A DNA stretch of 64,000 bases from Brevinematales bacterium (GTDB lineage: Bacteria; Spirochaetota; Brevinematia; Brevinematales; JAOACQ01), in the NCBI GenBank assembly GCA_020052515.1, contig JAGVOW010000061.1:1-64000 (forward strand). Reading direction: 5' to 3'. Positions within the stretch are counted from its first letter, which is position 1, and every line of letters starts with the position of its first letter. The translations under genes and the position numbers were made by a program. The notes under the pieces are model-generated. The model saw only the letters and a list, made by a program, of their open reading frames with translations, was not told the origin of the DNA and did no database searches. Of this stretch, positions 1-64,000 are shown piece after piece.

Positions 1-39
1 CCTCTCCGCGCGCGGAGAGGGGGACGGGGGGTGAGGCAG
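1..39. repeat. GC-rich dispersed intergenic repeat (right end of a 'CCTCACCCCCC...GGGGGGTGAGG' family element)
   Basis: cctctccgcgcgcggagagggggacggggggtgaggcag; same outer end 'ggggtgaggc' recurs at 29373-29440 and 43350-43444. Confidence 0.6.
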
Positions 40-109
40 ATCAATCAAGAAAATATTAATAAAACGAAAGAGAAAAGTCAATAAAAACGTTTCTCAGAAA
101 CTTCGTTCT

Positions 110-138
110 TTGATAAATTTTAATTTTTCTATTATAAT
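110..138 (+). promoter_or_regulatory. Putative sigma70 promoter for trpA
   Basis: TTGATA (110-115), 17-nt spacer, TATAAT (133-138), 27 nt upstream of trpA ATG. Confidence 0.5.
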
Positions 139-165
139 ATAGGCCTTGTTTATAGAGAGGCCGTC

Positions 166-924
166 ATGATTGATTTTTCAAGAAAAGCTCTTATCACCTA
201 TATTACGGCGGGATTTCCAAATATGGAATTCACAGAGGCCGTCATTTTGAAATTGCAATCTTTGGGAGTCAGCGCGATTGAAGTGGGTTTCCCCTATACC
301 GACCCGGTGGCTGATGGACCTATTCTAGCTGAAACTTCTCTCAAATCTTTACAGAAAGGAACCAATCTTGACCTGATTTTCCAGTCATTGGAAAAAATAA
401 AAGGCCGTATTACCATTCCTATTTATCTCATGGGTTATTACTCGACTGTTTTTACTTATGGGGAAGGCCGTTTTATCCAGAATTGTGTAAAGGCTGGTGT
501 AACCGGCTCTATTATTCCCGATTTATCCCTGGATGAAGGAAAGGCTTTTTTTAAAAAGCAAAAAGAAAATTCATTAGACCCTGTGCTGTTAGTTTTCCCT
601 AACACTGAAAGCGAACGTATTCGACTCATAGCCAGCGAGAGCGGAAGCTTTATTTATTATGTTAATCTCTTTGGCACAACTGGTGTTCAAAACGCTATAC
701 CGGAAACAGCTTATGAAAATATAAAGAAAGTCCGGGAAATATCACAAAAGCCTATTTGCGCCGGCTTTGGGGTAAGCAGTAGAGAGGATTATGCAAAATT
801 ATGCCAGTACGCAAACGGCGTTATCATTGGCTCAGCGCTGGTAAAGAGAGTGAGAGACAATCAAAATGACAATAAAAAGGCTTTGGAAGAAGTAGAAAAT
901 TTTATTAAAGGGATATTGGGTTAA
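166..924 (+). CDS. trpA: Tryptophan synthase alpha chain
   Basis: AIEVGFPYTDPVADGPI active-site motif, GFGVSSREDY and NGVIIGSALVK TIM-barrel phosphate-binding motifs. Confidence 0.95.
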   Translation: MIDFSRKALITYITAGFPNMEFTEAVILKLQSLGVSAIEVGFPYTDPVADGPILAETSLKSLQKGTNLDLIFQSLEKIKGRITIPIYLMGYYSTVFTYGEGRFIQNCVKAGVTGSIIPDLSLDEGKAFFKKQKENSLDPVLLVFPNTESERIRLIASESGSFIYYVNLFGTTGVQNAIPETAYENIKKVREISQKPICAGFGVSSREDYAKLCQYANGVIIGSALVKRVRDNQNDNKKALEEVENFIKGILG

Positions 925-925
925 T

Positions 926-1687
926 ATGCGCTTTTCAATTTTATCCAGCGGAAGCAAGCAGAACTGCTTTTATATTGAAACAGAAAAATCGGCTATTCTC
1001 ATTGACAGCGGCATTAGTTATAAAATGCTGGATAAGTTTCTGGAAATGATTCAAAGGCATCCATCAAAAATTAAAGGCCTTTTTATTACCCATGAGCATC
1101 TGGACCACACTCGCGGCCTTTGCTCCATTGCTAGAAATTTATCCTTACCTGTCTATATGAATGAAAAAAGTAAGAGCGCGATCAAGTTACAAATTCACAA
1201 TCACAAAAATTTAATGGCTGATGAAGCCATAGAGATGGACGACCTGGTTATCTCTCCATTTTGTGTAAACCATGACGCGGCAAACACCTACGGTTTTAAA
1301 ATAACCCATCAGCAAAAATCGCTTTTTATAGCCAGCGATATCGGAAGTTTTGATGAAAAGATGGTTGAACGGAGCGCCTCCTGCGACGCGATAGCCATTG
1401 AATCCAATTATGATCCAGGAATGCTGGAAAATTCCTTTTATCCAGACTATCTCAAAGAAAGAATAGCAGGCCAGAATGGGCATCTCTCAAACGAAGACGC
1501 GATAACTTTTCTGAGGAAATCATTGTCGAATAAGACCAGAAATGTCTTTTTCCTGCACCTGAGCGAAAACAATAATTCTCCTTCCCTGGTCAGCAAAATG
1601 ATCCAGAAAAATCTGGCTTCCACCTACCCTCATGTCGGATTTACCATTTCACATCGAGAAAAACCGACTCCTTTGATAGAGATTTGA
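926..1687 (+). CDS. MBL-fold metallohydrolase (YycJ/WalJ-like)
   Basis: N-term FSILSSGSKQNCFYIE..ILIDSGIS; THEHLDH metal motif; HLSNEDA. Confidence 0.85.
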   Translation: MRFSILSSGSKQNCFYIETEKSAILIDSGISYKMLDKFLEMIQRHPSKIKGLFITHEHLDHTRGLCSIARNLSLPVYMNEKSKSAIKLQIHNHKNLMADEAIEMDDLVISPFCVNHDAANTYGFKITHQQKSLFIASDIGSFDEKMVERSASCDAIAIESNYDPGMLENSFYPDYLKERIAGQNGHLSNEDAITFLRKSLSNKTRNVFFLHLSENNNSPSLVSKMIQKNLASTYPHVGFTISHREKPTPLIEI

Positions 1688-1689
1688 AA

Positions 1690-2349
1690 TCATTGCAATA
1701 AAAGAGCGGCTTTTTTTACTTTAAATTTATCCACAAATTCCTTGATGCGCGTTTCGATTTTCTTCTCTTTTTCTGTGTTTTTTACATTCTTGATAAAATC
1801 AAAACTGGCTTTCACCAATAAGCCTGAAGAGATTTGGTCACCCTGTTCTTTGAAGGAAAACAAGAGGTAAGCGTTTTCATTCTCCAAAAAATAGTTTTGG
1901 TTTGTTTTGCCGAACGGCACGGAAAACCTTTTGTAATTACCCTTATCCTCCAGATAATCATAGCTTCTAAAGAGATTATAAAACCGTTCAATATTATTCA
2001 AAGATGTGTCAAATAAAAGGTGAATCATCTCACTCTCATTGGAAAACACTTTTTCTCCAGAAAGGTAAAAATCAAAAACGCCGCTTTCTATGGTTAAAGA
2101 GTAAGAAGAGTTTGTTTCAACAATAACAAAGTTTGAAAATTCAGGAATAATCTCCACCATATTTGAGGAAAATCTTTGAAGCGCCAGATTCAACGCTTTC
2201 ATTCCTGTGTTGATGGAACTCATCATCTTATTATTACGATAGAAAGACGCTGATTTATCTAATTCCTCAGAAAATCCGCTCGAAAAAGATGAGCCGGCAA
2301 ACAACAATAAGAACAAATTCAAAAATAAAAAGAACCTAATTTTTAACAT
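1690..2349 (-). CDS. Secreted protein of unknown function, possibly LolA-like
   Basis: N-terminal signal peptide MLKIRFFLFLNLFLLLFAGSSFSS; short operonic overlap with the metallophosphoesterase gene; start trimmed from 2367 to 2349. Confidence 0.6.
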   Translation of the reverse strand: MLKIRFFLFLNLFLLLFAGSSFSSGFSEELDKSASFYRNNKMMSSINTGMKALNLALQRFSSNMVEIIPEFSNFVIVETNSSYSLTIESGVFDFYLSGEKVFSNESEMIHLLFDTSLNNIERFYNLFRSYDYLEDKGNYKRFSVPFGKTNQNYFLENENAYLLFSFKEQGDQISSGLLVKASFDFIKNVKNTEKEKKIETRIKEFVDKFKVKKAALLLQ

Positions 2350-3220
2350 AATCTTTACCTTCCACATGAATTATATGAATATCCGGGCGCGCGAAAAACC
2401 GGAAAGGAATATAACGGCTTACACCCATCCCTTTGGAAACGATCAAAACCGTGTCCTGGTAAACAGAAGCGCCCTTAATGTCAGATTTTTTCACTTTGCT
2501 TTTAGCAATGACAGGAAATCCAAAAGCCGTTATCTGCCCTCCGTGGGTATGGCCTGACAAAAGAATATCCGCTTTTCCTTTAATATAATGAATGGCATCG
2601 GGATAATGTGATAAAACTATTCTGAAATCACTCTTCGGCGCAATTTTTAAGCCTGCCAATCGGTTTTCTTTTACCGTTAAGGCATCAATACCTAATATTT
2701 CAATTTTGATCCCCGCAATATTTTTCTCTCTTCTCTCATTGATCAAAAGCTCAATCTTGTTCTTTGAAATAGATTCTTTTAGCCTCTGTAAGTCCGTAGG
2801 TTTTTTGTCTACCCAAAAAAATAGAGGGGAAAAAATGTGAAAAAAATTGTACTGAAAATAATCATGGTTGCCTAGTACCGCGTAAGCCCCATAATTTGAA
2901 CGAAAAAGAGGAAAAATTTCATTCAATACTTCTATTCCAGAATTATTGTCTATATAATCGCCTGTCAAAAAAATAAAATCGGGGATTTTTTTTTCAATGG
3001 ATTTTTTTACGGCATTCTTGATGTTGGAAAGCCTCTTTGGGCTCATTCTTTTAAATAAGTGTAAATCCGAAAGCTGCAGAAGCAAAAGGCTTTCTTTTAT
3101 TCTATCCGACTTTACTTTAATATCTTGTATTACAATATTATTGGCTTCTACGTAGTGAGCGTACCAAATAAAAATAGCCGCAAAAGCCAGAACCAACAAA
3201 ATTAATGAAGCAATTAACAT
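2336..3220 (-). CDS. Membrane-anchored metallophosphoesterase (YkuE-like)
   Basis: N-terminal TM; LQLSDLHL, GDYID, LGNHDY, LSGHTHGGQI metallophosphoesterase motifs. Confidence 0.9.
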   Translation of the reverse strand: MLIASLILLVLAFAAIFIWYAHYVEANNIVIQDIKVKSDRIKESLLLLQLSDLHLFKRMSPKRLSNIKNAVKKSIEKKIPDFIFLTGDYIDNNSGIEVLNEIFPLFRSNYGAYAVLGNHDYFQYNFFHIFSPLFFWVDKKPTDLQRLKESISKNKIELLINERREKNIAGIKIEILGIDALTVKENRLAGLKIAPKSDFRIVLSHYPDAIHYIKGKADILLSGHTHGGQITAFGFPVIAKSKVKKSDIKGASVYQDTVLIVSKGMGVSRYIPFRFFARPDIHIIHVEGKDYVKN

Positions 3221-5325
3221 TATTCTTCCTGTAGGAAACCTAAATTAAAAACCTCTGATTTTTGAAGGCTGCTTGGTTCTCTGGTATTTCTTTCCCGGGC
3301 ATAAAAAGCAAGCCCCTCTACACTATCATGCCTCATAACCGGAACTATAAGCATTTCCTCGAGAAAATCCAAATCCTTCGGGAACCTTTCCTGTAAATAA
3401 CGGGTATTTTTTAAATCCCCTGTAATATCAACACTCTTTCCACGAGATAAAAACATCTCATAAACCGGGTCTTCTAGAGAGATAGAAACCTTCCCTGACT
3501 TAAATCCATGGTTTAAAAGCGTTTTAAATTCATTGCCTTCCTTTTTGAAAACATAAATTTTACCAATACCCATCATATTTTGAGCCAGATCTAAGGCCAC
3601 ATTGGCGTAATCCTCCACTGAAATAATAGCGCTAAGGCGAACAGGAGGTTGAGATAAAACTTCTTTTACAAGCCTTTCATTTTCAGGATCTAATTCAACC
3701 TTGTTTTTATAATCATCACTCTCTATAGCAACAATAGAAGGGATTGGAACTGCTTCGGAATCTATTTGAATATCCCCTTCTTGCTGATCCAGAACAAGCG
3801 GCTCTTCCGGCTGATTAATTGTTTCTTCCTCCACCTGAGGAGTTGTCTCCGTCATATCTATTTGGCTAAAATCCATTTGAGCCTCTGAAATGCTTTCCGT
3901 TTCCGGCATAGGAATATCGAAAGTTTCTTCTGAAATAGTATCAGGCGCTATTTCAAAATGGTTGCTTTCAGAATCCGTTTTAAAACTTTCCTCGATATTT
4001 GATTCTAATTGAATATGCTCCATCGGCATTTCAGGATTTTCTTCAAATGGAGTATTATCCGTTCCGTTTAATATTCTATCATGCTCTGCAAAGAGCTCCG
4101 TTTCCCGGGAAGGCTCAAATATCTTGCTTTGAGAAGAGGATGAAGGCTCTACAAATGCTGCTTCTGGTTCTATTTCCTGAATATTTAAAGGCTGATCTTC
4201 AGAAATGACATCCAGATTGTCTTTTGGAATATCAAATTCCATCTTATCAATAGAACTGACACTTTGATCGCTTTGCATCCTCGTCAAATCTATGTCATGA
4301 GACAAAATCATATCCTCTATTCCTTTTTGGGCCGTCTCTTCATCAAAATTTTTATTTTGTTTAATATCATCTACAAGACTCTGTAAATTATCCTTCGAAG
4401 AGACTGGCTCTAAGCCCTTATTCATTGTATTCAGAGATATATCTGAATACATCTTTTCTTCTTTTAAAAGAAACATTAAAGCAAATATAGTCATCCCTAG
4501 AAGAATCAAATTCAGAACCAACGCCGCAATTGTAAAATACGAGACATATCTTTCATTCTTCGCGTAGTATATTAATCTGATCCCATTGAATTCGGATATT
4601 CCTCCAACCGTCGATTCCAGATTTTCCTTCTTTGGCATCTTTGTACCGCTATTGTAGTAGCCCACAATTCTGTTGATTTCACTATTATCGATCATTCCGC
4701 TGGATAAAAAAACAAAGTTTTCATACGAAAATGGAATTTTCAGATTTTTGAGAGTAAACCCATCCAGCAGTCTTTGATTGTCATAATAAATTGCTACAAA
4801 ACCATCTGTAATTGTATTCTTCGCATCTGGATTAAACATCAGCGGATAAAGAACAACAAATTGCTTTTTATCAATAAAATAAACAAAAGGGCTTTGATTC
4901 ATAGAAAAATATTCTTTTAATTTTTGAAGAATAGAATCTTTTAGCTTTTGTGAGTTTATTTCTTCCGACGCTGTAGAAAAAATTATCTTCCCATCCGTGA
5001 TAATAGTTTGTATCTTTTGACAATTTCTAATGCCGTCTTTTACTTTGCCGAAATTTGCGCTATAACGATCGGTGTTTTCTCCAAGGGTAGAGCTGACAAA
5101 CACAGATTTTACCAGATTGTCTTCAGATAAAGCGCGTACTTCAGAAAATACTTTTTCCAGACTGCTTTTTATTGCCTTGCTGTATCTTTCAGCAGACGAT
5201 TTAACATGGGCATCATACAAGCGCCCAAAAAGCCATTGCTTATTTTTTGAAAAATGAGCAATGACAAATAAAGATGCCACCGAGAAAATTAAAAGCAGAA
5301 TTAGTATAATCTTTTTACCTTTCAT
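3220..5325 (-). CDS. Two-TM sensor-like protein with acidic linker and C-terminal GAF-like domain
   Basis: N-term TM, ~220 aa putative extracytoplasmic domain, second TM (YFTIAALVLNLILLGMTIFALMFLL), long Glu/Ser/Pro-rich linker, C-term 'NMMGIGKIYVFKKEGNEFKTLLNHGF...LEEMLIVPVMRHDSVEGLAFYARE' resembling GAF. Confidence 0.6.
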   Translation of the reverse strand: MKGKKIILILLLIFSVASLFVIAHFSKNKQWLFGRLYDAHVKSSAERYSKAIKSSLEKVFSEVRALSEDNLVKSVFVSSTLGENTDRYSANFGKVKDGIRNCQKIQTIITDGKIIFSTASEEINSQKLKDSILQKLKEYFSMNQSPFVYFIDKKQFVVLYPLMFNPDAKNTITDGFVAIYYDNQRLLDGFTLKNLKIPFSYENFVFLSSGMIDNSEINRIVGYYNSGTKMPKKENLESTVGGISEFNGIRLIYYAKNERYVSYFTIAALVLNLILLGMTIFALMFLLKEEKMYSDISLNTMNKGLEPVSSKDNLQSLVDDIKQNKNFDEETAQKGIEDMILSHDIDLTRMQSDQSVSSIDKMEFDIPKDNLDVISEDQPLNIQEIEPEAAFVEPSSSSQSKIFEPSRETELFAEHDRILNGTDNTPFEENPEMPMEHIQLESNIEESFKTDSESNHFEIAPDTISEETFDIPMPETESISEAQMDFSQIDMTETTPQVEEETINQPEEPLVLDQQEGDIQIDSEAVPIPSIVAIESDDYKNKVELDPENERLVKEVLSQPPVRLSAIISVEDYANVALDLAQNMMGIGKIYVFKKEGNEFKTLLNHGFKSGKVSISLEDPVYEMFLSRGKSVDITGDLKNTRYLQERFPKDLDFLEEMLIVPVMRHDSVEGLAFYARERNTREPSSLQKSEVFNLGFLQEE

Positions 5326-5504
5326 AACTTTCCCCTAAATTTTAAGAAACCAGATTTTATCTGATTCTAATTTTCGGTAAAAATATTAAGAATCCTTAAT
5401 GTAAATACAAAATTTTTTAATAAAAGTTTTTATTTTACTTTTTTAGAAACTTATTCCATAATTAAGGAATAACTGTAACTTTGAAATTGGGAGGGAACAA
5501 TCAC

Positions 5505-6257
5505 ATGGTTTTATCAGAAATCGATTTACTCATGGATCTCCTGATGAAGTCTAAATACATTGTTGCCATTACGGGAGCTGGCATTTCTACAAACGCCGGC
5601 ATTCCTGATTTCAGAGGGCCTGGCGGACTTTATTCCAGGGAGGGCATTCCCGGAGAAAAGATTTTTAATCTGGAATATTTCAAGGAAAACCCTTCTCTTT
5701 TTTATGAGGCTATGCCCGACCTACTGCATTTATTTTTAGAAGCAAAACCTACCAAAGGGCATTGTTTCTTAAAAAAACTAGAAGACCTGGGAAAATTAAA
5801 AACTGTAATAACTCAAAATATTGACGGGCTTCATAAAAAAGCCGGTAACTCTTACACAATTGAGCTTCATGGAAATTTTGAGAAATTCTACTGTTTGAAT
5901 TGTTATCAGGAAATTTTTGAGGCTGATGAGGCTTATCGAGAGATTTTGAATAATATCGAAAGTAAAAAAACTCCCCTTTGCAAAAAATGCGGCGGTATTA
6001 TTAAGCCGAATGTGGTTTTCTTTGGGGAATATGTGCGTGACCTCGAGAAAGCCCTCACAGAAGTTCAAAAGGCAGACTTACTACTGGTCATCGGATCGTC
6101 ATTAACAGTTTACCCGGCCGCGACGCTTCCTTCCTATTTAGATGACACTGCGAAATTGGCCATTATTAACCAGATGGAAACCCCTTACGATAGCAAAGCA
6201 AAAGTTGTGTTGCATGAAGACATTGATTCTATTGCCGAGAAACTCAAGATTTTATAA
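5505..6257 (+). CDS. cobB: SIR2-family NAD-dependent protein deacylase
   Basis: ITGAGISTNAGIPDFRGPGGLYS, TQNIDGLHKKAG, ELHGNF, CxxC pairs (CLNCYQ / CKKCGG), KPNVVFFGE; ORF starts at TTG 5481, but ATG 5505 is preceded by a good SD (gggaggg). Confidence 0.93.
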   Translation: MVLSEIDLLMDLLMKSKYIVAITGAGISTNAGIPDFRGPGGLYSREGIPGEKIFNLEYFKENPSLFYEAMPDLLHLFLEAKPTKGHCFLKKLEDLGKLKTVITQNIDGLHKKAGNSYTIELHGNFEKFYCLNCYQEIFEADEAYREILNNIESKKTPLCKKCGGIIKPNVVFFGEYVRDLEKALTEVQKADLLLVIGSSLTVYPAATLPSYLDDTAKLAIINQMETPYDSKAKVVLHEDIDSIAEKLKIL

Positions 6258-6262
6258 ACTTC

Positions 6263-7183
6263 TTAACGGTACCGTATCCTGGGATCCAGAAGGGCGTAAA
6301 TCAGATCAACTAATAAATTCATAAAAATCAAAAGCAAAGAGTAAACCAACAAAACACCCGCAATTAAAGTATAGTCCCGATTAAAAGCCGCCTGGACAAA
6401 ATCCCTTCCCATTCCGGGAATATTGCAGATTTCTTCTACAATCATAGAACCGGTTACAATTCCAGCGTAAGCCGGCCCTAAAAAAGAAATTACCGGGATC
6501 AGCGAACCTTTCAAGACATGCCGAAAAAGAATAGTTGTTTCAGGAAGGCCCTTTGAACGGGCTGTCATCACAAAATCTTTTCGCATGTTTTCCAGCATCC
6601 CTGCTTTGGTTAATCGCGCGATATAAGCTGTATAAGGAAGCGAAAGGGCCAGGGCAGGAATAATAAGTTGGGACGGCATCCCCCACCCTCCTACCGGCAC
6701 CAGATGAAGCCATCTAGCCAGAAGCAAAATCAGCAAGGGAGCAATCAAAAAGAGCGGCATAGATATCCCAAAAATAGAAATGCTCATAAACAGGTAATCC
6801 AGAAAAGTGTTTTGCTTTAACGCGGAAATAATTCCAGACAAAATTCCCAGAATCAATGCCAGAATAATAGCAAGTGTGCCGATCAACAAAGAAACCGGCA
6901 AGCTTCTGCCGATTAGATCGTTCACGCTCCATCCTCTATAATGAAAAGAAGGGCCCAGGTCAAAGCGGAAAACAACGTCACCCACATAGCGAAAATATTG
7001 TTTCCAGAGCGGTTCATCCAAATGGTATTTCTTTTCCAGATTCTGCTTCAGCACATCAGGGATTTTTTTCTCAGAATCAAAAGGCCCTCCCGGCACTAAA
7101 CGAATCATAAAGAAGACTACCGTTAAAATAATAAAAAAAGTGGGAACACTACTGACAAGCCTTTTCAACCCATATTTCAACAT
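6263..7183 (-). CDS. ABC transporter permease, DppB/OppB type
   Basis: MLKYGLKRLVSSVPTFFIILTVVFFMIRLVPGGPFD; 'ARSKGLPETTILFRHVLKGSLIPVISFLGPAYAGIVTGSMIVEEICNIPGMGRDFVQAAFNRDY' EAA-loop region. Confidence 0.92.
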   Translation of the reverse strand: MLKYGLKRLVSSVPTFFIILTVVFFMIRLVPGGPFDSEKKIPDVLKQNLEKKYHLDEPLWKQYFRYVGDVVFRFDLGPSFHYRGWSVNDLIGRSLPVSLLIGTLAIILALILGILSGIISALKQNTFLDYLFMSISIFGISMPLFLIAPLLILLLARWLHLVPVGGWGMPSQLIIPALALSLPYTAYIARLTKAGMLENMRKDFVMTARSKGLPETTILFRHVLKGSLIPVISFLGPAYAGIVTGSMIVEEICNIPGMGRDFVQAAFNRDYTLIAGVLLVYSLLLIFMNLLVDLIYALLDPRIRYR

Positions 7184-7192
7184 AAAACTCTC

Positions 7193-8248
7193 TTATTCAT
7201 GGATACGTATTTCAAAGCTTTCATTCCAGCCGACAACACTATTTCTACCGCTATTCTTTGCCGCGTACATAGCTGAATCCGCTTTAACAATGAGATCCTC
7301 AACCGCCTGGGCATCGGAAGGAAACTCAGAAACGCCAAAACTCAGGGTAATATTCCCCATGCTTTCTCCCTTTTCTGTGGAAAAAGTGCTTCTTTCAATC
7401 ACGCTGCGTATGCGTTCCGCTGTAGTAATTCCTCCATCTTTTGTGGTCTGCGGCAGAATAATCACAAACTCTTCTCCGCCATAACGCGCCACAATATCAG
7501 ATTTTCTAAGCCTGGAAAGCATTTCCGCCGATCCGATTTCGCTGGCAAAAATATGGCCAAGAGCGGTCAAAACCGCGTCACCCGTTTTGTGCCCATGAGT
7601 ATCGTTGATTTTCTTAAAAAAATCAATGTCGCAGAATATAAGCGAAAGATATTGGCCGTAGCGCTTTGCCCTCCCCAGTTCTTCTGTTAAACGCTTATCA
7701 AAATAACGAGAATTATAGAGGCCGGTTAAATGATCTGTCAGGCTCATTTCCTCTAGAGTTTTAACCCGCTCCATCAGCTCTAAAATCTGATCATTCTGTG
7801 ATAACTGAAGCATTTTCTGCGCTTCTAAAAGTTTTCCTCTGGCATCCTGTAATTCTTCTTCTGCGTTATTCTGGTAAAAACGAAGAAGATCCCGAATCGA
7901 GACAACACCTACCAACTTTTCGTTTTTTAAAACAGGGACATGGCGAATATTGTTTGCGTACATTTTTAAATAAACTGAATTGTAATCCTCGTCAAAATTT
8001 ACACAAATAGGGTTTTTTGTCATAGCCTCCTCAATCGGCTCATTCAGAACCGGACAGCCAGAAAGCGCGACATGCTTCACTACATCTCTTTCTGAAAATA
8101 TCCCGGCAATTTTTCCTTGATCCATCACAACAATAGAACTGATCTTTTGCTTATCCATCAAACGAAGGACATTCAAAATCGGTTCGTCCTTGTTGACGGT
8201 AATTGGATCCGAGCTCATCCATTTTTCTATCGGCGCTTGAAGGGCCAT
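7193..8248 (-). CDS. Two CBS domains + GGDEF diguanylate cyclase
   Basis: Two CBS repeats (aa 1-125), C-terminal DHLTGLYNSRYFD...RYGGEEFVIILP; RxxD I-site (RKSD) five residues before GGEEF. Confidence 0.9.
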   Translation of the reverse strand: MALQAPIEKWMSSDPITVNKDEPILNVLRLMDKQKISSIVVMDQGKIAGIFSERDVVKHVALSGCPVLNEPIEEAMTKNPICVNFDEDYNSVYLKMYANNIRHVPVLKNEKLVGVVSIRDLLRFYQNNAEEELQDARGKLLEAQKMLQLSQNDQILELMERVKTLEEMSLTDHLTGLYNSRYFDKRLTEELGRAKRYGQYLSLIFCDIDFFKKINDTHGHKTGDAVLTALGHIFASEIGSAEMLSRLRKSDIVARYGGEEFVIILPQTTKDGGITTAERIRSVIERSTFSTEKGESMGNITLSFGVSEFPSDAQAVEDLIVKADSAMYAAKNSGRNSVVGWNESFEIRIHE

Positions 8249-8340
8249 AAAACCACCTTTCTTTTGATTCTTTCCCTCTATTTTTCGATGAAACGCGCGG
8301 TTTATTCATTTTCTTATGCGGTTCCATGACTTTTCCGCGC

Positions 8341-8378
8341 GGTTTATACGCGCGGTTAATTAACCGCGCCTATAAACC
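8341..8378. repeat. Intergenic palindrome, GCGCGGTTAATTAACCGCGC family (copy 1)
   Basis: ggtttatacgcgcggttaattaaccgcgcctataaacc; palindromic over 38 nt with one mismatched pair. Confidence 0.75.
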
Positions 8379-8511
8379 AAGATTCATTATACTTCGAAAA
8401 ATAAAATATCGCAATGGACAAGTATTAATTCCCCCACTTTAAAAATTATCCATTTATTCTAAAACAAAGTATAATATTGCCTGAATTTTTTACTTATTTA
8501 AAGGATTCCGT

Positions 8512-10326
8512 ATGCTGCAGGCAACCGATTTATCCAAATCTTACGGCAGTCAATTGCTGCTGGATCATATCAGTTTCAATATTAACTCCCGTGAGCGGGT
8601 GGGTTTGATCGGCCGCAATGGGCATGGAAAAACCACGCTTTTCCGTATTATCGCCGGAGTAGAAGATCCGGACACAGGAACAATCAGTTTGCCGAAAAAC
8701 TATAAAGTGGGCTATCTGGAACAGCATCTAAAATTCACACAGGATACCGTTTTGAAAGAAGCTTGCCTGGGCTTAAGGCCTGAGCATAAAGAAGATTTCT
8801 GGAGAGCCGAAAAAATGTTGTCCGGCCTGGGTTTTGCAGGGGCTGACATGAACCGTCATCCGGGAGAATTTTCAGGCGGCTTCCAGGTACGAATCCAGCT
8901 GGCAAAAGTCATTGCCGGCGAACCGAATTTGCTCCTATTAGACGAACCGACAAATTATCTGGACATTGTTTCTATCCGCTGGCTGGAGCGCTTTTTGATC
9001 GACTGGAAGCATGAATTAATCCTGATTACACACGACCGGAGCTTTATGGACAAAGTCTGCAGTCACACGATGGTGATTCACCGCCGTAAAGTACGAAAAA
9101 TCGAGGGCAGCACAGAAAAGCTTTACGACCAGATCATAAAAGAAGAAGAGATGTATGAAAAAACACGCCAGAACGATGAGAAGCGCCAGAAAGAGATAGA
9201 AACCTTTATTTCCCGCTTCCGGGCGAAAGCCAGGCTGGGAGGCCTGGTCCAATCCAGGGTGAAAATGCTGGAAAAGAAAGAAAAAATGGATAAATTGGAA
9301 AAAATTAAATCCCTGGAATTTTCTTTCCGCGCCGCTCCCGAATCCGCAAAATGGACTGTGGAAGCGCAGAATTTATCCTTTTCTTATTCAGGAAAAAAGC
9401 CGTTTCTAATAGAAAAGCTTAATATTCTGGTCGATAGCCAGGACAGAATCGGCATCATTGGAAAGAATGGAAAAGGTAAATCCACCCTGATCAAACTCTT
9501 TGCCGGAATTTTGCAGCCTTCCGGCGGCGAAACAAAGACTCACCCGAATGTGAAAATCGGCTACTTCGGCCAGACGAATATCGATCAACTTCATCCGTTG
9601 AATACAGTGGAAGAAGAAATTGTTTCCGCCCACCCGGAACGCAATTATCAAGAAGCAAGGAACATTGCCGGATCTATGCTCTTTGAGGGAGACGCGGCGC
9701 TCAAGAAAGTGAGCGTTCTTTCCGGAGGAGAAAAAAGCAGGGTTTTGCTGGGTAAACTTTTAGTTTCTCCTTCTCATCTTTTACTTTTAGATGAACCGAC
9801 CAATCACCTTGATATGCAGTCCTGCGATTCTCTCATAGCCGCCATTGATTCATTTGAAGGAGCGGTCATGATTGTGACGCATAATGAAATGTACTTGAGC
9901 GCGCTTGTGAACCGATTGATTGTTTTTGATAACGGCAGGGTTTTCGTTTATGAGGGCGGCTATTCGGACTTTCTGAAAGATGTCGGCTGGCAGGAAGAGG
10001 CGGATCTAAAAAACAAAGACCTTTCAGAAAACAGCTGGAAGGCTCAAAAAAAAGCGCGCGCGGAGCTTGTTCAGGAAAAATCCCGCGTTTTAAAACCTTT
10101 AGAAAATCAGATAAAAGAAATCGAGAAAGAAATCACGCGCATGGAAACCGGGCTTCATCAGGATCATCAAGAATTAATAAACGCTTCCACCAAAAGCGAT
10201 GGGCCAGAAATCGCGCGCCTCGCCAAAAAAAGCTATCAGGATCAGGCGAAAATTAATACTTTGTATGAGGAACTAACGAGTATTACTGAGCAATATGAGA
10301 AAGAGGCGGAGAGGTTTATCGGATAA
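8512..10326 (+). CDS. ABC-F family ATPase (Uup/EttA-type)
   Basis: Two ATPase domains: GRNGHGKTT / GKNGKGKST Walker A, FSGGFQVR and LSGGEKSR signatures, LLLDEPTNYLD / LLLDEPTNHLD; C-terminal coiled coil; no TM. Confidence 0.93.
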   Translation: MLQATDLSKSYGSQLLLDHISFNINSRERVGLIGRNGHGKTTLFRIIAGVEDPDTGTISLPKNYKVGYLEQHLKFTQDTVLKEACLGLRPEHKEDFWRAEKMLSGLGFAGADMNRHPGEFSGGFQVRIQLAKVIAGEPNLLLLDEPTNYLDIVSIRWLERFLIDWKHELILITHDRSFMDKVCSHTMVIHRRKVRKIEGSTEKLYDQIIKEEEMYEKTRQNDEKRQKEIETFISRFRAKARLGGLVQSRVKMLEKKEKMDKLEKIKSLEFSFRAAPESAKWTVEAQNLSFSYSGKKPFLIEKLNILVDSQDRIGIIGKNGKGKSTLIKLFAGILQPSGGETKTHPNVKIGYFGQTNIDQLHPLNTVEEEIVSAHPERNYQEARNIAGSMLFEGDAALKKVSVLSGGEKSRVLLGKLLVSPSHLLLLDEPTNHLDMQSCDSLIAAIDSFEGAVMIVTHNEMYLSALVNRLIVFDNGRVFVYEGGYSDFLKDVGWQEEADLKNKDLSENSWKAQKKARAELVQEKSRVLKPLENQIKEIEKEITRMETGLHQDHQELINASTKSDGPEIARLAKKSYQDQAKINTLYEELTSITEQYEKEAERFIG

Positions 10327-10333
10327 ACAAAAC

Positions 10334-10361
10334 ATAGGCGCGGTTAATTAACCGCGCCTAT
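10334..10361. repeat. Intergenic palindrome, GCGCGGTTAATTAACCGCGC family (copy 2)
   Basis: ataggcgcggttaattaaccgcgcctat, perfect 28-nt palindrome, between convergent genes. Confidence 0.8.
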
Positions 10362-11095
10362 AGGCTTTTCTCCACCAGATACTTCCAGTAACGTTTCGGC
10401 ATAAAGCGCTTCTGCAGTGCTGGATTCTTCCGTTCCGCTATAGCGATAGTCTCAAAATAAGTCTTCCAGAGCTCCTGATAACCATTCTCTTCTTCGGACA
10501 ATAAAATGTTTTTGCCTTCTATTTCCAGCGCTTTCCATTTCCCGTTCTGATAAAAAGCGCCGATTCCCCTCTTCAGATCATGGATCATCCATTTCTGACT
10601 CGCGAGCCGGCGCGTGAAATGAGGGGCAATCAATTGCAAAACATTGTGGTCGGGTTCAATGGGTGCATATAGAAAGCCGTCTTTCAATTCTTTAAACCGG
10701 ATGAGTCCTTTTAAGCGGTGGGTTTCTAGAATGACCTTTTGGCACATTCGATGCGCCTTGAGAATGGATTCATTGGACAAATTATTAAAGATTTGAGCGC
10801 CGTATTGAAAAATGAGATTCAGATAATCAAAAACAACCAGCTCAAAGTCCTCCATTTCTGATAAAAAGAGAAGAAGCGCGTTCTGCAAGACTTTATAGGG
10901 GAATTTTTGCTTTATTTTTTCTAAAAATAAAGCCGCCTGACGGGAATCTGTCTTTATTCTTACTTTCTCCAGAAACAACCCTTCTTCCTCTTTTGAATTA
11001 TTGCTTATCCGATCTGGTTTTTGCCTTCTCTCCATCGCTGCCGCAATAGCATTGAGAAGGCCTTCAAACGAACCGTCATAAAGATAAATCAGCAT
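10358..11095 (-). CDS. TIGR03915-family 'probable DNA metabolism protein' (DUF4130)
   Basis: MLIYLYDGSFEGLLNAIAAAM start, 'LKGLIRFKEL..GFLYAPIEPDHNVLQLIAPHFTRRLASQKWMIHDLKRGIGAFY' and 'FMPKRYWKYLVE' typical of family. Confidence 0.85.
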   Translation of the reverse strand: MLIYLYDGSFEGLLNAIAAAMERRQKPDRISNNSKEEEGLFLEKVRIKTDSRQAALFLEKIKQKFPYKVLQNALLLFLSEMEDFELVVFDYLNLIFQYGAQIFNNLSNESILKAHRMCQKVILETHRLKGLIRFKELKDGFLYAPIEPDHNVLQLIAPHFTRRLASQKWMIHDLKRGIGAFYQNGKWKALEIEGKNILLSEEENGYQELWKTYFETIAIAERKNPALQKRFMPKRYWKYLVEKSL

Positions 11096-11109
11096 ATTGT
11101 CTCTTTACC

Positions 11110-11182
11110 TACCTCCCCCTTTTCAAAGGGGGTCGGGGGGATTTTCTTCAAGTTGTCATTTCGACCGAAGGGAGAAATCTTC
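11110..11182. repeat. GC-rich dispersed repeat plus 'TCATTTCGACCGAAGGGAGAAATC' repeat
   Basis: tacctcccccttttcaaagggggtcggggggatt followed by gtcatttcgaccgaagggagaaatctt; similar blocks at 25471, 40710. Confidence 0.55.
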
Positions 11183-14050
11183 TTACTCCCTTAAGAGGTC
11201 CCCTGCCTTTTTGGCCCAATCGCTCGCGGGGTATTTTTCAGTCAAACGCTGGATGTATTTTTTCGCGGAATCATTATTGCCTAATTGAATATTGCAGGCC
11301 GCAATACCGTAAAGACTCTGCGGATAAAGCTCGGAACGTTTGTAGATTGAGAAAATATTGCCGTACTGACGGATGGCTTCGACATAATTGCCGTTTTCGC
11401 GGTTGTTTTCTGCCAATTCATAGAGAGAAAACGCCGCTTCTTCGCCCTTAGAAGTATCTATTATCTCAGAGAAAAGTTTCAGGGCATCTTCTATTTTCTG
11501 CTTGCGCTGATAAGCCTTCGCGAGCTTATACTTCGAGGCGATTTTTGCTTCCGGCGTTTTACTCTCACGAATGAGAATCTGGTACAATTTTTCCTCATCG
11601 CCTCCGCTTTTTTCCTTGAGCTCAATATCAGACAACTGCACCTTCGCTTTTTCCGCCTCAGGGGATTTTGGATAAGAAGAAACCAATTGCCGGTAATACT
11701 TTTTGGCCAATGTCAGATTATTGAGGTCATAATAAATCGAGCCCAGCCGGAAAAGCGAATCTAAGGAATAATCCCCTTTTGGGTAATTTTTCACCAATCT
11801 TTCAAAAGCGTCCGCGGCGGCAATTTTATCATTCAAGTTCAGGTAAGACCAGCCCATCCAGTAAAGCGCGGAGGCACCAAAATCCCCGGGCTTGGGCAAA
11901 GCCAGAATCTGATTGTAGTTTTCAATCGCTTTTTTATAATCCGATGCGTTGTAATAAGATTCGGCCAGCTTGAAAAAAGCCTCTGCCGTATAAAGGCTCT
12001 CCGGATAATTTTTCAATAGCTTTTGATAAGCGCCCTCTGCATTTTGGGCATCACCGATCTTCGACCAGCACCAGGCCATGTCGGAAAGCGCCGCCGGGAT
12101 TTCCGTTTTTATTCCAAAAGAAACGGCCCGGTCAATAAAACTCTGGTAGAAATCAATCGCGTTTGTGTAATCCTGAAGATTATAATAGGACTTCGCGACA
12201 TAGAGCATTCCTTCTAAAATCTTGGTTTTATCTGTAGAATAAGCGATAGAGTCCTGAAAATTATGGATTGCTTCCTGATAAAGCGACAAACGGTACTTTG
12301 CCCACCCCATCAAGTTTAAAGCCTCGGCTTTCTGAGCAGAATTTAAATTTTTCATATCCCATCCGGTAATATAATCCGAAAGCTCGCTAAACTTCTCTTC
12401 CTTATAATAAATCCAGGCAATCTTTAACCCAGCGTCTCCTGAGTAAGAAGATTCCGGATAACTTTTCACCACCTTTTTAAAACAATCCACTGCCTTAGGA
12501 TAATCCTTTAGATTGTATCTAATAATACCGCTGCTGTAATAGGCCAGAGGAACCAGAGGGCTTTGAGGAAAAGTATCCATAAGCTTTTTGTATTGTTCTA
12601 TCGCTCGCTTAGATTCTCCTTTTTTTGCGTAAACCCAGGCAATGGAAGAAAGCGCTTCCGGGGAAAACTTTCCCCCTTTTTTGAAAACCCCCTGATAAGC
12701 GGAAAGCGCGGAGTCAAATTCATTCAACCCAGTGTAAGCATTTCCAACAAACATTTGAATTTCCTCATTCTTTTCGGAAAGAGGGGAAGCTTTCATGAAA
12801 TCTTCGAAGTAATGAATTGCTTCGCTGTATTTTCCCAATTCTAAATAGCACCTCGCTTTCCAATAGAGAGCGTCTTTTCCGTATTCGGTATCCGGGTATT
12901 TCGTTAAAGTTTCTTCAAAATTCGTCAGGGCGGTGGTAAAGTCTTTTTTCAGAAAACGAAGCTCACCCGATTTTAACAGAGACAGCGCCGCGTTTTCCCC
13001 GCCTGATTCCGAAAGCTCCTTGTAGACTATCAGCGCGCCTTCTGTGTCACCTTTTAATACAAAACAGGACGCGAGCTCTAAAAAAGCCTTTCTGCTATAT
13101 TCCGAGTTTTTATAGAAAGACAATAATGCCTGAAAATCTTTGATAGCGCCATCCAGATCCCCGGAAAGTTTTTCCATCAGCCCCAGTTTATACAAAGATT
13201 CTTCCCGGTAATCATTGGCCGCTCCTTGAAAAAACTCAATTTTTGATAATTCTCTTAGATAAAAAACCGCTTTTTCCGGCTTTTCCAATTTTATCCATGC
13301 CATCCCGCTGTAATAAAGCGCTTCCAGCCGGTAATTAAAATTAGTTTGAGAAGAAAGCGCTTCCAGATAGGGTAAAGCCTTCTCATTTTCGTCTAAAAAA
13401 TAATAAGTTTTCCCAATAAAAAAAGAGGCTTCATTCCGGTATCTGGAAGAAGAATATTTTTGAAAAGCCTCCAGGGCCTTTTTGTAGTCTTTATCGTAAA
13501 AATAAGCCTGCCCCAGACGAAAAAACCCTTCCTCAGTGTAGGCTGAATTCGTGTATTTCCGAACTAAAATTAAGAACTCGTCGGCGGCATTGTCAAATTT
13601 ACCTGCTGACAACAATGAAAGGGCAGTAATGTACTGCGCATCCGAAAGGAGCCTGCTTTCCGGGTAATTTTTAATAAACATCCTCTGCTGTTGAACGGCC
13701 TTCTCATAATTTTTCATCTTGAAATAAGCGTTTCCAATGTAAAAAAAAGCCCTTTCTTTATAAAGCGAATCCGGGTAATTATTCATAAAACGAATAAATG
13801 ACTGCACGGCAAAATCGTACTCCGCATTCTGGTAATAAGACAGGCCAATAGAATAGGAAGCCTCATCGGCAAGTTCGCCGGACGGGTCACTGGAAACCGC
13901 TTTCTCAAAAAAATTGACCGCCATGGAATAAGCGCCGTCATGAAAAGAAGATTTACCGGAATTAAAATAACGCTGGGCGTCTTTTTTATCCGCGTACAAA
14001 AAAGAAGAAGAAAGTATAAAAAGTATAAAAATAATGTAACGCAAAAACAT
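11183..14050 (-). CDS. Secreted multi-TPR protein
   Basis: About 20+ TPR-like units (e.g. YFNSGKSSFHDGAYSMAVNFFEKAVSSDP...); signal peptide MFLRYIIFILFILSSSFLYA; start corrected to 14050 (SD ggaggg) because the upstream N-terminus is repeat-derived. Confidence 0.85.
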   Translation of the reverse strand: MFLRYIIFILFILSSSFLYADKKDAQRYFNSGKSSFHDGAYSMAVNFFEKAVSSDPSGELADEASYSIGLSYYQNAEYDFAVQSFIRFMNNYPDSLYKERAFFYIGNAYFKMKNYEKAVQQQRMFIKNYPESRLLSDAQYITALSLLSAGKFDNAADEFLILVRKYTNSAYTEEGFFRLGQAYFYDKDYKKALEAFQKYSSSRYRNEASFFIGKTYYFLDENEKALPYLEALSSQTNFNYRLEALYYSGMAWIKLEKPEKAVFYLRELSKIEFFQGAANDYREESLYKLGLMEKLSGDLDGAIKDFQALLSFYKNSEYSRKAFLELASCFVLKGDTEGALIVYKELSESGGENAALSLLKSGELRFLKKDFTTALTNFEETLTKYPDTEYGKDALYWKARCYLELGKYSEAIHYFEDFMKASPLSEKNEEIQMFVGNAYTGLNEFDSALSAYQGVFKKGGKFSPEALSSIAWVYAKKGESKRAIEQYKKLMDTFPQSPLVPLAYYSSGIIRYNLKDYPKAVDCFKKVVKSYPESSYSGDAGLKIAWIYYKEEKFSELSDYITGWDMKNLNSAQKAEALNLMGWAKYRLSLYQEAIHNFQDSIAYSTDKTKILEGMLYVAKSYYNLQDYTNAIDFYQSFIDRAVSFGIKTEIPAALSDMAWCWSKIGDAQNAEGAYQKLLKNYPESLYTAEAFFKLAESYYNASDYKKAIENYNQILALPKPGDFGASALYWMGWSYLNLNDKIAAADAFERLVKNYPKGDYSLDSLFRLGSIYYDLNNLTLAKKYYRQLVSSYPKSPEAEKAKVQLSDIELKEKSGGDEEKLYQILIRESKTPEAKIASKYKLAKAYQRKQKIEDALKLFSEIIDTSKGEEAAFSLYELAENNRENGNYVEAIRQYGNIFSIYKRSELYPQSLYGIAACNIQLGNNDSAKKYIQRLTEKYPASDWAKKAGDLLRE

Positions 14051-14112
14051 TTTTCCCTCCGGCTTATATTTTACACACTTTATGAGAATAAGTAAAAAAA
14101 ACAGGAAATAAA

Positions 14113-14193
14113 TCTCCCCTCTTGGGAGGGGTTGGGGGTGGGTTCTTTTATATTCGGAACAACCCACCCCTGGCCCCTCCGTGGGAGGGGAAA
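14113..14193. repeat. MITE-like element with inverted GC-rich termini (copy 1)
   Basis: tctcccctcttgggaggggttgggggtgggtt ... aacccacccctggcccctccgtgggaggggaaa. Confidence 0.65.
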
Positions 14194-14292
14194 TGGTTTT
14201 GATTCGGCTAAATTTACATATAAATTTGCAGAAATTTCAAGTTTTGTGTAAAATACTATTAATACTAAAATAAAAGATTTTGGAGAAAAAGC

Positions 14293-15324
14293 ATGAAAAA
14301 CAAGGCCTGGAATATTTATTTATTAATTCTCTTCGGTATAGCGGGTTTTATCCTTAATTCCTGCACCATTACTCCTCCACCTTATGAGCCTATGCCGCTT
14401 CTTCGGGTGGATTCCAACCGAATAGTGGATTCCAAAAACAATGTGATCTTCCTCAAAGGACTGGCCCTGGCTGATCCAGGTGATTCAACTATGGCTTCCA
14501 ACTGGAATATAGATTATTTTCGAAAAGCGAGAGAATGGGGAGCGCAGGTTGTCCGCATTCCTGTTCACCCAACGAACTGGCGCACGGTGCCTAATTATTT
14601 GACTTTGCTGGATCTGGGAGTAATCTGGGCAAGGGCTTATAGAATGTATGTGATCATTGACTGGCACTCGATCGGCAATCTGCAAACCCTTAGTTTTCAG
14701 GACCCTATGTACGCTACTACCACCAATGAAACGCTTTCTTTCTGGAGACAGATCGCCAGCCGCTATAAAGACGAACCGGCTGTCGCATTCTATGAAGTGT
14801 TTAATGAACCGGATGGAACATTAAGCTGGGGAAGCTGGAAGAATTTTGCTCAGCAGATTGTAAATGAAATATTCCAATATAACCCAAAGGCTATTCCTCT
14901 CGTCAGCGGTGTTAATTACGCTTATAATCTGAGCAGTGTTGGAGGCAGTCCTATTACAAACACCGGAGTGGCTTATTCTGTGCACCCCTACCCTGAAAAA
15001 ACGAATGTGGCTTACCCTGTTTTGGAAGATTCCTGGAACGTGAATTTCGGCTATTTGACAAATCTCTATCCAATTATAGCAACCGAGTTTGGGTACAAAT
15101 CATCAACAAATTTTACTTATTATCCTTACCGGGGAACGACCAATTATGGAAACCGGATTGTCAATTATCTCGCGGCAAGGAATATGTCATGGACTGTCTG
15201 GTGCTTTCATCCCGTCTGGAACCCGACGCTGATTTCGAATTGGAATTTTGATCCTTCTTCTACTGCGGGAGTGTTTTTTAAGTCGGTTTTAAAGGGATAT
15301 CCCTATACCGGCCCCGCGGAATAA
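14293..15324 (+). CDS. Lipoprotein glycoside hydrolase, GH5-like (cellulase family)
   Basis: Lipobox FILNSC; 'GAQVVRIPVHPTNWR', 'RMYVIIDWHS', 'VAFYEVFNEPDG' (acid/base Glu), 'IIATEFGY' (nucleophile Glu). Confidence 0.85.
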   Translation: MKNKAWNIYLLILFGIAGFILNSCTITPPPYEPMPLLRVDSNRIVDSKNNVIFLKGLALADPGDSTMASNWNIDYFRKAREWGAQVVRIPVHPTNWRTVPNYLTLLDLGVIWARAYRMYVIIDWHSIGNLQTLSFQDPMYATTTNETLSFWRQIASRYKDEPAVAFYEVFNEPDGTLSWGSWKNFAQQIVNEIFQYNPKAIPLVSGVNYAYNLSSVGGSPITNTGVAYSVHPYPEKTNVAYPVLEDSWNVNFGYLTNLYPIIATEFGYKSSTNFTYYPYRGTTNYGNRIVNYLAARNMSWTVWCFHPVWNPTLISNWNFDPSSTAGVFFKSVLKGYPYTGPAE

Positions 15325-15348
15325 ACTTAGAAAATGTTGATCAAACCG

Positions 15349-15438
15349 TTTCCCCTCCTGCGGAGGGGTTAGGGGTGGGTCTCGGACAACTCAAAAGTAT
15401 CGAGGAAACCCACCCCCAGCCCCTCCCAAGAGGGGAGA
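15349..15438. repeat. MITE-like element with inverted GC-rich termini (copy 2)
   Basis: tttcccctcctgcggaggggttaggggtgggtctcggacaactcaaaagtatcgaggaaacccacccccagcccctcccaagaggggaga. Confidence 0.7.
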
Positions 15439-15478
15439 TAGCTCGACTTAAATTGATAAAGTGTTTTCGTACAAGCAT

Positions 15479-16606
15479 TTATTTATTAACTTTCAATACA
15501 ACGCCTTTGATTTTAAGGCTTTTCAGCTTGTCCAGGGCGGTTTTCGCTTCTGAAAGGTTTGAGTAATATCCCGTTCTTACCCTAATCCATTTTCTCCCTT
15601 TTACATGCGCCTCAGAAGTAAAAACCGGAAAACCCTTGCTTTTTAAAAGTTCATAAAGCCCCAGGGCATGGATTTCCTGATGAAAAGCCCCTGTCTGGAT
15701 CACATATTCTCCGGTGCCTAAACCTTTCCCTTTTTCCTGAACTGCCTCATTTTTTGTGTTCTTTTCTTCTTCTTTAACTACATTCTCATTCGAAAGCAAA
15801 ACTTCCGGAGTTACTTCCAATTCCTTATATTCATCGTTTCCAGCAGAAGGAACCAGATTTGAGGCATCAGGGGTTTTCTCAACGGGTTCGGACAAAATAA
15901 ATTCCTCATCGCTTTTGATATCCAGATTGATTTTATTGCTATCGGAAGCGTCCCGTTCTACTATTTTCTCTTCATAGGGAGGAACATCGATTACATTGGT
16001 TACTGGAACATCTACATAATTGGTCACTCGCACTTGATTACTAACTGTTACCTCTTGTTTATCATTTGTTTTTTGAGAAGAAGACCCGGCTGCCACAGAA
16101 GGGGCTGGCGCAGGAACAACAGCAACAGGCCCCCCTTCAGGAAGGGTCTGTGCCTCTGCCGGTAAAGAAGGGTTTGAAGAAGCGGCTTCACTATTTGAAA
16201 CAGGCGCAGCCTCTCCCTGCGAAGTTTCCGGCTTATTATCCCCAACCTTAATCAGAGTCACTCTCGCGTAAACTGTGCCTTTCTTTAAAAAGCCCAAATC
16301 CTCTGCCGCTTTTCTGGAAACATCCAGAATCCGGTTTTCCACAAAAGGGCCGCGGTCATTAATTTTCACTCTTGTTTTTTTACCATTTTCCATATTTTCT
16401 ATTTCCAATTCAGTTCCAAATGGAAGGTTTTTATGCGCCGCGGTGAGTTTCTGCGGATCATAAACAGCTCCCCCCGCTGTCTTTTTAGCGGCAAAATCAT
16501 CGCCATACCATGAAATAATACCGTATAAATATTTTGGAAATTGAGCGAAGGTAGAACAATAGAAAAACAAGACAAATACAAAGGCAAAAGGCAGTCCTTT
16601 TCTCAT
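15479..16606 (-). CDS. rlpA: Septal ring lytic transglycosylase RlpA-like with SPOR domain
   Basis: GIISWYGDDFAAKKTAGGAVYDPQKLTAAHKNLPFGTELEIENMENGKKTRVKINDRGPF; C-term SPOR 'YVIQTGAFHQEIHALGLYELLKSKGFPVFTSEAHVKGRKWIRVRTGYYSNLSEAKTAL'. Confidence 0.92.
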   Translation of the reverse strand: MRKGLPFAFVFVLFFYCSTFAQFPKYLYGIISWYGDDFAAKKTAGGAVYDPQKLTAAHKNLPFGTELEIENMENGKKTRVKINDRGPFVENRILDVSRKAAEDLGFLKKGTVYARVTLIKVGDNKPETSQGEAAPVSNSEAASSNPSLPAEAQTLPEGGPVAVVPAPAPSVAAGSSSQKTNDKQEVTVSNQVRVTNYVDVPVTNVIDVPPYEEKIVERDASDSNKINLDIKSDEEFILSEPVEKTPDASNLVPSAGNDEYKELEVTPEVLLSNENVVKEEEKNTKNEAVQEKGKGLGTGEYVIQTGAFHQEIHALGLYELLKSKGFPVFTSEAHVKGRKWIRVRTGYYSNLSEAKTALDKLKSLKIKGVVLKVNK

Positions 16607-16787
16607 GATTTTCCTCCCATACTATCTTATTCTATCGGCATTTTTCAGAAAACCATAATTGACTTTTGCAAAAGAGAAGGGGCATGGGTGAGTTTTCTAT
16701 TTTGGCCGTTAAATTGAAAAAAAAACGAATCTGTGTTATATTTTTCTTTGAAGGTATAAACCCCCTTAGGGGGTCATAGGAGATGGT

Positions 16788-18311
16788 ATGAGCAGAATAA
16801 TTGTATTTGTGTTGTTAAGCTTTATTGCTATTTTTAGCTCTCCAGCGGCAGCAACAGAGCCGCCTCAATTAATAAGGGCCTCAAGCGAAAAGATGCCTGA
16901 TTGGGTAATGAAAAACAGGAAGGCCTTCGATTACGTCTACTTTACCGGTATGAGCGCAAAGACAACCGAACTCAAAGACTCGAAGAAACAGGCCGTAGAC
17001 GATGCTTTATCCCAGCTCGTTCAATATATAGGATTCAGGGCCACATCGAAATTTCAGTCTAAAAAAGAAATGAGCGACTCGGACAATATTTCCAGCTTTA
17101 AAAACGAAGTAGTACAAACCATAGAAGGGAAAGGAAGCGCGAACGTCAACATTGACATAGAGGACACCTATTATGAAAATTATTCAGACAATACCTATTC
17201 GATGTATGTCTTGATTAAATTTCCCACAGCCTGGGTAGAAAAAGAAAGAAAAAGGCTTCAAACGATGGTTGCTGAACAGCGGAAGAAGGCTTCTGGCTAT
17301 CTGAAGGAAGCGAATGAGGACATCCAATCGGGAAAAATTTCTAAAGCATTGGACCTGGCTCTGGGCGCTTACAGCATCAGCGAAAAAGCGTCTGAAAATT
17401 CGGACTTAAACGATGAATCAAAAAGCCTGATTGAAATGATTTTTGGAAGCCTTTCTTTATCTCTGGAAAACAAGCCGTCCTTTGCTTACACAGAAGGAGG
17501 AAGCGAACCAATCAAAATAAAAGTTTTTTCTTCAAAGACAGGCTTGCCAGCCGGAAATTTTGCACTTTCTTCCTGGGAAAATAATTCCAACGCTCTGGTA
17601 GAGGCGAAAAAAGGGAACAACTCTGATTCTAATGGAATAATCGAATACGAAGTCCGGAAAATATTCTCCTCCTCTACAAACGAGGTTTTTGTCGGCGTTT
17701 CTTTTTCGCTAGCCAGGCTCGAATCCATTAAAAAGAGTGACGAGGAATTTTATAGCCGGATACTAAAAATACAGAGTGCTTCTGCGCTTCAGATAGAATT
17801 ATCCATTACTAAAAAAGACAAAACACTGCCGACAGGCATCTTTGTATTAGCGATTAAACGCGGCGGTGTCAGGGCCATAAAAGGCCAGAACCCTAAATTT
17901 CAGGAGTCTATTTCCGGTAAAATGGCTAACCTTGGTTTTAATATTATTTCCACGGAAATAACTCCTTCTTATTTAGAGAAAACCCGGGAAGACGGCCTGA
18001 AGGAAACAATTCTTTCCTCCTTCAAAAAGAAATACCCGTCGGTAAAAAGACTGCTTCTGGCGATACAGGAAATCAACCTGATTGGAAAGATTGGAAAAGA
18101 TATTAAATTCAAAAATTACGACATCAATGACAGCGGTATTATTGTTGTCGAAATGAAACTTTCTCTTTCCCTCATAGAGGTTTCTTCCAGTAAAGTAGAA
18201 AAAGGCTTAAACCTCTCAGAAAAAGGCCAGGGGCTAAACCCCGAACAGGCCACAGGCATAGCCGAAAAAAGGATTTTAGAAAAATTAGAGACTCAACTGG
18301 ATGTGTTTTAA
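16788..18311 (+). CDS. LPP20-like secreted protein
   Basis: Signal peptide; 'PDWVMKNRKAFDYVYFTGMSAKTTELKDSKKQAVDDALSQLVQYIGF...YYENYSDNTYSMYVLIKFP' typical of LPP20-like domain. Confidence 0.65.
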   Translation: MSRIIVFVLLSFIAIFSSPAAATEPPQLIRASSEKMPDWVMKNRKAFDYVYFTGMSAKTTELKDSKKQAVDDALSQLVQYIGFRATSKFQSKKEMSDSDNISSFKNEVVQTIEGKGSANVNIDIEDTYYENYSDNTYSMYVLIKFPTAWVEKERKRLQTMVAEQRKKASGYLKEANEDIQSGKISKALDLALGAYSISEKASENSDLNDESKSLIEMIFGSLSLSLENKPSFAYTEGGSEPIKIKVFSSKTGLPAGNFALSSWENNSNALVEAKKGNNSDSNGIIEYEVRKIFSSSTNEVFVGVSFSLARLESIKKSDEEFYSRILKIQSASALQIELSITKKDKTLPTGIFVLAIKRGGVRAIKGQNPKFQESISGKMANLGFNIISTEITPSYLEKTREDGLKETILSSFKKKYPSVKRLLLAIQEINLIGKIGKDIKFKNYDINDSGIIVVEMKLSLSLIEVSSSKVEKGLNLSEKGQGLNPEQATGIAEKRILEKLETQLDVF

Positions 18312-18317
18312 TTTACC

Positions 18318-21300
18318 ATGAAAAGAAAAATAAAGAAACTTACTTTTCTTGCTTTGATATTGTTTATTCTTTATCTGTCACTAACAGCTGTTTTCGAATG
18401 GCTCCTTTATCAAAACAAAGCCTGGATAGAAAAAGAAGCCGCTAAAGCCTTGAACGCTGAATCTGTAAACATAGGTGGATTTTTTAACATCCCTTTTATA
18501 AATTTTTCTTTATTCAAAGTAGAAGTAAAAAAAAGCAAGATAGGAAATATAGAAATCAATAAGATTGATGTTTATTACAATCCGTTTACAATTCTTTTTC
18601 AAGGCGCCGCCTCTTCTATTTATTCCATTGGTGCCGATCAGGCGTTCATAAATGCTTCCTTGAAAGACGCTTTAACCTTTTCAAAAGAAATTAAAAGCCG
18701 TTTGTCTCAAGAAACAAATCCTGCTATTTCCGCCTGGAATATCCGCTTATTCATCCAGCAGCTATCCTTAAGCAGCGCGCTTATTGATCCCATAGAGCAT
18801 GTTTTGAAATTCCACCGGCTTGATCTGGTATTAAATAAAAATTTTTTGTTTATTCATTCGGATGTTTTTACTGACCTGCATGCTTTAAAACAAATTGATT
18901 ATTTTTACAGTGCTTTTACGCTGGATTTTCATTACCAGATTTCCAATAAAAAAGGGACTGGAAGCCTATTTTTTCAAGCCCTTAATTTCGGCGGTATTTC
19001 CCTGGCAGAAAACCAGCGATTGGGGTTTTCTTTGGATAAAACGCTCTCTATTTCCACCAGCAATTCTATCTTTTCGAATCGGATTCAAAAAGATGAAAAA
19101 GGATTTTCAATTCGACTGTCCGAAGAATTTACTCTGGATTATCAGAAATTTAAAGAATTTTATTTCTTTGAGCATTTATTTGAGCCGGGAAAGTACCGCT
19201 TAAACTTCTCGGCAGATTTGATCCCGGGAGGAAAATTAGAAGCGGATATTCGCGGATTGGAGAAAAAAAAGAATCAGCTTCACCTTCAAATAAGAGATAT
19301 CGGTGATAAATTCGCTCTGGCCAATCAAATCTCCAGCGGAAAATTTGGGTGGGCTAATCTGGACATAAAATTGGCGAAAAACAATTTTCAGCCTTCCGGT
19401 ATTGCCTCTTTTAGCAACTTTCCCATCCTGGACGGCCTTAACATCACAGGAGATTTTACCATGGCGGCTAGAGGCGCTTTTTTCAGCATTTTTGGCCAGG
19501 ATGTTCGAATCAACGGAGGGTTTATAGGAAACGCTTTCTCCATCGCTAAAATGGACACGGAAGGAATTCAATTTTATTCGCCAAAAGAAGAATACAACGC
19601 ATCGGTAAGAGGAAATATCAATCTGGACAACTATGAGGTATTTGTTGAAGCAAAAAACGTCACGGGCCAGGCTGTAGTCAGCAATATTTATTTCGACGTT
19701 TTGGGAATCGGGAAAGGTGTTTATGACGGCATTATGCGTATTTATCCGCAAAACAAGCTGCCTTCTATCGAAGCTGAAATCACGGGCTTTCGGAAGATGA
19801 AAGAAGGCGTTAAGAAAAAAACAGTGGAAGCGGCTTTTTCTTTTCGGGATAATGTGCTTCAATTTTCAAAGATCCATTTTTTAGAAGATCGCCTCAACTT
19901 TAAACTCGGCCTTAATTTACTCTATCCTCAAAAACAATTTCTGGATATCGATATTACTGGCAGTTTGAATTATAGAAACAGGTATAATCTTCCCGTTTCA
20001 GGGAAAGTCCATGTGGATTATGGTGAAAAGCTTGCTTCAGGCATTTTTAATCTGGATAAAAACATCGAATTCAGTGTGGAAAACTCGGGGGGAAATTCAT
20101 CCTACAAAATCGATATTCAAAAATATTCTTTGCAAAGAATTGGGCTGGCTGGTATTCTGAATTTTAATTTTTCCACAACACTTTCCAACAATCAAATAGA
20201 ACTGATACAAATTCATTCGGATTATTTGGCCGGCTTTACACTTTCCACAAACAATAGCCTGAAAAACAAAAGATTTTCCTTTAATATGAAAGCAAAGAAG
20301 AAAAATGAGGCTCTTAACCTGGAACGTTTTAGTCTGGATACACAGGATGACCAGCTATTCGGTTTCGGCCAGATCAAACAGTATGGGAGTTTTTTATCCG
20401 GCAAAGTTTCGTTTCTCAGAGGCGGTGGGATTGATTTTACTTCTTCTTTTGAAGAACTGACAGCTTCTGTTAATTTGAAAAACATTCTTTTAAAAGACTT
20501 TATTGCCGAAAAGGAAGACATTTCTTTGTCCCTTTCTTTGTCGCTTTCTGGCCCTTTGGTTTTCCCCAACTTCTCAGGAAACCTAAAAATTGCCAGCACA
20601 GCAAACGCGCCCAGGCTGGAACTGGAAGCAAAAAATATTTCCTACATAGATCATGAAATACACATAAAAGGCCTACATTTTCTAAATTCTGATAATACTG
20701 TCGATATGAATTCAAAAATACGCTTTGATGAGGACAATCTCTTCATTTCAGCGGATGGAAATTTTTCATTTTACGACAGTCTGAAAGGAGCTTTTGCGGG
20801 AGAATATACCGCAGAAACAAACAGAAAAAATCTTTCTTATACGATTTCTTCCCTGAAAGCATCCAGGAAAAATTTAAAGGATATCTCCGGCAGTATACAA
20901 TTTGACTCCGGAAGGTGGAACTTCACAAGAAGAGGCGATGCCGGCCTGGTAGGGTTCTTCTCTTTTGGCCAGGTATCTAAACAATGGAAAATTGATTTTG
21001 CCCAAAGGGATATTTCCTGCCGTTTTACCGGGGAAACAAAAAAAGGAATTCTTTCAGCGGAAGCGCTTTTGGATTTTCCTTTAGAAATTATTTCTTACAA
21101 AGACATTGTCAAGGACCTAAAAGGAAACGCAAAAATAGCCCTGAAGTTGAATGGGCCTGAAGATTCGCCGCTGATAGATGGTTTAATTCAAGTCTACCAC
21201 GTCAATTTTTCTATTCCTAACATGAACACTCGTTTAAGCGATCTGAGTATCACTACCCCTATTATTAAAAACAAGTTGATTCTTCAAAATGCCATGATCC

Positions 21301-22448
21301 CTACTTCTACCGGTAATTTTGTTGCTAACGGCTATCTGGATTTCAGCGACCTCAAATCTCCTTATCTCAACGCGAACATTGTCTCTGAAACCAACCAGAG
21401 GGCTTATTTGGACTTTAACATAAACTACCCTTCAGTAAAACTGGGAGGGAATTTAATCGTGAAAAAAGGCGCCATCGCTGGCAATCTGCAATCACTAATG
21501 GTAGAAGGGGAAATAATAGCGGAAAACAATTTGCTTTTTTTATCCATCAATCCTGTAGAAGACAATGTCAATAAAAATGGAATATTTGAAAACATTAACT
21601 GGAACGTAACGGTCAAAATGAGCGATGGCGTCAAATTCGCGAATGAATTTGTGGATGGAATACTGAAGAAAGACGATATCATTATCGTACTAGGCTCCTT
21701 CAGAAACAATACTTTTACTATTAAAGGCAATGTTGGAATTTACCAGGGAACGCTCAATTATCTGGGCAGGTCTTTTTCTGTAAAGGAAGGATCCGCTACA
21801 TTTAACGGTGTACCGGGTGACCCCATGCCTTACGTTGTTCTGAACAGCGTTTATCTCTATAAAGATGAGACTGGAGGAAATGTAAACATTTATTTGACCT
21901 TTGAGGGAAAAGCCCCTAAAATAATCATGCGTGATTTTTACTCAAATCCTGCCAGAAACAGAAATGAGCTTAATGCCGTATTGGGACTGGGAATGGCAAG
22001 CGCCCCATCGTCCAGCAATCAGGTAGTAAATGCTCAGGCTCAACAGCTTCTCTGGAGTAGCGTCAATGTGGCAGAGAATGTGTGGATCATCAGTCCTTTG
22101 AGTATGGATATAAAACGCCGTCTGGGATTGGACCTTTTTAATATCCGCACAGGATTGATTGAGAATTGGACAAAAAAATACGTAATGGGTGATACAAACG
22201 TTAATATCTGGGAAGGAACCACTCTTTCCGTAGGTAAATTTATCCTGCCCAGCCTCTTTTTTGAGTATGGATTGACGATTTCACGCAGCCCTTTTTCTTC
22301 ATTGGATCTTGTACCGCTTCATTCTTTCGGCCTTCAATATGATTTCAATTTATTTGATCTCGGCTGGAAAATGCAGCAGATTGCAGAGGAAGGCAAAGGT
22401 TTAAAATACGAACAATTATTACAATTAAATTTCAATAGAAGGTTTTAA
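18318..22448 (+). CDS. tamB: TamB-like inter-membrane/translocation protein
   Basis: N-terminal TM anchor, long beta-rich body, C-terminal DUF490 motif 'GNVGIYQGTLNYLGRSFSVKEGSATFNGVPGDPMPYVVLNSVY..YLTFEGKAPKIIMRDFYSNPARNRNELNAVLGLG'. Confidence 0.88.
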   Translation: MKRKIKKLTFLALILFILYLSLTAVFEWLLYQNKAWIEKEAAKALNAESVNIGGFFNIPFINFSLFKVEVKKSKIGNIEINKIDVYYNPFTILFQGAASSIYSIGADQAFINASLKDALTFSKEIKSRLSQETNPAISAWNIRLFIQQLSLSSALIDPIEHVLKFHRLDLVLNKNFLFIHSDVFTDLHALKQIDYFYSAFTLDFHYQISNKKGTGSLFFQALNFGGISLAENQRLGFSLDKTLSISTSNSIFSNRIQKDEKGFSIRLSEEFTLDYQKFKEFYFFEHLFEPGKYRLNFSADLIPGGKLEADIRGLEKKKNQLHLQIRDIGDKFALANQISSGKFGWANLDIKLAKNNFQPSGIASFSNFPILDGLNITGDFTMAARGAFFSIFGQDVRINGGFIGNAFSIAKMDTEGIQFYSPKEEYNASVRGNINLDNYEVFVEAKNVTGQAVVSNIYFDVLGIGKGVYDGIMRIYPQNKLPSIEAEITGFRKMKEGVKKKTVEAAFSFRDNVLQFSKIHFLEDRLNFKLGLNLLYPQKQFLDIDITGSLNYRNRYNLPVSGKVHVDYGEKLASGIFNLDKNIEFSVENSGGNSSYKIDIQKYSLQRIGLAGILNFNFSTTLSNNQIELIQIHSDYLAGFTLSTNNSLKNKRFSFNMKAKKKNEALNLERFSLDTQDDQLFGFGQIKQYGSFLSGKVSFLRGGGIDFTSSFEELTASVNLKNILLKDFIAEKEDISLSLSLSLSGPLVFPNFSGNLKIASTANAPRLELEAKNISYIDHEIHIKGLHFLNSDNTVDMNSKIRFDEDNLFISADGNFSFYDSLKGAFAGEYTAETNRKNLSYTISSLKASRKNLKDISGSIQFDSGRWNFTRRGDAGLVGFFSFGQVSKQWKIDFAQRDISCRFTGETKKGILSAEALLDFPLEIISYKDIVKDLKGNAKIALKLNGPEDSPLIDGLIQVYHVNFSIPNMNTRLSDLSITTPIIKNKLILQNAMIPTSTGNFVANGYLDFSDLKSPYLNANIVSETNQRAYLDFNINYPSVKLGGNLIVKKGAIAGNLQSLMVEGEIIAENNLLFLSINPVEDNVNKNGIFENINWNVTVKMSDGVKFANEFVDGILKKDDIIIVLGSFRNNTFTIKGNVGIYQGTLNYLGRSFSVKEGSATFNGVPGDPMPYVVLNSVYLYKDETGGNVNIYLTFEGKAPKIIMRDFYSNPARNRNELNAVLGLGMASAPSSSNQVVNAQAQQLLWSSVNVAENVWIISPLSMDIKRRLGLDLFNIRTGLIENWTKKYVMGDTNVNIWEGTTLSVGKFILPSLFFEYGLTISRSPFSSLDLVPLHSFGLQYDFNLFDLGWKMQQIAEEGKGLKYEQLLQLNFNRRF

Positions 22449-22466
22449 AAAAACTAAGGGGAAAAT

Positions 22467-24905
22467 ATGGTTAGGAAAATTACTATCAGCGTTCTATCTC
22501 TATTAGCGGTTGCTCAAATTTACATGCACTCCGAGGATCGCATTTTTAACAATCCAAAGATTAAAGACATTCAGTTTACAGGGCTTATTAATACGCATCC
22601 GGAAGAAGCAAAGCAGTGGATCGCTTTTAAAATAGGAGACAATCTGTCGGAAAGAAACATCAATGAATCTTTAAAAAAGCTTTTTTCACTGGATATTTTT
22701 AAAGACGCAAAGGTACAATTAACAGAAGATACAAACGGCCTCATCGTAACTTTTGTCGTGGTTGAAAATGCTTATATCCGCCATATCGAGTACCATGGAA
22801 ATATAAACATCCGAAAAGAAGACCTGGACAAAGAAATCGAATTTACTGAAAACTCTTATTTTACAAAGGCTAAATTAAACAAATCGATAAACGCCATTAC
22901 AAAAAAATATATAGAAGATGGCTTTATCGATATTTCTGTATCTTACAGCCTAAAAGTAGTGGATGTAGTAAAAAACATTTATGATTTAAGTTTCAAGATA
23001 AATGAAGGCAAGAAAGTTGTCGTAGAAAGAGTTGATATTAACGGCTCAAAAGAAGTGCCTGTGGGTGACATAAAAGGTATTATGAAAACAAAAGAAAGTT
23101 TCTGGATTTTTGTTCCCGGTGTTTTAAAGGAAGAAGAGTTCAGGGAAGACAAGCAAAAAATAATGGATCTTTACAACCAGCGCGGTTTTATGGATGTGGA
23201 TATCAAAAGTTTTGAATGGAAGATAGACACTCTGGGCCAGGATAAACACAAAGCAATTGTTGTTTCAATTGAGCTGGTAGAAGGCAGTAAATACCTTACT
23301 GGCAAGACAACAATGAAGGGAAACTCAATTTTTTCTACCGAAGAATTAAGCGGTTTATTAACCTCCAAAGAAGGCGATACTTATGACCGAATTAGAATGG
23401 ATATGATCCGTATGGCTATTTACAACAAATACAGCGACAATGGCCACTTATACGCAAATGTTTCCTTGGTTATGAATAAAAACATTACTAACCGGGTAAT
23501 TGATTCCGAGTTTGTTATAACAGAAGGCCCAAAGGCCCATATTGAAAAAGCAACTGTTTCAGGCAATACAAAAACTCAGGCCTATGTGATAGAAAGGGAA
23601 TTTCTTTTCAAAGAGGGAGAGCTTTATGTTCAGCGCAAGGTCAGGCAGACTTATGAGACGCTGATGCAGCTCCAGTATTTCTCGGATGTAAAATTCACCC
23701 CCTACCCGGGAAGTTCAGAAGGCCTGATTAATCTGGACGTGGAAGTAGAGGAGCAAAGAACAGGAATATTCACAGTCAGTCTTGGTTATGGAACCGAGAG
23801 CGGCTTTAATGTCGGAGCAAGTGTTTCCGAGAAAAATCTTTTTGGAACAGGAAAAGTGGTTTCTTTGAAGGGAGAATGGGGCCAGAAGCGCCAGCTCATC
23901 GAGGTCTCCTTCCAGGAACCATGGCTACAGTGGTTTAAAGAACGGACATCCGCTGGAATTTCCCTTTCTTACGCCCGCTATTTGTATGACAATATTCCTG
24001 CCGACAACAACGGAGACGGCATCATTGATGGAACGGACCTGAATTATATTAACACCCCCTCTCAAACCTTGAGCACTTATACTTCTACGAACAGCTACAC
24101 CCACGAAGTAATAGGCCTTGGCTTGAATTTGGGCCGGCGTCTTGCTGTTTATTGGTCGGGCTCATTGGGCTTCGGAATGTCAATATTCCGGGACAGTCTC
24201 GCAAATTTCAACAATCCTCTCTATTATTCCACCACCTGGCAGACAAATACCGCTTTGATAGACTCGCTTAATAAGCCGAATTTTACTTTTAAAAACAATC
24301 TGAGCCTGGGTATCAATCAAAATTCCACAGACAATCCCCTGAATGCTACTTACGGAAGTGTTTTCAGCTTTGACCTGGTTTATTTCGGCGGAATCGTCGG
24401 AGGTGACTCTCAGTTTATTAGGCCGCATCTCTCCTTTGACTATTACTGGAACCCCATCTGGAAAATTGTGCTGGCTTTCCATGGCTCCGCGGATGTTATG
24501 CTGCCTCAGCTGGATGGAAAATTTGCTTATGACTCTTCTGATCTGCTCTATTTTGACGGAATGTATGAAATGCGCGGTTGGCAGTCCTATCCGATCAGAG
24601 GGCAGATCAAGAACTTCTACAGCTCCGAACTCCGGTTCCAGATCTATCAGGAAATCTGGGGCGCCTTTTTCTATGATATGGGCAACCTATGGACAACTTA
24701 CAAGGGTTGGACGCCATTCGGTGGAGATGGATATATCTACAGTTTTGGATTGGGCATAAAAATCAATATACCAATGATTCCTATCCGGTTCTATCTTGCT
24801 AAAAGAGGATACTATGATTCACCTACCAGGCAATGGTTATTTACGGGTAAGCAGGAATTCTTCAGTGATTGGCAGCCCGTGCTGACGATACAAGGACTTT
24901 TTTAA
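22467..24905 (+). CDS. bamA: BamA/Omp85 outer-membrane assembly protein
   Basis: Repeated POTRA domains, FTVSLGYGTESGFNVGASVSEKNLFGTGKVVSLKGEWG, C-terminal 'MYEMRGWQSYPIRGQ' (RGW/VRGF-like) barrel motif. Confidence 0.92.
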   Translation: MVRKITISVLSLLAVAQIYMHSEDRIFNNPKIKDIQFTGLINTHPEEAKQWIAFKIGDNLSERNINESLKKLFSLDIFKDAKVQLTEDTNGLIVTFVVVENAYIRHIEYHGNINIRKEDLDKEIEFTENSYFTKAKLNKSINAITKKYIEDGFIDISVSYSLKVVDVVKNIYDLSFKINEGKKVVVERVDINGSKEVPVGDIKGIMKTKESFWIFVPGVLKEEEFREDKQKIMDLYNQRGFMDVDIKSFEWKIDTLGQDKHKAIVVSIELVEGSKYLTGKTTMKGNSIFSTEELSGLLTSKEGDTYDRIRMDMIRMAIYNKYSDNGHLYANVSLVMNKNITNRVIDSEFVITEGPKAHIEKATVSGNTKTQAYVIEREFLFKEGELYVQRKVRQTYETLMQLQYFSDVKFTPYPGSSEGLINLDVEVEEQRTGIFTVSLGYGTESGFNVGASVSEKNLFGTGKVVSLKGEWGQKRQLIEVSFQEPWLQWFKERTSAGISLSYARYLYDNIPADNNGDGIIDGTDLNYINTPSQTLSTYTSTNSYTHEVIGLGLNLGRRLAVYWSGSLGFGMSIFRDSLANFNNPLYYSTTWQTNTALIDSLNKPNFTFKNNLSLGINQNSTDNPLNATYGSVFSFDLVYFGGIVGGDSQFIRPHLSFDYYWNPIWKIVLAFHGSADVMLPQLDGKFAYDSSDLLYFDGMYEMRGWQSYPIRGQIKNFYSSELRFQIYQEIWGAFFYDMGNLWTTYKGWTPFGGDGYIYSFGLGIKINIPMIPIRFYLAKRGYYDSPTRQWLFTGKQEFFSDWQPVLTIQGLF

Positions 24906-24923
24906 ACAGGAGGCCGATTTATT

Positions 24924-25466
24924 ATGAGAAGAGCATTTTTATTATTATTACCGCTGCTTTTGTTTTTTGCCGGAAATAGTTATGGTGTACGTTTGACTAA
25001 AATAGGCGTGGTGGATGTAGAGGCTGTTTTTAATGCTTATCCGGGGACAGCGGATATTCGCCAAAAATTAAAAGAAGAAAGAGATAAATACCAGATAGAA
25101 ATAGACAAAAAGAAAGAAGAGCTGGCTAAAATGGGAAATGACTATCAAGCTAATTACAGCCGCTTCAACGAAGAAGAAAGACAGAGAAGGCAGGCGGAAG
25201 TCGAATATAAAAAAGAACTTTTGAATGAATTTATTGAGGAAACAAATAAAAAACTGAATGCCCTGAAAGAAGAGCTGACAAAACCAATTTATTTAAAAAT
25301 CCAGGAAGTAATTAAGAGAGTAAGCGCGGAGAAAGGTTTCAGCCTGGTTTTTAGAAAAGGAAGCGATTCTCTGCTCTATTTCAATAATAGCGAAGCTGAC
25401 CTGGATTTGACCAAAGATATTGTTAGCAGGATTTCAAAAGAATTATCTATCGAGCAACGCAACTAA
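24924..25466 (+). CDS. OmpH/Skp-family periplasmic chaperone
   Basis: Signal peptide, 'TKIGVVDVEAVFNAYPGTADIRQKLKEERDKYQIEIDKKKEELAKMGNDYQ' coiled coil; downstream of bamA. Confidence 0.88.
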   Translation: MRRAFLLLLPLLLFFAGNSYGVRLTKIGVVDVEAVFNAYPGTADIRQKLKEERDKYQIEIDKKKEELAKMGNDYQANYSRFNEEERQRRQAEVEYKKELLNEFIEETNKKLNALKEELTKPIYLKIQEVIKRVSAEKGFSLVFRKGSDSLLYFNNSEADLDLTKDIVSRISKELSIEQRN

Positions 25467-25470
25467 TACG

Positions 25471-25504
25471 AAATCCCCCTTTTCAAAGGGGGCCATGGGG
25501 ATTT
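25471..25504. repeat. Short GC-rich palindromic repeat
   Basis: aaatccccctttcaaagggggccatggggattt-type hairpin. Confidence 0.5.
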
Positions 25505-25577
25505 GGACGCAGAAGCGCGTATCGCTTACTCCAGAAAACTTTTGACAATACACCCGAAGAGGTAAGGGAGAATTTTT

Positions 25578-26060
25578 ATGAAAACTCTGGTTGTTTATTA
25601 CACGAAAAGCGGCTGGACGGAAAAAATAGCCCAGGAGATCGGAAAGTTGACTAAAGGGGAATTAAGAAAGATTGTAGAAATCAAAAGCAGAAACGGGATA
25701 TTGGGCTTCATTCGTTCCGGTTTTGAGGCTGTTCGGGGAGCCTTAAGTGAGTTGCGCCCTATGGATTTTAATTTATCCAATTACGATCAGGTATTTCTTG
25801 GAACCCCGGTCTGGGCCGGAAGCCCAACGCCGGCTGTCAACAGCTTTATCGCAGAAGCCGATTTTAAAGGCAAAAAAGTGGTTTTATTCCTTATAATGGG
25901 AGGAGAGCGCTATGAACGGCCTCTTTCTCTTTTAAAAGAAAAGATCAGAGCAAAGGGAGGGAAAGTCGCCGGCTCATTTGCGATATCTTCTTCCAGGCTC
26001 TCTGAAGAACAACTCAAAGAGGAAGTAAAAAGAAACTTGAAAATTGAGGGGGAAATATGA
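25578..26060 (+). CDS. Flavodoxin-like protein
   Basis: MKTLVVYYTKSGWTEKIAQEIGK FMN loop; YDQVFLGTPVWAGSPTPAVNSFI. Confidence 0.85.
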   Translation: MKTLVVYYTKSGWTEKIAQEIGKLTKGELRKIVEIKSRNGILGFIRSGFEAVRGALSELRPMDFNLSNYDQVFLGTPVWAGSPTPAVNSFIAEADFKGKKVVLFLIMGGERYERPLSLLKEKIRAKGGKVAGSFAISSSRLSEEQLKEEVKRNLKIEGEI

Positions 26061-26314
26061 AGAAATCTGTCTGGCTGAAAGTGCTATTGATCCTTGTTCT
26101 GGCGGCAATTATTCTGGCTTTAGTTATTCAAAATCTTGCCATTGCTCCTTTTAACTTTCTTTTCCTTAGTTTTTCCGCTCCTATGATCGCGGTTATTTTA
26201 ATTGCTCTTTTCATTGGTTTTTCTATGGGAATTTTAACTTATACCCTGATCTTTAATAAGGAAAAGAAGCAAACTTCTTCCGCTCAAAACTCGGTAAATA
26301 AGGCCCAAAAGTAA
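26057..26314 (+). CDS. LapA-like (DUF1049) small membrane protein
   Basis: Two TM helices, 'VIQNLAIAPFNFLFLSFSAPMIAVILIALFIGFSMGIL'. Confidence 0.65.
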   Translation: MKKSVWLKVLLILVLAAIILALVIQNLAIAPFNFLFLSFSAPMIAVILIALFIGFSMGILTYTLIFNKEKKQTSSAQNSVNKAQK

Positions 26315-26318
26315 ATTT

Positions 26319-27665
26319 ATGCCGAAAACATTCTTTCTCTGCTCTTCCTGCGGTTACAAAACATCAAAGTGGCTGGGCAAATGCCCGGAATGCGATTCCT
26401 GGAATAGTTTCATCGAAGAAATAGAAAATCCCCCTGCCTCAGGAAAACAAGTGTCTACAAAAATTATTTCTCCTGTTTCTATAGAAAGTGTCCCATACGA
26501 CGAAAAGGCCCGTTTTTTTACGGGAATCCCCGAATTCGACCGTGTCCTGGGCGGCATCGTGGAAGGACAGGCGATCCTCCTATCCGGGGAACCGGGGATC
26601 GGCAAGTCCACGCTTGTCCTTGGCATTGCCAATAAAATCGCCGAGAAGAAAAAGGTTTTTTATGTAAACGGCGAAGAGTCAAATTCCCAGGTAAAGCTTC
26701 GAGCGAGAAGAATGAAAACAGAAGAAAAAAATCTTTACCTCTTTTCTGAAAACAAGTTAGACAATATTATCCATGTTTTAAGAACGGAAAAACCAGATGC
26801 TTTATTTGTTGATTCCATTCAAACTCTTTTCTCCGAGCGTTACGCTTCTCTTCCTGGAAGCCTGGTTCAAATCAGGGAAAGCTGTCATGAATTGGTCCAA
26901 TTCTGCAAAAGCGAAAACATCCCCCTCTTTCTGGTCGGCCATATTACCAAAAGCGGCATCATCGCCGGCCCAAAAATTGTGGAGCACATGGTTGATACGG
27001 TGCTCTTTTTAGAATCGGACTCCCGCGGAAATTACCGCATTCTAAGAAGCCTCAAGAACCGCTTTGCCGCTGTGGATGAAGCCGGATTTTTCACAATGGA
27101 AGAAAATGGAATGGAAGGCATTCAAAATATCTCGTGCGCTTTTATTTTTGGCCATGAAAATTCCGCGAGCGGCGTGTCTCTCTACCCGCACCTCGAGGGA
27201 AACCGGGTTTTCCCGGTTGAAATTCAAGCGCTGGCTGTGCCTTCGCAGTTTAATTATCCAAAAAGGACCGCTGACGGTATGGATACAAACCGCCTATTTA
27301 TGCTGATCGCCATTATGGAAAAAAGCCTGAAAGTTAACTTCAGCGCCCACGATGTCTACGTTAATGTGACCAGCGGGCTGAAGGTAAAAGACCCTTCTCT
27401 GGACTTATCGGTGATCCTGGCGCTTTATTCTTCATTGAAAGATAAACCTTCACCATTAGACACAGCCGCTTTCGGCGAAGCGGGGCTTTCCGGCGAGGTC
27501 AGGCCTGTCCAAAAGGCGGAAAAGCGCGCTCAGGAAATGGCAAGGCTGGGAATAAAAAGCATTGTTCTGCCTCATTCGGGCAAGACTCTGAAAAGCATAG
27601 AAAACGCGCGCCTCCTGCCGGTAAAAACCATTACAGAAGCCATCAGCGCCGTCTTTGACTTTTGA
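26319..27665 (+). CDS. radA: DNA repair protein RadA/Sms
   Basis: CSSCGYKTSKWLGKCPECDSWNS zinc finger; GEPGIGKST Walker A; KNRFAAVDEAGFF (KNRFG-like); Lon-like C-term. Confidence 0.95.
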   Translation: MPKTFFLCSSCGYKTSKWLGKCPECDSWNSFIEEIENPPASGKQVSTKIISPVSIESVPYDEKARFFTGIPEFDRVLGGIVEGQAILLSGEPGIGKSTLVLGIANKIAEKKKVFYVNGEESNSQVKLRARRMKTEEKNLYLFSENKLDNIIHVLRTEKPDALFVDSIQTLFSERYASLPGSLVQIRESCHELVQFCKSENIPLFLVGHITKSGIIAGPKIVEHMVDTVLFLESDSRGNYRILRSLKNRFAAVDEAGFFTMEENGMEGIQNISCAFIFGHENSASGVSLYPHLEGNRVFPVEIQALAVPSQFNYPKRTADGMDTNRLFMLIAIMEKSLKVNFSAHDVYVNVTSGLKVKDPSLDLSVILALYSSLKDKPSPLDTAAFGEAGLSGEVRPVQKAEKRAQEMARLGIKSIVLPHSGKTLKSIENARLLPVKTITEAISAVFDF

Positions 27666-27726
27666 TTTATTCGTATTTATAATAATAAATCATTCAAAAA
27701 GATAAAACTATTTTGGAGAGGTTTCT

Positions 27727-28106
27727 ATGATTGAGATGACTTTAAAACTAGAAGAGGAAAAATTAGATAGCCTGATGAAAATTTATCATACCAAAAACCA
27801 GAATGAAGCTGTAGAAAAAGCGATTGAAGAAGCTTATAAAAAATCTTTATTTCAGTCTCTTTTAAATTTAAAAGGTAAAGTAAAATGGGAAGGGAAGCTG
27901 GAAGACATGCGGAGCCAGGTAAAACCTATATACATGCCGCTGATATTTACAGGAAATGCAGAAAAAAAGGACAGACCATACGGAAAACCATAGACTGTAT
28001 TATTGCCGCAATTTGTATAGAGAATGGTGTTGCTTTGCTTCATAATGACAAAGATTTTGATTTCATTGCAAGCAATTCGGAATTGAAAGTAGTCCAGGAT
28101 TATTGA
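27727..28106 (+). pseudogene. Collapsed VapBC toxin-antitoxin: VapB-like antitoxin joined to out-of-frame C-terminal remnant of a VapC PIN toxin
   Basis: Frame 27727: MIEMTLKLEEEKLDSLMKIYHTKNQNEAVEKAIEEAYKKSLFQSLLNLKGKVKWEGKLEDMRS (VapB/DUF2191-like); frame 27885-28106: AADIYRKCRKKGQTIRKTIDCIIAAICIENGVALLHNDKDFDFIA (PIN C-terminal half); PIN N-terminal half absent. Confidence 0.82.
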
Positions 28107-29356
28107 TAACCTTGAAACAGCGGCATCTCCGGCTGGCGAGATTTTGCGGGTTTTTTCCTCTCAAATAAAAGCTGATTCCTCAAGACTGTTTCTTCCAGGT
28201 CCAATCTTTCTAATCTCTTGCCGTCACAAGTAATAAAAAACCGTGCCCTCTTTAGAACCACGCCCATTTTCTTAAGATGGTCAAAAGTAAGTGCATTAAA
28301 TTTGCGGGCATGGACAATGCGCTGCGCCGATTTTACGCCGATGCCCGGCACTTTCAAGATCATCTCGTACTCCGCGCGGTTGATTTCTATTGGAAATAAG
28401 TTTAAATTACGAAGCGCCCAGCTCGTCTTTGGATCAAAATCCTCGTCCAAAAATGGATGCTGTGGATCTAAAATCTCGTTTGCCTGAAACCCATAAAAGC
28501 GAAGAAGCCAATCCGCCTGATAAAGCCTGTTTTCTCGAAGGAGCGGCGGAGAGGAAAGCGCGGGGAGATTTTTATCCAGATTGACAGGAACATAGGCCGA
28601 ATAATAGACCCTTTTCAGGAACAATTTTTGATAAAGGTTCTCGGAAAGCTTGATAATATTGAGATCCGTCTCCGGCGAAGCCCCGACAATGACCTGGGTA
28701 CTTTGCCCTGCCGGCACAAAAGGAAGGAATTTCTGTTTTTTCTTTTTTTCTTCCTTGCTTTCCTGAATATTCTCTCCAATGAAAGACATGGAATGAAAAA
28801 TTGTCTTGCTGTCTTTCTGCGGCGCTAATAACTTCAAACTCTTGTCGGAAGGTAGTTCAATATTCACGCTCATTCTGTCTACATAAAGCCCTGCTTCGTG
28901 AATAATTTTCGAATCAGCCCCCGGAATAGCCTTCAGATGGATGTACCCATGAAAATTTTCGATCAGCCGAAGCCTTTTCACGACCGCTAAAAGCTGATTC
29001 ATAGTATAATCAGAATCCTTCATGATACCTGAGCTCAGAAACAGACCCTCTATATAATTCCTCTTGTAAAAATTGATTGTCAATTGCACCACTTCTTCCG
29101 CTGTGAAAGAAGCCCTTTCTATATCATTGCTGCGCCTATTGTAACAGTAAGCGCAGTCATAAATACAGAAGTTGGTAAAGAGTATTTTCAACAGCGAAAT
29201 GCACCTTCCGTCATCTGCCCAAGCGTGGCAAATCCCGGAAAAGCTGGCATTGCCCATCCCTTTATTTTCATTTGCCCGCTTGCTCCCGCTGGAAGAACAG
29301 GAAACGTCGTACTTCGCCGCCGCACCCAGAATTTTGAGCTTTTCTAATACATCCAT
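28100..29356 (-). CDS. TIGR03916-family putative DNA modification/repair radical SAM protein
   Basis: CxxxCxxC radical SAM motif NFCIYDCAYCYNRRSND; LFLSSGIMKDSDYTMNQL; C-terminal helix-hairpin-helix 'MILKVPGIGVKSAQRIVHARK'; start corrected to 29356 (MDVLEKLKILG). Confidence 0.9.
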   Translation of the reverse strand: MDVLEKLKILGAAAKYDVSCSSSGSKRANENKGMGNASFSGICHAWADDGRCISLLKILFTNFCIYDCAYCYNRRSNDIERASFTAEEVVQLTINFYKRNYIEGLFLSSGIMKDSDYTMNQLLAVVKRLRLIENFHGYIHLKAIPGADSKIIHEAGLYVDRMSVNIELPSDKSLKLLAPQKDSKTIFHSMSFIGENIQESKEEKKKKQKFLPFVPAGQSTQVIVGASPETDLNIIKLSENLYQKLFLKRVYYSAYVPVNLDKNLPALSSPPLLRENRLYQADWLLRFYGFQANEILDPQHPFLDEDFDPKTSWALRNLNLFPIEINRAEYEMILKVPGIGVKSAQRIVHARKFNALTFDHLKKMGVVLKRARFFITCDGKRLERLDLEETVLRNQLLFERKKPAKSRQPEMPLFQGYQ

Positions 29357-29372
29357 AGATTCCCCTATTTTC

Positions 29373-29440
29373 CGCCTCATCCCCCCGACCCCCTTCTCCA
29401 AGTCTGGAGAAGGGGTGGTCGAAGGCCGGGGTGAGGCAGA
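29373..29440. repeat. GC-rich dispersed inverted-repeat element
   Basis: cgcctcatccccccgacccccttctccaagtctggagaaggggtggtcgaaggccggggtgaggca. Confidence 0.6.
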
Positions 29441-29538
29441 CATATTTTAGTACCAACCGCAGCAATTTTCAAGAATTTGTTTTTTTTGCGAAAAAGGTGT
29501 AAAATTATGCCTTATTTTATTATTTATGGAGGAAACAA

Positions 29539-32500
29539 ATGGCCAAGTCTATGAAGACGATGGATGGAAACAACGCGGCGGCGTATGTAGCCTATGCCTT
29601 TACCGAGGTTGCGGCAATCTATCCAATCACTCCGTCATCTACCATGGCGGAATACTGTGATGAATGGGCAGCCAATGGCAAGAAAAACATGTTTAATGAC
29701 GTGCCCAAAATTGTGGAAATGCAGTCTGAAGCTGGTGCCGCAGGGGCTGTTCATGGATCATTGCAGACAGGTGCTATGACTACTACTTTTACCGCTTCTC
29801 AAGGCTTGCTTCTTATGATCCCGAATATGTACAAAATAGCTGGAGAACTCCTTCCGGGTGTTTTTCATGTGAGCGCGCGCGCGATCGCTTCACAAGCGCT
29901 CTCGATTTTTGGAGATCATTCCGATGTAATGGCCTGCCGTCAGACAGGTTTTGCGATGCTCGCTACCAGTTCTGTACAGGAAGTGATGGATCTAGCCGCT
30001 GTGGCTCATCTGACCTCTCTCAAGTCCAGAGTACCTTTTCTGCACTTCTTTGACGGTTTCAGAACATCCGCGGAAGTCCAGAAAATCGAAGTTTATGATT
30101 ATACAGAGCTTGAAAAAATTATTGATAAAGACGCGCTTCAGTCTTTTCGCAAGCGCGCGTTAAATCCAGAATCGCCGGTTACACGCGGTACAGCGCAGAA
30201 TCCTGATGTGTTCTTCCAGGCGCGTGAAGCAAGCAACAAATATTACGACGCTGTCCCGGATATGGTTGAGGAATACATGCAGAAAATGTCCAAAATTACC
30301 GGCCGCGAATACCATCCTTTCACTTACTATGGTGCGAAAGACGCTGAAAATATTATTATCGCAATGGGTTCAGTCTGCGATTTGACAAAGAACGTTGTGG
30401 ATTACCTGAATGCAAAAGGAGACAAGGTTGGTATAATTACAGTTCATCTTTACAGGCCTTTCTCTGAAAAATATTTTATGAATGTATTGCCCAAAAGTGT
30501 AAAGCGCATTGCGGTCCTTGATAGAACAAAGGAGCCGGGTGCTATGGGTGAACCGCTTTATCTGGATGTAAAAAATCTTTTTTACAACAAGGAGAACGCT
30601 CCTCTCATCGTAGGCGGCCGTTTTGGTATGGGATCAAAAGATACTACTCCAGAACATATTATCGCTGTCTATACCAATCTTAAACAGAAAGAACCGAAAA
30701 ACAGATTCACTATCGGTATAGTAGATGATGTGACTTTCCTTTCTTTACCAACTGTTTGTGAAGATGGGGGCTGTATAGACGTGACCCCTGAAGGAACGTT
30801 TGAAGCTAAATTTTATGGCCTTGGTTCCGATGGTACGGTTGGCGCTAACAAGAACTCCATTAAGATCATTGGCGACCATACGGACATGTACGCGCAGGCT
30901 TATTTCTTCTATGACTCAAAAAAATCTGGCGGCATTACCGTGTCTCATTTGCGCTTTGGAAAGAAGACTCTCAGACTTCCCTATCTGGTAAACAATCCAA
31001 ATTTTGTAGCTTGCCATGTTCCTTCTTATTTAGGAAAATATGATATGCTCAAAGGAATCAAGAAAGGCGGTACTTTCCTTCTAAACAGTATCTGGGACGA
31101 AAAGGAAGTGTTAAACCACATACCCAATCAAATGAAGAAGCAGATCGCTGATAACAATATTAATTTTTATATTGTAGATGCGACAGAGATCGCGGAAGAA
31201 TTAGGCCTTGGAAACAGAACCAATACTATTATGCAGAGCGCGTTCTTTAAGCTCTCCGAAAAAATCATGCCCTATAAAGACGCAGTCGCCTATATGAAAG
31301 AAGCGATTCAAAAATCTTATGGAAAGAAAGGCGACGAAGTGGTCGCGATGAATAACGCGGCTGTGGATAAAGGCGGAGAACCTATCGCGGTAAAAGTTCC
31401 TGCCGAATGGAAGAATTTAAAAGTTGAAGCTGAAAAGAAGGCCGCAGATGTTCCTGAAATAATCAACGATATTGTAATTCCGGTTAATAGCATGAAAGGC
31501 GATGATCTTCCAGTCAGCGCTTTTATCGGCCGTGAGGATGGAACTTTGCCAATGGGAACAAGCCAATATGAAAAGAGGGGCATTGCCGTCAATGTACCGG
31601 AATGGGCAAGCGAAAACTGTATCCAGTGCAACCAATGCGCCTTTGTCTGCCCTCATGCTGTGATCAGGCCCTTCCTGATGGACGAAAAAGAGGTAAAATC
31701 CGCTCCGGCAGGAACAAAAACACTGAAAACCATTGGTAAAGGCCTGGAGGCCTTCCAGTACAAGCTCCAGCTTTCTGTTCTCGATTGTACCGGATGCGGC
31801 AACTGCGCGGATATCTGCCCCGGCAAGCAGGGAAATAAAGCCCTTGTTATGAAACCTTTAGAATCTCAAAATGAGGAAATTTCACGCTGGGAATGGTTTG
31901 ATAAAAATGTTACCTATAAAACCGATATTATCCTGAATAAAGCGGCTGTAAAGGATTCTCAATTTCTCAGGCCTTATTTTGAGTTCTCCGGTGCCTGCGC
32001 GGGATGCGGTGAAACACCGTATATCAAAGTGATTACACAGCTCTTTGGCGAGAGAATGATGATCGCGAACGCCACCGGCTGTTCATCTATTTATGGTGGA
32101 TCTTTCCCAACAACGCCTTATTGCGTTGACAAAAATGGCTGCGGCCCTTCCTGGGCAAACTCTCTTTTCGAAGACAATGCTGAATATGGTTATGGAATGG
32201 TTGTCGCGGACAGGGAAATGAAAGACAAACTGACCAATTTGATGGATCAGGCTATTAAAGAAGGAGCTTCCGGCGAACTAAAGGCCGCTTTTGAAGAATG
32301 GATAAAAGTTAAATTCGAAGCGGAAAACTCAAAGGAAATTTCAAAGAAAATCAAAGCTTTAGTCAAAGATAAAAAAGATGGCGCGCTGGGCAGCATTGCT
32401 AAACTAAGCCAATACCTGACAAAGAAATCATTCTGGGTGTTTGGCGGCGACGGCTGGGCTTATGATATCGGTTTCGGCGGCCTGGACCATGTGATCGCCT

Positions 32501-33069
32501 CGGGAGAGGATATCAACATTTTAGTTCTCGACACGGAAGTTTATTCAAATACAGGCGGCCAGGCCTCTAAATCTACTCCTACCGCGGCTATCGCTAAGTT
32601 TGCTTCTTCCGGAAAGAAAATCCGTAAGAAAGACCTCGGCATGATCGCTATGAGCTATGGTTACGTTTATGTAGCTCAGGTCGCGATGGGAGCTAACAAA
32701 CAACAGTATCTCAAGGCGATTAATGAAGCGGAAGCTTATCCGGGGCCATCGCTCATCATCGCTTATGCTCCCTGTATTAACCATGGCATCAGCGCCGGAA
32801 TGGGCAAAACCCAGGAAGAAGAAAAGAGGGCTGTAGACGCCGGTTACTGGCACCTCTATCGCTACAATCCGCTCCTGGAAAATGAAGGGAAAAATCCATT
32901 CCAGCTTGATTCCAAAGAACCCACAGGAAGCTTCAGAGATTTTATTATGAGCGAAGTAAGGTACTCCTCGCTTCTCAAGGCTTTCCCGGAAAAAGCGGAA
33001 GAGCTTTTCAAAGCGGCTGAAACAGACGCGAAGAGACGTTATGAAGGCTACAAAAAACTAGCCAGTTAA
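29539..33069 (+). CDS. nifJ: Pyruvate:ferredoxin (flavodoxin) oxidoreductase
   Basis: DGNNAAAYVAYAFTEVAAIYPITPSSTMAEY; two 4Fe-4S motifs CIQCNQCAFVCP and CTGCGNCADICP; CAGCGETPY; GGDGWAYDIGFGGLDHVI TPP motif; 1176 aa. Confidence 0.96.
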   Translation: MAKSMKTMDGNNAAAYVAYAFTEVAAIYPITPSSTMAEYCDEWAANGKKNMFNDVPKIVEMQSEAGAAGAVHGSLQTGAMTTTFTASQGLLLMIPNMYKIAGELLPGVFHVSARAIASQALSIFGDHSDVMACRQTGFAMLATSSVQEVMDLAAVAHLTSLKSRVPFLHFFDGFRTSAEVQKIEVYDYTELEKIIDKDALQSFRKRALNPESPVTRGTAQNPDVFFQAREASNKYYDAVPDMVEEYMQKMSKITGREYHPFTYYGAKDAENIIIAMGSVCDLTKNVVDYLNAKGDKVGIITVHLYRPFSEKYFMNVLPKSVKRIAVLDRTKEPGAMGEPLYLDVKNLFYNKENAPLIVGGRFGMGSKDTTPEHIIAVYTNLKQKEPKNRFTIGIVDDVTFLSLPTVCEDGGCIDVTPEGTFEAKFYGLGSDGTVGANKNSIKIIGDHTDMYAQAYFFYDSKKSGGITVSHLRFGKKTLRLPYLVNNPNFVACHVPSYLGKYDMLKGIKKGGTFLLNSIWDEKEVLNHIPNQMKKQIADNNINFYIVDATEIAEELGLGNRTNTIMQSAFFKLSEKIMPYKDAVAYMKEAIQKSYGKKGDEVVAMNNAAVDKGGEPIAVKVPAEWKNLKVEAEKKAADVPEIINDIVIPVNSMKGDDLPVSAFIGREDGTLPMGTSQYEKRGIAVNVPEWASENCIQCNQCAFVCPHAVIRPFLMDEKEVKSAPAGTKTLKTIGKGLEAFQYKLQLSVLDCTGCGNCADICPGKQGNKALVMKPLESQNEEISRWEWFDKNVTYKTDIILNKAAVKDSQFLRPYFEFSGACAGCGETPYIKVITQLFGERMMIANATGCSSIYGGSFPTTPYCVDKNGCGPSWANSLFEDNAEYGYGMVVADREMKDKLTNLMDQAIKEGASGELKAAFEEWIKVKFEAENSKEISKKIKALVKDKKDGALGSIAKLSQYLTKKSFWVFGGDGWAYDIGFGGLDHVIASGEDINILVLDTEVYSNTGGQASKSTPTAAIAKFASSGKKIRKKDLGMIAMSYGYVYVAQVAMGANKQQYLKAINEAEAYPGPSLIIAYAPCINHGISAGMGKTQEEEKRAVDAGYWHLYRYNPLLENEGKNPFQLDSKEPTGSFRDFIMSEVRYSSLLKAFPEKAEELFKAAETDAKRRYEGYKKLAS

Positions 33070-33077
33070 GAAAATAT

Positions 33078-33113
33078 AAAAAAAAAGCGCCGCTAGATGC
33101 GGCGCTTTTTTTT
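33078..33113. terminator. Bidirectional rho-independent terminator
   Basis: aaaaaaagcgccgc-tagat-gcggcgctttttttt between convergent nifJ and the 33116 gene. Confidence 0.92.
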
Positions 33114-33115
33114 GC

Positions 33116-33574
33116 TCAGTTATTTGTTACTTCTCTCTGGATACTTGAATGCGTAATAGTCATCTTGTCATCATAAGCCCAAACCGCCCAGTGATACACG
33201 ACGCCTCCTCCCGGAAGATTGCTCATACAGCTCCCTTGGATCACTCCTCCGATCATCTGCCTGAAATCGCTAAAACTAACTTCTCCAGCGGTGCCTTTTA
33301 GGCCAGTGGTCCACATCGCGATGCAGTCGTTCTTGTTTTGTATTTTCTTTCCATCTACAGAAATGACGTTGGTAAAAACTCCCAAAATTTCGTAAGTAGT
33401 ACCCGGAGACTGCCACTTAAACTCAGGGTTATTGCTGCTTATGGATTTAATCGGCGCTGTAGTCTCGATCAAAATTGTTCCGGAAAACAAAGGATTTTTC
33501 GGCTCTGGAGTTGAATTATCGCAGGAAACCCATAAGAAAACAAATAGAAACAGAAAAAAATAATAATTTTTCAT
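33116..33574 (-). CDS. Putative lipoprotein, unknown function
   Basis: MKNYYFFLFLFVFLWVSCDNS lipobox; start trimmed from 33595. Confidence 0.65.
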   Translation of the reverse strand: MKNYYFFLFLFVFLWVSCDNSTPEPKNPLFSGTILIETTAPIKSISSNNPEFKWQSPGTTYEILGVFTNVISVDGKKIQNKNDCIAMWTTGLKGTAGEVSFSDFRQMIGGVIQGSCMSNLPGGGVVYHWAVWAYDDKMTITHSSIQREVTNN

Positions 33575-33584
33575 AGCATTCCCC

Positions 33585-34817
33585 CTAAAATCCAATTCTT
33601 ATACCAATGCCGATCATAACATTCTGCAAAGTTAACTTTTTGTCAGTCGTAGTATAATCGCCAAAGAAATCAAACTTTTTCTCCTGAAGAGTGATCTCCC
33701 CTGGATTCTGGTAAACCGCCTCCAGAAAATAAGAAAATGAGCTGCTTGGGAAAAGAGTCAGCCCCACGATAGCTTTGTAATAAAAAAAAGTGGAAGAAAA
33801 ATCCAAAAACGGTAAAACTCCCACACCGACGCCGAGATAAGGTGAAAGTATCCTGGAAGTGCCGAAGAAATGATATTTTAACAGAAAATTTAATCGATGG
33901 TAATACAAAAGGCTATTTTCCTCAAACGCTTTGCCCGGAGCGCTTGTGTCTTTATAGCCATGCGTATAGATATAGCCGCCTATTTCCCCTCCAAAAGAAA
34001 GGCCAAAATCCCAATAATATTCAAAGGAAAAACCCCAGTCTATTTGATAATCCGGAGAAAACAGCTCAAACATATGGGAGAAAAATGAAATTCTACTGTT
34101 ATAAAAAATTTGATTTTTCTGCTCTAAGTAAAAATTATAACTACTCTTTTGGTTCTCTGCTATCTCAAAAGAAACGTCCTTAACTTCATAACCCTCTTTC
34201 ACAATACTAACAGAATACCTGCCCGCTTTCATTTTCTTCCCGGTAATCGGCGTAACACCGATCTGCACACCATCAATCTTTACTTCAGATCCTTGCGGCG
34301 TGCTGTCACAATCCAAAAACCCAAACTTTTGATTCAAGAGCTTAATGATTATAGCGTCCGAAAGTTCATTGATTTTTGCAAAAAGCTGATTCCCCATTTT
34401 TTCGGTGATTTTTTCAGCTAGCAGAACCTCTCCCGTATCAGACCGAACCAACCTCGCGTTTATTTCAATTCTATCGTCAATGCTGGAAAAACTTCCCATT
34501 ACCAGATTATCCGCCTTTAAAAGAACACCGATTTTTTTGCCCTTTGAGACATCCTCTTCCACCAGGCCTGACAAAACCAGCTTTTTTTCCTCTATCAGGT
34601 CAGAAAGCCTTTGCCTCTCAACAAGATTAAACTTGCCGCACTTCTGAAGAGATGTCATGACGGATTCCGCAATGGTTTTCTCTAAAAAATCATACCCTTT
34701 GTTTTTTGAAATATTAATAAAATCCAAAACCGCCAGCGTTGATTGGTTTGTAGTTTCATTTCCATGCAAAGGAAGAAACGGCAGTAAAATCAAAAATGCG
34801 ATTAAGATTTTTTTCAT
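33585..34817 (-). CDS. CsgG/LpoB-like N-terminal domain + PEGA domain + C-terminal beta-barrel-like region
   Basis: TLAVLDFINISKNKGYDFLEKTIAESVMTSLQKCGKFNLVERQRLSDLIEE; PEGA 'GSEVKIDGVQIGVTPITGKKMKAGRYSVSIVKEGYEVKDVSFEI'; C-term aromatic-rich ending in IGIRIGF. Confidence 0.75.
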   Translation of the reverse strand: MKKILIAFLILLPFLPLHGNETTNQSTLAVLDFINISKNKGYDFLEKTIAESVMTSLQKCGKFNLVERQRLSDLIEEKKLVLSGLVEEDVSKGKKIGVLLKADNLVMGSFSSIDDRIEINARLVRSDTGEVLLAEKITEKMGNQLFAKINELSDAIIIKLLNQKFGFLDCDSTPQGSEVKIDGVQIGVTPITGKKMKAGRYSVSIVKEGYEVKDVSFEIAENQKSSYNFYLEQKNQIFYNSRISFFSHMFELFSPDYQIDWGFSFEYYWDFGLSFGGEIGGYIYTHGYKDTSAPGKAFEENSLLYYHRLNFLLKYHFFGTSRILSPYLGVGVGVLPFLDFSSTFFYYKAIVGLTLFPSSSFSYFLEAVYQNPGEITLQEKKFDFFGDYTTTDKKLTLQNVMIGIGIRIGF

Positions 34818-34868
34818 ATTATTACCTCTCACCAGCCTCCCCCTTGGGATTGTCGATAAATAAAAAAA

Positions 34869-34925
34869 TGTAGTCGCAAGCTTTAGCTTGCGTTTGATTT
34901 GCGCAGGCTAAAGCCCGCGGCTACA
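34869..34925. repeat. REP/BIME-like paired palindrome
   Basis: tgtagtcgcaagctttagcttgcg-tttgattt-gcgcaggctaaagcccgcggctaca: two hairpins in inverted arrangement with TGTAG/CTACA ends. Confidence 0.75.
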
Positions 34926-34985
34926 TCAAGAAAACTAATTTAGCGGCAACCTGCCTTACAAGGGGGAAAGTTATCTGCATAAAGA

Positions 34986-35918
34986 TTAAAAATTAATTTT
35001 ATCCTCAATAATAAACTCCGGCCTATGCTTTACTTCGTCAAAAATACTGCCAATGTATTCGCCCAGAACACCAATGGTGAGAAGCTGAACGCCTCCAAAA
35101 AACACGACACTGATAATCAACGATGCCCAGCCGGAAGCGGTTTTGTGAAGAATAAAAGCGAAAACAGTGTAAATACTGAGGCCCAAGCCCACCAGAATAG
35201 ACAAGAACCCTAAAGTCATGGCCAATTTTAATGGTTTCTTGCTGAAATACAAAAGCCCATTGGTGGCAAACTGGATCATTTTAGAAAGCGGGTATTTTGT
35301 CTCCCCCGCAAAACGGGCATCCCGCGCATAATAAACCGGTGTCTGTTTAAAACCAGCCCAGCTGATTAAACCGCGAATATATTTGTGCGTTTCCTTCATG
35401 CTTTTAAAAGCATCCATCACCTTCCGGCTGATAAGCCTGAAATCTCCGGTGTCTAATGGAAGCGGAACATCCGACAGAAAATTGATCACTCTATAAAAGA
35501 GCTTCGCGGTGATTTTTTTGAAGAAACTTTCTCCCTTTCTTTCCCTGCGGACGCCGTAAACCACATCATTGCCTTCCAGATAAAGCCTGACCATCTCAGG
35601 GAACAATTCCGGCGGGTCCTGAAGGTCCGCGTCAATAATAATGGCCACGTCCCCAGAAACAGATTGAATACCCGCTGAAACAGCCGGCTGGTGGCCAAAA
35701 TTGCGTGAAAAAGAGATGGCCTTTACTTTTTTGTCAGCCGCGGCGATTTTTTTCAAAATTTTCAAAGTAGCATCCGTGCTTCCATCGTTGATATAAAAAA
35801 TCTCATAATCCTTGTAAGCATTGTCTTTCATTACTTTTGTGACCCTTTTATGCGTCGCTTCAATTACTTGTTCTTCATTGTAGCATGGAATAATGACCGA
35901 AATTTTTAAATTAGCCAT
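34986..35918 (-). CDS. Glycosyltransferase family 2 (GtrB/DPM1-like) with two C-terminal TM helices
   Basis: ISVIIPCYNEEQVI, FYINDGSTDATL, IIDADLQDPPE, DTGDFRLISRKV, LGEYIGSIFDEVKHRPEFII. Confidence 0.93.
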   Translation of the reverse strand: MANLKISVIIPCYNEEQVIEATHKRVTKVMKDNAYKDYEIFYINDGSTDATLKILKKIAAADKKVKAISFSRNFGHQPAVSAGIQSVSGDVAIIIDADLQDPPELFPEMVRLYLEGNDVVYGVRRERKGESFFKKITAKLFYRVINFLSDVPLPLDTGDFRLISRKVMDAFKSMKETHKYIRGLISWAGFKQTPVYYARDARFAGETKYPLSKMIQFATNGLLYFSKKPLKLAMTLGFLSILVGLGLSIYTVFAFILHKTASGWASLIISVVFFGGVQLLTIGVLGEYIGSIFDEVKHRPEFIIEDKINF

Positions 35919-37029
35919 TTTCAACAACTCCTATGATTTTCTCCAGCGCCTCTTTTATTTCCCCGTTCTCTATAGAAAAAGAATAATTGCGTCCTTGATG
36001 ATAAACCATGCCCAACTCTTTGAGCATCACCACACGGATACTTCCAGCTTTATTTTTCTTATCCAATTTAGCTGAGCGGAAAAAAGAATCTTCATTCATA
36101 TTTTTTAGCTCATCAGTAAAACATAAAAGCCCATAATCTTTAATCAATTTGCCAATTTTCTCAAAATCATCTTCCGCTAATATTCCCCTTTGTACAGATA
36201 GCGCCGCTTCCGCGATCATTCCCATTGCTACCGCAAAGCCATGAGGAATAGCATAATTCATTGCGTTCTCTATCGCATGGCCTATCGTATGCCCAAAATT
36301 CAAAATCTGACGCAAAGACCTTTCTTTTTCGTCTTTTTGTACCACTTCCGCTTTGATTTGACAGCTTCTGGCAATCATTTCCGTAAGAAACGGCTCAGAA
36401 AGCATCCTTATACTTTCTCTATTCTCGTAGAGAAATTTAACATAATTTTTGTCTTTTATCAAGGCATGCTTAATTATTTCCGCCATTCCATTGGTAAATT
36501 CCGCTTCAGGCAGGGTTTTCAAAAAATCTGTATCCATGATAACTGCCTTCGGCTGATAAAAGCTTCCCAAAAGGTTTTTGCCTTCTTTTGTGTCCACGCC
36601 CGTCTTTCCGCCAATCGAGCTGTCAACCATCGCCAGAAGGCTGGTCGGCACCTGGATAAAAGGCACCCCGCGCAGATAAATAGACGAAAGAAACCCGGTC
36701 ATATCTCCCGTCACACCGCCGCCTAAAGCAATTATGAGAGAATGCCTATCCAATCCAGCGCTGGAAAGATTTGAAAAAAGCTCCAGAATGACAGCCATGT
36801 TTTTTTGGGCTTCTCCGGCGGAGAAAGAAAAAACTTCCGCGGAGGGCAGCGCCTTTTGAATTTTATCCCGATAGAGCTTTAAAATATTGGAATCAGTCAC
36901 AATCGCTATCTTTGAAGGGGCCAATCGACTCACTTCGGCTTGAAGCCGATTTTCGAAGATCCCTTCGCCGATGTAAATAGAATAAGAATTATTCAAAAAT
37001 CTTTTCAATTTGAGGTTAATTTTCCGCAT
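35911..37029 (-). CDS. aroB: 3-dehydroquinate synthase
   Basis: ALGGGVTGDMTGFLSSIYLRGVPFIQVPTSLLAMVDSSIGGKTGVD; NFGHTIGHAIE. Confidence 0.95.
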   Translation of the reverse strand: MRKINLKLKRFLNNSYSIYIGEGIFENRLQAEVSRLAPSKIAIVTDSNILKLYRDKIQKALPSAEVFSFSAGEAQKNMAVILELFSNLSSAGLDRHSLIIALGGGVTGDMTGFLSSIYLRGVPFIQVPTSLLAMVDSSIGGKTGVDTKEGKNLLGSFYQPKAVIMDTDFLKTLPEAEFTNGMAEIIKHALIKDKNYVKFLYENRESIRMLSEPFLTEMIARSCQIKAEVVQKDEKERSLRQILNFGHTIGHAIENAMNYAIPHGFAVAMGMIAEAALSVQRGILAEDDFEKIGKLIKDYGLLCFTDELKNMNEDSFFRSAKLDKKNKAGSIRVVMLKELGMVYHQGRNYSFSIENGEIKEALEKIIGVVENG

Positions 37030-37050
37030 AGATATTTTCCACCTTTTTTA

Positions 37051-37374
37051 TCAGACTTTTAATAATGTAAATTCTTTGCTTTTATTGTGTCTTTTTTTTG
37101 GATATACTTTGATTTCCATGCCCATTCCAATGTCTTCTAAATAACCAATTAAAGTCGAAACTTTCATATCTTTTCTTGTTTCCAATCTTGAAATGCTGGA
37201 CTGAGAAAATGATTTTATTTGTTCTTGTTTATACCCCATATTTTTTCTGAGTTCTGATAATCTAATCTTAAATATTTCTTTGTCAGCATTTATCTTTGCC
37301 CTTTCAATTCTTTCAGGAGGCAACAGTAAGGACAATTCATCCAAGAAATCTTTTCTGCTATTTTTTTCTTTCAT
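37051..37374 (-). CDS. HigA-like XRE-family antitoxin
   Basis: HTH 'LSELRKNMGYKQEQIKSFSQSSISRLETRKDMKVSTLIGYLEDIGMGMEIKVYP'; overlaps toxin gene end. Confidence 0.88.
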   Translation of the reverse strand: MKEKNSRKDFLDELSLLLPPERIERAKINADKEIFKIRLSELRKNMGYKQEQIKSFSQSSISRLETRKDMKVSTLIGYLEDIGMGMEIKVYPKKRHNKSKEFTLLKV

Positions 37375-37720
37375 GTTTTTTCTCCAATTCTTTTAAATGT
37401 ATATCATATAAATAATCTGCTTTAGGTAACATTTCCTTGTAAAAATTTTTATTTCCTTTTTTATCTCCACCAATTAGAAGTATAGCATTCCTTTCAGGAT
37501 CAAAAGCAAAAAATATTCTGTAGACTCTTTGTTTATTTTGAACTCTTAATTCTTTCATATTTTTGTGTTTACTTTCATAAATTGTATCAACATAAGGTCT
37601 GCCAAGAGATGGCCCAATGTTTTTTAGTATAATAAGATGCTGTAATACAGCTTCTTTAGCATCTTCATCTAATTTTTTGATCCAATTGATTATTTCTTCA
37701 GTTCTTTCAATAATCCACAT
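37358..37720 (-). CDS. HigB/RelE-superfamily toxin (phage-derived Gp49-like)
   Basis: EIINWIKKLDEDAKEAVLQHLIILKNIGPSLGRPYVDTIYESKHKNMKELRVQNKQRVYRIFFAFDPERNAILLIGGDKKGN. Confidence 0.92.
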   Translation of the reverse strand: MWIIERTEEIINWIKKLDEDAKEAVLQHLIILKNIGPSLGRPYVDTIYESKHKNMKELRVQNKQRVYRIFFAFDPERNAILLIGGDKKGNKNFYKEMLPKADYLYDIHLKELEKKHERKK

Positions 37721-38172
37721 ACAAATATCATACCATTTTTAATATATGATGTCAAGTGCATATTAATATAAATCCCGCTGTTTGTGTTTTCCGACAAAAT
37801 CGTTATATGCCGTGTGATAGAGCCGCTTCCGGGAACAGTTATAAATGGCTCAGCTTTCATTTTTTCTTTTAAAACTGATATTAAAACAGGGGTATATTCT
37901 GCAACTTTCATAGTTGAACTATTATTTAATAGTTTTTCTATTTTATGTGTTGTCGAATCTATACCTTTGTTAACTTCTTTTTGTCGAGAAGTCATTTTTA
38001 ATAAACCAAAAATTTCAAGAGATTCAAGTAAAGTTGTTAACCAAGGAATAAGAGCTAATATTAAAAAAATAAGCGCAAAAAAATTAATGCTTATCCCTTT
38101 CCGTGGTTCGTCTTTCGGGGTGATACCTTCTACTTGAGGCTCAATCCTTGCAATTTTTGGTGCCAATTCCAT
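37690..38172 (-). CDS. Orphan single-TM protein, unknown; 3' end overlaps HigBA promoter and toxin start
   Basis: ORF with TM 'INFFALIFLILALIPWLTTLL'; C-terminal ~25 aa encoded by TA promoter and toxin start; start inside galE 3' end, uncertain. Confidence 0.5.
   Translation of the reverse strand: MELAPKIARIEPQVEGITPKDEPRKGISINFFALIFLILALIPWLTTLLESLEIFGLLKMTSRQKEVNKGIDSTTHKIEKLLNNSSTMKVAEYTPVLISVLKEKMKAEPFITVPGSGSITRHITILSENTNSGIYINMHLTSYIKNGMIFVCGLLKELKK
37727..37755 (-). promoter_or_regulatory. sigma70 promoter of the HigBA module
   Basis: Minus strand TTGACA (37755-37750), exactly 17 nt, TATGAT (37732-37727); -10 ends 6 nt before the toxin ATG. Confidence 0.8.
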
Positions 38173-39113
38173 GCCGTTCTGATGATTTCTTCCAGGGAAT
38201 ACTTCGGCTTCCAGCCCAGTGTTTTTGAAACTTTATCACTTTTCGCTATGAGATAAGGCGGATCTCCGGCCCTTCTTTCGGTTTCAATGACTTTAAAATC
38301 CTTCCCAGTAACTTTCTTCACTACCTGGATCATTTCCCTCACCGAAAAGCCATCCCCTATTCCCAGATTAAAGTAATTTGTCGCTCCGCCATCCAGCAGG
38401 TACTTTAATCCCAGAATATGAGCTTCCGCAAGGTCAAAAACATGGACATAATCCCTTACAGCCGTTCCGTCTTTTGTCTCATAATCCGTGCCAAAAACCT
38501 TGATGCTTTCTCTTTTTCCAGCGGCCGCGTCCAGAATCAGCGGAATCAAATGCGTTTCAGGTACATGCGCCTCCCCTATCTCTTTATCAGGGTCCGCTCC
38601 AGCCGCATTGAAGTAGCGGAAGCGTATGGTTTTTAATCCGTAAGCCGCGGAATAATCCTCCAATATTTGTTCGATCATCCATTTGGTCCGTCCGTAAGGA
38701 TTGATCTGAATCTTTCTATCGTCTTCCTCGATCGGCATTTTCTCCGGCATTCCATAAACAGCCGCTGTTGAGGAAAAAATAAATTTATTAACATTGTGCC
38801 TGCGCATTGCTTCCAGAAGGTAAATAGTATTACGCAAATTGTTCTGGTAATACTTTTCCGGTTCAATCACCGACTCGCCTACTTCAATAAAAGCGCAGAA
38901 ATGCATAGCCGCTTCGATCTTATACTTCGAAAAGACCAGTTCCAATTGGACTGGATCACCGACATCCCCGGGAATAAAATCGCCCCACCTCGCAAAATCA
39001 CGGTAACCCCGGCAGAGATTATCGTAAACGATGAGCTGAAAGCCCTGCTGAGAAAGTTTTTTGCACACATGACTGCCGATATAGCCTGCACCGCCCGCCA
39101 CTAGAATCGCCAT
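38130..39113 (-). CDS. galE: UDP-glucose 4-epimerase
   Basis: ILVAGGAGYIGSHVCKKL; FSSTAAVYGMP; NPYGRTKWMIE; YFNAAGADP. Confidence 0.94.
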   Translation of the reverse strand: MAILVAGGAGYIGSHVCKKLSQQGFQLIVYDNLCRGYRDFARWGDFIPGDVGDPVQLELVFSKYKIEAAMHFCAFIEVGESVIEPEKYYQNNLRNTIYLLEAMRRHNVNKFIFSSTAAVYGMPEKMPIEEDDRKIQINPYGRTKWMIEQILEDYSAAYGLKTIRFRYFNAAGADPDKEIGEAHVPETHLIPLILDAAAGKRESIKVFGTDYETKDGTAVRDYVHVFDLAEAHILGLKYLLDGGATNYFNLGIGDGFSVREMIQVVKKVTGKDFKVIETERRAGDPPYLIAKSDKVSKTLGWKPKYSLEEIIRTAWNWHQKLQGLSLK

Positions 39114-39126
39114 AATATCCTCCTAT

Positions 39127-39158
39127 GAGAAAAAAAATCGCTTACGATTTTTTTTCGG
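39127..39158. repeat. AT-rich hairpin with CTTA loop (copy 1)
   Basis: gagAAAAAAAATCG-ctta-CGATTTTTTTTcgg; 11-bp perfect stem. Confidence 0.65.
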
Positions 39159-39207
39159 CAAATTCAAAACCTCTTAAATAGCATAATAATCCAATGTCTC
39201 TCTATCA

Positions 39208-39236
39208 CGAGAAAAATTGCTTAGCAATTTTTTCGG
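39208..39236. repeat. AT-rich hairpin (copy 2)
   Basis: cgagAAAAATTGC-tta-GCAATTTTTtcgg; same gag...tcgg flanks as copy 1. Confidence 0.65.
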
Positions 39237-39347
39237 TTATATAATAACCTATTTTTTCAGCAATTGCAACGAGAAAATCTTTAAGAAAAGCTTTTGCTAT
39301 TGCTAATTTATTAAAACTGACTATAATATTTACGGGATAGGCAAATA

Positions 39348-40655
39348 ATGGGTCATTTTAAGAACGTCTTCTGCTTTGCTTTTGTAGCTGTCTCTGTCTT
39401 TTGTTTAACCAGATTATATGCTATTGTCATTGACGGCACAAATGATTTTACGGATGATGGCCGGATTCTCACTACCACAGCCGGTTATACCAACTGGATC
39501 CATTGGGACAGCAATGTGCTTTACATTGGTTATTACGGCGAAGATGTGGACGCTAACATAGACACAACGATGCTCCTGGTCTATTTATCCACAAATGTCG
39601 ACAGCGGAAGTGCTTATGGGGAAATTTTCGATAGCCAGCGGCCGGTACTGCCATTCAAAGCAGACACTGTTTTTCAATACATTACTACCAACGGATGGAG
39701 AAGCGCCAGCTGGGACGGAACAGCCTGGAATTGGGACAATGCCCTGGGTGTTACATCCAATGATCTAAAGGCAATTGGAAACTTTTTAGAGTTTTCCATA
39801 GCTAAATCTAACTTAAATGACACTCCCTACCTTGCTATCTACCTTCAATTTGTTAATAGCGCAGCGAGTTATGGCGCGATACCATCTGGCACATTAGCAG
39901 ATGGTTTTAAGAGCAATCCTTCAAATTTTATTTCTTTCGGCACAGATATTTGGCTGACAAACGCAGTTTCTTCATCCAATATTTACCGGACAAACGACAA
40001 TGTCTTTGTTTTATCGAATAACTTACTCGCTCCTGCAAATTATCAAACCAATGTCTGGGGAGAAAATATCGTCCTTTCCAATTACGCCGCAGACGACATC
40101 GGCATATTCAAAATAGAATTTTGCACCAATTCCGGTATTTATTCTACTACTTACACAAGCAACACAAACACCCCTTATACTTCGATTCTGGACACCTCAC
40201 TTCTAAATTCCGGGACTTACCAGATTTATTCGATAGCCTATGATACAAGAAACAGCCTTTATTCCACCAGTAATATTCTGGAAATATTGTCCGCTCCTGA
40301 TTTGAGTATCACAAAGACCGTAGACAGTATTGAGCTTCTTTCTACTAATTTTTGCTGGCCGGGGTCTTTAGTCACTTACAAAATCACTTACTCCAACCTC
40401 GGAACGGGATACGCGACCAATGTGGTTATTTTTGAAAGAATTCCAGGACAGGCCGCTTATTACACAAATTATCCGGGAAGCGGCACAACGGATTGGCAGA
40501 CAGAATTTGCACACATTCCCAACCCTGACCAGACCTATGATTCAGCGGATTACGATAGCGCTATTTCCAATATCAAATGGGTCAGATGGAAAAAGGCCAG
40601 CCTCGCGGCCGATGAAGATAATAAAACGATATTTTTAGGAGTTACCATTGATTAA
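39348..40655 (+). CDS. Secreted surface protein with DUF11-like C-terminal repeat
   Basis: Signal peptide; 'SITKTVDSIELLSTNFCWPGSLVTYKITYSNLGTGYATNVVIFERIP' matches DUF11-type repeat. Confidence 0.72.
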   Translation: MGHFKNVFCFAFVAVSVFCLTRLYAIVIDGTNDFTDDGRILTTTAGYTNWIHWDSNVLYIGYYGEDVDANIDTTMLLVYLSTNVDSGSAYGEIFDSQRPVLPFKADTVFQYITTNGWRSASWDGTAWNWDNALGVTSNDLKAIGNFLEFSIAKSNLNDTPYLAIYLQFVNSAASYGAIPSGTLADGFKSNPSNFISFGTDIWLTNAVSSSNIYRTNDNVFVLSNNLLAPANYQTNVWGENIVLSNYAADDIGIFKIEFCTNSGIYSTTYTSNTNTPYTSILDTSLLNSGTYQIYSIAYDTRNSLYSTSNILEILSAPDLSITKTVDSIELLSTNFCWPGSLVTYKITYSNLGTGYATNVVIFERIPGQAAYYTNYPGSGTTDWQTEFAHIPNPDQTYDSADYDSAISNIKWVRWKKASLAADEDNKTIFLGVTID

Positions 40656-40709
40656 TGATAAATATTATGTTGCGGTATTACCGATAAAATAATAAAATAA
40701 CGACAGCAC

Positions 40710-40746
40710 AACCCCCTATTCCCCCTTTTTTAAGGGGGAATAGGGT
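40710..40746. repeat. Palindromic GC-rich repeat
   Basis: aaccccctattcccccttttttaagggggaatagggtt. Confidence 0.65.
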
Positions 40747-40765
40747 TATATTGAGGAAGAGGGCT

Positions 40766-42232
40766 ATGAATAAAATTTTGTTATTGATTCTATTACTGTT
40801 TTTTAGTGCTCGCACTTTGTTTTCAAATATCAAAATCCAAAATGTAATTTCGGATCTAAAGGATTACAATCACTTAATGGACGACAAAGCTGACACTTTC
40901 GCCGCCGCAAAAAAGGGCACAAACACCGTCATTATTCAGCTGGGAAGCATTAAATACATAAAGAATTTGAAAATCTATTTGAAAGAAAAAACGTTGATCA
41001 AAAATATTTCACTTTATTCTTCCGATAATTTCATCGAATGGAGTAATATATTAGAGAGAAAGAATGTAAAAGAAAACATACTGACTTTTGAACTGACAGA
41101 CCTTTCTGCTCTTTTTATAAAAATAGTTATCCAGGCAGATTCAGAACTTCTTATTCAAGAAATTGAATGCAGTGAAAACCCCGCTCCGAAAAATTCCCTA
41201 TTCAACATTAAAGCAGAAAATATTACTGAAAATTCCGCGCTGGTAAAGTGGGAAACAAAAATCAAGACCGAAGGCTTTTTCGTTTATTCTAAAAAAGTGA
41301 AGGGGACGAAAATGACTTTGCTGGAAATGGACTACAAAAACAAGCATTCTGTTCAATTGAAGGGCCTTTTAAAAGGCACAGAATACACATACAACATTAT
41401 CAGTCAATCCCCGGATGGCACAAAAATAGAAAGCGAGTTGAAAGAATTCAGGACAAAGGGAATTCCCTTTCCGGATATATGGGAACTGAAGGCGGTGAGC
41501 ATCACTCCCTTCGCGGCAAAGATGGCCTACCGGTCCAATATTCCCACAAAGTACCAGGTGCTTCTCGGCCAGAATAAAAAGAAAATGGATAAAATTATAG
41601 ATGAAAAGCAAATGGCTGAGGAAAAGACGTTTGATGTTCTGGGGCTCCAGCCGGAAACCGTTTATTTTTATCAATTAATCTTAACCGACCAATTTGGAAA
41701 TGTCGCGATGACACCGCCGCTTGAATTTAAAACACCGCCTAATAATATCGCTTTGGGGAAAAAAGTAGTTGGAACATTTAATTTTGTAGATGAAGACATT
41801 AAAAGAAGAGGCTTTGGAGAAAGTACCATTGAGAAAGTAGTGGATGGAAATTTAAATTATTTCGGCGGAATGGCGCTTTCTTACAATGCTGACAATGCGG
41901 ATCAATACATTATTATTGATCTCGAGAAGCCAGAACCCATTCAGAGAATAGAATTATATTGGTGGGGGTTATCCTACTCTAGAGATTATAAAATTGACTT
42001 AAGCGATAATGGCATGGATTGGTTTACCGTAAAAGACCACATAGACGCTGAACAGGGTTTTGACATTGGTTCTCCGGGAGGGGATTATCTGGTAGAGCAT
42101 TCCGTCCAGATCAAAAAGACCGCCAGATTGGTCAGAGTTTTTATAAAAGCAGGAAATACCCGGGGATCAAAAGTAAAGAAGTGGAATCCGCGCCAAAATC
42201 TTTATTTATGCGAGATTGCGGTAATTAAATAG
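40766..42232 (+). CDS. Secreted protein with fibronectin type III-like and F5/8 type C (discoidin)-like domains
   Basis: Signal peptide MNKILLLILLLFFSARTLFS; FN3-like 'NITENSALVKWETKIKTEGFFVYSKK...LLKGTEYTYNIISQSPDG'; C-term 'NIALGKKVVGTFNF...KVVDGNLNYFGGMALSYNADNADQYIIIDLEKPEPIQRIELYWWGLSYSRDYKIDLSDNGMDW'; start trimmed to 40766. Confidence 0.78.
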   Translation: MNKILLLILLLFFSARTLFSNIKIQNVISDLKDYNHLMDDKADTFAAAKKGTNTVIIQLGSIKYIKNLKIYLKEKTLIKNISLYSSDNFIEWSNILERKNVKENILTFELTDLSALFIKIVIQADSELLIQEIECSENPAPKNSLFNIKAENITENSALVKWETKIKTEGFFVYSKKVKGTKMTLLEMDYKNKHSVQLKGLLKGTEYTYNIISQSPDGTKIESELKEFRTKGIPFPDIWELKAVSITPFAAKMAYRSNIPTKYQVLLGQNKKKMDKIIDEKQMAEEKTFDVLGLQPETVYFYQLILTDQFGNVAMTPPLEFKTPPNNIALGKKVVGTFNFVDEDIKRRGFGESTIEKVVDGNLNYFGGMALSYNADNADQYIIIDLEKPEPIQRIELYWWGLSYSRDYKIDLSDNGMDWFTVKDHIDAEQGFDIGSPGGDYLVEHSVQIKKTARLVRVFIKAGNTRGSKVKKWNPRQNLYLCEIAVIK

Positions 42233-42246
42233 ACAGGAGGCTGATT

Positions 42247-43338
42247 ATGAAGAAGGCAATGCTTTTAAGTCTAATAGTTTGCGTAACAACTGTTTTTATT
42301 CTCGGTATTTTTGTTTTTGCTCCATGGGGGGAAAGGCATTTAGGGGCAGTCACCAGCGCCGGGGTGATTCTTACCAACATTGTCCAGGTAAATTGGAATA
42401 GCGGATCTATTGGGTTGTCAACCAACGCGACAAACGTTTCCGCCGCTGTAGGGACAAACTACGGTATGACCTGGATCGGAATGACTAACCAGGAAGTGGT
42501 TTCCGGTTACAATACATCAAATGAGACCTATCTCACCAATGACGGCAACGCCACCGCTGATTTTATCCTTAGCTTTAACAGCAATGTCTCGGCTAATGCC
42601 AGTTCGACCGTATGGGCAATCGCTTTTACGAACGTAACTTCCGGCGGCGCCTCTAGCGATACTCTCAGAGTGACACTTTCTCCAGCGGGCGGAGTAAATG
42701 TTCGGTTATTGGTAAATGTGCCCGGTAATGAAACAAACGGGGCCTTTGTTCTGTTTCAATGTCTGGCATCGAATTCAAACGCTTCCGCTGAAATAGGCGC
42801 GAACGCCACAAATTATGTAGGCTTCAATGGAACAGCTTACGGAGGGAATATGGGTAAGTATGGCGCAGGGGCGGGAAATGCCTTTCTGACAAACGCCGAC
42901 GCGGATTTTACAAACTGGGCCGTCACCGTAGTGTTCGCCGATATTCAGCTTTCAAAGACCGCAGAAATCAGCAACGCGGATCCTTTTGCCGCTAATACTA
43001 CCGACCCCTTCCCGGGCGCTTTGATCACTTACAAGCTGCAGTTTACCAACCGGGGTAACGCCGATGGTTCGTCTGTAAAAATCATAGACTCTATTCCCAC
43101 GAATTATCTCACCTATACACTTGGTTCTATTAAGAAGGGTCCCTATGGAAGTGCTTTTTCTACCTACGGCTCCCTTAGCGGCCTTTCTGATACTGAAGGA
43201 GACGATGACGGTTCATCCAATTCAGCCGCCGCGGACCAGTTGGTGTTTTGCCCGACCAATGGAACAGCTCCGGCAACCGGCGGTGTAGTAAACAAAGCGG
43301 ACGGCGGCACATATTTTTACCGGACTTATTTGAAATAA
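42247..43338 (+). CDS. Secreted protein with 'YVGFNGTAYGGN' module and DUF11-like C-terminal region
   Basis: Signal-anchor; 'DIQLSKTAEISNADPFAANTTDPFPGALITYKLQFTNRGNADGSSVKIIDSIPTNYLTYTLGSI'. Confidence 0.72.
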   Translation: MKKAMLLSLIVCVTTVFILGIFVFAPWGERHLGAVTSAGVILTNIVQVNWNSGSIGLSTNATNVSAAVGTNYGMTWIGMTNQEVVSGYNTSNETYLTNDGNATADFILSFNSNVSANASSTVWAIAFTNVTSGGASSDTLRVTLSPAGGVNVRLLVNVPGNETNGAFVLFQCLASNSNASAEIGANATNYVGFNGTAYGGNMGKYGAGAGNAFLTNADADFTNWAVTVVFADIQLSKTAEISNADPFAANTTDPFPGALITYKLQFTNRGNADGSSVKIIDSIPTNYLTYTLGSIKKGPYGSAFSTYGSLSGLSDTEGDDDGSSNSAAADQLVFCPTNGTAPATGGVVNKADGGTYFYRTYLK

Positions 43339-43349
43339 TTTGGTAACCC

Positions 43350-43444
43350 GCCTCACCCCCCGGCCCCCTCTCCAAGTCTGGAGAGGGGGTGAAGAAAGAC
43401 TCCCCCTTTTCCGCGAGTGGGGAAGGGGGATGGGGGGTGAGGCG
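43350..43444. repeat. GC-rich dispersed inverted-repeat element
   Basis: gcctcaccccccggccccctctccaagtctggagagggggtgaagaaagactccccctttccgcgagtggggaagggggatggggggtgaggc. Confidence 0.7.
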
Positions 43445-43462
43445 GCTGGGCGGTAAAATACT

Positions 43463-44473
43463 ATGAAATTTATTTTGATTTTGTCTTTCATATTTATACA
43501 ATTGAATCTTCATGCGTCTGTCCAGCTGATTGGAATGGATGGCTGGATTGCCGAAGTAGAAATAAATAAAACGGCTTTTAAAAAAAAACCTATTCTTTTT
43601 TTAACTTATAATGATAAAATCACAAACATTGAGTTTTTTCTGGAAGATACAAACCATTATCAGGTGAAATTAAATCTGCCGGACGGTTATTACGATTATC
43701 TGATCAAAGACAGCGAAAAAAACATCCTGGAAAAGGGAAAATTAGATTTAATCCCCCCTTTTACCATAAATATTAAAGAAATTGCCTCAGATCACATTGG
43801 GGTAACCGCACAAGCCAAGAGTTTAGAATTCATAGATGCCTATTTGTACCTCAGCAATGAGATGTTAACCAATCAGAAAGTTCTTTTCACTCAGCAAAAG
43901 AACGCTTTTGATTTCTTTCATCTGGCGTCCGGCACTTTGTATACCCTGGAATGTAAAGCAAAAAATTATCTTGAAAGAAAAGAATTTAAGACCCTATTAA
44001 AAAATATTGCCTTGAACAAGCCGGTAACCGGAACATTTACAAAATTGCCGGAGAGTAAATTTGTTGATGATTCATCTCCGGTCATTAGCAGAATCAACGA
44101 CGGAAAGATAAACTGGCTATCCGGCATGGCCGCCAGCGGCGAAGTGAACGCGAACGAGCAATATGTTTTCATTAATCTATTAAAACAGTCCAATTTGAAA
44201 GAAGTCAAAGTCTATTGGCATGCCTATTATAACCCATTAAAATATTCTTTCTACTTCAGCCTGGATGGGACAAATTGGAACACAATTGAGAGAAGCACCA
44301 ACCAATGGATGAAAAAAATCGCCCCCGATAATACACCAGTCATAGTGGACCATTTAGAGACCAATATGAGCGCTCAATATATAGGCATTATTATTAAAAA
44401 AGGAGAAAAAATAAAAAACTCTCTTTCTCTCAAAAATTATCTGGAGTTATTGGAGATAGAAGCCTATGAGTAG
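43463..44473 (+). CDS. Secreted protein with C-terminal discoidin-like domain, paralogous to the 40766 gene product
   Basis: 'NIALNKPVTGTFTKLPESKFVDDSSPVISRINDGKINWLSGMAASGEVNANEQYVFINLLKQSNLKEVKVYWHAYYNPLKYSFYFSLDGTNW'. Confidence 0.72.
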   Translation: MKFILILSFIFIQLNLHASVQLIGMDGWIAEVEINKTAFKKKPILFLTYNDKITNIEFFLEDTNHYQVKLNLPDGYYDYLIKDSEKNILEKGKLDLIPPFTINIKEIASDHIGVTAQAKSLEFIDAYLYLSNEMLTNQKVLFTQQKNAFDFFHLASGTLYTLECKAKNYLERKEFKTLLKNIALNKPVTGTFTKLPESKFVDDSSPVISRINDGKINWLSGMAASGEVNANEQYVFINLLKQSNLKEVKVYWHAYYNPLKYSFYFSLDGTNWNTIERSTNQWMKKIAPDNTPVIVDHLETNMSAQYIGIIIKKGEKIKNSLSLKNYLELLEIEAYE

Positions 44474-45695
44474 ATGGCTATTCCTATTCACTTTTATCAT
44501 TCCTTTGAGCTTGAACGCGCTGCCCAGTAAAGGCGCTTCTGTCTTCACAAACACGATGGGGTTAAACCTCAATGGCTTTTTTATGGGCCAGACCAATTTG
44601 TCGCTGACAGTCGGAACTTTTTATGGCCTAAGCCCTCTTGTTTCCTCCAGCAGTGTTTATGGGGCATATCCAAATTTTGAACTGAAAATTCCTATGAGCA
44701 TTACCAATAATGCCAATGACGCAGACAGCAATGTCCAGATTCTTGTCGAATTTTTAAGTAATAACGCCGGGTATTCGGGCAGCAACTGGAATTACTCTCT
44801 GGAAGTAAGCTCCGTAACTCAGGGGACAAACTATTCCATTCCAACCGCCAGCTTTGGAGAAGGCGCGATTTTTAATTTCAACCTGGTGGTCTATATCCCT
44901 TTAGTCTGCCTGGAAAGTTCTAGCGGATTTTTACGGGTAACTGCCTTTACTGCCAGCAATTCCAATCACATTGCCGCACAATACACTGGTTACAATGGCC
45001 TCCCCTACGGAGGGAATGCTTCCTCATCAAAAGTCGTTCAAATCAGCATATCCCTTCCAAATCAGATCGTCAATCTTTACGCTGAGGATGATATTGATAG
45101 GATCAATTTGTTTAACGGCCTATCTGGATTACGCCGCTCGCAAAACTCTTTCTTTGTAGAATTCGTCAATAGCCCAATTGACTTAAACAGCGTTCGTTTA
45201 TGGTACGCTTTAGACAGCATTGCTGACGGAAACATTGGGCCAAACACCGCTGACAACTTTATCTCTATGAAAAGCATTACGCCAAAAAAATACAGCGGTT
45301 TGATTCAAGAAGAAATGCTGAAACAGGGCAAAATTTTGTCTTTTATCTTCGAAATAGACGGAATTGCTTATCTCACAAACTGGACCTACAAACTCCTGGA
45401 TTTAGGGGCTCAGGATAAATACCAGTCCGTTTTAATGCATAATATTATCAGTTACAAAACAGTTGATAATATTTTGATAAAGCTTCCCGGCATTTTAGTC
45501 GGCAAGGAAGGGAAAGTCAATATTTACTCTATCAGCGGCGATCTAGTAAAGGTTTTGCTCAGTGGAAAAGCAGACGCTCAAATAATAAAATGGGATGGCA
45601 AAGATAAGGCCGGAACGTGGGTATCAAAAGGGATGTATTTTATTGTCATCGATTTTGCCGACGTAAAAGAGGTGAGAAAGACCTATGTGAAGTGA
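44466..45695 (+). CDS. Secreted protein with FlgD-Ig/T9SS-CTD-like C-terminal domain; shares 'YTGYNGLPYGGN' module with 42247 gene product
   Basis: Signal peptide; C-term 'VNIYSISGDLVKVLLSGKADAQIIKWDGKDKAGTWVSKGMYFIVIDFADVKEVRKTYVK'. Confidence 0.75.
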   Translation: MSRWLFLFTFIIPLSLNALPSKGASVFTNTMGLNLNGFFMGQTNLSLTVGTFYGLSPLVSSSSVYGAYPNFELKIPMSITNNANDADSNVQILVEFLSNNAGYSGSNWNYSLEVSSVTQGTNYSIPTASFGEGAIFNFNLVVYIPLVCLESSSGFLRVTAFTASNSNHIAAQYTGYNGLPYGGNASSSKVVQISISLPNQIVNLYAEDDIDRINLFNGLSGLRRSQNSFFVEFVNSPIDLNSVRLWYALDSIADGNIGPNTADNFISMKSITPKKYSGLIQEEMLKQGKILSFIFEIDGIAYLTNWTYKLLDLGAQDKYQSVLMHNIISYKTVDNILIKLPGILVGKEGKVNIYSISGDLVKVLLSGKADAQIIKWDGKDKAGTWVSKGMYFIVIDFADVKEVRKTYVK

Positions 45696-45744
45696 TTAGC
45701 GCCTCACCCCCTCCGACTCGGACGAAGAACAACCCCAGGGAACG

Positions 45745-45764
45745 TTTCCCCGATATCGGGGAAA
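45745..45764. repeat. Perfect 20-bp palindrome
   Basis: tttccccgatatcggggaaa in the intergenic region upstream of the UPF0164/PorV-like gene. Confidence 0.6.
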
Positions 45765-45827
45765 GAATAATTCATGTGGATAAGAAGATCATCCAGATGG
45801 ATGATTCTTCCAGCGAGAATAGAAATT

Positions 45828-47345
45828 ATGAGTAATAATATAAAATTCACTTTTCTGTCCATGATTCTGCTTTTTTCTGTCAAATTTCCCCTTTGGGCGG
45901 ACATTACTTCCGGGTCGGATTTTCAGAAAATCCCAAAAAGCGCCCGCGCGATAGCGTTAGGGGAAAGTTACACCGCCGCCATGGACGACATGGCCGCCAT
46001 GGATTACAATCCAGCCGCTTTAAACACAATGAAAAAAATAGGATTTTCGGCAATGTACCAGAGCTGGATTGACAATAGCTATAGCGTCTATGGAGCGGCC
46101 GGTTATCGACTAGGCTATCTGGTACTGGGCGGCAGTTTTTTCTATCTGAACTATGGCGGAATAAAAGAATACGACTATTTTGGGAATTTTGTTGATAGCT
46201 ATGATCCCTACGATATGAATGTAAAAGCGGCGTTATCCATGGACGGTGGAATTATTACTCCTTTTTTAAAAGGATTTTCCGTAGGAGCTTGCTTTTCCGG
46301 CATTTACCGAAAACTGATCACGGAGACGCTCTGGGGTTTTTCAATGGATACTGGATTGCATTATAAATCCACATTGTCCCAATTGTTTCAGATTCAGAAC
46401 GAAAATTTTAACGAAACCTTTGGAGTTATGCCGATTAACGCTGGCTTTTCGATTCAAAACATCGGTTTTTTAGGGGAATTTTTAGCGCCTCTCAAATTCA
46501 ATCTGGGCATTTGTCTGGGCCTATTTCCCGATTTTTACTTTTCTTTTGATCTCTCAAAAGATTATAACGCTACGCCTTTGCTTTATAAATTGGGCCTGGA
46601 ATATATTATCGCTGAAATATTGGCTTTAAGGTGCGGTTTTGCCATAGGCAAAGATAATGGAAATTTTTCTTTTGGAATCGGGCTTAAGTACCCGTTTTTG
46701 CTCAACAATCTCCGTTTTGATTATGCCTATTCACCGCTTGGAGTCATGGGCAATAATCACAGTTTTTCCTTATATGGGGAATTCCTGTTTGAAGAAAGTT
46801 CGGATGATTATTATCAAAAAGGGCTTTATTATTACAATAAAAAGGACTACTTAAAAGCGAGGGAATTCTGGCAGAAAGCCCTGGAATTAAACCCTAACGA
46901 AGAACCACTGATCAAAAAGCTGCAGAGAGTAAATGAGGTGATTCTTTTTTACGGGCTAGAGCCAGAAGTGCCCACGAAAAATCGTCATACTATTACGAAT
47001 GAAAATTCTATACAATCCGGTGTTTTTATCAGCAATCAAATGGCCCACTTCGTTTTCATAACAGAAGGAGATGAGGTAAAAAATGTTTCTGTAACCGGGG
47101 ATTTTAATGATTGGGATTATCTTTCTTCTCCCTTGAAAGCGGAAGAAACCAACCAGTTGCCCTATAAAATCTGGAAATTAAGCCTCAAGCTAAAGGCTGG
47201 GGTTTATCAATACAAATTTGTTCTGGATGGGACAAATGCCGTCGATGACAGCAATAACCCTCTTTTTACTTCCGACGGAAAAGGCGGAAAAAACTCTATC
47301 TTAAATGTAACTTCCTTTGATACAAACGAAAACATTTCAAAGTAA
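45828..47345 (+). CDS. UPF0164/PorV-like outer-membrane protein with TPR and C-terminal glycogen-binding-like (CBM48/AMPK) domain
   Basis: 'KIPKSARAIALGESYTAAMDDMAAMDYNPAAL'; TPR 'YYQKGLYYYNKKDYLKAREFWQKALELNPNEEPL'; 'VKNVSVTGDFNDWDYLSSPLK...WKLSLKLKAGVYQYKFVLDGTNAVDDSNNPLFTSDGKGGKNSIL'; start trimmed to 45828. Confidence 0.8.
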   Translation: MSNNIKFTFLSMILLFSVKFPLWADITSGSDFQKIPKSARAIALGESYTAAMDDMAAMDYNPAALNTMKKIGFSAMYQSWIDNSYSVYGAAGYRLGYLVLGGSFFYLNYGGIKEYDYFGNFVDSYDPYDMNVKAALSMDGGIITPFLKGFSVGACFSGIYRKLITETLWGFSMDTGLHYKSTLSQLFQIQNENFNETFGVMPINAGFSIQNIGFLGEFLAPLKFNLGICLGLFPDFYFSFDLSKDYNATPLLYKLGLEYIIAEILALRCGFAIGKDNGNFSFGIGLKYPFLLNNLRFDYAYSPLGVMGNNHSFSLYGEFLFEESSDDYYQKGLYYYNKKDYLKAREFWQKALELNPNEEPLIKKLQRVNEVILFYGLEPEVPTKNRHTITNENSIQSGVFISNQMAHFVFITEGDEVKNVSVTGDFNDWDYLSSPLKAEETNQLPYKIWKLSLKLKAGVYQYKFVLDGTNAVDDSNNPLFTSDGKGGKNSILNVTSFDTNENISK

Positions 47346-47360
47346 TGATTGATCCTCAAG

Positions 47361-47394
47361 CAAATAGGCGCGGTTAATTAACCGCGCCTATTTG
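47361..47394. repeat. Intergenic palindrome, GCGCGGTTAATTAACCGCGC family (copy 3)
   Basis: caaataggcgcggttaattaaccgcgcctatttg, perfect 34-nt palindrome. Confidence 0.82.
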
Positions 47395-47473
47395 TCGCGT
47401 CTATGTGTCTATGACTTGAGATTTCTCAAAAAAGACATTAAAATAATGCAGTAAAATCACAGGAGAACGAACT

Positions 47474-49909
47474 ATGTCCAAGAATTATGATTTTTTAACT
47501 ATTGAAAAAAAATGGCGGGAATATTGGGATCAACACAAAATTTTTAAGGTAGCAGAAGACCCTTCTATTCCTGAAGATAAAAGGCTTTATGTGCTGGACA
47601 TGTTTCCCTACCCCTCCGGCTCAGGACTCCATGTAGGCCATCCCGAAGGCTACACAGCCACGGACATTTACTGTCGATATAAAAAAATGAGCGGTTATAA
47701 TGTTTTACATCCTATGGGCTTTGACGCCTTTGGGCTGCCGGCTGAAAACTACGCCATTCAAACCGGAACGCACCCGTCTGAAACAACTTATAAAAATATT
47801 GACCATTTTCGCGGCCAGATTAAAGCTTTAGGTTTTTGTTATGACTGGGACAGGGAGATCTCTACATGCGACGCTGACTACTATAAATGGACACAGTGGA
47901 TTTTCCTTCAGTTGTTTAAAAAAGGCCTGGCTTATGAGGCGCAAATGCCTATCAATTGGTGTCCAAAGTGCGGCACAGGTCTGGCTAACGAAGAAGTGAA
48001 AGACGGCCGCTGCGACCGATGCGATACGCCCATTGAAAGAAAAAATATCCGGCAATGGATATTGAAAATTACCGCTTACGCGGAAAGACTTTTGAAAGAT
48101 CTGGATGTTTTAGACTGGAATGACTCTATCAAGCTAATGCAGGAAAATTGGATCGGCAAGAGCGAGGGTGCTGAAGTTGATTTTGAGATTTCCGGCTTAA
48201 ATGAAAAGTTAAGGGTATTTACTACCCGCCCGGACACCCTTTTTGGGGCAACCTATATGGTTTTAGCGCCAGAGCACCCTTTAGTAGGTAAATTGACTAC
48301 TCCAGAACAAAAAAAAGCTGTAGAAAGCTACATAAAAGAGGCTTCCCGGAAGTCTGATTTGCAGAGAACAGAGCTGAATAAAGAAAAAAGCGGTGTTTTT
48401 ACCGGCGCCTACGCCATTAATTCGGTAAATCAGAAGCAAATTCCCATCTGGATATCGGATTATGTCCTTATTAGCTATGGAACAGGCGCCATTATGGCTG
48501 TGCCAGCACATGATGAACGTGATTTTGAGTTCGCGAAAAAGTTCGGCCTTCCTATCATCCAGGTTGTCAGCAAAGACGGCTCTTCTTATGAATTGCAGGA
48601 AGCGGAATCCACGGAAGGGTTTGCTATAGGATCCGGAAAATATAACGGAATGAAAACAGCCGATTTTAAGAAAGCAATTACGGAAGACCTCGAAAAACAG
48701 GGCAAGGGGAAAAAGACCATCAATTACAAACTCAGGGATTGGGTTTTTTCCCGCCAGCGCTACTGGGGAGAACCGATTCCTATCGTACATTGTGAAAAAT
48801 GCGGTATTGTACCTTTAGAAGAGAAAGACCTTCCTTTGAAGCTCCCCGAAGTCAAAACCTACAAGCCCACCGGCACAGGCGAATCCCCACTGGCTTTAAT
48901 TGAGGATTGGGTCAACACTACCTGTCCAAAATGTGGAGGCAGGGCAAAACGTGAGACCAACACTATGCCTCAATGGGCAGGAAGCTGCTGGTACTACATT
49001 CGTTTTACCGATCCACGAAACGACAAAGATTTAGCTAGCAAATCCAGTATGGAATACTGGCTTCCCGTAGATCTCTACATTGGCGGGGCAGAGCATGCTG
49101 TGCTTCACCTTCTTTATGCCCGTTTCTGGCACAAATTTTTATACGACAGCGGCGTTGTCAATACGATCGAGCCCTTTATGACCCTCCGCAATCAAGGGAT
49201 GGTCCTGGGCGAAAACGGCGAAAAAATGTCCAAATCCAGAGGTAATGTTATAAATCCGGATGATGTCATTGCCGAACATGGCGCCGACACACTGCGCATC
49301 TATGAAATGTTTATGGGGCCTCTTTCCGCTGACAAGCCATGGAACACCCAGGGCATTATTGGCCTGAGAAGGTTTCTGGAAAAGGTTTTCCGGCTTTTTG
49401 ATAAAGAAATCGAGGAATCCCTTCCGGTGAACGACTCCATAAATCGACTGCTTCATAAGACTATCAAGATTGTGGGTGAAAGAATTGATTCTCTCGAATT
49501 TAATACCGCCATCAGCCAGATGATGGTATTCACAAACGCTTTACAGAAAGAAGAGAAAATAAACAAAAGCATTTTACGGGATTTTGTAAAAATCTTGCAT
49601 CCATTCGCGCCCTTTGTTACTGAGGAAATGTGGGAAATGCTGGGAGAAAGGCCCTCTGTTCTCAAAACAAAATGGCCCTCTTATAGGGAAGAATTGACTC
49701 AAGATGAGAAAATCGCTATTGCTGTCCAGGAAAACGGTAAATTAAGGGATACCATTTTTATGTCCAAAGATGTTACTAAACAAGAAATGGAAGAGATCGC
49801 ATTAAATAGTGATAAAATGAAGAAAATTCTGGAAAATAAAGAAAAAATAAAAGTTATTAGTGTTCCTGGTAAAGTAGTAAATGTGGTAACGCGAATTGTA
49901 ACTGCTTAA
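47474..49909 (+). CDS. leuS: Leucyl-tRNA synthetase
   Basis: [23 protein letters not shown] (HIGH-like), KMSKSRGN, editing domain [22 protein letters not shown]. Confidence 0.97.
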
Positions 49910-49986
49910 AATTTATTTGCAAAAAACGCTTTTGCTTTTTTTTGATTCATTTTATAATTGAGAAGTAAAAATTAGGGAAAATTGTT

Positions 49987-50451
49987 ATGATAAATGATCT
50001 TTTAAAACTTTCTGAGAAAGGAAAAACACTTTTTGATGAGGCTGTCAAAAAAACAAAGCAAGAGCTAAAAGAATATGAAAGAATACGCACATGCTGTTAC
50101 TACCAATCAAAAGGGAAAAAAGAAATAGAAAAAACCGAACTGCGTCAATTTATATCAGAAATAGCTAAGGAATTCCGGCTTAATTTCTCTTTTGACGAGC
50201 GTGAATCCGATTATTTTTTCTTTCTCAATGACAAGTTCTTTGATTTACTTGGTATAAAGATTCATCGGCTGCATCCCAACAATTATGTTATTGTAACACA
50301 AAAAAGCAACGGTCAGCCTGTTTTCATTATTCGGGACCATGACGATTATGAAGAATATAACGTCAAAATAAAGTGGAACAATGAAAAAATGGAAGATGCT
50401 GAGTTAGAAAAAGTACCCCTTTATATTTCAAAAACGAATCTTATCCATTAA
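49987..50451 (+). CDS. Hypothetical protein
   Basis: Intact ORF with normal spacing, no recognised family. Confidence 0.5.
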   Translation: MINDLLKLSEKGKTLFDEAVKKTKQELKEYERIRTCCYYQSKGKKEIEKTELRQFISEIAKEFRLNFSFDERESDYFFFLNDKFFDLLGIKIHRLHPNNYVIVTQKSNGQPVFIIRDHDDYEEYNVKIKWNNEKMEDAELEKVPLYISKTNLIH

Positions 50452-51089
50452 AGTTCAAAATTAATGCCCGCCATCACGCCAAAACCGCTCACATCAATTT
50501 TTTCACCTACACTGACCGTGTCAGTTGAGTTTCTTGATTTACCAACAGAGCAAAAATTATAATTCACTGCCAGCAACAATGCGGATCTTTCCCCCAGCTT
50601 CATCCGCATGCCCAATTCCAGCTCCAGTCCAAATTCTCCAAAAAGATAAGTCTTTTCATCGTATTTTTGATCAGAAGCAGATTTATAAGTATTGATCATC
50701 ACTTCGTAGCCCAGGCCAATCTGGCCATAGGGCACAATGACATCTGCTATCACTACAGGAATATCCACACGGGCGTTCAGCATCCAGATCAACAAATTAC
50801 CCAGAGTTTCACTTCCTATGCCTGTCGTAACAATACCGGTATTAGCATTTGACAAATCAACCTTTGTACTAAAAGAAGTACGGTAATAATCCAGCGATGT
50901 GTTTACAGAAACCAGCTGGTCAATATTGAGGCCGAACAGAGCTCCTCCCCTGAAACCAGGCCCTGTACCCCAGGGAAACATCGCGCCAAGCCTTGCCTCA
51001 AAATACTTTTTCTGGCCGAAAGAACCGCTCTCGGCAAAAATAAAGCTCGTTAATAATAAAATACCGATGACAAATAATATTCTTCTCAT
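50448..51089 (-). CDS. Outer-membrane beta-barrel-like protein
   Basis: Signal peptide MRRILFVIGILLLTSFIFAE; alternating aromatic/hydrophobic strands; terminal 'FGVMAGINFEL'. Confidence 0.65.
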   Translation of the reverse strand: MRRILFVIGILLLTSFIFAESGSFGQKKYFEARLGAMFPWGTGPGFRGGALFGLNIDQLVSVNTSLDYYRTSFSTKVDLSNANTGIVTTGIGSETLGNLLIWMLNARVDIPVVIADVIVPYGQIGLGYEVMINTYKSASDQKYDEKTYLFGEFGLELELGMRMKLGERSALLLAVNYNFCSVGKSRNSTDTVSVGEKIDVSGFGVMAGINFEL

Positions 51090-51204
51090 GTTTCCTCCCG
51101 CTCCTCATATTTTAAGCAAAAACAGAGAATCCCGCAAGAAAATACAGGCAAGATAAAAAATTGAAAATAATCGGATTTTGATTTATAATATAGTGGCTGA
51201 TCCG

Positions 51205-51302
51205 TTTCCCCTCTTGGGAGGGGCCAGGGGTGGGTTCCCTCGATAGTGCGGCAAAGCAGGAAGCCGAGGACACCCACCCCCAACCCCTCCCAAGAGGGGA
51301 GA
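51205..51302. repeat. MITE-like element with inverted GC-rich termini (copy 3)
   Basis: tttcccctcttgggaggggccaggggtgggttccctcgata...agccgaggacacccacccccaacccctcccaagaggggaga. Confidence 0.7.
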
Positions 51303-51323
51303 AGTTGGCTTAAGGAGTCTTTT

Positions 51324-52640
51324 ATGCCCTATTCTCCCCATACCGAAGCGCAAAGAAAGGAAATGCTTTCCGCTGTCGGTGTTTCTTCAATCGAGGAGCT
51401 TTTTGCCTCCATTCCGAAGAATTTACGCGTGAAATCGTTTAACTTACCGAAGGGCATGCCCGAAATGAAAACACTCGATTACTTCAAAAAATTAGCTGAT
51501 AAAAACAACATCGGTTTAGTCGCTTTCCTTGGCGCAGGGATGTATGACCACTTTATTCCTACTGTTGTGGACGCTCTTTCCAGCCGCGCTGAATTTTATA
51601 CCGCCTATACTCCCTACCAGCCGGAATGCTCGCAGGGGACATTGCAGGCGCTTTTTGAATATCAGACCGCTATCTGCAGGCTCACCGGGATGGATGTATC
51701 CAACGCTTCGCTTTACGATGGCGGGACTGCTTTAGCCGAAGCGGCTTTGATGGCAATGCGCCTGACAGGACGGAATAAAATCATTATGGATAGCGCGGTA
51801 AGCCCATTTTACCGGGAAGTATTAAAAACCTATCTGGCCAACCGCGACGCGGAAATTTTAGAACTGAATAGAAATGCTTTAGAAAAAACACTCGATGATC
51901 AAACCGCGGCTGTTCTGATACAAAATCCCGATTTTTTCGGCAACCTGGACAATTATAGCACCATAACGGAAAAAGCCAGAAGCCTTGGAGTGCTTTCTAT
52001 TGCTTCTGTTTATCCTATTTCACTGGGGCTGGTAGAAACACCGGGCAAAATGGGTTTTGACATCGCTGTTGGCGACGGGCAGAGCCTGGGAAACCCAATC
52101 AGCTTTGGCGGGCCCAGCCTTGGTTTTATCGCCGCAAAAAAAGAGCACATCCGCCAGATGCCCGGGCGCATTGTCGGAGAAACCATTGACAAAAACGGCA
52201 AGCGCGGCTTTGTATTGACCTTGCAGGCCCGCGAACAGCACATTAAGCGCCAGAAAGCCACATCAAACATCTGCAGCAACCAAAGCCTTTGTGCCTTACG
52301 CGCGGTCATTTATCTTGCTTCCCTTGGTGAAAAAGGCTTCGCGGAATGCGCGGCCCAAAATTTCCAGAAGGCGGAGTTTACAAAACAGGAACTTCTTAAA
52401 ATAAAAGGGGTTTCCCTGTTCAATATAGAGCCGACTTTTAACGAATTCACCATCCTCCTCCCTCAAAAAGCAGAAGAAATAGTCGAAAACCTTCTTTCAG
52501 CCGGTTTCGCGGCAGGCCTTCCTTTGAAGGCATATTACCCCGAATTAGAAAACGCGCTTTTAGTATCTGTTACGGAAAAGAGGTCAAAAGAAGAAATCCT
52601 TTCATTTGCGAGAGAATTGGAGAAAGCTTTATGGAAATAA
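51324..52640 (+). CDS. gcvPA: Glycine dehydrogenase (decarboxylating) subunit 1
   Basis: [93 protein letters not shown]; start corrected to 51324 (SD aaggag). Confidence 0.94.
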
Positions 52641-54085
52641 ATAACCAAACAATATTTGAAAAGTCTGTTGCCGGAAGGCGCGCGGTAACTTTCCCTGAGA
52701 GCAATGTCCCCCAGGTTTTTTTACCTGAAAATCTGCAAAGAAAAAGCGGCCTGGGTTTACCGGAAGCCAGTGAATTAGACATTGTCCGGCATTATACCAA
52801 TTTATCCAGAAAAAACTTTTCGGTAGACACAGAGTTTTATCCTTTAGGTTCATGCACTATGAAGTACAATCCAAAAATTCTGGAAAAGGCCGCCGCTCTG
52901 GGCGGTTTTACTGACCTCCATCCTTTACTGGCAAGGCTTCCTGGGGGCGAAAAATTTGCTCAAGGGGCTCTGGAAGTCCTGTTTGAAACAGAAAAGCTCC
53001 TGGCTGAGATCACGGGAATGGACGCAGTAAGCCTGGAGCCATTGGCCGGAGCGCATGGTGAAATGACTGGCATTATGCTGATCGCGGCTTACCATAAGTC
53101 AAAGGGAAACAAGAAAAAAACTGTTATTGTCCCGGATTCTTCCCATGGAACCAATCCCGCGAGCGCGGCTATGGCGGGATACGAGATTATTACTATACCC
53201 AGCCTGTCGAATGGGGAAATGGACAGAGAACTTTTTCAAAAGGCTCTCAATAGTGAAACCGCGGCGGTTATGATGACCTGCCCCAATACATTGGGAATCT
53301 TTGAGACAAAAATTGAAGAAATTGCCCGAATGGCGCATTCTGCGGATGCTTTGATGTACTATGACGGCGCGAATTTAAACGCTATTCTCGGCAAGATGAG
53401 GCCCGGCGACGCCGGTTTTGACGTTATCCATGTGAATGCGCACAAGACTTTTGGTACTCCGCATGGCGGCGGCGGCCCGGGAGCAGGCCCTGTGGGAGTA
53501 AAAAAAGCCCTTGTTCCTTTTATCCCCCACCCTCGCGTGAAGAAAAATCCGGATGGAAGTTATGGATTTGACAAAATAAATTCTTTCTCTATCGGCAAAG
53601 CCGCTAACTTTTACGGAAATTTTGGTGTGATCCTGAAAGCTTATGCTTACATCCTCCTCCTGGGCAAAGAAGGCCTGCGGGAAGCCTCGGAAGACGCGGT
53701 TTTAGCGGCAAATTATGTTAAAGAAAAATTGAAACCCTATTATTCCTTACCTTATGACAGAATCTGTATGCATGAATGCGTTTTCTCAGCGGGAAAACAG
53801 TTGGAACAAGGCATTCACGCTATTGACATAGCCAAAGCATTGATCGAAAGAGGTTTTCATCCACCGACGGTCTATTTCCCGCTTATTGTAAAAGAAGCCA
53901 TTATGATTGAGCCGACTGAAACAGAAAGCAAAGAAACATTGGACACTTTTATTAAAGCGATGATTGAAATAGCAGAACTCGTGGAAAAAAATCCGGAAGA
54001 ATTGAAACTAGCTCCACGCAATACGCCGGTTTCCCGCTTAGATGAAACAAAAGCGGCAAGGGAAATGAAGGTTTGTTTATCATAG
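52631..54085 (+). CDS. gcvPB: Glycine dehydrogenase (decarboxylating) subunit 2
   Basis: [56 protein letters not shown] (PLP lysine); overlaps gcvPA end. Confidence 0.95.
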
Positions 54086-54089
54086 ATCT

Positions 54090-55235
54090 CTATTTCTTTT
54101 GTTCTCTTTGCGGATTTCCCAGATAAGTACAGGCCTGAGGGACATCCCGCATCTCAATAACGGAAAATGTTTGATTGTCAAAAGCGCCCGCTTCCTTTAA
54201 TGCGCCTAATATTTGTTCCGACTGGTTTACGGATACAATCATATCGCTTTCTTCCCGGGCCGGAGAAGGATTTCCGTTAGATTCTTTTCCATAATTATAA
54301 AAACTCGATCTGCAGATGGTCGCTCCAGCAGCGCCAACAGCCATAGATTCTCGAACTAAATCTCCCGCTCTCCCTTCGTTGCAAATTAAAGACAGGTCGA
54401 CTAAATTTTTTAAATAACAACGGCTTTTATCATCGTTATCTGCGTTTGCCAATGACCCTTTTTTTCTCCACTCATTACTGCCTTTTAAATCATCCACAGC
54501 CATAATAATCTGCTCTACGCTTGCCGCGTACCTCATTCTTCCTCTATATATTTTTAAATTAATCAAGGCTTTATTTACCGGGTAAAGATAAATAAAACCT
54601 TTTCCCGGCTGATCGAGCTTGCCCGCTTCAATGAGCGCTTTCATCACTCCCTGAGCGTCATTCTTTTCGGCCAGCAAGTTGACTACTTCCTTTTCCGCAG
54701 GAATAGTGATCCTCAAAAGGCCAAGTTTATCTCTCAAGCCCGTACCCTGGCCGAATGTAATGGATGGAACGCATATTCCCATTTCCAGAACAGCCTGAGC
54801 GATATTATTACCCTGCCCTCTTTGAACAATACAGGATATCCCATAAAGATCGGTTTGAAAATAAAAATCTTTTTCAGATTTAGTTTTTAATGATTTCAAA
54901 GAAGAATCAAAGGAATAATCCTCCAATAGCTGTATCGCTTCTGAATAAATAGTGCATCTTCCCGGAATAGATAAGCCTGACTCCGCAACAAGGAATGAGA
55001 GAATATCTTCTTCTCTATCCGCAGGGACATAAAATTTATAGATATCTAAGGGATCTTCATCCAGGCCAGTCCCTGAAATTGCCCCAAATATATTTTTCTT
55101 TTCCCTGAGGACAATAGCCCTCCCGGCTTGAACATGAAAACGTTCTATGCCGGCTTTTTGAAGGGCATCTTTAAACAAATGAGACACGCCCTTGTATATT
55201 TCGCAAGTGATTTTTTTCACTTTATTTTTTCTCAT
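54090..55235 (-). CDS. Protein with apparent tandem PII-like (GlnB-fold) domains
   Basis: Middle unit 'ISCIVQRGQGNNIAQAVLEMGICVPSITFGQGTGLRDKLGLLRITIPAEKEVVNLLAEKNDAQGVMKALIEAGKLDQPGKGFIYLYPV' reads as PII-like; similar patterns flank it on both sides; adjacent to DUF1538 gene. Confidence 0.65.
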   Translation of the reverse strand: MRKNKVKKITCEIYKGVSHLFKDALQKAGIERFHVQAGRAIVLREKKNIFGAISGTGLDEDPLDIYKFYVPADREEDILSFLVAESGLSIPGRCTIYSEAIQLLEDYSFDSSLKSLKTKSEKDFYFQTDLYGISCIVQRGQGNNIAQAVLEMGICVPSITFGQGTGLRDKLGLLRITIPAEKEVVNLLAEKNDAQGVMKALIEAGKLDQPGKGFIYLYPVNKALINLKIYRGRMRYAASVEQIIMAVDDLKGSNEWRKKGSLANADNDDKSRCYLKNLVDLSLICNEGRAGDLVRESMAVGAAGATICRSSFYNYGKESNGNPSPAREESDMIVSVNQSEQILGALKEAGAFDNQTFSVIEMRDVPQACTYLGNPQREQKK

Positions 55236-55249
55236 TTCAATGCTCCTGA

Positions 55250-57265
55250 CTATTTAGTTACTTGAAGATCGGTACGCCGCTTTTGATTAACATACAATCC
55301 TACCAAAAGCACAGATAAAATAGGAAAAACAGACGCGCAGGCCAATATCCCAAATCCTTCCACGACCCCGACCTGCCCGCCAATTCCAAGGCCCATTGCT
55401 AAAACCAGCGGAACCGTTATAGGGCCTGTTGTAACCCCCGCGCTATCCCAGCCGATATTAACAAATTCCTCACTGGAAATTTTTGTGATCAGCAACAATA
55501 TGAGATAAGGCGGCGTCAGCAGAAAAATAAGCGGAATATTCCAGATGATTTTAGCGACTCCCACAGCTATCCCAATTCCTACTCCAACCGCTACTGCCTG
55601 CATTAAAAGCGATTTTTTAAACGTACCGACTGTTAATTCCTCTACTTTTATTCCCAACGCGTTCAAAGCGGGCTCCGCCAAGGTCGCCCCATAACCCATA
55701 ATAAAACCAAACAACAATACAATTAAGATTCCCCACAATCCTCCTTCATTGCCAAAAAGAGGCCCTCTTTTTGGGACAAAAGAATATTGCTTCATTACGG
55801 GGTTGTAATTACTGACATCAAATGGAAGTGCGACATAATTTTGATTCAATTTAGTATAAAAAAAACTTTCCGTTGTACCGTCAGGAGATAAAGATCTCTG
55901 TAATAATTTAAGGTCAAATCCATTGATAACCTGCTTCTGATCGGTAAGGCTGATCGCTTTAAAAGAAGAGGGAAGTTTTTCTCCCACTTGATTACCCAGT
56001 TTTGACAATCCAAGCTCAATGCCGGCATTAAACAACCCAAGCCCAATCACAGCAAAAGAAATTCCAAGAATCACTTCATCAAAGCGCGGCAATTTTTCCC
56101 TGAGAATGATAACCAATACCAATACAAGTAAAATACAGAGCGGAATAATAGCCTGCACGGCAAGAATTCCATTTCGAATGAAAATCGGACCTGCCATCGA
56201 AGCATTTTCTGCCGATTGCCCTTTCCAGCGGAAATATTCCTCATCGTTTCCAAAAACAGCTTTTCTCTTCTGGCTGTCTAAAGCAAGCGTGCTCATAAAA
56301 CTATTCATCTGAGCGCCATTGTTATTAAAAAAAGACAGCACTCCTTTGTCAGAAGAATTTTTTAAGGCATACCCTGTCATTTTATCTTCATTTTCAAACA
56401 AGATTATGGTTTTTGCGCGGTTTGAAGGATGAAAAAAACTTTCCTCATGCATCGGCTTCGGAACCCCTGAATTCAGAATTAGCCCCAAAAGCATGACGGT
56501 TATTACTGGAAAAGCGGAAGCCAGAGTAACCACCCCAAACCCGGAAGAAGCGCCCGATTTTTTCACGACAATCCTGGAAATACCGATCCCCAGAGCTATC
56601 ACTAAAGGAACAGTAACCGGCCCTGTGGTAACACCGCCGCAATCCCAGGCAACCCCGGTAACATACATCATATTTGGATCAAAAAAAGCCCATATCGACA
56701 AGGGAATAAGTATCAAAGTAAAAATATAAATAAAAGGTTTTAATGACCATCCATATAAAAAGCGCAGCATCCCAAAAACAACCGCAATCCCCACTCCAAT
56801 CGCGACCGCGTATACCAGATAATTTGAATATTTATTTAACAAAAGAAAAAGCAAAGGCGCGTCCCATGCTTTTACGGAAGACCCGGCGGCTTTTAAAACC
56901 CCAATAGCGGGCTCCGCGAATGTAACGCCCATACCCAGGACAAAGGAAAAAATTAAAATGAAGAGAAGCCCTGATTTCTGAGGCAGCTTAATTCCGCATA
57001 TTTCACCCAGCGGCATGAGTCCTATGAGAAGGCCTTCCATAAAAAAAGCAAGCCCCGCCACTACTAACCCGATTCCAAGAGCGATAACCGCAGACTCAGC
57101 GACAGGTATACCCAGAATAATAATCTGGAAAAACACCAGATAAAGAACAATCAAAGAGACAGATTGGATTTGTTCCTTAAACTTGGAAACAGCATAAGGA
57201 AAAATCATTCCTATAGCTTCCGTGAATTTTACCTTAATCTTGCCCGCTGATTGCTGAATCGACAT
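55250..57265 (-). CDS. DUF1538 membrane protein, two DUF1538 units fused (UmpA+UmpB-like)
   Basis: Multi-TM; internal repeat 'GVAWDCGGVTTGPVTVPLVIALGIGI' and 'NIGWDSAGVTTGPITVPLVLAMGLGIG', plus paired 'MGVTFAEPAIGVLKAAG' / 'YGATLAEPALNALG'; likely start M12 (MSIQQSAGKIKVKF). Confidence 0.85.
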   Translation of the reverse strand: MSIQQSAGKIKVKFTEAIGMIFPYAVSKFKEQIQSVSLIVLYLVFFQIIILGIPVAESAVIALGIGLVVAGLAFFMEGLLIGLMPLGEICGIKLPQKSGLLFILIFSFVLGMGVTFAEPAIGVLKAAGSSVKAWDAPLLFLLLNKYSNYLVYAVAIGVGIAVVFGMLRFLYGWSLKPFIYIFTLILIPLSIWAFFDPNMMYVTGVAWDCGGVTTGPVTVPLVIALGIGISRIVVKKSGASSGFGVVTLASAFPVITVMLLGLILNSGVPKPMHEESFFHPSNRAKTIILFENEDKMTGYALKNSSDKGVLSFFNNNGAQMNSFMSTLALDSQKRKAVFGNDEEYFRWKGQSAENASMAGPIFIRNGILAVQAIIPLCILLVLVLVIILREKLPRFDEVILGISFAVIGLGLFNAGIELGLSKLGNQVGEKLPSSFKAISLTDQKQVINGFDLKLLQRSLSPDGTTESFFYTKLNQNYVALPFDVSNYNPVMKQYSFVPKRGPLFGNEGGLWGILIVLLFGFIMGYGATLAEPALNALGIKVEELTVGTFKKSLLMQAVAVGVGIGIAVGVAKIIWNIPLIFLLTPPYLILLLITKISSEEFVNIGWDSAGVTTGPITVPLVLAMGLGIGGQVGVVEGFGILACASVFPILSVLLVGLYVNQKRRTDLQVTK

Positions 57266-57335
57266 GGTGACTCCTCGAAAGTATTTCTGACAATACACTA
57301 ATTATCGACAAACAGCGCTTAATATTTTAAAGTTT

Positions 57336-57638
57336 TTAAGAATTATAATCGAGCACAACCCTATCCTGCCTCACTTTCGAAACAAATTCCGTCGCCTTTT
57401 TGTGTTCCGGGTGGTGTTGATAACGGTCCAGCGCCTTTTCATCCTCAAACTCAGAAACCAGAGCCACATCATAAGCCCCTTCCGATAAACTAATATTAAT
57501 TCCCACTTCTAATTGGATAATTTCCGGGATTTTTTCCTTCAACCCTTCCAGAAGCTCTTTTAATTTCCTGGCATTTCTTTCCTTGCTTGACCCCAGAGCC
57601 TCATCTTTAAGCCTCCACATCACAATGTGTTTTATCAT
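57336..57638 (-). CDS. Stress-responsive A/B barrel (Dabb) domain protein
   Basis: MIKHIVMWRLKDEA...LEGLKEKIPEIIQLEVGINI..YDVALVSEFEDEKALDRYQHHPEHKKATEFV. Confidence 0.88.
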   Translation of the reverse strand: MIKHIVMWRLKDEALGSSKERNARKLKELLEGLKEKIPEIIQLEVGINISLSEGAYDVALVSEFEDEKALDRYQHHPEHKKATEFVSKVRQDRVVLDYNS

Positions 57639-58576
57639 GAAATCCCCCTATGTGCATCTAACCATACGATAATATCCTTCGTGGCCTCGTCCCGGTTGGT
57701 CTCATTGAGAAGCTCATGCCGGGCACCTGGATAAAAACGGTAAGCAATATCTTGAATGCCCAATTTTTGATAAGCTTTTATAAGAGAACGAACGGTTTTA
57801 GTTTTTTGGCCTACCGGGTCCATTTCGCCTGCTATCAAATAAATCGGCAAATTTTTCGCGATTTTAGACATTTCTTTCCGACTGTGAATCCATCTGAGCC
57901 ACACCGCCAGATCGTAAAAATACCCCGACGGAAAAATAGTCCCGCAATAAGGATCATTTTTATATTTGTCCACCTCGGCAATATCCCTGGAAATCCAGTC
58001 ATAACGAGTCCGGGTCGGTTTAAAATCGTTATTGTAGGAACCCATCCCCAGAGACAACAAAAACGGGCTCTTCTGATCCCTGCTGCCTCTGATGAATATT
58101 TCCAGCCCTGCCAAAACAAGGCCAATGTCGGCCAAAATTCTTACTTTCCCTATAGTCCCTGATAAAATCACGCCTTTCAAGTTTTCACCATACTGGGAAA
58201 TATACCCCTGAACTAAAAACGACCCCATGCTGTGGCCAAATAGAAAAAGAGAAAGTCCCGGATGCTCCTTTTGAATGATTTCTGAGAGCTGCCGCATATC
58301 TCCCATCATCCAGGAAAAGCCGTCTTTATCAGCGATAATGCCCAGTTTTTCCACATCTCCTACAGTCCTTCCATGCCCCCGATGGTCATTAGCGTAAACA
58401 ATGTATCCGGCTTTGGTTAAAGCCTGCGCAAAGCGCTCATAACGAAAGGCATGCTCAGCCATACCATGAGAAATCTGGACTACCGCTTTAGGTGTAATTT
58501 TTTCTTCCGGAAGCCAGTAATAAACAAAAATCTCAGCGCCTTCTTTGTCCTTGAAGGCAAATGTCTTTGTTCTCAT
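57635..58576 (-). CDS. Alpha/beta hydrolase, monoacylglycerol lipase-like
   Basis: VVQISHGMAEHAFRYERFAQAL; ANDHRGHGRT; FLFGHSMGSFLVQ (GxSxG); start trimmed to 58576 (SD gggaga). Confidence 0.88.
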   Translation of the reverse strand: MRTKTFAFKDKEGAEIFVYYWLPEEKITPKAVVQISHGMAEHAFRYERFAQALTKAGYIVYANDHRGHGRTVGDVEKLGIIADKDGFSWMMGDMRQLSEIIQKEHPGLSLFLFGHSMGSFLVQGYISQYGENLKGVILSGTIGKVRILADIGLVLAGLEIFIRGSRDQKSPFLLSLGMGSYNNDFKPTRTRYDWISRDIAEVDKYKNDPYCGTIFPSGYFYDLAVWLRWIHSRKEMSKIAKNLPIYLIAGEMDPVGQKTKTVRSLIKAYQKLGIQDIAYRFYPGARHELLNETNRDEATKDIIVWLDAHRGIS

Positions 58577-58938
58577 TATTCTCCCCGGATTTTTTGCCTC
58601 GCTTAAAAAGTTACTGATTATTATATAATCTTCTGTATCAAAAAAGCAAAAAAATACCAAATTCGTCTTTCCAGATAGATCATTCTGCAGCATCCGCAAA
58701 ATGTAGAACAAACAAAGCTCACAACCAAAATAGCCCTAAGGTACTTTTTAAAACATAGAAAAATTGTCATAAATTTTTTCTTTACATTTATAAATAAATC
58801 AATTATACTACTAATGAGGTTAGACTAGCAATTCACTTCACTTCTCTCTGAATTCAAAAAAATTCGAATTTTAGCTCAATGCATCAGGCCCCTTTATTAT
58901 TGCTTTTACCGATCCTTTTAGTTTGTAGAGGTACAAAA

Positions 58939-60759
58939 ATGACAGGGAACAATCATTCCTTTCATATACCCGTTATGGGTATCGGCTTTACGATTGATAC
59001 TCCGCTTAAGGTAGCAAAATATGGGATATCTTCCGTGATATCGCTGGTAGATGACGCTCTGATAGAGAATGTCCGAAAAAAAATATGCGCTGATTTCAAT
59101 TTGGAGTACAGCGAAATATCTTCGAGCGAACCGGATAGCCGGGCGAGAAGAATTACTGAATACTTGAATCTCTTAAACCGCCTGGTAAACCGGCAATTTG
59201 AGGCACTCAAAAACTCCGGTTTCGAAAATGGTTCTGAAATCACGATTTTCTTTAACTATTTACCAGATGACTCTCCGCTCAAGGTAATGTATCTGGAACA
59301 GGCAAAAACTCCAGACACAGCCAAACTGCAAAAACTTCGCGAAGATCTCCTGAAATTAATCAATCCAGGTGATATTGACGTCAACATTATGGTAAAGCTA
59401 GACAAAAGTCACTACAAAAATGGGGGGGAATTAGCTCCAGAATACTCCGAAGCACTTTCAGCGTTACGCGGATACGCAAAAAGCGGCCTCTATTCATCCA
59501 TCATACTTTCTGCCGGTTTTAATAGACGCCTTGCCGCTTATATGGAAAATTTTGACGATTTCTTCCCCGATGAGCAGGGATTTTTGAAAAAGAAAATTAC
59601 GTTGAAAGTAAGCGATTTCCGCTCGGCTCAAACACAATCAAAGTTTTATGCTAAAAAAGGATTGTGGGTGTCTGAGTACCGCTTGGAGTCCGGCTTGAAT
59701 TGTGGCGGACATGCCTTCGCGACAGAAGGAGAATTGATGGGGCCGATTTTAGAGGACTTTAAAACCAAAAGGCCCGAGTTGATAGGAACTAATTTTGAAT
59801 ATTACCAGAAAGCCATTGAAGAAAAAAAAGGCTTTACTTTAAAAAATCCTCCCGTCTCTTTGATAACAGCGCAGGGCGGCGTCGGTACTGCATCGGAGCA
59901 TAGATTTCTCCGCAACTATTACCAGCTGGACAGCATTGGGTGGGGTTCCCCTTTCTTGCTTGTCCCTGAATCCGTGAATATTGACGAGGGAACGCTAAAA
60001 AAACTGGCATCTGCCGGTGAAAATGAAATTCAATTGAGCAATATCTCTCCTCTGGGTGTGCGATTCTATACCCTGGTAAATTCTGAAAGCGAGCTCGCGA
60101 AAAAGAAAAGAATAGAATCTGGCAAGCCAGGAAGCCCTTGCACCAAAGGTTTCTTGATGCTGAACACAGAGCTGTCTGAGAAACCGGTCTGCATCGCGTC
60201 AAACATTTACCAGCAATTAAAGATCAAATCTCTGCAAAATCAATCGCTCACTGATGCGCAATACCAGGAAAAATTTGCTGATGTGGTCGCGAAAGCATGC
60301 CTCTGCAAGGACCTTTCCGGTTCCGTTGAGATCAACTACGAATTAAAACCGGAAGCGGCTGAAAAACTGACTCCAGCTGTCTGCCCCGGCCCTAACCTGG
60401 CCTTTTTTTCAAAGATTTCTTCATTAAAAGATATGATCAGTCATATTTACGGAAGACTCAACCTCATTACACAGAAAAGGCCGCATATTTTTATCAACGA
60501 ATTAAAGCTTTATCTGAATCATTTAGTAAAAGACATCGCGGATTGTACAAAGGAACAATCGGCCCGAAAAACAGAAAGTCTGAGGAACACTTACCGTAAT
60601 TTGCTCAATGGAATTGAATACTATAAAAAAATTGCGGCTCACTTTGCGGAAGAACCTGAAGACTTTAAAACCGCTTTCCAGCAAGGGCTGTCTGCATTAA
60701 CAGAACAGCTGGAGAATACCGTTCGCAATAACCCAATCCTGAGCTCAGTCTCACCCTGA
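58939..60759 (+). CDS. Large conserved-looking protein of unknown function
   Basis: 'HIPVMGIGFTIDTPLKVAKYGISSVISLVDDALIE'; 'VSLITAQGGVGTASEHRFL'; Cys motifs LNCGGHAF, SPCTKGF, ACLCKDLSG, VCPGPN; start trimmed to 58939. Confidence 0.65.
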   Translation: MTGNNHSFHIPVMGIGFTIDTPLKVAKYGISSVISLVDDALIENVRKKICADFNLEYSEISSSEPDSRARRITEYLNLLNRLVNRQFEALKNSGFENGSEITIFFNYLPDDSPLKVMYLEQAKTPDTAKLQKLREDLLKLINPGDIDVNIMVKLDKSHYKNGGELAPEYSEALSALRGYAKSGLYSSIILSAGFNRRLAAYMENFDDFFPDEQGFLKKKITLKVSDFRSAQTQSKFYAKKGLWVSEYRLESGLNCGGHAFATEGELMGPILEDFKTKRPELIGTNFEYYQKAIEEKKGFTLKNPPVSLITAQGGVGTASEHRFLRNYYQLDSIGWGSPFLLVPESVNIDEGTLKKLASAGENEIQLSNISPLGVRFYTLVNSESELAKKKRIESGKPGSPCTKGFLMLNTELSEKPVCIASNIYQQLKIKSLQNQSLTDAQYQEKFADVVAKACLCKDLSGSVEINYELKPEAAEKLTPAVCPGPNLAFFSKISSLKDMISHIYGRLNLITQKRPHIFINELKLYLNHLVKDIADCTKEQSARKTESLRNTYRNLLNGIEYYKKIAAHFAEEPEDFKTAFQQGLSALTEQLENTVRNNPILSSVSP

Positions 60760-60768
60760 TAAATAGCA

Positions 60769-62247
60769 TCAGCCCTTCTTCTTGTTCTCCATTGCTTTTT
60801 TATACAACTTTTCATATTCCAATACGCTTTTATCCCAGGAAAAATCTTTTGCCATCGCGTTCCGGATCAATAGTTCAAGATGGTGCTTTCTATCATAATA
60901 AGTACTGACCGCCCACCCCACCGTATAATAAACCGCATTCGCGCTCGCTTCATAAAAAACAAAGCCTGTTCCTTCCCCGGTGGCTTCACGATAGTTTTCC
61001 ACTGTATCAGCAAGGCCGCCTGTAGCCCGGACAATCGGCAATGTTCCATATTTCAGCGAATAGATCTGATTCAGGCCGCAAGGTTCATAAAGCGAAGGCA
61101 TAAGGAAGAAATCGCTTCCTGCCTCAATCAGATGGGCCAGTTCATTGTTGTAGCCGATGTAAGAGCCGATTATACCGCCGTAGCGCAAAGGAAGCCACTT
61201 AAAGAAATCTTCCAGCCTTTTGTCACCGGAACCCAAAATGACAAATTGTACCCGCATAGACTGCACTATATCTTCAATCGACTGGGCCAGAAGTTCCAAT
61301 CCTTTTTGAGAAACAAAACGGCTGACTATGCCCACGATCGGAATATCCGGATTTTCCAGAAGGAGAAAACGCTTCTGCAATTCTTTTTTGCAGAAGGCTT
61401 TGCCTTCTTTATTTTCAATCGAATAGTTAGCGGGAATCAAATTGTCTGTCTCCGGGTCCCAATGCGCATAATCCACGCCATTGAGGATGCCTGTATAATT
61501 CTCGCCCCGGTCGTTTAAATACTGCGCGAGGCCATATCCGCCGTCAGAAGTTTTCGTTTCCATGGCATAAGTAGGACTGACTGTATTAACAATATCCGCG
61601 AACACAATCCCGCCCTTTAAGAAATTGACGCTCCCAAAACATTCCAGTTTGTCCCAGGTAAAATTCCTTTCACCCAGGCCGATATAGCCATAATGAGATT
61701 TTGGATAAATCCCCTGATAAGCCATATTGTGTATGGTTAAGACACTCGCGGCTTTGCCCAGAATGGGATCATCCCAGTGCCAGACCTTTAAATAAGCCGG
61801 AATTAACGCAGTCTGCCAGTCATTCGTGTGAATAATATCGGGAGAAAAATCAATATCCCGGCAAAGCTGGAGAGCCGCGCGCGAAAAAAAAGCAAAACGC
61901 CTCGGATTGTCTAAATAATCATTAAAATCTTCATCATGGTAAAGGCCGCTTCTTTCAAAGTAGAGATTAAATTCAATTAAATAAAGCGTTACTCCATCCA
62001 TTTCTGTTTTATGAACCGTACACCATTCCTCGCGATCCCCCATCCACACTCCCATATTGTGAATAAAAGGTTCTATTTTGTATTTTCGGACATCAAGAAA
62101 AGAATATTTCGGAATCACGACACGCACATCATAGCCCCGTTTTTTCAAGGCCTTGGGCAAAGACCCAGCGACATCCGCCAGGCCGCCTGTTTTAGCGTAA
62201 GGAGCGCATTCTGAAGAAACTATTAAGACATTGTGCTTCTTTTTCAT
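60769..62247 (-). CDS. glgA: Glycogen synthase (ADP-glucose)
   Basis: SSECAPYAKTGGLADVAGSLPKALKKRGYDV; TIHNMAYQGIYPKSHYGYIGL; PSLYEPCGLNQIYSLKYGTLPIVRATGGLADTV. Confidence 0.95.
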   Translation of the reverse strand: MKKKHNVLIVSSECAPYAKTGGLADVAGSLPKALKKRGYDVRVVIPKYSFLDVRKYKIEPFIHNMGVWMGDREEWCTVHKTEMDGVTLYLIEFNLYFERSGLYHDEDFNDYLDNPRRFAFFSRAALQLCRDIDFSPDIIHTNDWQTALIPAYLKVWHWDDPILGKAASVLTIHNMAYQGIYPKSHYGYIGLGERNFTWDKLECFGSVNFLKGGIVFADIVNTVSPTYAMETKTSDGGYGLAQYLNDRGENYTGILNGVDYAHWDPETDNLIPANYSIENKEGKAFCKKELQKRFLLLENPDIPIVGIVSRFVSQKGLELLAQSIEDIVQSMRVQFVILGSGDKRLEDFFKWLPLRYGGIIGSYIGYNNELAHLIEAGSDFFLMPSLYEPCGLNQIYSLKYGTLPIVRATGGLADTVENYREATGEGTGFVFYEASANAVYYTVGWAVSTYYDRKHHLELLIRNAMAKDFSWDKSVLEYEKLYKKAMENKKKG

Positions 62248-62290
62248 AGAACATCCTTATGAAAATTTTGCCTTCTTCCCCATCTTCGTG

Positions 62291-62500
62291 CCGTTCTATC
62301 GTTCCTTCAACCCATTCGCTCATTGCTTCGATCTATTCTTCCATTCCTACGAGCCATTTATCCGTATCTTCATGCCGTTCCGTCGTTCCCGCGAGCCGTT
62401 CCTTCATTTCCACGAGCTATTCTTCTGTTCCTACAAGCCGTTTATCCATTCCTACGAACCGTTCTCTCATTGCTTCACGCCGTTTCTTCATTCCGGCGAT
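62291..62500. repeat. Ten-copy 21-bp tandem repeat upstream of glgA
   Basis: Consensus about CCGTTCnTTCATTCCTACGAG, contiguous units with no spacers. Confidence 0.85.
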
Positions 62501-62607
62501 GACGTTACAGCCCCCTGCCCATACTGGCTGTCGCTAAGGCGCGGTTAATCTTCTCAATATATTTTAACTCTTTTCTCTTATAAAGACAATATCCTGATCT
62601 TAATTCT

Positions 62608-63069
62608 TTACATCACCAGATCAATAATCAAGCCGCGGATATGGTTGGCCAGTTTCAAATAAGACAATCTGTCTTTCTCGCCAGACAGGATCAGCCTTGC
62701 CAGTTCAGCCATATCCTCATCAATGGTTTCTACTGTTTTGTATAGTTTTTGTTTGGAGAAGCTTATCCGGGAAACGGTGTCTTTTACCTCAAGGTTTTTT
62801 TGAATCAGAGAAATAAAAAGTTGAATGTGTTTTTTATAGCGGTTGAAATTCTCCGGGTCCGGGTTGGTTGAGAGGCTTTCGCCGATCTGCTCAATGAGGC
62901 CAGCGAGGTTCTTTAAATCGGCATTTTCTCCCTCTTCAAAAGAAAGCTCCGGCGCCGCTTCATTTTCAATGTCTTTGAGCGTGTCCAGAAAGCTGGCTTC
63001 AGCATTTACTGGTTTTTTTCCTTTTTTCAATTGCTCTTTTGTGGAAACAAAACGGTTTTCAACGCGCAT
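62608..63069 (-). CDS. YaaR-family (DUF327) protein
   Basis: 'LAGLIEQIGESLSTNPDPENFNRYKKHIQLFISLIQKNLEV...KLYKTVETIDEDMAELARLILSGEKDRLSYLKLANHIRGLIIDLVM'; start trimmed to 63069. Confidence 0.75.
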   Translation of the reverse strand: MRVENRFVSTKEQLKKGKKPVNAEASFLDTLKDIENEAAPELSFEEGENADLKNLAGLIEQIGESLSTNPDPENFNRYKKHIQLFISLIQKNLEVKDTVSRISFSKQKLYKTVETIDEDMAELARLILSGEKDRLSYLKLANHIRGLIIDLVM

Positions 63070-63844
63070 TTTTATTTTCCTTTTCAATATACGCGTAAGC
63101 ATTGTGGTTGTGGATAGATTCAAAATTTGTCACTTCTACTGAATACCAGAGAATACGATTGTCCTGATTTAAGAGTGTCACGACATCTCTGGCCGCGTCT
63201 TCCACAAATCTGGGATTTTGATACGCCATTTCTGTTATGTATTTTTCATCCTCTCTTTTGAGCAGTGTAAAAAGCGGAGCGGAAGCCGACTTCTCCGCGA
63301 TATCAATTAATTCTTCAAACCAGACCATTTTAGAAGCAATCACCCGGATCTTCATTACGCCCCTTTGATTGTGAGCCCCCTCGCTGCTAATTTCCTTCGA
63401 ACATGGGCAAAGACTATGGACCGGAACATCCACCTCAATGATCAGCTCTAATTTCTCGCTTTTTCCTAATTTAGCTTCCACACGGCAGATATATTCCATC
63501 GGGCTTTCTATTTTTGAAACAGGCGCTTTTTTGTAAATAAAATAGGGGAATTCCAGTTCCAGATGGGAAGTCTCACAGTTAAAGGTTTTTCTCATGTCTT
63601 TAAGAATTTGATCCAGGCCTTCCTGTTTGAGATTGATATTGTGACGGCTGATCACTTCAATAAAACGGCTCATATGGGTGCCGCGATAATGATGAGGCAG
63701 ATCGACGTACATATTGATCCTGGCTATCGTATGCTGAGGCTTGCCGCTTCTATCCAGAACGCTGATCGGAAAACTGAGTTGATTGATCCCGACTTTATTG
63801 ATAGGAAGATTTCGTGTGTCTCTTTCACTCTGAACATCTTTCAC
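63059..63844 (-). CDS. folE2: GTP cyclohydrolase FolE2 (GCYH-IB)
   Basis: VGINQLSFPISVLDRSGKPQHTIARINMYVDLPHHYRGTHMSRFIEVI; VPVHSLCPCSKEISSEGAHNQRG; GTG start. Confidence 0.93.
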   Translation of the reverse strand: MKDVQSERDTRNLPINKVGINQLSFPISVLDRSGKPQHTIARINMYVDLPHHYRGTHMSRFIEVISRHNINLKQEGLDQILKDMRKTFNCETSHLELEFPYFIYKKAPVSKIESPMEYICRVEAKLGKSEKLELIIEVDVPVHSLCPCSKEISSEGAHNQRGVMKIRVIASKMVWFEELIDIAEKSASAPLFTLLKREDEKYITEMAYQNPRFVEDAARDVVTLLNQDNRILWYSVEVTNFESIHNHNAYAYIEKENKNAR

Positions 63845-64000
63845 TTTTTCTCATTCCTCCTGCTCACAAAGCTGGATTCCGTTTCCCAGAGAATGATTTC
63901 ATAAAGCTTGTAATGGTCAGATTTCAAAGGCTTATCGATCTTTTCCCAGATCCAATCGGCAATATTTTCCGCGGTGGATTGCTCGATTATTTCATTGATA
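63841..64000 (-). CDS. queD: 6-pyruvoyl-tetrahydropterin synthase/QueD family, C-terminal part (truncated by window end)
   Basis: Minus-strand translation INEIIEQSTAENIADWIWEKIDKPLKSDHYKLYEIILWETESSFVSRRNEKK*; PTAENI- and WET-like motifs; stop overlaps folE2 GTG start. Confidence 0.82.
   Translation of the reverse strand, partial: INEIIEQSTAENIADWIWEKIDKPLKSDHYKLYEIILWETESSFVSRRNEKK

Follow-up and report, generated by a model that had tools for sequence, protein, structure and literature searches.

What is encoded by the gene directly downstream of a fused DUF1538 transporter gene in a spirochaete, and what might its product do there? The window (the whole stretch of 64,000 nucleotides from a Brevinematales bacterium analyzed here) contains, on the minus strand, a gene for a fused two-unit DUF1538 membrane protein (55250..57265) and, downstream of it after a gap of 14 nt, a gene for a 381-aa protein (54090..55235), which the preliminary description had read as three linked PII-like domains that could jointly gate the transporter. 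The coordinates, strand and gap of the pair given there were all found to be correct.

Locus layout and gene starts

Good ribosome-binding sites are present at both starts: AGGAG upstream of the ATG of the gene for the 381-aa protein, and GAGGAG ahead of the ATG at 57265, the best start of the DUF1538 gene, from which a 671-aa product is obtained. This product does consist of two fused units, as initially described; the length of 682 aa first assigned to it, however, is reached only from an upstream GTG at 57298. Directly upstream of the DUF1538 gene and on the same strand (57336-58711) are genes for a Dabb stress-response protein and an alpha/beta hydrolase, which are perhaps co-transcribed with it in the window; neither was seen as a recurring neighbour in the relatives. 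A 626-aa protein without a convincing Pfam match (best E 0.046) is encoded at 58879-60759.

Three PII domains in a single chain

Direct searches were insufficient to classify the 381-aa protein: taken alone, it produced no Pfam (including PF00543) or NCBIfam match, and a search of the PDB with the single sequence gave nothing better than E 0.15. Its PII character was reached by profile methods, with family alignments that comprised at first five spirochaete members, including the one from the window, and later 41 near-complete proteins. Altogether, 44 triple-PII loci were retrieved, with record names that span more than ten phyla; as metagenome bins account for many of them, individual phylum labels may be in error. 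The tree of the triple-PII proteins shows a family that is patchy across phyla, with the window protein grouping with two other spirochaetes and one member from Bacillota.

All three thirds of the protein are PII superfamily domains, by both fold and homology. The thirds are homologous to one another (98.4, 92.5 and 98.5% in hhalign) and to the canonical PIIs that the same genome encodes (95.0, 86.4 and 90.9%, hhalign), and profile-profile comparison with the single PIIs adjoining DUF1538 in Alphaproteobacteria yielded 96.3, 98.6 and 97.3%; by profile, domain 1 is the nearest to canonical PII, and domain 2 is the nearest to the single PIIs that accompany DUF1538 elsewhere. Chance resemblance, or similarity at the level of the fold only, is ruled out because the Dabb protein of the window, which we take to have a ferredoxin-like fold, scored 0.1% against every PII profile. 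The family profile matched solved PII proteins with E values down to 1.1e-6, the best of these in domain 1 (54918..55214, minus strand, as are the other two; residues 8-106). Domain 2 (54552..54857, residues 127-228) carries the conserved T-loop GxGTGLRDKLGLLRITIPAEKE and the B-loop LDQPGKGFIY, and domain 3 (54120..54422, residues 272-372) has a degenerate B-loop. Matches to PF00543 were produced by 21 of the 41 family members (E up to 1, best 9.4e-13), and the domain count was exactly three in each of the 41. The AlphaFold2 model built on the alignment (pLDDT 82.8, pTM 0.83) contains three beta-alpha-beta-beta-alpha-beta folds, at residues 4-103, 127-224 and 278-370, and Foldseek searches with this model returned PII matches at probability 1.00. 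The reading of the middle third as PII-like, with a similar domain on each side, is thus borne out by profile-profile comparison, domain count, AlphaFold2 and Foldseek, with three predicted PII folds and not fewer.

The fused DUF1538 protein

PF07556 (DUF1538) matches the membrane protein twice, with 358.5 bits over the whole fused chain against a cut-off of 22.6, and 185.7 and 181 bits on the single units. Unit 1 (56477..57151, minus strand) contains the motif WDCGGVTTGPVTVP, and unit 2 (55295..56134, minus strand), which includes a beta-rich insert, contains the motif WDSAGVTTGPITVP; between them lies a soluble helical segment (56192..56470, minus strand; residues about 277-369 of the 682-aa reading) that is predicted to be extracytoplasmic from the distribution of charges. 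In the AlphaFold2 model (pLDDT 83.2, pTM 0.82), unit 1 shows a helix pattern that is repeated in unit 2, with about seven long helical segments per unit and helices broken at the AEPA and TTGPxTVP motifs. Loop charges suggest that the two units are oppositely oriented and that both soluble inserts point away from the cytoplasm. The inserts were considered as docking sites for PII and are unlikely to serve as such because the charge counts place them outside the cytoplasm. A Foldseek search of the PDB with the model (window 55250-57298) gave no confident match (best E 0.023, probability 0.25); judging from the model, the DUF1538 fold may be new.

The UmpA and UmpB proteins of Halomonas zhaodongensis are likewise two homologous DUF1538 units. 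Unlike UmpA and UmpB, the units in the window are fused in one chain, carry two soluble inserts, are encoded alongside a triple PII, and score far under the cut-offs of the NCBIfam UmpA and UmpB equivalogs (218.8 and 156.1 bits vs 490 and 500, respectively). DUF1538 was detected in 105 of the 249 Pseudomonadota genomes and 52 of the 150 Bacillota genomes sampled.

PII proteins as general partners of DUF1538

Co-occurrence of the two genes across genomes, on which the preliminary description had made its proposal depend, is essentially complete. A fused DUF1538 gene is found directly upstream, on the same strand, in 40 of the 40 triple-PII loci with a contig that reaches upstream (more than ten phyla). 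Among 149 Spirochaetota genomes, 26 have a DUF1538 match that exceeds the cut-off, each time with an adjoining double or triple PII gene, compared with a multi-domain PII in 1 of the 123 genomes without DUF1538 (an orphan double PII; Fisher p 3e-28 for genome co-occurrence of DUF1538 and multi-domain PII in this phylum). For Pseudomonadota and Bacillota, the 30 best-scoring loci each, not a random draw, were surveyed: one PII gene lies downstream of DUF1538 in 29/30 loci of the former, and PII adjoins DUF1538 in 30/30 loci of the latter, at least 17 of which have a fused double PII, four a pair of adjacent singles and most others one PII. Two further examples, from plasmids, have the annotated order DUF1538, DUF1538, P-II. 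The loci from Spirochaetota, Pseudomonadota, Bacillota and plasmids therefore identify PII as a general partner of DUF1538, and the PII copy number next to DUF1538 climbs from one domain to two to three, the triple form extending the series.

The single P-II regulators of Pseudomonadota (e.g., Methylocystis WP_124740562.1) share with the window protein both the DUF1538 neighbour and the domain family, and align with its domain 2 without gaps over 94 columns (98.6% probability); they have one domain per chain, whereas three non-identical domains are fused in the window protein. The double PIIs of Bacillota and other spirochaetes are likewise tandem PIIs, encoded immediately after a DUF1538 pair or fusion, but have two domains and a fused DUF1538 partner that is shorter (about 460-610 aa) than that of the window. 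In a mirror-tree comparison of 37 loci, the PII and DUF1538 distance matrices have a correlation of 0.90, against 0.45 at best in 2000 permutations, an agreement that also follows from shared operon inheritance. No third conserved partner was found near the pair, no other gene being common to more than four loci. The conserved operon of transporter and PII by which systems of the GlnK-AmtB type are recognized is thus present.

One contig (L102, G146:C158) contains two divergent DUF1538 and triple-PII operons, the second triple-PII frame having a TAA or running into the contig end. In another genome (L104, G137:C136), the PII reading behind a DUF1538 fusion contains TGA and TAA stops and is likely a decayed copy, and a second copy is intact. 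The orphan double-PII gene of the spirochaete without DUF1538 (L101, G097:C11, 2953-3564) adjoins genes resembling luxS and 5'-methylthioadenosine/S-adenosylhomocysteine nucleosidase.

Unequal sites in the triple-PII protein

Only domain 2 keeps strongly conserved T- and B-loops, and therefore the three sites are unequal. The information content of the T- and B-loops is the highest in domain 2 (3.28 and 3.68 bits per column, respectively), compared with about 1.9-2.7 in the other two domains (2.01 and 2.72 in domain 1; 1.92 and 2.03, the lowest, in domain 3), in line with the earlier suggestion that the sites are free to diverge. The B-loop positions read PGRC, PGKGF and NQTFS, the canonical GDGK not being there, and the T-loop uridylylation motif YRGAEY (Y-[KR]-G-[AS]-[AE]-Y) is absent from the triple-PII protein; ordinary ATP/2-oxoglutarate sensing therefore cannot be assumed. 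The domains are joined by linkers of 20 and about 50 residues, of which the one after domain 2 (linker 2, 54435..54518, minus strand, residues 240-267) has two predicted helices and bears the motif EQI..AID..KG..WR, in which Q242, D248, W256 and R257 (A3 numbering) do not vary among the 41 relatives; this motif was not seen in the spirochaete double-PII set.

Two different PII chains also work together in NifI1/NifI2, but these are separate, unfused chains that control nitrogenase and not a transporter, in contrast to the fused protein of the window. The triple-PII family profile matched PDB 9p1x, which contains two types of PII chain at a ratio of 12:6 and which may be a NifI1/NifI2 pair. In a spirochaete genome of our set (G000, contig C9:25815-26515, L099 and L100), two adjacent PII genes resemble NifI1 and NifI2, a hint of nitrogen fixation by that organism.

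The transported ion

UmpAB of H. zhaodongensis, which consists of two separate DUF1538 proteins that are both needed, was reported to be a Na+(Li+,K+)/H+ antiporter, an assignment obtained in salt-sensitive E. coli in one study that mentions no PII (PMC5484666). By analogy with this one published pair, studied without a PII partner, DUF1538 proteins may be cation/H+ antiporters. Cation-channel families are among the commonest in the 100 genes flanking the DUF1538-PII pair (Ion_trans, 4; TrkA_N, 3), and K+ channel, TrkA-like or Kup genes are adjacent in six relatives. Among the 98 genes located further out, none of these families was represented by two or more listed members (a family with one match may be missing from the list), and a phmmer search there for homologues of K+ channel, TrkA-like or Kup proteins found none. 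These neighbours agree, as circumstantial evidence, with a cation-balance role for the pair. No K+ channel, TrkA-like or Kup gene neighbours the pair in the window itself. In a groundwater spirochaete (L020, 2-7101), two Kup-type K+ transporters are encoded in line upstream, followed by the fused DUF1538 protein and the triple PII.

It is possible, if rather doubtful, that DUF1538 carries something besides Na+ or K+, such as an anion or an osmolyte, and is gated by PII all the same: the antiporter assignment comes from a single study in salt-sensitive E. coli, the Foldseek search with the DUF1538 model gave no confident transporter match, and the transporters known to be gated by PII have ammonium, nitrate, urea and bicarbonate as substrates (PMC10710835), whereas no neighbour families are commoner around the pair than K+ channels and TrkA-like proteins, and Kup occurs twice.

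A putative gating module

PII proteins gate AmtB, Nrt, Urt and SbtA; a PII-type protein binds and blocks AmtB and SbtA, and glnK and amtB are genetically linked (PMC10710835). It is fairly probable, in our judgment, that the two genes form a module in which the triple PII is a covalent, asymmetric pseudo-trimer that gates a single-chain UmpAB-like transporter, the gating being suggested by gene linkage and by the analogy with GlnK-AmtB and SbtB-SbtA. We infer the assembly, ligand, docking and ion of such a module as follows. The upstream gene would encode a single-chain UmpA-UmpB-like transporter of two DUF1538 units, presumably for cations, and the downstream gene a dedicated cytoplasmic PII-type sensor, the three fused domains of which would fold as an intramolecular pseudo-trimer with unequal clefts. 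An effector, for which an adenine nucleotide or a metabolite like it is the most likely candidate, would bind at the cleft that the conserved T- and B-loops of domain 2 form and would alter how the pseudo-trimer docks on the DUF1538 protein at its cytoplasmic face; the changed docking would block or release ion transport, as GlnK does on AmtB and SbtB on SbtA. Domains 1 and 3, together with the conserved linker, would mainly serve as a scaffold and docking surface.

The single-chain pseudo-trimer fits the pTM of 0.83 for the triple-PII model: a much lower value is expected for three domains that are not fixed relative to one another, so that a compact arrangement is likely, and probably a threefold one, for which the pTM is the sole source. 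A simple single-chain trimer is impossible for the many double-PII relatives, and fusion therefore does not necessarily imply a pseudo-trimer. We consider it unlikely that the triple-PII chain instead forms part of a larger oligomer, such as one in which three chains give stacked PII-like trimers of like domains, given that the monomer prediction implies a defined three-domain arrangement within one chain and that the domain number is exactly three in 41/41 members; still, the double-PII relatives (14/14 counted in the spirochaetes, at least 17 in Bacillota) could form PII trimers only by the association of several chains, the triple-PII family may retain this habit, and linkers as long as 20 and about 50 residues would permit domain swapping. 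That the PII protein controls something else, such as nitrogen metabolism, and merely shares a transcription unit with DUF1538 is very improbable: PII proteins can have several targets (PMC10710835), and the orphan double-PII gene stands without DUF1538 beside luxS- and nucleosidase-like genes, but the pairing recurs in groups that were surveyed separately, where no other neighbour is conserved, the genome of the window has four further PII genes for canonical roles, and the canonical PII motifs are missing.

The gating pseudo-trimer that we favour would differ from GlnK-AmtB and SbtB-SbtA, where a homotrimeric PII acts on a trimeric transporter, in that a single asymmetric PII chain would act on a fused two-unit transporter. 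According to a review, PII control of this kind appears to be restricted to transporters able to be trimers (PMC10710835). Tentatively, the triple PII may be a covalent hetero-trimer without threefold symmetry, suited to an antiparallel fused-pair transporter, with one signalling cleft and two docking clefts; if true, this would break the pattern of PII acting only on transporters that can be trimers.

In the open-access literature (subscription journals were outside the scope of the search), no publication joining DUF1538 with PII was found, and nothing relevant on tandem or fused PII trimers. The association described here ties a widespread family known only as DUF1538, the sole published pair of which was studied without a PII, to a dedicated PII sensor. 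With a two-unit transporter controlled by one PII chain whose sites are unequal, the trimer-only rule would become testable, and the triple PII allows the sites to be mutated one at a time, which a homotrimeric PII does not.
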